Under the pieces are notes generated by a model. That model searched no databases and was not told where the DNA came from. It saw only the letters and a list, made by a program, of their open reading frames with translations. 28,582 bases of DNA from a virus, in IMG/VR virus record IMGVR_UViG_3300046003_007225, positions 1-28,582 of that record. One strand, 5' to 3'. Numbering within the stretch: the stretch's first letter is position 1; every line of letters starts with the position of its first letter. Shown piece after piece: positions 1 through 28,582 of this stretch. A program made the translations under genes and the position numbers.

Positions 1-714
1 GCCAGATGTTCCAGTAGTTCCTGATGTTCCGCTTGTTCCTGATGTACCACTTGTTCCTGATGAGCCATCTATACCACTTGTTCCTGATGTGCCAGATGTT
101 CCTGATGTGCCTGATGTTCCAGTAGTTCCTGATGTTCCGCTTGTTCCTGATGAACCGTCAATACCACTTGTACCAGACGTTCCAGTTGTACCAGATGTTC
201 CACTTGTTCCTGATGTGCCAGATGTTCCAGTAGTTCCTGATGTTCCGCTTGTTCCTGATGTACCACTTGTTCCTGATGAGCCATCTATACCACTTGTTCC
301 TGATGTGCCAGATGTACCAGATGTACCTGAAGTTCCTGATGAGCCATCTATACCACTTGTTCCTGATGTACCAGATGTACCTGAAGTTCCTGATGAGCCA
401 TCAACACCACTTGTTCCTGATGTACCAGATGTTCCAGTAGTTCCTGATGTTCCGCTTGTTCCTGAAGAGCCGTCTGAACCTGATGTACCGGAAGTTCCAC
501 TAGTACCACTAGAACCATCAGTTCCCGAAGTTCCTGATGTGCCACTTGAACCATCCATACCTGATGTACCCGATGAGCCGTCTGTACCTGAAGTACCTGA
601 TGTGCCATCTGTACCGCTAGTTCCTGAAGTTCCGTCTGTACCGCTAGTTCCTGAAGTTCCGTCTGTACCTGAAGAACCTGAAGAACCAGAACTTCCTGAA
701 GAACCACTTGAACC
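1..714 (-). repeat. collagen-like Gly-X-Y tract 2 (at least 79 triplets, runs off the window)
   Basis: This is the second Gly-X-Y tract of the same protein, starting at residue 772 with GSS triplets and moving to GTS, GTD, GID and GTT. It is still in frame at base 1, so the tract and the protein continue outside the window. Confidence 0.93.
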
Positions 715-3027
715 TTGTGCACCTACAAGACAAAGAGTAACTCCTGCCTGTGTTTTATAATTAGGACTTTGAGAATATGTAATAACCGCAATCAAATCTC
801 CTGTTGAAGCGGTATAACCGCTAATTATCATATACTCTATAATATCATCAGGCGCATATACACTTAATGTTTGTCCAGGACCCCATGCCATATTTGGATA
901 TGAAGGCCCGTTATAGGGTTGTCCTACCGATTGAAAATAATAATCTCCAGATAAAAATGGTGTACAAATTAAGGGCGATGTACCAGAGCTTCCTGATGTT
1001 CCTGAGCTACCACTTGTTCCTGAAGAACCTGAACTACCATCTGTACCACTTGTTCCTGAAGTTCCGTCTGTACCGCTAGTTCCTGAAGTTCCATCTGTAC
1101 CTGAAGTACCTGATGTGCCATCTGTACCTGAAGTTCCATCTGTACCGCTAGTTCCTGAAGTTCCATCTGTACCTGAAGTACCTGATGTGCCATCTGTACC
1201 TGAAGTTCCATCTGTACCGCTAGTTCCTGAAGTTCCATCTGTACCTGAAGTACCTGATGTGCCATCTGTTCCGCTAGTTCCTGAAGTTCCATCTGTACCG
1301 CTAGTTCCTGAAGTTCCATCTGTACCTGAAGTACCTGATGTGCCATCTGTACCTGAAGTACCTGATGTGCCATCTGTACCGCTAGTTCCTGAAGTTCCAT
1401 CTGTACCTGAAGTACCTGAAGTTCCGTCTGTACCTGAAGTACCTGATGTGCCATCTGTTCCGCTAGTTCCTGAAGTTCCGTCTGTACCTGAAGTACCTGA
1501 TGTGCCATCTGTACCTGAAGTACCTGATGTACCATCTGTTCCACTTGTTCCTGAAGTTCCATCTGTACCTGAAGTACCTGATGTGCCATCTGTTCCACTT
1601 GTTCCTGAAGTTCCATCTGTACCTGAAGTACCTGAAGTTCCATCTGTTCCGCTAGTTCCTGAAGTTCCGTCTGTTCCGCTTGTTCCAGAAGTTCCCGATG
1701 AACCATCTGCGCCACTTGTACCAGAGCTTCCGTCAGTTCCGCTTGTTCCAGAAGTTCCCGATGAACCATCTGTGCCACTTGTACCAGAGCTTCCGTCAGT
1801 TCCGCTTGTACCAGAAGTTCCCGATGAACCATCTGTGCCACTTGTACCAGAGCTTCCGTCAGTTCCTGAAGTTCCAGATGTACCACTTGAACCATCAATA
1901 CCCGAAGTTCCAGATGTGCCACTTGAACCATCAATACCCGAAGTTCCAGATGTACCTGAAGAGCCGTCCGTACCTGAAGTTCCCGAAGAACCGTCTGTCC
2001 CACTAGTTCCAGATGTGCCAGACGTACCCGATGAGCCGTCTGTACCACTTGTTCCAGAAGTTCCGCTTGAACCGTCAGTTCCACTCGTACCGCTTGAACC
2101 ATCTGTTCCGCTTGTACCAGAAGAGCCGTCTGTTCCGCTAGTTCCTGAAGTTCCGCTGCTTGAGGTCCCCCCTGTTACAGTAAGAGTAACATTACCTCCC
2201 CCGTTATCAATAAGTGACATTCCTGAAAAAGTCATACCAGTAACTGATGTTACTAGTGTTTCTCCAACAACTCCAACAGATAAAGGAGAACTAGAAGTAA
2301 ACCCTGTAACCTCAATAGTGAGACCACCGGCACTGTTAAGTGTCAAAGTCTCATTTCCTAAATTGAAGGTTCCTCCGGTTATTGGCGCAGTAAAACCAGA
2401 TATACTTAAAGTACCTCCAGTATTATTATATAAATCTAAAATTGAGGTTGCAGAATAATACGTTCCTCCTGTAATTTGCCAATCAGTTCCATAAAATATT
2501 CTCCATCTAGCATTTTCTCTTGTAACCCCGTTTACCCCCTCGATAGTTGAACCCGTCCATGCCGATATAAAATTTCGGCCAGCTTGAGAACGGCTATTCA
2601 CTGTAGTGGTATACTCATTTTCCGTTTTTGCGGAACTACCCGTTAAACCTGATAATGAATCCCATAAAATTTCATAATTAGGAATTGTATATTGGTAAAC
2701 TGTTTGCGTCTCTTGAACGAAAACATGCATACCTAGTCTTCTTCTACCAGAAGATATGTTGTCTGAATTGAGTGTGATTATATCCGGTGAAAATGCCGAG
2801 CCTGTACCTATTGTTAGTTGAATAGGAATTGTATTTGCCGATAATTGAATCGTTGCTGGATATGTTGCTGCAGTTAAAACTAACTCTAAATCATCTAAAT
2901 TCCAAACCTCCATGTATCCTCCAATATTCAAAACAGAAAAAGTGTTACCGAAAGTGACCGTTCTCCCTACTGATTCTGCACCAGATAATTGGACGCCAGT
3001 GATTGGATTTTTATATATTAATGACAT
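1..3027 (-). CDS. collagen-like tail fibre protein, partial (C-terminus beyond left edge)
   Basis: The minus-strand frame from the ATG at 3027 is open to base 1, at least 1009 codons, and has no stop within the window. Residues 1 to about 291 form a non-repeat N-terminal region rich in Thr, Ser, Gly and beta-prone segments, probably the virion-attachment part. Residues 292 to 683 are an uninterrupted Gly-X-Y tract of about 130 triplets, mostly GTS, GTD, GSS. Residues 684 to 771 form a non-repeat insert with aromatic residues and two Cys. Residue 772 to the edge is a second Gly-X-Y tract of at least 79 triplets. Proline is essentially absent from the tracts, so a bacterial or phage-type collagen helix without hydroxyproline is expected. 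It is the last gene visible after the baseplate genes, consistent with a host-binding fibre. Long open frames on both strands of the repeat are low-complexity shadows. The collagen-like nature is directly readable; the fibre role is inferred from context. Confidence 0.9.
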   Translation of the reverse strand, partial: MSLIYKNPITGVQLSGAESVGRTVTFGNTFSVLNIGGYMEVWNLDDLELVLTAATYPATIQLSANTIPIQLTIGTGSAFSPDIITLNSDNISSGRRRLGMHVFVQETQTVYQYTIPNYEILWDSLSGLTGSSAKTENEYTTTVNSRSQAGRNFISAWTGSTIEGVNGVTRENARWRIFYGTDWQITGGTYYSATSILDLYNNTGGTLSISGFTAPITGGTFNLGNETLTLNSAGGLTIEVTGFTSSSPLSVGVVGETLVTSVTGMTFSGMSLIDNGGGNVTLTVTGGTSSSGTSGTSGTDGSSGTSGTDGSSGTSGTDGSSGTSGTSGTDGSSGTSGTSGTSGTDGSSGTSGTDGSSGTSGTSGIDGSSGTSGTSGIDGSSGTSGTSGTDGSSGTSGTDGSSGTSGTSGTDGSSGTSGTDGSSGTSGTSGTDGSSGTSGADGSSGTSGTSGTDGTSGTSGTDGTSGTSGTDGTSGTSGTDGTSGTSGTDGTSGTSGTDGTSGTSGTDGTSGTSGTDGTSGTSGTDGTSGTSGTDGTSGTSGTDGTSGTSGTDGTSGTSGTDGTSGTSGTDGTSGTSGTDGTSGTSGTDGTSGTSGTDGTSGTSGTDGTSGTDGTSGTSGTDGTSGTSGTDGTSGTDGTSGTSGTDGTSGTSGTDGTSGTSGTDGSSGSSGTSGSSGTSGSSGTSPLICTPFLSGDYYFQSVGQPYNGPSYPNMAWGPGQTLSVYAPDDIIEYMIISGYTASTGDLIAVITYSQSPNYKTQAGVTLCLVGAQGSSGSSGSSGSSGSSGTDGTSGTSGTDGTSGTSGTDGTSGTSGTDGSSGTSGMDGSSGTSGTSGTDGSSGTSGTSGTSGSDGSSGTSGTSGTTGTSGTSGTSGVDGSSGTSGTSGTSGTSGIDGSSGTSGTSGTSGTSGTSGIDGSSGTSGTSGTSGTSGTTGTSGTSGTSGTSGTTGTSGTSGIDGSSGTSGTSGTTGTSGTSGTSGTSGTSGIDGSSGTSGTSGTSGTSGTTGTSG
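715..978 (-). other. 88-residue non-repeat domain inserted between two collagen tracts
   Basis: The same reading frame as the flanking Gly-X-Y tracts loses its periodicity here and encodes residues 684 to 771 of the fibre protein. The segment holds Trp, several Tyr and Phe, and two Cys, and its composition suggests a compact beta-rich domain. It may be a mid-fibre knob or receptor-contact domain. I do not recognise its family. Confidence 0.75.
979..2154 (-). repeat. collagen-like Gly-X-Y tract 1 (about 130 triplets)
   Basis: Reading minus-strand codons, every third residue is Gly and the other positions are almost only Thr, Ser and Asp, with an occasional Ile. At DNA level there are nested near-repeats of 9, 18, 27 and 36 bases, and Gly codons alternate between GGT, GGA and GGC. 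Such a tract can expand or contract by slippage or recombination, so its length may vary between related phages. Confidence 0.95.
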
Positions 3028-3044
3028 TTGTGCTTTCTTTTTAA

Positions 3045-3051
3045 ATAAATA
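3045..3051 (-). promoter_or_regulatory. candidate TATTTAT motif before the collagen-like fibre gene
   Basis: ATAAATA on the plus strand (TATTTAT in the gene direction) lies 17 bases upstream of the ATG at 3027, in the 27-base gap after the preceding stop. It is one of seven copies in intergenic gaps. The function is inferred only from this recurrence. Confidence 0.3.
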
Positions 3052-3054
3052 TTA

Positions 3055-4131
3055 TCATGTTTTTGTATCACCTTTAAAATATAATGATGTTCCCAATGGA
3101 ACGACCGCAGGTAAAATAAAATTCCAAAGAACCCTATAAACACCAGATGGTATTACACATCCTGAAGGTACCGTTACGTTTATCGCGGCAAGTGAAGATA
3201 ATGGTGCAAAATCATTAAATACTGATTGAGAGCATGCAGCAGTTCCAACGTCGATTGTCATGTTTGTTAATGTACCACCAACACCTGCCAATGGTACCCA
3301 AACTGTGTAATTGTATTGTTCGTTAGGGTCAACATCCGTTGAGGTAACTTCAATAGTACCGAAAGTATATTGACTCTGTGCACAACCGAAAGAATCCGTA
3401 CCTGAACCCGAAGCTTGTCTTATCGCTCCACTTAAAGTAGACACGTTGGTTATGAAATTACCAACTGAACCACTCCATCCCGAATATTGAACATAGATTG
3501 CCATATCAGCCGCGAAATTTGAAGTACCTGGTGTTCCTGTGTTTTGGAATCCAAAGTATTCTGTAGCTCCATTATCAAACATGTATTGACCCAAATCATT
3601 TTGGGAAGTTGGGTTTTGTGGTTCAGGGAACACATATCCTTGGAAAGAGGCAGATGAAGGTGTTGGTGTTTGTGTTGGTGTTTCAGTATTTGTTGGGGTT
3701 TGAGTTTGTGTTGCGGTTGGAGTTTGCGAAGCATTAGGAGTTGGTGTTGTTGTTGGTGTTGTTGTCGGAGTTTCAGTATTTGTTGGTGTTGTTGTCGGAG
3801 TTTCTGTATTTGTTGGTGTTGGTGAAGGTGTGTTAGTAATCGTTGGAGTCGGGGTTGGTGTACCGTTTGATGGAGTTGGAGTTGGGGTACATTCAAATGT
3901 AACAACTACTCCATTCAACATTTGTGTTCTTGTCAGTCCTGAATAGTATATTGTTGCCGCAGAGAAAAGTGTTGGGTATAAACTATAATAAACATCAAAA
4001 GGCCCGATGGCATTAGAATTAGGGGCTAGTTTTACTAAATAAGAAGTACAACCCGTAATAGTGACTTGTTGTTCGACATCATTATCACAACTTGGGGCGG
4101 TATTAACAACGAAAATGGAGTATAAAGACAT
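3055..4131 (-). CDS. virion adhesin-like protein with Thr/Pro-rich stalk
   Basis: This 358-residue protein has three visible parts. Residues 1 to about 81 are an N-terminal domain with four Cys. Residues 82 to 160 are almost pure Thr/Pro with some Asn, Ser and Glu, forming an extended stalk that could carry O-linked glycans. The rest is a C-terminal domain with Cys residues and many aromatic, Gly and Asn residues. There is no signal peptide, as expected for a virion protein. The start is an ATG; no Shine-Dalgarno is visible and a 6-base-pair hairpin abuts it. It lies between the collagen-like fibre gene and the SprB-repeat gene. Its N-terminus begins MSL, as do those two neighbours, which may hint at a shared assembly signal but could be chance. 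It is probably a tail-tip or fibre component. I do not recognise the C-terminal domain, and no catalytic motif is evident. Confidence 0.85.
   Translation of the reverse strand: MSLYSIFVVNTAPSCDNDVEQQVTITGCTSYLVKLAPNSNAIGPFDVYYSLYPTLFSAATIYYSGLTRTQMLNGVVVTFECTPTPTPSNGTPTPTPTITNTPSPTPTNTETPTTTPTNTETPTTTPTTTPTPNASQTPTATQTQTPTNTETPTQTPTPSSASFQGYVFPEPQNPTSQNDLGQYMFDNGATEYFGFQNTGTPGTSNFAADMAIYVQYSGWSGSVGNFITNVSTLSGAIRQASGSGTDSFGCAQSQYTFGTIEVTSTDVDPNEQYNYTVWVPLAGVGGTLTNMTIDVGTAACSQSVFNDFAPLSSLAAINVTVPSGCVIPSGVYRVLWNFILPAVVPLGTSLYFKGDTKT
3652..3888 (-). repeat. Thr/Pro-rich stalk coding repeat, with a 30-base tandem duplication
   Basis: This stretch encodes the TP-rich linker (residues 82 to 160). 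Bases 3751-3780 and 3781-3810 are tandem copies differing at a single base and encode two copies of a ten-residue Asn-Thr-Glu-Thr-Pro-Thr unit. The near identity suggests a recent duplication and thus length variability. Confidence 0.9.
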
Positions 4132-4158
4132 CCGTGGATTTTTTTATAAATACCACGG
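4132..4158 (-). promoter_or_regulatory. hairpin abutting the start codon of the Thr/Pro-stalk gene
   Basis: In the gene direction, CCGTGG and CCACGG pair as a perfect 6-base-pair stem around a 15-base A/T loop. The 3' arm touches the ATG at 4131. The loop contains a copy of the TATTTATA motif and a run of seven A. It could modulate translation initiation, or be a dyad around a promoter element. It is not a canonical terminator, because no T run follows the stem. Confidence 0.4.
4145..4152 (-). promoter_or_regulatory. candidate TATTTATA motif before the Thr/Pro-stalk gene
   Basis: TATAAATA on the plus strand is TATTTATA in the direction of the gene and lies 13 to 14 bases before the ATG at 4131. 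It sits in a 110-base gap that otherwise shows only a palindrome, GGTTTAAACC near 4213-4222, and A/T-rich sequence. Confidence 0.3.
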
Positions 4159-4241
4159 TTAAGTGTTTGATTGATATATATGTGGTAAAATCTTTAACGA
4201 TAGTGTTCACATGGTTTAAACCTAAATGATTGATATCAAGA

Positions 4242-4556
4242 TTAAATATCTATATTGAAAGTACAGACTACCTCATCAATTATAATTTCAAAAGCACAAC
4301 CAAATGTACAATCAATAATATGGAAAACTTCACACCCATTATTATCAGTTATAATTAACATTATTTGTGGCGCATAATCAAATATACTTGGAATAGTTAC
4401 ACCGCTCACACTATTATTTAGTGTTACAGTAGGTGGTACAGTTGTACCTGTTATAGTAGCAATTGCAGTCCTATTATTTCCATATACATCAGCCATGGAT
4501 ACGGTCATAGGATAAGCTGTTGACCCAGATATTGTATCAATCCTTATTTGTATCAT
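4242..4556 (-). CDS. small virion-associated protein of unknown function
   Basis: This protein of 104 residues is called from the ATG at 4556, which overlaps the TGA of the upstream SprB-repeat gene as ATGA, a typical translational coupling arrangement. An in-frame GTG three codons upstream is less likely. The sequence is beta-prone, rich in Thr, Ile and Val, with four Cys in its C-terminal third. A segment ending Asn-Asn-Gly-Cys resembles the closing strand of the SprB-like modules next door, so it may be a single related Ig-like unit; this is weak. No enzymatic motif is visible. Coupling to the SprB-repeat gene suggests the products work together in the tail. Confidence 0.75.
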   Translation of the reverse strand: MIQIRIDTISGSTAYPMTVSMADVYGNNRTAIATITGTTVPPTVTLNNSVSGVTIPSIFDYAPQIMLIITDNNGCEVFHIIDCTFGCAFEIIIDEVVCTFNIDI

Positions 4557-6697
4557 GTTAGGCACATTATATCGTAAATAATCTTGAGCTCCACTATAAT
4601 CTCTTGATTGTTTAGGGTTGTATTACCTGGTTGTGTTTGGATTGTAATTTGATTATTAAGTTGGTCTACAATTACGTTACCAACACCTGATACACTTAAT
4701 AATAAATCTTTAATTGTGTCAAACCACAAACTATCTGAAGGTACTTGTGTGAGTGTAGTTCCAGTATAAAATTGGTCTTGGATAATTGTTCCTAAAGGTT
4801 GTACTTTAACTATTGCAATAAATTCAGCTGTTACCAAGTCACAAGTTGTGTTGCCGGATGTCAAGTCAGCAAATCCCTCATTCAACATTTGTAACATTCC
4901 AAGTTTGGTTGGTGATTGTATTCTGAATATTTCGGAACCCATAACATAACTTTGGTATGAAGCATATGATTTTGCACAAGTTATATTTGTGGTTCTACTT
5001 AATGAACAACCGTCATCATCTATTATTGTACAAGTATAAGTTCCTGCCGAAAGTCCCGAAATTTGTATCTGTTGAGGGTTATTTGAAACGTTGGAGGACC
5101 AATTGAAAGAAAATGGTGGTGTTCCTGAAGAAATAAAAGCCGTAATTCTACCATCAGAACCGCTCCCACATGATGTTGTATATAGACTGAAATCTAATTG
5201 TTCGGATTGCTCTACAAATATAGTTTGTATTTGGGTACACCCTGTAGCATCAACAACACTTATTGTATGTTGTCCTGATGTCAAATTTGAAAACGTTGCC
5301 GCACTTGATGTTGTATCTATAACACTCTGAACCCCTCCATCTAAAATAAAATCGTATGGTGACGCCCCTCCCACTGATTTTGTTACCAAGATTTTACCAT
5401 TGTTTTGTCCACAAGTTGTTCCTGATTGACTCAACGATATTGTAAATCTATTTTCATTAATTATGATAATTTCAGTTAGAGAGTAACAAGCTGTTGGTGT
5501 TGATGAGTCTTGGATAACAACGGAATATGTTCCTGAAGCCAAATTTCTCCACACATAACTTGTTTGAGAGTTTGTTATTGTTTGTGTTGAAGCATCAGGA
5601 AGAATAAGTGTATAAGTATAAGGGAGTGTACCTCCATCTACACTTGCGGTAATTGAACCATTATTACTTGAACAAGTTGAATTAGTACCAATAACACTAA
5701 CACTTGATATACCTTGTGGCGTTGCTAGAGTGGTTCCGACATTAATTTGACAAAAAGCAGCATCTGTTACCAAAAAGTTGTACTGACCTGATGAGAGATT
5801 TGAGATTGTATATTCTTGTGAATATGACACTGCAAAATCACCAGTTGAAGCTGAATAGTAATAAGGTGCGGTTCCCCCTGTAATTGTCAGGGTTATTTGT
5901 CCATTTGCCTGAAGACAAGATGGTGTATTCGCACTGAAAGCACCAAAACCCAAAGAAGAAATATTTGTTAAAACACCATTTCTTATTTGTTGACATCCAG
6001 ATGCGTCTGTAATCGCAACAGAATACTGACCAGCGGTTAATCCCGTAATCGTGGAACCTGTTTGTCCATTGCTCCATAGATATGAGTATGGCGCTTGTCC
6101 TGTTAATCCTGTCACTAATATTTTACCTATTGGTGTTCCCCCACAACTTGAGTTTGGAACAACATACAATCCAAAATCAAATGGACCCGAATCATCTATT
6201 ATAAATGTTGGCGTTACTCCTGTACAACCTCCAAGGTCCAAAGCCATTATTGAATAGGTTCCGGCACTTAAATTTTCAAATACGGCAGTTGATGTCGTTG
6301 TTATTGCGGATGTGATAAAAGAATTACCCGAATCGAAAAGATAATAGTTTGTTGAAGAATAATCGGATGTAGAAGTTGCAGTTACTGAACCGTTTAATAA
6401 AGAACACGTAGTATCATTAACCTGAACTATTGATGCACAAATTCCATCTGAAACAGGAATGTTAATAAAAAATTCTTGGTTTGTTGGAAGTGTTGAATCA
6501 TTAACCCTAATAACGTAGGTATTTGGGTATAACCCTCCTCTAAATGATTCCAATACGGCTTGGTCTTCCCCAAGACTTGGCGTTGTCCACTCTACTGTGT
6601 ACGGTGGAGTTCCACCTGTAGGAACAACAAGAATCGCGCCCACACCTACATTTGAGCAGTCTCCAGTTACACTTAAATTATAATTGAAAAGTGACAT
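4553..6697 (-). CDS. tail or baseplate protein with seven SprB-like Ig-fold modules
   Basis: In this 714-residue protein, residues 14 to 564 consist of about seven tandem modules of 50 to 85 residues. They follow the SprB-repeat pattern: an opening Cys, NG-x-I-x-(V/T), a G-G-T-x-P-Y-x-(Y/F) segment, then a (N/G)-L-(S/T)-(A/S)-G-x-Y segment and a closing D-x-x-G-C. Cys pairs near 98/158, 185/235, 261/316, 342/404, 429/487 and 510/564 bracket modules. SprB repeats are known from the mobile surface adhesin SprB of gliding flavobacteria. The last 150 residues are different and repeat-free, perhaps a baseplate-docking domain. The gene starts at the base where the upstream 996-residue gene stops (1-base overlap) and is coupled downstream by ATGA. 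A role in host surface contact is inferred from modules and position. Confidence 0.85.
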   Translation of the reverse strand: MSLFNYNLSVTGDCSNVGVGAILVVPTGGTPPYTVEWTTPSLGEDQAVLESFRGGLYPNTYVIRVNDSTLPTNQEFFINIPVSDGICASIVQVNDTTCSLLNGSVTATSTSDYSSTNYYLFDSGNSFITSAITTTSTAVFENLSAGTYSIMALDLGGCTGVTPTFIIDDSGPFDFGLYVVPNSSCGGTPIGKILVTGLTGQAPYSYLWSNGQTGSTITGLTAGQYSVAITDASGCQQIRNGVLTNISSLGFGAFSANTPSCLQANGQITLTITGGTAPYYYSASTGDFAVSYSQEYTISNLSSGQYNFLVTDAAFCQINVGTTLATPQGISSVSVIGTNSTCSSNNGSITASVDGGTLPYTYTLILPDASTQTITNSQTSYVWRNLASGTYSVVIQDSSTPTACYSLTEIIIINENRFTISLSQSGTTCGQNNGKILVTKSVGGASPYDFILDGGVQSVIDTTSSAATFSNLTSGQHTISVVDATGCTQIQTIFVEQSEQLDFSLYTTSCGSGSDGRITAFISSGTPPFSFNWSSNVSNNPQQIQISGLSAGTYTCTIIDDDGCSLSRTTNITCAKSYASYQSYVMGSEIFRIQSPTKLGMLQMLNEGFADLTSGNTTCDLVTAEFIAIVKVQPLGTIIQDQFYTGTTLTQVPSDSLWFDTIKDLLLSVSGVGNVIVDQLNNQITIQTQPGNTTLNNQEIIVELKIIYDIMCLT
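5006..6658 (-). repeat. tandem SprB-like module region
   Basis: This stretch codes for the seven Cys-bracketed modules. They are clearly related at protein level but diverged at DNA level, with no long nucleotide repeats. The array is therefore old, unlike the nearly identical collagen and Thr/Pro repeats to its left. Confidence 0.8.
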
Positions 6698-9687
6698 TAA
6701 TTTGTATTACAATTTATATCAATATTTATTCCAACACTCAAAACAACTGATTCATTTTGGTTTCTTGGTTCACAGGTCATACTACTTATCGTTAAGAAGT
6801 TTCCATTTAAGAAATAAGTAAAACCATAATCATATAGTTGTGGTAGTGTAGATATAAGAGCACTTCTCCATTGATTTGTGGTTGGTACATCATTCTGTCC
6901 GTATCCTGTATAAAATTGATAGAGAATGATTTGGTCTCCACCTATCTTCAAATCAACATACCACTTTGAATATATCGAACTCATAATACATTGTGTTGGA
7001 GATACGTTATTAGAAACCAATAAGTTGTTAACCCTATTAGCCAAAACAGATTGGAAGTTTGACACTGTTGTGTCTCCGTTTAACCAAGCATAGACATAAT
7101 AATCAACAAGTTCAGTTGCGCAACTGTAATCAAATAGATTTCCAATTACAAAACAAGGACTAACAGCTATCGGTATAAACTGACATCCTCTTTGTCTTCT
7201 ATAAACAAATTTTTGTTTATGAAGGACAGAATTTTCAAATCTTTCTCCTCCATTCCAAATTGTGGTGGCAGGAATCATTTGTTCAACTAGTTTTGTCCAA
7301 TATGGACCAATTCCTTGGATGTAATCAATTAGTTTTTGGTATGTATATTTGTTATTTGGTACACCAATTGTTTCTTCTTGTTCTATATACTTCCACCAAA
7401 TAGATTGTAGAGTTGGGTACCCTCCTGTTTTTCCATCAGTAATGTATTGTCTGTTTCTAGCATTAATCATATTCTCCCAAAAAGTTTGAGAAAACTCGAA
7501 GAATGTTTTTTTCTTTGGCTCGGGTTTTATTTCAGTCCAATCAACACCTCCAGGTACGGGATAACCAACTGTAAGACCTGATTCAGGAATCGGGTAATCA
7601 TATCTTCTTGATTGAGTCCACACATCATAAACCAATCCTTGACCCGCGTTCAGAAATACTTCAACATTTTTAACATTCAAGACAAGTTTATCGTCCTCAA
7701 CATAGTAATAGGCATTGTAATCGGCTTGAGTTGATGTCCTTAATCTGTCGTCATCTTGTAACCAAGACTTATTATTATCTATAACTCTACGAAGTTTGAA
7801 ACCCTCGTTCATATATGGAAAATCTCTGAACCTATCTAGATATATTTGACCATAAGTAAAAGGTTGTAGTTGAGTTTGAATGTCATAATTCTGTCCCGTA
7901 TATATTTGACCTGAAAGAACAACTTCATCGGGACTTCTATGTGATGGAGTTTGTTCGTACCAACCTGCCCCTTTTTGGAAAAAAAATGATTCAGTGTCGG
8001 GTGGTGCCTTTGGATATCCCTCCGCATCCATAGGATATGTTGAAACTGTTACATTGACATCTTCATATGTTGAGGAAGTGGTAAATGCAGTAAACACTTG
8101 TCCTTTTACTTTAAATGTATCTCCAGGGATATATGCAGGCTGAACATCTTCATAAGTACCTCCTGATATTTGAGCAAACTGTACATAAAATTGGTCTAAA
8201 TTTATTCTTTGGTCTGCCAAATAAACATGTTCGTTATATTCAATAAGTGATTCAGGTGCACCAATCAATCTCATAAGAAACTCTACGGACCTTCTTGTAC
8301 CCTTTGATTTGAAAAGATAAGCCGCGTTGAGTATAAGATTCCTATAGAAAGCGTAATTTATCTCTGTCGGTGTCAAAGCCCTTGCATATCCAGGATATGT
8401 AGGGGTTGCTGTATTACCAAAAATGGACTCCAAAAAGTCTTCGTCCGTTATTGGTGAGTAGTTGGAAGACCAACCTAGTGTTTGGGCCAAATTTACAAGT
8501 AACTGCGATGGAATATCATTTGATGGATTGTAGTTAACGGAGTTCATAAACGCCAACGCATCAATGAATTGTTTTACTTGGTCAAAACTTCTACCATAAA
8601 TTTGAAAAACCTTTTCAACCTTCCTATCAAGTGTATCAAACTCTTTCAGGGAGCCACTAACAAGGAATCTTGATATAAGATTTGTCTTAAAACTATCTAA
8701 ATTCTCAGCAATTAATTGCAATTTTTCAAGATAATTGTCAAACTCATATGATTTGATGTCCAAATTCCAAGGTCCTTCTTTAGGCCAAGTGACTTCTTGA
8801 TAATTTGTATAGAAATTTCCCGCTTCATTTTGTTGTGGGACTTGGAATATTGCGGTGTACTCGGGTCTTATCAATCTATTTAATAAAAACTTTTCAACTT
8901 CGTCAAATGATTCTGTAAAAATTTTATCGGCAACCAAATCGTTAGGTCTAATTTGATATTCTATTATTGTGGTGGACCCTGTTCCAAATGGAGCACCTTC
9001 TACATAGAATTCAACATAACCAGTTGTAAGTGTTTCTGATGGATTAAATGAAACAATTCTAAAAATATCATTTGTTTCATCTTCTAAAGGAATTGCAACA
9101 CAATAATCCAAGTAAGTATTATATAAATTTCTGTAAGGTGATTGTGTAATTTCTCTAACAGACAAATTGGTTGACGCACTCAAACTATAATCCACACCAA
9201 ATGGATTGTTAAACCTATCTACATTAATTTTAAAATATGTTTCATTATTTACGGAGTCGTAGATTATGTCATAAGCGGTATAACCTGAACTAAAAAGACC
9301 ATTAATATGTTCTACATCAAGAGATGCGGGGAAATAATTAATTATTTTGGTTATAGATACTTCAAATCTTTTTGACAGTGAACCATAAAGTGAAAAGTTT
9401 AAAACTTGTGATACGTCATAGTTTGGATAAACTCTAAATTGTGTTGCTTGAATTCTTCTGCTTTCAGCCAAAGACTCAATGTTCATACCATCTAAAGTCA
9501 TTGGTTCGGAGAAAGCCCCCACATTAAACTTTCTGTTTACCTTTTCAACAATACCTGTTGTAAACTCAAAGTTTCCTTGCGTTAATCCTCCCCCCTCAAC
9601 TGTTTGTAAACCTACAATGTTATCAGAGAATGTACCTGCTCCGTTACCGGGTCTTGGTGGATAAAAATATTTACTTCTCGATGCCAT
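6697..9687 (-). CDS. large baseplate protein with P2 gpI-like (tail protein I) region
   Basis: This 996-residue protein starts at an ATG that overlaps the stop of the upstream gene by one base. The N-terminus (about residues 1 to 330) is unrecognised and beta-rich. Residues about 350 to 475 carry a pattern I associate with the tail protein I family of baseplate proteins: a helical segment, a region reading as loss of contact at N-P-S-N-D-I-P, then a helix with A-A-Y-L-F-K-S-K-G-T-R-R-S and an I-G-A-P-E turn. The remaining 500 residues include Tyr/Trp-rich segments and a Cys-containing C-terminus. In phages with this domain the protein helps form the inner baseplate, and larger versions are common in phages of Bacteroidota. 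It lies between the wedge-type genes and the adhesin-like genes, fitting a scaffold to which fibres attach. The family assignment is from motif memory, without alignment. Confidence 0.75.
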   Translation of the reverse strand: MASRSKYFYPPRPGNGAGTFSDNIVGLQTVEGGGLTQGNFEFTTGIVEKVNRKFNVGAFSEPMTLDGMNIESLAESRRIQATQFRVYPNYDVSQVLNFSLYGSLSKRFEVSITKIINYFPASLDVEHINGLFSSGYTAYDIIYDSVNNETYFKINVDRFNNPFGVDYSLSASTNLSVREITQSPYRNLYNTYLDYCVAIPLEDETNDIFRIVSFNPSETLTTGYVEFYVEGAPFGTGSTTIIEYQIRPNDLVADKIFTESFDEVEKFLLNRLIRPEYTAIFQVPQQNEAGNFYTNYQEVTWPKEGPWNLDIKSYEFDNYLEKLQLIAENLDSFKTNLISRFLVSGSLKEFDTLDRKVEKVFQIYGRSFDQVKQFIDALAFMNSVNYNPSNDIPSQLLVNLAQTLGWSSNYSPITDEDFLESIFGNTATPTYPGYARALTPTEINYAFYRNLILNAAYLFKSKGTRRSVEFLMRLIGAPESLIEYNEHVYLADQRINLDQFYVQFAQISGGTYEDVQPAYIPGDTFKVKGQVFTAFTTSSTYEDVNVTVSTYPMDAEGYPKAPPDTESFFFQKGAGWYEQTPSHRSPDEVVLSGQIYTGQNYDIQTQLQPFTYGQIYLDRFRDFPYMNEGFKLRRVIDNNKSWLQDDDRLRTSTQADYNAYYYVEDDKLVLNVKNVEVFLNAGQGLVYDVWTQSRRYDYPIPESGLTVGYPVPGGVDWTEIKPEPKKKTFFEFSQTFWENMINARNRQYITDGKTGGYPTLQSIWWKYIEQEETIGVPNNKYTYQKLIDYIQGIGPYWTKLVEQMIPATTIWNGGERFENSVLHKQKFVYRRQRGCQFIPIAVSPCFVIGNLFDYSCATELVDYYVYAWLNGDTTVSNFQSVLANRVNNLLVSNNVSPTQCIMSSIYSKWYVDLKIGGDQIILYQFYTGYGQNDVPTTNQWRSALISTLPQLYDYGFTYFLNGNFLTISSMTCEPRNQNESVVLSVGINIDINCNTN

Positions 9688-10595
9688 TATGTTGTTATGT
9701 TAGTGAAGTTTTTACTGAAATCGATATTAGCACCCCTATTCTGTCTAACCTCATACAACAGAGCGTTGAATTGGTCTCTAATTTCATACAAATTGTATTG
9801 TCTGTAAATGTTATTTTCAGAGTCATATATGGTGTAGATACCGTCATCAATAGATTTAGTCTGATTTCCGAATAGAGCGATTGCAAGAGATGAAATATCA
9901 TACTCAACCATTTCAACCTCTATAGAAATAGGATTAAAAAAAGTATTTGTGATTATAATACTTTGGTCGGGTTGTCCAATGAATGGAGTGGCATTTGGTT
10001 TATTAGTTGGAGATGATGATGGTGAAAGGGTTAAGAAAAGCAAATTAGCATTTCCATCAACATATCTATATCTTATAGATTTTTGAACTGTGTTTACTTC
10101 ATTTGTAACAACTGGCTCACAAAAAAAACACGATGTGACAACTCTAAAAAAGTTAGGAATTTTAGAACCATCGGGATTTAAATATTCGATACGAAATCCA
10201 ACCAATCCTTGGGGTACAAATTTGTTTTGAAATTGAGCAGGTACGTTTGTTAAGTCAACCACAATACCTTTAACATTTGGAAGAGCGCTTAATACACCAC
10301 AGTCTGTTATAACAGTTCTTATTTGAGCCGGTCTTAACATAAGTGTATAAATTCCTAATGCGTTGAATTGTTCTGCTGGCAGTGTCAAGTTATATAACCC
10401 ACCTAACACTTCAACACCAGCGTTTCCTCCTGTTTCTGAATTGTTAAAATAGGGTTGTAGAACCGTTTGAGCATCTAAAGTTGTTAACGTGAAGTTTTCT
10501 GTTACGTCTCTTGTTGGAGTGTACGTCACAATAATTTCAACATCTGATGGAGAAACGTCACTCGGTCTTATTGTACCATATGATGCTATAGCCAT
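9687..10595 (-). CDS. structural (probable baseplate) protein, unknown family
   Basis: This 302-residue protein is beta-rich, with a C-x-x-C (S-C-F-F-C-E) near residue 165 and no enzymatic motif. The ATG at 10595 follows a short A/T-rich gap with the TATTTAT motif. Its stop overlaps the start of the 996-residue gene by one base, implying coupled translation. A conserved-looking C-terminal part is polar and rich in Asn and Tyr. By position, among T4-type wedge genes and tail-tip genes, it is probably a baseplate component. I do not recognise a T4 homologue. Confidence 0.75.
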   Translation of the reverse strand: MAIASYGTIRPSDVSPSDVEIIVTYTPTRDVTENFTLTTLDAQTVLQPYFNNSETGGNAGVEVLGGLYNLTLPAEQFNALGIYTLMLRPAQIRTVITDCGVLSALPNVKGIVVDLTNVPAQFQNKFVPQGLVGFRIEYLNPDGSKIPNFFRVVTSCFFCEPVVTNEVNTVQKSIRYRYVDGNANLLFLTLSPSSSPTNKPNATPFIGQPDQSIIITNTFFNPISIEVEMVEYDISSLAIALFGNQTKSIDDGIYTIYDSENNIYRQYNLYEIRDQFNALLYEVRQNRGANIDFSKNFTNITT

Positions 10596-10610
10596 AAAAA
10601 AGTTTTTTTA

Positions 10611-10617
10611 ATAAATA
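10611..10617 (-). promoter_or_regulatory. candidate TATTTAT motif before the 302-residue structural gene
   Basis: ATAAATA on the plus strand lies 15 bases before the ATG at 10595, inside a gap of only 24 bases, and is followed in the gene direction by A and T runs. The recurrence of this motif at other gaps is the only support. Confidence 0.3.
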
Positions 10618-10619
10618 GT

Positions 10620-11699
10620 TTAGTCCTTATTTTCAACGTTAAAAAATCCGTATCCATAATTTAACATGTCACCCAAATTATCGACCTCTCCAAGTCTCTG
10701 AACTCTCTCATACGCACTAGCCTTCCCTCTCTCAACAAAAGCGTCACTCTGTATTTGTGGTTGGTCCATAACTTTCAAAAGTGCCTCTAATTTTGTTATT
10801 GGAACTGCGGTTAAGTTTTGGTCAGTAAACCCTGATGATTGTTGAAAAAATATCGATGTTCCGTTTGCATAATCATAATAATTAACAGCTTGTATTGTGT
10901 AAGCAGTAAAAGTTCTATTAATATCTGTAACCGCGCCCCATATCTGCCCGTTTTTTACTACAGGCACACCAACCATGAATCTTGGTTGACTGTAAAGAGC
11001 CAACTCTTCAAGTCTAGATTTGGTAGTTCCCGAAACAGTAAATGGTACGGTTGTAAAATTATTGGATGTTTGATTAGACACAACATTCAAGGAATCCCCT
11101 GTAAAAATATAATTGTATGATATTGGTGTATTAAACCAATTACCAAATTTCGGAATAAAATAACACTCACCCTGTAAATTATAAATTTTGACATCTTTGA
11201 AGGGTGTGGTAATAGTTTTCTGTACCCTTGTCAATCCCCAAGGGTTTACTTGTTCCATCGTAATTTTATATGTTTTTTGTGCTACAGGATATGAGTGCGA
11301 AATTGCTGTTGGGGTATATGCAGTAATCTCTTGTAATGGTGACCCATCCCCCCAATCTACTGTGTATTTTGAAAGTTCTAAAAATTTCTGAAACTCATCG
11401 GATGTGTTATAGATATAATAAGTATAAGGTGAACCTGTCACCGCAGAGAAGATAAAATTAGCAACAACATCTTTTTGTAATATAGCACCATCAAACTCCG
11501 AATAATATCCTGCATCTGTTGCTGTTTGAGTTAGAAGAACATTCAAAGTTAGCCCTGTTAGAAGTGATGTGTTGTTTGTATTACCCGTCAGAATTTGGGT
11601 CATTGCAGAATAAACCCCAACTTGTTCTCCCCTCCAAGTTACGACGTTCAGGTCTCTTTGAACATTCTCTGGTGATACAATAAATTTATAATCTGCCAT
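10620..11699 (-). CDS. structural protein with PKD-like domain
   Basis: In this 359-residue protein, residues about 108 to 150 read as a PKD-type Ig-like strand pair: V-D-W-G-D-G-S near 114-120, then S-H-S-Y-P and Y-K-I-T, the signature of PKD domains. The C-terminus is more helical and ends in a Gly/Tyr/Phe-rich tail. The start ATG overlaps the TAA of the upstream gene by one base (TAATG). PKD-like and other Ig-like domains are frequent on phage virions, where they are thought to help weak carbohydrate or surface binding. The gene sits within the baseplate run, so a peripheral baseplate or tail-decoration role is likely. No T4 homologue is recognised. Confidence 0.75.
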   Translation of the reverse strand: MADYKFIVSPENVQRDLNVVTWRGEQVGVYSAMTQILTGNTNNTSLLTGLTLNVLLTQTATDAGYYSEFDGAILQKDVVANFIFSAVTGSPYTYYIYNTSDEFQKFLELSKYTVDWGDGSPLQEITAYTPTAISHSYPVAQKTYKITMEQVNPWGLTRVQKTITTPFKDVKIYNLQGECYFIPKFGNWFNTPISYNYIFTGDSLNVVSNQTSNNFTTVPFTVSGTTKSRLEELALYSQPRFMVGVPVVKNGQIWGAVTDINRTFTAYTIQAVNYYDYANGTSIFFQQSSGFTDQNLTAVPITKLEALLKVMDQPQIQSDAFVERGKASAYERVQRLGEVDNLGDMLNYGYGFFNVENKD

Positions 11700-12493
11700 T
11701 ATGGGTTAACATATTCGTACCATTTTATGGGATTTGGGGTCCCTACTCTACCTCCCGTAACCGTGTTGAACATTTGATATGTTCTTTTATTATAATCTAA
11801 TTCCACCCTGACATAGAAATATGAAAGGCTATCGAATGAAAACTTATCCCCACTGATATTTGATTGGGGTTGGGTCATCATTTTTGTAAATTGCCCTGTT
11901 TCTGCATTATAAAACTTGGCAGTCATGTAAAAAGTTGTAACATCCAAAAACTTTTTTTTCTTTAACCAATAGATAAAGAAACCTTCAACATCACCCACAA
12001 AATCTAAAACAAAATCAGGTATTTTAATCGTCACAGGTGTTCTTTGCAAAACCGCGTCTATTTTTGAACCTTGTTGAGTTGGTATTATGATTGTTATGAG
12101 AATCTTTTGCTTTTTTGGGTCAATGTTATCATACAAATCCAACTTAAAAAAGGAATTGGCAAAGTTGTCATTATAGTAATAGATATCTCCTGTTGTAAAA
12201 CCCTCTCCTCTATAATCTAACTTCCAATTTGAAGATGAATCTAAAGTTCCTCCTGAATAAAAATAGAATTGATATCTTATTGCTGTTTCCTGACTTGTAC
12301 CTGAAAATGGTTCATTAGAAAATCTATCAACTTCGAAGTCGTATCCCGTTCCAAGAACCTCTTTAACTATTGTTTCCTCATATTCTTCAACAGCTTCTGA
12401 TGTTCCCAAGTAATCCCAATCCAAATTAATAGGTATGTTAATTTGTTTTTCTATAGGCCCAAAAAGTCTTATGTTGTATTTATTCACACTCAT
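11699..12493 (-). CDS. probable baseplate structural protein, unknown family
   Basis: This 264-residue protein starts at an ATG that overlaps the end of the upstream gene by 14 bases. It is beta-rich with many Tyr and Phe and a basic W-L-K-K-K-K patch near residues 175 to 180. No Cys, membrane segment or catalytic motif is seen. It is packed between two other structural genes in one operon. In T4 the genes after gp6 and gp7 are wedge components such as gp8, so a wedge role is possible, but I cannot show homology. Confidence 0.7.
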   Translation of the reverse strand: MSVNKYNIRLFGPIEKQINIPINLDWDYLGTSEAVEEYEETIVKEVLGTGYDFEVDRFSNEPFSGTSQETAIRYQFYFYSGGTLDSSSNWKLDYRGEGFTTGDIYYYNDNFANSFFKLDLYDNIDPKKQKILITIIIPTQQGSKIDAVLQRTPVTIKIPDFVLDFVGDVEGFFIYWLKKKKFLDVTTFYMTAKFYNAETGQFTKMMTQPQSNISGDKFSFDSLSYFYVRVELDYNKRTYQMFNTVTGGRVGTPNPIKWYEYVNP

Positions 12494-14207
12494 CGATTAA
12501 AGGTTTCACAGGGAAGTTTATCCCTAATAAGTTCGAATTGAAATTAGAACCTTCAGGTATCAATCTGAAAACAATATCTTTGAATGGGTATTGAGCTGAA
12601 TTGAAGAAAGGATAGTCAACCCCTCTTTCTAAATTATCAATAAATCCATAACCATATAAATCCCTCCATCTGAACTCTTGGTCGCTTTCTGAAAAATATG
12701 AGTATGTTGGAACACCAGCAACATCAGTAGCCTTTCCTGTTTCTACATAATCTGAAAACACCCTTATTTGCATCATGTTATGAGGTTTGTAATAAAACCC
12801 TGGTGAGTTTGGGTCGTTCTCATTAGTAGTTGTGAAGACCTTTTGATTATATTTTAATTTATGATAGTATGGAGAAATTACCCTCTCAATTTGCTCATAA
12901 TCATTCCACTCACAAAAATCCCCATCAATCATATCCCCAACTTTTAAGTCTGTGTTGTAATAGAAAGTATATGTTCTTGAGCCTTGTGTTATTGAATATC
13001 CCGAAACACGAATATTTGAATTTGACTTTACGTTATTAGTACTCCACCAACTATTGGAAGTATTGGTAATATTGAACTCCCATCCTTGTTTTAGTCCAAC
13101 ACCATTAAATGGTTCATTGAAATATCCCGTTAATCCTTTATTTACTACTGTTAAGAAAATTTCAGACAAAGGTCTTTTCTGATTATCCAAAAGTTTTCCA
13201 AAATCTAAATCTTTGTTTGTTGTCACATTAAAACAGTTACTACTGGTTTTTTGTGAAATTCTACTTGTGTTATTTGGTGTAATTGAACTAAACTCGAATT
13301 TTTTCTCTTCGATAAAAACATTTCTTTCAAACCCTGATTTGGTCATTACCATGTCCTCAACATTTGTAAGAACTTTATGTTGTCTTACATAATATTGTGA
13401 GGTTGTTGCTGAAAGATTTTCAGGGTTCAAAACCCTTTTAAATGTTCCTGTTCTATTATTAGCAAATGTTGTTCCAGTATATCCGTTGTTGTAGATATTA
13501 AAAATATATTCACTACTATCAACCAAACCATTCCCTAAAGAATAAACTTGAAAAAGATTAATGTTCCCATAATTGAAGGATAGTTCAACGTATTCTCCTT
13601 TGGTAAGTCCATGTGGAGCAATACACTCAAATGAAATTATTGTATTCCCATTTGATGTTGAATTCTTTATCGTGAAAGGAATTCCTGTTGAAGCTGTCCA
13701 AGTCAGGCTTGACCCATTAAGATTAAAATATAACTCTTCGTTTGGATTATTTTCTGCGGCATATGTTATATAGTAGGTCCAATTATACGTATAAGCACTT
13801 TTAGCTTTGTAGTTAATGTGTTGGTCATTTATATAAGGTCTATAAAAATCAAATTCATAATATTGTGGATATCCTTTCCACAATCCGCTTTGTGCAGATT
13901 GTTCGGGGTTTACATAGTATAGATTATATTGAAACGGGGTATAGTTAGTTGAGCCAATGTAAGTATTTCCATAAACATAATCAATCTTGAATGTTGGTCT
14001 AAAAACTGTACAAGCCTGTCTTTCATCGTCGTATAATTGTGCCAAATCAACGACAGTTTTCCTATCATATTCTGTAAGAAGTAATTGTTTTTGGTCCAAA
14101 TAAACGTCAACAACTTGGTCCACAGATGGTGCACCAGGATATTGTTGGTCGCTTGGTATGATTGTGTATTTATTCAAGTATCGAGAATTTTTGTTTGAAT
14201 CTATCAA
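12480..14207 (-). CDS. large structural (baseplate) protein, probable TTG start
   Basis: This protein of about 575 residues has no in-frame ATG near its beginning. The frame opens with a TTG at 14207, ten bases after an AAAGGA sequence. This start gives a 38-base overlap with the 1560-residue gene upstream. A second TTG at 14177 would give an 8-base overlap but lacks any ribosome-binding sequence. The protein is Tyr, Asn and Phe rich and beta-prone throughout, with few Cys, no membrane segment and no enzymatic motif. It lies directly after the gp7-position protein, in the place T4 uses for wedge proteins. Homology to gp8 cannot be judged by eye. Confidence 0.75.
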   Translation of the reverse strand: MIDSNKNSRYLNKYTIIPSDQQYPGAPSVDQVVDVYLDQKQLLLTEYDRKTVVDLAQLYDDERQACTVFRPTFKIDYVYGNTYIGSTNYTPFQYNLYYVNPEQSAQSGLWKGYPQYYEFDFYRPYINDQHINYKAKSAYTYNWTYYITYAAENNPNEELYFNLNGSSLTWTASTGIPFTIKNSTSNGNTIISFECIAPHGLTKGEYVELSFNYGNINLFQVYSLGNGLVDSSEYIFNIYNNGYTGTTFANNRTGTFKRVLNPENLSATTSQYYVRQHKVLTNVEDMVMTKSGFERNVFIEEKKFEFSSITPNNTSRISQKTSSNCFNVTTNKDLDFGKLLDNQKRPLSEIFLTVVNKGLTGYFNEPFNGVGLKQGWEFNITNTSNSWWSTNNVKSNSNIRVSGYSITQGSRTYTFYYNTDLKVGDMIDGDFCEWNDYEQIERVISPYYHKLKYNQKVFTTTNENDPNSPGFYYKPHNMMQIRVFSDYVETGKATDVAGVPTYSYFSESDQEFRWRDLYGYGFIDNLERGVDYPFFNSAQYPFKDIVFRLIPEGSNFNSNLLGINFPVKPLIDECE

Positions 14208-17200
14208 GTGCAGTTTGTCCTTTTATAGTTCCGAAATAGAACTGATATGGAGACCCTACAATAAATTTATTACTAGTTGCACCCACAGTTGAGTAATTAC
14301 CATTGATATCAACACTGAATATGTACCCTCTCGCGTATAAATCATTCACAGAACTTGTAGATGGTCTAAAATAGTTTGGAGTGGATAAATTAGTTCTGTC
14401 TAAAGATTGATATTTTAAACCTTGTACGATGTCTGTAGAGCTTGTCGCCCATGAGTTAAATTGGTCACCAAATATTGTAGAAGTATTTCCAAGTCTCCAT
14501 TGATAAAATGGAACTACTTGAGACTTGATACCATACGGATATGGATTAGCATTTGAACTTGGTGTTGGCCTGAAATTTATCCTACCTGGTGTCAAATAAT
14601 CTTTGAATTGAATGTCGTCTGTTGTTGATGAAAACCAAACCGCTATTGCAGGATTCGAGGAAGTTCCCAATATGTTAACAGGGTCATCTGTGCCACCTGT
14701 TGTTTCGTAGTATTCGGGAGAAAATTTAATTACACCGAACTCTGAATTTATAGACATAAGCTGAGCTAAGTCCCCGTCAATTCTCCTACTTGTTCCATTT
14801 CTAGAAAATAGTTGGTTTATCGAATTATCACCTAATGAAATCAATCTTCCTAACGCTGTCCCATCGGTGATTCTTGATATAACAAAAAGATTAACCAAAT
14901 CCGAAGTGTCTCCATAGCTTGTAGACTCAAGATAAGGCATGATATAACTACGTGTATCAGGTTCAAATATTATTTCAGAATAAAATGAATCTTTTATACC
15001 TAAATTTATAACTGTTGTGGGGAATAAAAGATTTCTCGAGTTTACAGAACCCGCTGATGGTATTTTGCCAACAAATTTCGCAGTTGTTACATTATAAGGA
15101 GAACTTCTATAATAGAAGTTATTTGTTTTTAAATCTAAATAAACTATATCTTTACAGAAATCAGTTGTGGGTTGGTTTAATCTATTATATTTTGTATCAA
15201 CTTGTATTGGAAATGCATAAAGTGCCCCATTTATCCAATTATTCATGAATGACTGTGACAATACTCCCCTACACAACCCGTAGAAATATCTAAAACGGTA
15301 TGCCCATTCACTATAATTTTTAATGTCTTTTCCCAAATCAGTCAATGGTTTTCTCAAAAACATATAACATCCTCTTTCAACCGCATCCGTTTCTGTACAT
15401 CCTGTATTAATTTCGAAATTTGTACCAAAACCTTGATAACAAGAAAGTTGAACCATAGAGTCACAATTAAAGCTTGCTAAAACAGAGGTCGAATTAAATT
15501 GACCTTCAATATCGGGTTGAACTTGCTCGGCCCCTGTTCCATACCCTGGCGCATCTTCAGTTCCTGTAAGTTCAGGGATAAGATAAAACATAAAGTTATT
15601 GTTCTGCTGAAGTAAAGCCGCTGTGCTAGCCCAACTTGGTCCATTCAATTGGTCTGATGAAGGTAGTCTATCATTTCTAAATACATTTGTGGTTTTTACA
15701 CTTATAGCCATTGGAGAGCCTGTTAAAACAGGGTAAAGGTTAGGACTATTATATCCCGTATTAACATCTGCATACCCAAAAGATAATCCTACACTCAAAT
15801 TTAAATAGAAAAAAGCACCTCCTGAAAGGTCCTCACCCAAACTGTATTTATCTGCGTCTTCACCAGAATAATAAAAGTCATTAGCGGTGTTCGTTACTTT
15901 TGCTGTGACCCCATTATTACTTCTATTTCCAGCACCATTAACCAACAAAGATGAGTCTATCCTACCATAATACCCTACAGATGACGAAGTAAAACCTGAA
16001 AACTCATTACCTGGAGTAAAAAAGTACGAAGGATAAAAAGTTTCTGACTGTAACATCCTTTGAACTGACCTTGAAGAACTTGATAATTTTTGAATTGGGA
16101 TATTCAATCTTGTTGATGCAGTTATCGTAACACTTGTTTCTGATAATCCAAATATTTTTCCTATTTGATATTCGTTTGTAAATTTAGGGGAATAGGGGTC
16201 AACTCCTCTTTGTAAAATCAACACATATTGTTGTTGCATATTATCAAAAACTTGATAAGGACTTATATATGACGTGGCCTCTGTCCTGTATCCAATAGTC
16301 GCCCTATGTCTCATTTCAACAACTTTGTGTCCCGAAGTTATAATGTTTGGAAAATTTTGAGTTGCGTTTATGTTCCATATTTTTGCAGCATCGGCAACCG
16401 TCATAGCAGTGACAACTTGGAAATACTCCCTATCCATCGGATAAAATTGTCTTTCAATTGTTGAGCCTGTGGATAGAGAATATGTTGTTATATTTTCACT
16501 CATTTGGGTTGCGGCATATTTGACCGATATTGTTGATGGTCCGGTCACAGTCGTTCCTGTAATACCTTGAGTAATTCCTGTTATCGTACTTGCAGTATAA
16601 AGGAAATTCAAATCTGATGAGGTTGCTGGGTCAACAGTGGTTAGTAAATCTCCCGAAAAATAGGGTTGATTTGATAAAACCGTTATTGTGTTATCATAGT
16701 GAAAATTGTTTAAATTTTCTGGTTTGTTAAATGAAACCCTAATTTTATTTATTCCATCAAAATACGAATCTCGTGAATTGAAAATATTAATTCTCTCACC
16801 TAATGGTAGTCCGTCTGACCAAGCAAAATATCTTCTTCCATCAGAATCGTCCGATTGATATCTAACAACTGCGGATTTTGGTATTTTAAATAACCCCAAA
16901 TCTTGGACGTTATCGTTATTTCCCGCCATCGCATCAGAATATATCAATGATTTATATTGTATGTCTTCAGAAGGGGTGTTTCCAACAAAAGTCGATTGTA
17001 ATCCATTATAATAACTTGAAGGAAAAGAAACATATGAGAGTACTCCATTTGCACCTCCAAGTACTGCAGAATTATTTATTTCCGTATCATTACATTGACA
17101 AGCCTCACATTCTGGATAAGTCATCATCGGAAGTCTTATAACAAAATTCTTGGACTCACATCTTATATTCAACAATGCACAAATAAATCCGAAAGGTCTT

Positions 17201-18852
17201 ACATTTATTATTGGTATTTTTATTCCACACAGAAAACATAGTGCTCCGATAACAATGGAATAGATACCTAAAATGAAATGTGCTATTATTAGTAAGAATA
17301 ATCCAACAAACTGTAAAACTTGAAAAATAAGAGAAAACAAAAAGAACAATAAATCAAAATTTCTGAATCCGTCATTAACAGGAAATTTATTTATTGTCGA
17401 TTCACAATCATCATTGTCTATCTCTTTTATACCAATAAACCTACCTTTACCTCCTTTTTTCCATTGGTCGATGAGACCTGAAACTGTGTATACCCTATTA
17501 AATTTAAATTCATAAAACGTATCCTCACAATCGACTATTTCGTTAGTTCTATTAGTTAACTGTTGTCCAGCAAAACCGTTAGTATAACCAGACCAATCCA
17601 AACCAAAATAATATGAACTATCTAATTGAGTTCTATTTCCTGTACCACTAATATACGGGTCTGCAGTTCCTGTCCAACCATACTCTTTAACGTTGGGAAC
17701 CAAAAAGTAACCTCTTCTTGTTTGTTCACTCAATTGTGGTGATTGTTGCCACTTAATTTTGAATCTATACTTGGCTTTTGTTGGAACTCCAACTAAAGGG
17801 TCATTCGAAAAAACTTTTTCTCCATACTCATTAGTAACAACATAATCTAGATTCATTGGGAGTTCGGTCAACCACGTTCCATTACCATCTATTACATTTC
17901 CTGACTGTTCGAGTTGGTATTGTTCCAAAATTGGGTTCCCGTCTGGACCTAATTGTATTGTTTGTCTTAAAGCCAATATCTGACCAGGCCCGGCAGTCAA
18001 TCCACATAAATTCCCTAAATTGTCTTTAGGTCTACAGTTTTTTCTAACTCTAAATTTATCACCCGAAGAAAATATTGAACCCATAAAAACGGAGGTGGGT
18101 TGTATGTCTATGTTGGCATCGTCCCTTAAATCAAAATCTAATCTGTTTACAGCAATTTGGCAAATTTCAGGGTCTCCCCATAATGGAGAAATTTCAATAC
18201 TCCTTTGTATGTTTACAATTTGTGGTAAAGAATTTAAATCTGAAGATGTTCTAAATCTATTTCCGGCAACTTGTTCTTCTGTCGCCAATCCCATTCTTAT
18301 TAAATCTTGAGGTGTGAGTGAAAATTCACCAATGTCTGACAAATCTACATCCATTACAAGAGTACGGGTTCCAAGTGGTACACCCATTAACATGTAATCA
18401 CCACTTTCGTTAGTTTTGGCTGTTAGTTTGTAATATTTGTCGTAAATTTCTACAGGTGTTTTTCCTGTTAACGAGTCTAATCTACTTGGTAAAGTCCCTG
18501 TTGCCGCGTGATTCGAATAAGATTTTTCGTATGGTAATAGATTATATCTATATCCGTCTTCATTTATATCCTCGGGTGATTTATAAGGATATACACTCTG
18601 AATTATAGGGTTAGACTCATCAATTGGTGTTATAGGAATAAAAACGGCAACCCTTGCATTTGGTATACCTAATCCATTATTTGCTGTAACTCTTCCAACA
18701 ACTACTCCATAATCTGCACAAGTTCTTGTGTAAGCATCATCCAAACTTATCGATAATGATAATATTTCCAAGAATTCGTATTCTTGGTCTAGTTGTATAT
18801 TGATTGATTTATTAACTCCTAGTTCCGTCCTTATTCTATATGACTCACCCAT
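14170..18852 (-). CDS. giant baseplate protein in gp7 position, with carboxypeptidase-regulatory-like domain and hydrophobic hairpin
   Basis: This 1560-residue protein follows gp6-like and gp25-like genes, the place of gp7 in T4 (about 1030 residues). Residues about 48 to 170 read as a carboxypeptidase-regulatory-like beta-sandwich: G-V-V-V-G-R-V ... G-I-P-N-A-R-V-A-V near 49-70 and a later N-E-S-G-D-Y ... G-V-P-L-G segment, with an insertion between them. Residues 501 to 544 are almost wholly Leu, Phe, Ile, Val and Gly, long enough for two membrane-spanning helices. They are followed by Cys-rich sequence, including C-x-x-C at the end of the hydrophobic run and a C-x-x-C-x-C about 45 residues later. 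The remainder is beta-rich. The ATG at 18852 is preceded by A/T-rich sequence with two TATTTATA motifs. The baseplate role is inferred from order and size; the membrane-inserting capacity is a prediction from composition. Confidence 0.8.
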   Translation of the reverse strand: MGESYRIRTELGVNKSINIQLDQEYEFLEILSLSISLDDAYTRTCADYGVVVGRVTANNGLGIPNARVAVFIPITPIDESNPIIQSVYPYKSPEDINEDGYRYNLLPYEKSYSNHAATGTLPSRLDSLTGKTPVEIYDKYYKLTAKTNESGDYMLMGVPLGTRTLVMDVDLSDIGEFSLTPQDLIRMGLATEEQVAGNRFRTSSDLNSLPQIVNIQRSIEISPLWGDPEICQIAVNRLDFDLRDDANIDIQPTSVFMGSIFSSGDKFRVRKNCRPKDNLGNLCGLTAGPGQILALRQTIQLGPDGNPILEQYQLEQSGNVIDGNGTWLTELPMNLDYVVTNEYGEKVFSNDPLVGVPTKAKYRFKIKWQQSPQLSEQTRRGYFLVPNVKEYGWTGTADPYISGTGNRTQLDSSYYFGLDWSGYTNGFAGQQLTNRTNEIVDCEDTFYEFKFNRVYTVSGLIDQWKKGGKGRFIGIKEIDNDDCESTINKFPVNDGFRNFDLLFFLFSLIFQVLQFVGLFLLIIAHFILGIYSIVIGALCFLCGIKIPIINVRPFGFICALLNIRCESKNFVIRLPMMTYPECEACQCNDTEINNSAVLGGANGVLSYVSFPSSYYNGLQSTFVGNTPSEDIQYKSLIYSDAMAGNNDNVQDLGLFKIPKSAVVRYQSDDSDGRRYFAWSDGLPLGERINIFNSRDSYFDGINKIRVSFNKPENLNNFHYDNTITVLSNQPYFSGDLLTTVDPATSSDLNFLYTASTITGITQGITGTTVTGPSTISVKYAATQMSENITTYSLSTGSTIERQFYPMDREYFQVVTAMTVADAAKIWNINATQNFPNIITSGHKVVEMRHRATIGYRTEATSYISPYQVFDNMQQQYVLILQRGVDPYSPKFTNEYQIGKIFGLSETSVTITASTRLNIPIQKLSSSSRSVQRMLQSETFYPSYFFTPGNEFSGFTSSSVGYYGRIDSSLLVNGAGNRSNNGVTAKVTNTANDFYYSGEDADKYSLGEDLSGGAFFYLNLSVGLSFGYADVNTGYNSPNLYPVLTGSPMAISVKTTNVFRNDRLPSSDQLNGPSWASTAALLQQNNNFMFYLIPELTGTEDAPGYGTGAEQVQPDIEGQFNSTSVLASFNCDSMVQLSCYQGFGTNFEINTGCTETDAVERGCYMFLRKPLTDLGKDIKNYSEWAYRFRYFYGLCRGVLSQSFMNNWINGALYAFPIQVDTKYNRLNQPTTDFCKDIVYLDLKTNNFYYRSSPYNVTTAKFVGKIPSAGSVNSRNLLFPTTVINLGIKDSFYSEIIFEPDTRSYIMPYLESTSYGDTSDLVNLFVISRITDGTALGRLISLGDNSINQLFSRNGTSRRIDGDLAQLMSINSEFGVIKFSPEYYETTGGTDDPVNILGTSSNPAIAVWFSSTTDDIQFKDYLTPGRINFRPTPSSNANPYPYGIKSQVVPFYQWRLGNTSTIFGDQFNSWATSSTDIVQGLKYQSLDRTNLSTPNYFRPSTSSVNDLYARGYIFSVDINGNYSTVGATSNKFIVGSPYQFYFGTIKGQTALDRFKQKFSILE
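17221..17352 (-). other. 44-residue hydrophobic (possible two-helix membrane) segment inside the giant baseplate protein
   Basis: It encodes residues 501 to 544, with one Gln pair, one His, and otherwise hydrophobic or small residues. I verified that the minus-strand frame is continuous across it, so it is not a frameshift artefact. Cys residues follow at its C-terminal end. Confidence 0.8.
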
Positions 18853-18865
18853 TAAGGTCTTTAGT

Positions 18866-18873
18866 TATAAATA
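18866..18873 (-). promoter_or_regulatory. candidate TATTTATA motif before the giant baseplate gene
   Basis: TATAAATA on the plus strand lies 13 to 14 bases before the ATG at 18852, the same spacing as the copy before the Thr/Pro-stalk gene. Confidence 0.35.
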
Positions 18874-18919
18874 GTTTATTGAGTTTTTTTCAAAAACACA
18901 ATTTACTTAAAGTATAACC

Positions 18920-18927
18920 TATAAATA
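18920..18927 (-). promoter_or_regulatory. second TATTTATA motif in the gp6 to giant-gene gap
   Basis: Another TATAAATA (plus strand) lies 67 bases before the ATG at 18852 in the same 90-base gap. That spacing would suit a promoter with a normal untranslated leader. A weak 5-base-pair hairpin (AACTA/TAGTT) lies next to it, just after the gp6-like stop. Confidence 0.3.
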
Positions 18928-18942
18928 ATAAAACTAAATTAG

Positions 18943-20781
18943 TTAGCTCATTGTAACTGACTGGAAGTTTTTAACTGAAACTCTTATATCCTTATTTGGA
19001 TATCTTATTTGGTAAACTTGAGAAGGTTGAGCAAATATTGTGTCATCAACCGCACCAATTTTTTTTGTTACTGGGTCTGAATATTCCATAGATGTTTCAA
19101 ATGATGAATATTGTCCTCCAACCTCATTAAAAACTTCCAAGTTTGTAACTGTGAGTACTCCATTTTGATTTTGAATCAAACTTTGTAATTCTGAAAGATA
19201 AATGTTTTGACCTAGTTGTCTTACTTGTGGGTCAAAATAATTAGAAACAACGTCTATAACTGCAGAAATTACTTGTCCAGAGTTTTGAGCAGTATCAAGA
19301 ACAATAGATATGTCTATACTTACATCAATTACTTCCGCGGTAAAGATGGAAATATAGTCGTTCATCATTCTGTAATTGGAAAGATAATTTGCAATGTTTT
19401 GTTTTAATGTATTAGAAACAATACTTGTTAATTTACCTGACGTATCATAAGATAAAATCTGAATCAGAATCTTATTATCATTTTCCGTAATAGCCACTTT
19501 TGCCGGAGCACCGAATTGAGCTGGCATATTTCTTATTATTGACTCGTAATCTTGTACAGTCACAGCTCTTTTTTGGGCTGAAAAATTAAACGATACATAA
19601 TTTCTTACTTCTTCTAGTGATGGAACTCCGGCACCACCAATAGCCGCAGTTACGTTATTACATCTTAAAGAATTTACCACAGATGAGTTAGTTGATTCTG
19701 AAGGACCATTAACAAAAAAACTTACAGTTCCAACCTGATTAATTACGTTAGTACCCAAGTTTGAACTTAACCCCCCACCGACTCTGTACTGAATGAAGAG
19801 TGTGGAATTTGGACTCAGAGTGTTACCCAAAGAAACGTTGTTACTATATTTTTGAATGTCCATTGTGAGTCCTAATGTGGTGAACTCATCTAAAGCATCT
19901 TGTGCAGTATTTGTACCTCCACCAAATGTCATCTTCTTGAATCCTTCGGCTGTATACTCTGAAATAAATCTATTACTTGTTTGAATATATCTACCAACCT
20001 TGATTCCTGGTTGGTCTGTTACTTTTGTTGGGTCTTCTACAAAAATTCTATCTTCTGCCAATGCATCGACTTCATACCATCTATTATCTAACCCCAAAAA
20101 CTCGGCTGTGGTTGGTATGTTTGAATAGTCAGTTCCGTCTTTCAGTAAAACACTTGTAATACCTAATACATTTTTTTCAGGAAGAAATAGTTCGAAAAAA
20201 GGTCTAACATCACTAGGTGTAACTACCTTTTTGAAAACTTTGGTGATACCATTTACAACAAGTTCTCTTTTTGTGATAGTATAATTAAGAAGAACTCCGT
20301 TTGCATTAAAATTTGGTATTTTAAGTCTATTTGGGAACCCTTGAGCATTATATGGAGACGCAAAATCTATATCATAAATGTTTTCAAAAACAAGACCAGC
20401 ACCTACAACTTGTGACCCTCTTAATAATTGTCCAAGATATCTTTCATCTTCCTTATCACCAAAAGCGGGTACTGTAATTGAAAAGTCAACGAGAGCGGTA
20501 GATGGTCTTTGTCCCGGTAATTTTAAACCATAAGTCCTCGCAATATTATATATTGATGACCTTTGTTGTGCATATTGTAAAACAGTCTCTTGAATACTTC
20601 TATCAATGTGGTAGTGGAGATTGTCAGCCACAGCAGCATTCAAATCTAAAAAAACTGAAAAAACTGAAGCGTCGTTGAAGTCTTGGATTAATTCAGGATA
20701 ATAGGTTCTGACATAATTTATTAAGTCGGTTCTTATTGCTTGAAAATCACGAGAAGTATATGATATTTTACGATTTGCCAT
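18943..20781 (-). CDS. 6: baseplate wedge protein, gp6-like
   Basis: This 612-residue protein is close in size to T4 gp6 (660 residues). Its N-terminus reads as the gp6/baseplate J-like pattern: Y-T-S-R-D-F near residue 8, then D-L-I-N-Y-V, F-N-D-A-S-V-F-S-V-F-L-D-L near 35-48, a D-N-L-H-Y-H-I-D-R segment, and a Y-G-L-K-L-P-G segment near 83-90. gp6 dimers join wedges into the ring of the contractile baseplate. The ATG is separated by only five bases from the gp25-like stop, the gene order 25-6 found in T4. A 90-base gap follows. Recognition is by motif and order. Confidence 0.88.
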   Translation of the reverse strand: MANRKISYTSRDFQAIRTDLINYVRTYYPELIQDFNDASVFSVFLDLNAAVADNLHYHIDRSIQETVLQYAQQRSSIYNIARTYGLKLPGQRPSTALVDFSITVPAFGDKEDERYLGQLLRGSQVVGAGLVFENIYDIDFASPYNAQGFPNRLKIPNFNANGVLLNYTITKRELVVNGITKVFKKVVTPSDVRPFFELFLPEKNVLGITSVLLKDGTDYSNIPTTAEFLGLDNRWYEVDALAEDRIFVEDPTKVTDQPGIKVGRYIQTSNRFISEYTAEGFKKMTFGGGTNTAQDALDEFTTLGLTMDIQKYSNNVSLGNTLSPNSTLFIQYRVGGGLSSNLGTNVINQVGTVSFFVNGPSESTNSSVVNSLRCNNVTAAIGGAGVPSLEEVRNYVSFNFSAQKRAVTVQDYESIIRNMPAQFGAPAKVAITENDNKILIQILSYDTSGKLTSIVSNTLKQNIANYLSNYRMMNDYISIFTAEVIDVSIDISIVLDTAQNSGQVISAVIDVVSNYFDPQVRQLGQNIYLSELQSLIQNQNGVLTVTNLEVFNEVGGQYSSFETSMEYSDPVTKKIGAVDDTIFAQPSQVYQIRYPNKDIRVSVKNFQSVTMS

Positions 20782-20786
20782 CTAAA

Positions 20787-21257
20787 TTAAATATTGATAA
20801 TAACAAAATCACTCTGAGCAAATGTTTGTCCATTTGTAGAATAATCAAGTCTTATTTTTGCGGTGTATTCTGACGTACCTTTACCAGGAGCCCTAAAGAT
20901 TGATGATTCACTTGTCCCTACGAAATTTTGTCCGGTTGCAATATCAACTTCCTCTTGTGGGTCTGCGGGTTCTATGGTTAAGCTATTAACAAGTAGATTC
21001 GGCATAAATTGTTCTATCGAATCTCTAATGTCGGCTTCAATTGCATCGAAGGTCAATCCGTCAAAAGGTTCAAATAAAAATTCATAAATTCTTGTACCAA
21101 ATTGGGGTAAGTAATATCTTGAGCCCTTCCTTGTCAACAAAAGATGTATCAAGTCAGATTTAATTTGTTGTTTTTCAAATTCAGTAAGTTCGAGATAGTC
21201 CCCACGTTTAGAATCTCTAAAGGGGAAATTTAAACCATATGTAATTCCATCTGCCAT
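20787..21257 (-). CDS. 25: baseplate wedge protein, gp25-like
   Basis: This 156-residue protein is in the size range of T4 gp25 (132 residues). It has the gp25/GPW family signature: a helix ending L-L-L-T-R-K-G-S-R near 39-47, then L-P-Q-F-G-T-R near 50-56, F-L-F-E-P-F-D near 60-66, and a following helix with I-E-A-D-I. The C-terminal half is a beta region typical of the family. gp25 sits at the sheath-baseplate junction and nucleates sheath assembly. The ATG follows a TATTTAT motif by five bases with no Shine-Dalgarno. It is followed immediately by the gp6-like gene. Confidence 0.9.
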   Translation of the reverse strand: MADGITYGLNFPFRDSKRGDYLELTEFEKQQIKSDLIHLLLTRKGSRYYLPQFGTRIYEFLFEPFDGLTFDAIEADIRDSIEQFMPNLLVNSLTIEPADPQEEVDIATGQNFVGTSESSIFRAPGKGTSEYTAKIRLDYSTNGQTFAQSDFVIINI

Positions 21258-21262
21258 TACAG

Positions 21263-21269
21263 ATAAATA
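21263..21269 (-). promoter_or_regulatory. candidate TATTTAT motif before the gp25-like gene
   Basis: ATAAATA on the plus strand lies five bases before the ATG at 21257, in the 20-base gap after the DUF5522-like gene. It marks the junction between nucleotide-metabolism and baseplate genes. The spacing is too short for an ordinary promoter with a leader. Confidence 0.3.
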
Positions 21270-21277
21270 TAGATGGT

Positions 21278-21466
21278 TTATTTTTTTATTAAAGTTGAGC
21301 CTCTTTCATATATTGGTTCGAATGGGCAATGTTTACACCCCGAACCACAACAATACCCTCTCAGCTTGTGATACTCTTCAGTAAAAACTATTTTATTACC
21401 AACCTCATAAAAATGAGAAGGGTCAAGTTTTTTAGGCTTGACCCTTTTATCAAAATTTTTTTCCAT
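21278..21466 (-). CDS. small cysteine-rich protein, DUF5522-like
   Basis: This 62-residue protein has a basic N-terminus, a central F-Y-x-x-x-x-x-I-V-F-T-E-E-Y-H segment, and the motif R-G-Y-C-C-G-S-G-C-K-H-C-P-F with four closely spaced Cys plus His. This matches my memory of the DUF5522 family, short proteins found widely in Bacteroidota genomes. The Cys/His cluster suggests a metal or Fe-S site; the function is unknown to me. The ATG lies three bases from the stop of the class II ribonucleotide reductase gene, so the two are probably cotranscribed. A redox or metal-supply role for the reductase is conceivable but unproven. Acquisition from a bacterial host is likely. Confidence 0.8.
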   Translation of the reverse strand: MEKNFDKRVKPKKLDPSHFYEVGNKIVFTEEYHKLRGYCCGSGCKHCPFEPIYERGSTLIKK

Positions 21467-21469
21467 AAA

Positions 21470-23326
21470 TTAAACTAATACACAAGCTCCTCCAGCACAT
21501 GCCAACTCTCCACTTAAATCTGTATTATCATCAACTTCAACTATTTTGGATAAATCAACGTCTTTAAGTGCCCCCATAAGTTCTTCATACTTTTCTTTAG
21601 TACAATCTTCAAAAGGTGCTTGGATATATGTTCCACCGTCATAAGGTAAAACAGAAAGACCATTATAATATTCTTTATTTTCCCACATCCATTCACCAAC
21701 CGCAGGCCATTCATGTTCACGAATAGAAACTGTTGCCGATACATTGTGAGCGTTCGAACCACTTCTATGTCCAGGTTTAATCCACTCTTGTTGAACTCTT
21801 TTAACTCTCTCCAATAGTTGGATTGGTGATTCGTTTCTTAAAATCGAACCTTCTGGTGATTTTTGTGGAATACCAATCACCGCTGTATCATGTGGTCTGA
21901 AGTATTCGTCTTCAACAAGTTCAGGGTGGTTATCTTTCAAATATGAATAAATTGATTCATTCTTACCAACTCTTACTCTTCTTATATAGTAATCATTGTG
22001 CCAAGCGTGAATACCTGATGAAGTTCCAAGCGTTAATGAAGTTGTACCAGCCGGTTTAACGGTTGTTGTTCTAGCTGAAGGATTAATTCCTATTAACTCA
22101 GCAACTCTTTTATTTTCTTCTTTAACAACTTTTGCTGCCGATTTCATATTCAAACCTAATACGGCACCTGAACCAATTCCAGTCATTGATATTCCGATGA
22201 GGGCATCTTTTTCTGTTGTTCTTTGCCAAATAGGTCTCAAGTAATGAAAGTCAGTATATCCTGCCTGTAAAGTTCCAATGAACGTAGCTGCTTTAACTCT
22301 ATCTTCATAATCTTCTTGAGACACTACGTTTGATACGTTAACCTCTGTTAGATTGCAGAATTGGAAGGGTCTCAGCGCGATTTCACAACAAGGATTAGTA
22401 CCCCAATCTTTATCGTTACTCAAGTAGATACCAGGTTCGCCAGCGCCACTTGCCTCAATCCTTTTCCAAAGGTCCATGAAATAGTCTTTGGTAATCTTGT
22501 GCCTCATTAAAACTGCGGAGTTATTAGCTCTACCTCTTTGTGGATTTTGTTCCCACCAAGAACCACTTTTACAACCAATCATTTCTTCATCTGTCGCTGA
22601 AAAAAGAGAAATAAGAGCAGCTCTTCTAATACCTCCCGCAAGAACTGCGTCTGCAATATGACATACCATATCGTGAACCTCTATTGCTTTTAACCTGTCC
22701 CCGTTTTCTTTAGAATCAAGAATTCCTTCTAATTTAATTAAACATTCCTTTAATGGTTGAGGTCCAGGGGCTTTTCCACCAGAGGTAACTAATCTTGCAC
22801 CTTTTGGTCTGATGTCACTGAAATCAAATTCAATATGAGAACCACCAAAGAAATAAGATTTAACTAATACTTTGACTGCGTCTGCCCAACCTTCGATTGA
22901 ATCCGCAACTAACCATCTTCTCCCTCTCTCTTTATTTGGTTTTCTGATTTCAGGTAGAATTTCTACGTGATGTTTCTGAACAGAGTATCCCACACCTGTA
23001 CCACCAAGTAACAAGAACATAATTTCAGAAAATACCCTCCAATCATCAACAGGCGCATAGGCACAGTTGTAAATTCTATTTGGTGAGATTTCTATAGGCT
23101 TTCCTGCAAATTGCATTGACCTCATTGAAGGGAGAACTTGTTTTCTGTACACATACATGTAGTTCTCTCTGATTTCTTTCTCTAATTGTGGAAACTTTTT
23201 AATATGCATTTCCATGTTTCTTGTAACAAGTTCTTGCCAAGTTTCTCTTCTTTTCAATTCCGGAACGTACTTTGCGTATTTCATGTACACTGTAATCTCC
23301 GATAAAATTCTGTTTGAAATGTCCAT
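21470..23326 (-). CDS. nrdJ: adenosylcobalamin-dependent (class II) ribonucleoside-triphosphate reductase, monomeric type
   Basis: This 618-residue enzyme converts ribonucleoside triphosphates to deoxy forms for phage DNA synthesis, using coenzyme B12 to make a thiyl radical. Its residues match the Lactobacillus leichmannii enzyme by spacing. N311, C313 and E315 in N-P-C-C-E correspond to N406, C408, E410. C324, eleven residues later, corresponds to C419. C88 in Y-N-C-A-Y corresponds to C119. The C-terminal pair C610 and C615 corresponds to C731 and C736, the thioredoxin-linked shuttle. A G-G-T-G-V-G loop lies near 108-113. The protein is about 120 residues shorter than the 739-residue Lactobacillus enzyme, so an insertion there may be absent here. 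The ATG at 23326 has no Shine-Dalgarno; a 134-base hairpin-rich region precedes it. The function is secure by catalytic residues. Confidence 0.92.
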   Translation of the reverse strand: MDISNRILSEITVYMKYAKYVPELKRRETWQELVTRNMEMHIKKFPQLEKEIRENYMYVYRKQVLPSMRSMQFAGKPIEISPNRIYNCAYAPVDDWRVFSEIMFLLLGGTGVGYSVQKHHVEILPEIRKPNKERGRRWLVADSIEGWADAVKVLVKSYFFGGSHIEFDFSDIRPKGARLVTSGGKAPGPQPLKECLIKLEGILDSKENGDRLKAIEVHDMVCHIADAVLAGGIRRAALISLFSATDEEMIGCKSGSWWEQNPQRGRANNSAVLMRHKITKDYFMDLWKRIEASGAGEPGIYLSNDKDWGTNPCCEIALRPFQFCNLTEVNVSNVVSQEDYEDRVKAATFIGTLQAGYTDFHYLRPIWQRTTEKDALIGISMTGIGSGAVLGLNMKSAAKVVKEENKRVAELIGINPSARTTTVKPAGTTSLTLGTSSGIHAWHNDYYIRRVRVGKNESIYSYLKDNHPELVEDEYFRPHDTAVIGIPQKSPEGSILRNESPIQLLERVKRVQQEWIKPGHRSGSNAHNVSATVSIREHEWPAVGEWMWENKEYYNGLSVLPYDGGTYIQAPFEDCTKEKYEELMGALKDVDLSKIVEVDDNTDLSGELACAGGACVLV

Positions 23327-23379
23327 TTTGTAATTTTTAAAGATATGACTTTTTTATCAAAAAATCGTTGATTTTTAAG

Positions 23380-23386
23380 ATAAATA
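23380..23386 (-). promoter_or_regulatory. candidate TATTTAT motif before the reductase gene
   Basis: ATAAATA on the plus strand lies 53 bases before the ATG at 23326, between two hairpins. Here the spacing is compatible with a promoter followed by a structured leader. Confidence 0.3.
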
Positions 23387-23413
23387 TGAGGTCAGCCGCA
23401 AAGCGACCATTAA

Positions 23414-23448
23414 TTTTTCTAAAAAAAAATAAGTTTTTTTTTGAAAAA
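23414..23448 (-). terminator. possible A/T-rich terminator after the helicase gene
   Basis: A run of nine A and a run of nine T are separated by four bases, with additional pairing outside them after a mismatch, about 12 bases after the helicase stop codon. In both directions the stem ends in T-rich sequence, so it could act bidirectionally. The lack of G:C pairs makes it weak. Confidence 0.35.
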
Positions 23449-23460
23449 GTAGATATTTAA

Positions 23461-24867
23461 TTACGAGTTATTTTGAGATTGTTCTCTTTGTTTTCTTTTC
23501 TCCAATAATTCTTTAACTCTATCTCTTTTTCTTTCTTCTTGTTGCTCCTCAAATCCCAAGAATGTCACCGAGGCTTCGGTATCTATTTCAAGTAATTCAT
23601 TGTTAAATTTACAATTTTCAAATACAACTCCGTCTTTACCTAATCTAGATTTGGTGATTGCGATTGTGGCCAAGTTTAATTCCTTTTGTTGTAAGGTTTT
23701 GGCAACCGTAATAATTACGTGTCCAACTTGTGCCTTTTTGATTGAACCTCCCATTTGGTCTGTGGTTACTACTTCGGAGGATATAGAACTTCTATTACCT
23801 TGAGTTGCTGTCCATCCAACCAAATTAAGTTCGTGACACATAGCCTCGAAAGCCCTCATTACTGAACCTTCAGCTTTCCACTCGTCTTTTGCACTTTGTT
23901 CAGGAAGAACACAGTCAATATAATCCAAAAGAATCAAATCAATTTTTGTACCATCGGCTATCATTTTTCTGACTTGGTTTTTAATTTGTCCCATAGTCAT
24001 TGTATCCGAAGCCAATTTTTTGAGAACCAATCTGTTTTTCATAGTCTCTTGGATTTCAGTAATCTTTCCCATCACTTCGTCTCGGTGATTTGCCAAATCA
24101 TCTGGTGGTATACCTGTCCAAATTGTGAAATGTTTTCTCTGAACTATTTTTGGGTTATCCTCAAAAAATATTTGAAGAACATTGTATCCCATATTAAAAG
24201 CCGTATTGGCAATCTTGGTTAGAATAGTTGTTTTACCAACACCTGTTGGTGCGAGTATTACCCCAATTTCTCCTTTAGCAAGTCCACCCTTAAGTAGTCT
24301 GTCAATTCCAGTAATTCCCATTGGGATTGGGTGTCTGTAATCTTCTTCCAAAACGGTTTCCAAACCTGTAAAAATATCAGACATTCCCTTATCACTTTGT
24401 CCTACTTGTAAAGCTTCTCTAACAAGTCCTTCAACTTTGTCATATGACTCAAAGTCTCCTTCTGTAATAATTTTATTAGCCTTGTCCATAGCCTTCTGTA
24501 ACTCTTGTTGTTTACAGAATTTCAGAGCTTTTTCTTGAACAAATTGTGAACCTTCAAATGGTGCGTCTTTTACTTGCTTCAGAGTATCCAAAACAATTTT
24601 AGCAACCATTTCTTGAGTCACTTCTGACTTAACAATTTGTGAAAGAGTTTCGAAGTTTGGTGCCGACTCATACTTCTTATGATATTCCTTAACCATTTGT
24701 AAAATGATTTTAAAATACTTATTGTCGAAGTAGGAGGGTTCAATGACATCAATAATTGACGATGCAAAATCCTTATCCTCTATGATTTGGTTTAACAACT
24801 GAATCTGAAATGTGTTACCCAAATAATCGAAATTCTTTACCATATATTTTTTTGACTCCCCTCTCAT
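23461..24867 (-). CDS. 41: replicative DNA helicase, gp41/DnaB-like
   Basis: This protein has up to 468 residues, similar to T4 gp41 (475). It has a helical N-terminal domain, then a RecA-type ATPase domain with Walker A A-P-T-G-V-G-K-T at 206-213, Walker B L-I-L-L-D-Y at 311-316, T-Q-G-N-R at 355-359 and a basic loop with S-I-K-K-A-Q near 375-380. It acts as a hexamer unwinding the lagging-strand template at the fork, with a primase that is not in this window. The C-terminus is charged. The start is uncertain: ATG at 24867 or ATG at 24843 (eight codons later). The latter has a GAGGGGAG sequence about 12 bases before it and gives a more typical N-terminus. It is clustered with recombinase and nuclease genes on one strand. 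Confidence 0.9.
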   Translation of the reverse strand: MRGESKKYMVKNFDYLGNTFQIQLLNQIIEDKDFASSIIDVIEPSYFDNKYFKIILQMVKEYHKKYESAPNFETLSQIVKSEVTQEMVAKIVLDTLKQVKDAPFEGSQFVQEKALKFCKQQELQKAMDKANKIITEGDFESYDKVEGLVREALQVGQSDKGMSDIFTGLETVLEEDYRHPIPMGITGIDRLLKGGLAKGEIGVILAPTGVGKTTILTKIANTAFNMGYNVLQIFFEDNPKIVQRKHFTIWTGIPPDDLANHRDEVMGKITEIQETMKNRLVLKKLASDTMTMGQIKNQVRKMIADGTKIDLILLDYIDCVLPEQSAKDEWKAEGSVMRAFEAMCHELNLVGWTATQGNRSSISSEVVTTDQMGGSIKKAQVGHVIITVAKTLQQKELNLATIAITKSRLGKDGVVFENCKFNNELLEIDTEASVTFLGFEEQQEERKRDRVKELLEKRKQREQSQNNS

Positions 24868-24877
24868 ATCTAAATAC

Positions 24878-25330
24878 TCATGCGCTTAAGTCAAATTCGC
24901 AGTATTCGTAATTTAATTTTGTTTTTGAAAAAATGTCAGTCAACTCACGAAGGACCTCTTTCAAAAATGGTCTTACGTCAACAGTATAACGAACTTTTGG
25001 TGGGAACATTTTTCCATCGAAAATTCTATGACAAAGTGTCGTGTCTCCAACCTTAACATAAATGTTAAAGTATTCAGGACCTTCAGTAAACGAAGTCTCC
25101 ATAATTTTGGAGTCATGTATGATTGCGTCTTTGTTGTCTAGCATATAAACAACAGTTTTCATCTTCAAATAATACTGAAGTTCATCCTTTAGGGATTTAA
25201 TAAATTCGTAAAACTCAATTGAGTTTTTTGCTTGAGGATTAAACCCTCTGACATTGAAGAATCTTTGAACAACAATGTTGTCATTGAGGGTGAGTAAAAA
25301 CTCCATCTTCGTACTGTCTTGTTCTTTCAT
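24878..25330 (-). CDS. conserved-looking protein of unknown function in the replication cluster
   Basis: This 150-residue protein comes from the ATG at 25330; an alternative ATG at 25306 removes eight polar residues. It reads as a mixed alpha/beta fold with a helical F-Y-E-F-I-K-S-L-K-D-E-L segment near 40-51 and acidic C-terminal residues. There are two Cys in the C-terminal half and no recognisable catalytic motif. It sits 10 bases before the helicase gene and four bases after the nuclease gene, so it is cotranscribed with the replication machinery and may serve as a fork accessory or helicase-loading factor. T4 gp59 acts in helicase loading, but I see no clear similarity to it. Confidence 0.75.
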   Translation of the reverse strand: MKEQDSTKMEFLLTLNDNIVVQRFFNVRGFNPQAKNSIEFYEFIKSLKDELQYYLKMKTVVYMLDNKDAIIHDSKIMETSFTEGPEYFNIYVKVGDTTLCHRIFDGKMFPPKVRYTVDVRPFLKEVLRELTDIFSKTKLNYEYCEFDLSA

Positions 25331-25334
25331 AAAT

Positions 25335-26336
25335 TTAATTTTTGTTTGTGTTTCTTTTTTCTTTTCTTGTGAGTTTTAGAAATGGTTTTAGGAAGTTCAC
25401 CCAAGCTTCATCATTCTTGGGAAGATACTTAAAAAGACCGTCTTCCATCATTAGTCTCATTAAGTTTTTATATCCTCTGTCTGTGGGGTCGATTGTATCG
25501 GTATGAATTTGTTCTACAAGATGTTTACCCTCATCTGTGATTAGAGGTTCGTGAAGGTTAACAATTTTGGAATTTATTTTGTAAACCTCTTCTCCAAATA
25601 TACCACTTTTTGTCTTACCAGTCAAAATATTTGATATACTTTTAATATGTTTCTTTTGCTGGATATTTCGGGCATTATCTAATAATTCTTCGACAGTGCA
25701 GGATTTTTCCTGCATTTGTGGGAATAATTTCACAAGAGTTTTTTCACCCAAACCCTCGATACCATCGATGTTGTCTGATTTGTCCCCTGTGAAGATTTTA
25801 CACACGGTCACATTTTGATGAGGAATGTCTACCTTGTTAATTGAAATCTTGTCTCCGTTCTTATAATAAGATTTTGTAGTCGGTGAAAAAATTGTAACTC
25901 TTTCTGATATTAGTTGTGTTAGGTCTTTGTCCGCAGAAAATATAATTATTTTCTCATCGACAGACACTTTACAATAGTAAGCAATAAGGTCATCCGCCTC
26001 ATTATTAGTCATTTCGACTTGTCTAACAAAAACCTCCTCCAAATACATCTTTACTCTTGCTTTTTGTTGCAAGTAAGATTCGTATTTGTATTCATTCATG
26101 TCTTGTCGACGGTTACCCTTGTATTGTGGGTATATGGATTTTCTTATTGATGAATTGGAATTACCATCCCAAAAGACAATCACTTTATCGTGATTATGTT
26201 CCTCCAAAAATCGACGAATAGTATTAATGAAGTGGTAGACACCCCCAACGTGAGAACCTTCACTGTAGAGTTCCTTAACCCCGTGAAATCCAATTTTGAA
26301 TAGGTTGTCCCCATCCACCAACAATGTCTTTGTCAC
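25335..26336 (-). CDS. rnh: 5'-to-3' exonuclease / flap nuclease, T4 RNase H-like (FEN family)
   Basis: This 333-residue protein is near T4 RNase H (305 residues). Its metal-binding acidic residues are all visible: D8 and D10 in L-V-D-G-D-N, D57 in F-W-D-G, E113, D115 and D116 in N-E-A-D-D-L, D136 and D138 in S-A-D-K-D, then G-D-K-S-D-N-I at 184-190 leading into a helix-3-turn-helix with G-I-E-G-L-G-E-K-T. Such enzymes remove RNA primers and flaps on the lagging strand. The start is a GTG at 26336, the only start giving the expected VDGDN N-terminus. An overlapping ATG one base upstream is immediately followed by TGA in another frame. The gene lies 23 bases after the recombinase stop. Confidence 0.9.
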   Translation of the reverse strand: MTKTLLVDGDNLFKIGFHGVKELYSEGSHVGGVYHFINTIRRFLEEHNHDKVIVFWDGNSNSSIRKSIYPQYKGNRRQDMNEYKYESYLQQKARVKMYLEEVFVRQVEMTNNEADDLIAYYCKVSVDEKIIIFSADKDLTQLISERVTIFSPTTKSYYKNGDKISINKVDIPHQNVTVCKIFTGDKSDNIDGIEGLGEKTLVKLFPQMQEKSCTVEELLDNARNIQQKKHIKSISNILTGKTKSGIFGEEVYKINSKIVNLHEPLITDEGKHLVEQIHTDTIDPTDRGYKNLMRLMMEDGLFKYLPKNDEAWVNFLKPFLKLTRKEKRNTNKN

Positions 26337-26359
26337 ATATTCAATTTAAGGGTTAACAA

Positions 26360-27361
26360 TCAATCTTCTTTTTCCTCTGTAAGTGTAAAATCACCTTCAC
26401 TACCGATGATATCTTTCCAATAGTCGGCGTGTTCTTTTTTGTATACTTCTATTGACGCTTTTTCTTCTGCCGAGTCTTTACCCGCCAAGAATCCGTGTGG
26501 CGTTACTATAATTTTACCATCATCGAAACCAAGTCCGTTGATGTGGTTTTTCATTACAGAAATTTTACTTCTTACTGCGAATTTAACTGAGCGTTTATCT
26601 TTAGTCGCAGTAATCTTTGTGGTACCCGCACCTTTTTGATTTCCGAATAAGAAAACTAATGATGAGTTCAACCAAACAGACTCTCCACCTTTAGCTTTAA
26701 TCTTTGGTTGTCCGAATGGATTATCCGGTAGTTCAACCCATGGCTGATTAATAATTATTAGTGTATTCTCATATTCGTTATCGGACTTTCTTGAACCTGA
26801 AATTCTTTGGTTGATGCCCATACCTATCTTGTCAGATAACACTGAAGCATTGTGTTGTTTTCCACCTTTACCTTCATAAGTCATTTTACAAGGTACAGAA
26901 CCAACAGAGTCCCAAATAAAACAAAGACTATAATTCAATTCCCCTTTTTCTTGAGCATCAAGTAGTTGATTTATATAATCTGTGATTTGTTCAATATAAC
27001 TGAAATTATTATTGAATAAAAAGAATCCGTCCCAATCAAGTTCGCCCGTTTCTTTATCCACCACTTCTTCACACTGAAAACCCATTAATTTTGCATGGTC
27101 AAAACTCCACTTCTGTTCTGTAATAATAAAAACAGGAAGAATTTCTTTTTTCTGTGCATCTACAGCAGCTTTTATCGCGGCAGTTGTCTTACCTGTATCA
27201 GAGTGACCCAAGAACATATTAATATGTCCAATTGCAGGGCCGGGTAGTCCTACCGCATCCAAGAAATCTGAACCCAAATCCAAAAATCTTTGTGGTTTAT
27301 ATTTCGCCGAAGTTGAGAACTTCTTTTTTAAATTACTAAAATCGTTTTTCTTAATAGCCAT
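26360..27361 (-). CDS. uvsX: RecA-like recombinase, UvsX-like
   Basis: This 333-residue protein is called from the ATG at 27361; an in-frame TTG two codons upstream is less likely. T4 UvsX has 391 residues. Walker A reads G-H-S-D-T-G-K-T at 52-59, the Walker B-like strand ends C-F-I-W-D-S near 147-152, and an I-I-N-Q-P-W segment near 203-208 fits the region that links ATP and DNA binding in UvsX/RecA. It forms filaments on single-stranded DNA for strand exchange and recombination-dependent replication, displacing the gp32-like protein encoded upstream. The C-terminus is acidic. The start overlaps the end of the upstream small gene by 11 bases, indicating coupling. Confidence 0.9.
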   Translation of the reverse strand: MAIKKNDFSNLKKKFSTSAKYKPQRFLDLGSDFLDAVGLPGPAIGHINMFLGHSDTGKTTAAIKAAVDAQKKEILPVFIITEQKWSFDHAKLMGFQCEEVVDKETGELDWDGFFLFNNNFSYIEQITDYINQLLDAQEKGELNYSLCFIWDSVGSVPCKMTYEGKGGKQHNASVLSDKIGMGINQRISGSRKSDNEYENTLIIINQPWVELPDNPFGQPKIKAKGGESVWLNSSLVFLFGNQKGAGTTKITATKDKRSVKFAVRSKISVMKNHINGLGFDDGKIIVTPHGFLAGKDSAEEKASIEVYKKEHADYWKDIIGSEGDFTLTEEKED

Positions 27362-27644
27362 CTTCAATAATTTTAATCATGGGTAATTTGTTCTTCTTTT
27401 CTCCGTCATAAAAGTTAGTATCTTCTTCATATAAAGTACCTAATTCTTCTTCATGAAAAGTTACCAATCTCAAATTCAGTTCTCCTTCTTTGGATTCCTC
27501 CTTCAACATTCCAAACAAAACTGTATCACCGATTTGTTTAGCCCTACCAGAAACATAACTTTTTTCTTTTAAAGCACTCAAAATCTCATAAGTAAGAATT
27601 TTGTTGTCACGCAATTGTAATTCTATTTCTTCTTTGAATGTCAT
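27351..27644 (-). CDS. small protein of unknown function between SSB and recombinase
   Basis: This 97-residue protein is called from the ATG at 27644. A longer frame back to 27779 would run through the terminator hairpin and the 3' end of the SSB gene, so the short form is preferred. It is highly charged, about a quarter Glu and Lys, with a central L-F-G-M-L-K-E-E segment and no Cys. Position between gp32-like and UvsX-like genes suggests a role in recombination or replication, such as a mediator (T4 UvsY is 137 residues), but no similarity is visible. The stop overlaps the recombinase start by 11 bases. Confidence 0.7.
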   Translation of the reverse strand: MTFKEEIELQLRDNKILTYEILSALKEKSYVSGRAKQIGDTVLFGMLKEESKEGELNLRLVTFHEEELGTLYEEDTNFYDGEKKNKLPMIKIIEDGY

Positions 27645-27645
27645 A

Positions 27646-27678
27646 TAAAAAATTAAGGGCGGCTTGACACCGCCCTTT
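27646..27678 (-). terminator. intrinsic terminator downstream of the SSB gene
   Basis: In the transcription direction, AAGGGCGG and CCGCCCTT pair perfectly over eight base pairs (plus-strand arms 27655-27662 and 27670-27677) around a seven-base loop. The stem is followed by AATTTTTT. It starts ten bases after the SSB stop codon and is the best terminator in the window. Partial read-through would let the SSB be made in excess over the recombinase that follows. Confidence 0.85.
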
Positions 27679-27687
27679 GTTATAAAA

Positions 27688-28542
27688 TTAGAATGGTAAA
27701 TCGGAATCGGCCTCAGCATCTGCTTGAGGGTCTGTGTATTTTTTAGAACCTTTAGATGAACCTCCGATAGTTTCTTCATTCACAGATGAATCTCCGTAAA
27801 CATATCCACCTTTTTCATTATCCCATTTTGGGGTTTCTCCTCTAGCGATTGCTTCGAGATATTCGACAGGTTTTTTGGAATATACGTCAGTCCAACTCAA
27901 CTCGTCATTAATCCAAGCATCTGCCTGTGCTTTCTCACCATGAACAGGTGTAGGGTCATCATACATAATTGCAGATACAGTTGTATATTCTTTTCCTTTT
28001 GGAGTTTTGGACTTAGCAAGTTCGATAATTAAGTCACGACCTTTTTCAGAGTCAGTAACATCTCCTTTATTTCTCCAAATCGGAATGATTTTATCAAGGA
28101 TTCCTTCGTTCTTGTAGTTGTGTTTAAAACGCCAAAACTTTGGTCCGTCTTGTTCATTATCACGGTCAATAACTTTTACAATGTAAAACTTACGTGATTT
28201 GTACTGTTTGGCAAGTTCCTTGTCGGAATCTTTACCTGTACCCATCAACTCATCATACACTTCGTTTAGAGGTGAACGTTCGTTGTCGTTCTTTCCTGGG
28301 TCGTAGAACTTTTGCCACTGACCTCCAACTTGAATTTCATGGTACCAAGCTTCTTTGAATGGTGAAGAACCATCTGTAGTTGGGAGAATCCTAACCCTTC
28401 TTTGTCCTGACTTTTCTTTGTCTCCGAGAATAAGAGCGAAATACTTTTTCATTCTTTCATCTTGAGACATTCTTGATTGGGCCCCGCCCCCGATTTGGTT
28501 TTTTTCATACTGTGCCAATACGGCGTCTAATACATTACTCAT
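27688..28542 (-). CDS. 32: single-stranded DNA-binding protein, gp32-like
   Basis: This 284-residue protein is close to T4 gp32 (301 residues). It has a basic N-terminal segment, a core with Q-R-R-V-R-I-L-P near 47-54, F-Y-I-V-K-V-I-D-R-D and F-W-R-F-K segments with aromatic and basic residues suited to ssDNA contact, and a flexible acidic C-terminus ending D-S-D-L-P-F, the partner-binding tail seen in many SSBs. There is no Cys at all, so the His-Cys3 zinc site of T4 gp32 is absent. The protein coats single strands at the fork and in recombination. The ATG at 28542 has only A/T-rich sequence before it. A strong terminator follows, fitting high separate expression. Confidence 0.88.
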   Translation of the reverse strand: MSNVLDAVLAQYEKNQIGGGAQSRMSQDERMKKYFALILGDKEKSGQRRVRILPTTDGSSPFKEAWYHEIQVGGQWQKFYDPGKNDNERSPLNEVYDELMGTGKDSDKELAKQYKSRKFYIVKVIDRDNEQDGPKFWRFKHNYKNEGILDKIIPIWRNKGDVTDSEKGRDLIIELAKSKTPKGKEYTTVSAIMYDDPTPVHGEKAQADAWINDELSWTDVYSKKPVEYLEAIARGETPKWDNEKGGYVYGDSSVNEETIGGSSKGSKKYTDPQADAEADSDLPF

Positions 28543-28582
28543 AATTTTTTAATTTAGATTGTAGTTTAAATATAATTGGGCT
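28543..28582 (-). promoter_or_regulatory. A/T-rich leader of the SSB gene
   Basis: The 40 bases before the ATG hold no Shine-Dalgarno and contain TATATTTA in the gene direction, a one-mismatch relative of the TATTTAT motif. The region is cut by the window edge, so the promoter cannot be judged. Confidence 0.25.

Follow-up and report, generated by a model that had tools for sequence, protein, structure and literature searches.

The window analysed here, a 28,582-nucleotide (28.6-kb) viral contig that is probably a fragment, encodes a 714-aa protein with seven SprB-type modules and a C-terminal domain (CTD). Its open reading frame is complete and runs on the minus strand from 6697 to 4553; the initial annotation had placed it at 4553-6697, which is exact, but the strand had to be corrected to minus, a plus-strand reading being ruled out by its many stops. 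Transcription order starts at the high-coordinate end with T4-like replication genes (single-strand binding protein, UvsX-like, exonuclease, and DnaB-like helicase) and ribonucleotide reductase. Next come the gp25-type and gp6-type wedge proteins, several large family-less proteins, and the 996-aa protein, whose stop overlaps the 714-aa gene by one base. Downstream of the 714-aa gene lie those for the 107-aa protein, a TPTPT-linker protein of 358 aa, and a collagen-like tail fibre. The features are as follows.

20787..21257, minus strand: gp25-type baseplate wedge protein
18943..20781, minus strand: gp6-type baseplate wedge protein, which anchors the cluster as baseplate
6697..9687, minus strand: 996-aa baseplate-cluster protein, directly upstream, with a C-terminus related to the CTD
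4553..6697, minus strand: 714-aa protein, seven SprB-type modules and CTD
6428..6685, minus strand: module M1, residues 5-90; homologous to the other modules; SprB E 1.5e-4 alone
6188..6427, minus strand: module M2, residues 91-170; most diverged; no SprB match alone
5957..6187, minus strand: module M3, residues 171-247; SprB E 3.6e-7 alone
5708..5956, minus strand: module M4, residues 248-330; SprB E 1.3e-8 alone
5453..5707, minus strand: module M5, residues 331-415; SprB E 4e-9 alone; last of the swapped cassette
5207..5452, minus strand: module M6, residues 416-497; SprB E 0.0074 alone; homologous to M5; co-inherited with the baseplate genes
4976..5206, minus strand: module M7, residues 498-574; SprB E 3.2e-5 alone; best conserved
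4556..4975, minus strand: phage-specific CTD, putative docking domain, residues 575-714
4242..4565, minus strand: 107-aa protein, overlapping the 3' end of the 714-aa gene; conserved in most relatives

Residues 5-574 of the 714-aa protein form seven homologous beta-sandwich modules, each bracketed by conserved Cys, with boundaries cut by Cys pattern and conservation. About seven such modules with the SprB pattern had been proposed from the sequence, and seven were confirmed. Pfam family PF13573 (SprB) matched the whole protein with E = 4.3e-29 (100.3 bits; curated cut-off, 28), far above generic Ig models and above the runner-up family (1e-11, 45 bits), and it was matched by all 42 aligned orthologues (E ≤ 0.001). 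Searched singly, M1, M3, M4, M5, and M7 had SprB as their top Pfam family, and M6 preferred BiPBP_C, with SprB ranking third; M3, M4, and M5 pass the PF13573 cut-off on their own, M1, M6, and M7 stay under it, and M2 has no match. The family profile of M2 matches M6 (E 1.9e-9) and M5. Profile-profile comparisons across module positions, built from the 42 orthologues, gave 99% for M3-M7 and M5-M6, 98% for M2-M6, and 51% for the weakest pair, M1-M2; none of the module profiles matched the CTD. The best conserved module, M7, has a mean pairwise identity of 0.66. The 14 bracketing Cys are kept in 40 to 42 of the 42 orthologues, and the modular pattern as a whole is well beyond chance. Cys accounts for 2.5% of the 714-aa protein, compared to 0 to 1.2% across the stretch of genes that begins with the 996-aa gene and ends with gp25. 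AlphaFold2 predicted seven beta-sandwiches and an alpha/beta CTD of a different fold (mean pLDDT, 82); since the pTM was 0.36, the arrangement of the modules is not predicted by this model. As a separate observation, the seven strictly conserved Cys pairs occur in a protein whose synthesis and assembly are expected to be cytoplasmic, and these pairs may or may not form disulfides.

A single-sequence search with the 714-aa protein gave no viral relatives; these were gathered via the neighbour gene (80 viral loci) and later via a family alignment. In the neighbour-gene set, the SprB-repeat gene comes next wherever the DNA suffices, and exactly seven modules plus the CTD are present in 66 of 66 complete genes and in 3 nearly complete ones. 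The family-alignment search found at least 384 viral contigs encoding a relative, and in a second set of 80 kept loci, which shares contigs with the first, the 996-aa gene lies upstream in 80/80 and seven modules are present in 79/80. The one locus scored as having no modules (among L253-L332, the second set) is probably an artefact of a tblastn match that starts in the related C-terminus of the neighbour; the match of L267 exceeds the gene by about 300 bases. The tandem array sits among tail and baseplate genes, in the gp6/gp25 cluster and with the collagen-like fibre downstream, and its conserved position after the 996-aa gene bears out the baseplate setting given by the initial annotation. 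Relatives of 742 to 1133 aa carry extra end domains, often on TPTPT linkers. Reading these length variants as repeat expansions was rejected, as the module count stays at seven and the added length is terminal.

A few observations on the surrounding genes may be added here. TPTPT-rich linkers attach extra end domains at window positions 3055-4131 (minus strand) and in extended orthologues (L018, L038, L069, L072, and L083); such add-ons also occur N- or C-terminally on the SprB-repeat protein itself, and the added domains vary among relatives. A very long collagen-like ORF of GTSGTDG repeats (window 1-3027, minus strand) has tail-fibre PHROG matches and is cut at the contig end. The 107-aa protein (window 4242-4565, minus strand) ends in D-x-x-G-C and shows weak profile matches to M7 (73%) and M6 (60%); it may be a lone diverged module of Ig-like type, but the match is too weak to count it as an eighth module. 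The 996-aa protein was suspected, via a short motif, to be P2 gpI, but it does not match PF09684, and neither a solved relative nor a solid PHROG match was found for it.

The CTD is a 140-residue alpha/beta domain. Modelled alone with AlphaFold2, it consists of a helix, two long strands, a helix, and three strands. The 996-aa protein has a related C-terminus (BLASTP E 0.002; profile-profile 85%, E 6.5e-6), and direct profile matches between the two were found in 14 loci (best, 5.6e-6). Pfam gave no match to the CTD, and a fold search against solved structures gave no significant one, although several phage tail proteins recurred at Z 4-5, below the trusted level. Docking is therefore proposed from the gene neighbourhood, the relatedness to the neighbour, and co-inheritance. 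Adjacent genes of a baseplate cluster with related ends suggest that both proteins occupy the same or equivalent sites, and the 996-aa protein is a possible docking partner. The docking-like C-terminal 150 residues of the initial annotation thus correspond to a separate, phage-specific domain that behaves like a docking domain, although its length is 140 residues rather than 150.

Where the modules came from can be traced in part. A scan of bacterial genomes, examined for the best 71 of 381 relatives, led to named or metagenomic Bacteroidota records (one is titled only "bacterium"); modules were present in 71/71 of these loci and the CTD, sought in the same loci, in 0/71. Modules found with the same profile in bacteria had two or more Cys in 1804 of 1813 cases. 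A tree built from 111 modules placed each phage module position in a group of its own, bar one stray M6 row, which suggests that all seven had probably been assembled by the time this phage group diversified. The deep branches lack resolution, and the test did not reject one common clade for the phage modules (AU p 0.73). The idea of a borrowed host module is plausible: the module was probably drawn from the pool of Bacteroidota surface proteins, and capture from a host is the natural inference. However, the tree is too weak to name the donor or the direction of transfer.

Close relatives show that the two parts of the gene have different histories. M1-M5 are exchanged as a cassette, and M6-M7 and the CTD remain linked to the baseplate genes: in the mosaics, M1-M5 are 53-70% identical, compared to 84-97% for the 996-aa gene and M6-CTD, and the breakpoints are the gene start and the M5/M6 junction. 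Between L010 and L048, nucleotide identity is about 90% along the 996-aa gene, falls to 50-77% where the SprB gene starts, and is back to 87-96% near the M5/M6 junction and on through the CTD and the 107-aa gene; a similar divergent block spans M2-M5 in L013 versus L028. M1-M5 lie more than 10 points below M6-CTD in 17 of 55 close pairs and the reverse holds in none of the 55, the 17 pairs tracing to about two clear independent events. The block is as divergent as the family background (65% between L010 and its nearest relative in M1-M5), and it therefore looks like replacement rather than rapid evolution. Since M1-M5 are swapped while M6-CTD stays, we read them as an exposed and a docking half; probably, the C-terminus docks and the N-terminal arm is exposed. 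The fixed seven-module plan and the swap point at M5/M6 would make this split a concrete one. The gene is under purifying selection (median omega, 0.16); the 996-aa neighbour has about half that value (0.07), which leaves room for some adaptive exchange of M1-M5. Along the operon, identity in close pairs drops from 0.89 (996 aa) to 0.73, 0.63, and 0.50, with length differences counted as mismatches.

Taken together, our data point, with somewhat better than even confidence, toward a baseplate-docked, seven-module arm at the tail base of a myovirus that probably infects Bacteroidota. This reading accommodates the fixed copy number and position of the protein, its domain in common with the neighbour, and the cassette swap. 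In our model, the CTD and M6-M7 would dock on the periphery of the baseplate, probably beside or through the 996-aa neighbour, and the seven beta-sandwiches, constant in number, would give an arm of set length. M1-M5, as the cassette swapping suggests, would face outward, touching the host surface weakly and repeatedly and/or serving as a holder for fibres whose genes lie downstream, and finer specificity would be set by the more variable downstream genes. The modules would derive from the Bacteroidota surface-protein pool and have been fixed at seven before the phage group diversified. A building block of host adhesins thus appears to serve as a fixed part of phage attachment gear, in a large, uncultured group of at least 384 viral contigs.

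How much of host recognition lies in such an arm is a matter of weighing. That the protein is the primary receptor-binding adhesin, with M1-M5 determining host range through recognition of a host polysaccharide or surface protein, is a tentative alternative that we hold to be rather unlikely: the cassette is replaced between close relatives and phage Ig-like arrays are often discussed as host binding (PMC6949934), but the copy number is constant, selection is purifying, and the gene is less divergent than those downstream, the collagen-like fibre among them. The same constancy, purifying selection, and more variable downstream genes lead us to prefer a role as structural arm or secondary adhesin to one as the main determinant of specificity. 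An entirely structural role, in which the protein is a spacer or fibre holder and its likeness to SprB reflects a sturdy, disulfide-capable module with no host contact, would fit the seven fixed modules, the purifying selection, and the bacterial BACON domains, the nearest precedent, which were found to act as linkers (PMC6949934); the exchange of M1-M5 would imply that the outer half is under some pressure, and we consider this role unlikely.

The initial annotation also suggested two possible targets for the module: host exopolysaccharide, here taken as that handled by gliding adhesins, and the gliding apparatus itself. The module family is indeed that of SprB, and the gliding machinery has been put forward as a phage receptor in flavobacteria (PMC7345892; PMC13288928). 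However, SprB repeats are general surface modules of Bacteroidota: further T9SS substrates contain them, in one example next to polymorphic toxins (PMC7073777), and the closest match among solved folds comes from a grappling hook. A shared module is therefore not a sign of SprB binding, mimicry, or a shared ligand, and the link to gliding or exopolysaccharide was not supported; we regard it as very unlikely. Equally doubtful is the bolder version, in which M1-M5, derived from Bacteroidota surface proteins, serve host recognition as a swappable cassette and bind moving gliding adhesins or the glycans these handle; if true, the phage would attach to and ride the gliding machinery. Least credible of all, and barely worth entertaining, is display on or secretion from the infected host instead of incorporation into the virion. 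Although the module family is otherwise typical of secreted proteins and the protein is Cys rich, its place in the baseplate operon is conserved and its phage-specific CTD is related to the neighbour. The N-terminus enters M1 directly, with no basic start, and neither inspection by eye nor a crude hydropathy scan made a signal peptide evident. The C-terminus gave no match to the T9SS sorting domain, and a weak Por_Secre_tail match falls within M7.

To set the proposed tail-base arm beside known systems, the SprB family PF13573 (SprB of Flavobacterium johnsoniae and many Bacteroidota surface proteins) has the same module sequence, Cys bracketing, and tandem layout. Unlike those proteins, the phage protein has a fixed seven modules, a phage-specific CTD, and a place in a baseplate operon, and it has neither the T9SS sorting domain nor an evident signal peptide, and is thus not an SprB-type secreted adhesin. 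A phage relative is already known by database name only: UniProt calls A0A6J5LD72 (BFVD/UniProt), from an uncultured Caudovirales phage, "SprB repeat"; at 714 aa, with a full-length alignment and 32% identity, it almost certainly belongs to the same family. Our literature search turned up no publication that describes SprB repeats in phages. As a precedent, the BACON tandem arrays of crAss-like phages come closest, tail-associated Ig-like modules that are stable at eight copies in one lineage and expanded through duplication and horizontal transfer (PMC6949934). Both are tandem Ig-like modules of a Bacteroidota surface-protein family among tail genes, but domain family and phage group differ, and the docking-like phage-specific CTD and the M1-M5 swap are features of the protein described here. 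SprB would thus be the second Bacteroidota surface-module family, after BACON, built into a phage tail region.

The top solved fold match (E 3.3e-19; Z 11.2 for 9flu) was the grappling-hook protein GhpA of Aureispira sp. CCB-QB1 (PDB 9flp, 9fly, 9flw, and 9flu), likewise made of tandem beta-sandwiches and part of a Bacteroidota surface filament. The likeness is one of fold: identity is 10-16%, a profile search against the GhpA sequence gave no match at E 0.01, and GhpA is a component of a filament on bacterial cells rather than of a virion. Among virion proteins, Ig-like decoration and whisker proteins of phages (5lxk, "Decoration protein"; 9occ, neck whiskers gp24; Hoc-like phrog_3945) have the core GG-x-PYTYxW ... 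AGxYxVTVTDS in common with the modules, but they match far more weakly than SprB, lack Cys bracketing in the aligned stretches, and occupy another place on the virion. Two further viral frames with SprB-repeat matches were noted: a second ORF (592-aa open frame) at about 7966-8628 of contig G005, the record of L015, and a 1675-aa open frame with 14 such matches in LR756502, a 642-kb uncultured phage (L168:19364-24388). The latter has no CTD match and, used as a query, found no further viral SprB proteins.

The module matches in Bacteroidota and the starts without Shine-Dalgarno make a Bacteroidota host likely, in agreement with the connection proposed from the sequence. Shine-Dalgarno motifs precede 7% of 15 window genes, compared to 2% in Flavobacterium phage immuto and 44% in Microcystis phage Mel-JY01, an indirect host indicator from a small sample. 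SprB arrays beside baseplate genes may help tie uncultured phages to Bacteroidota hosts. Immuto and Mel-JY01 both carry related baseplate wedge proteins, and the SprB repeat, sought in both, was absent. The gp6-type wedge protein of Mel-JY01 (L166) is 28% identical to that of the window, about as close as that of immuto, although the start sites of Mel-JY01 have Shine-Dalgarno motifs; related baseplates thus occur in phages of hosts from different phyla.
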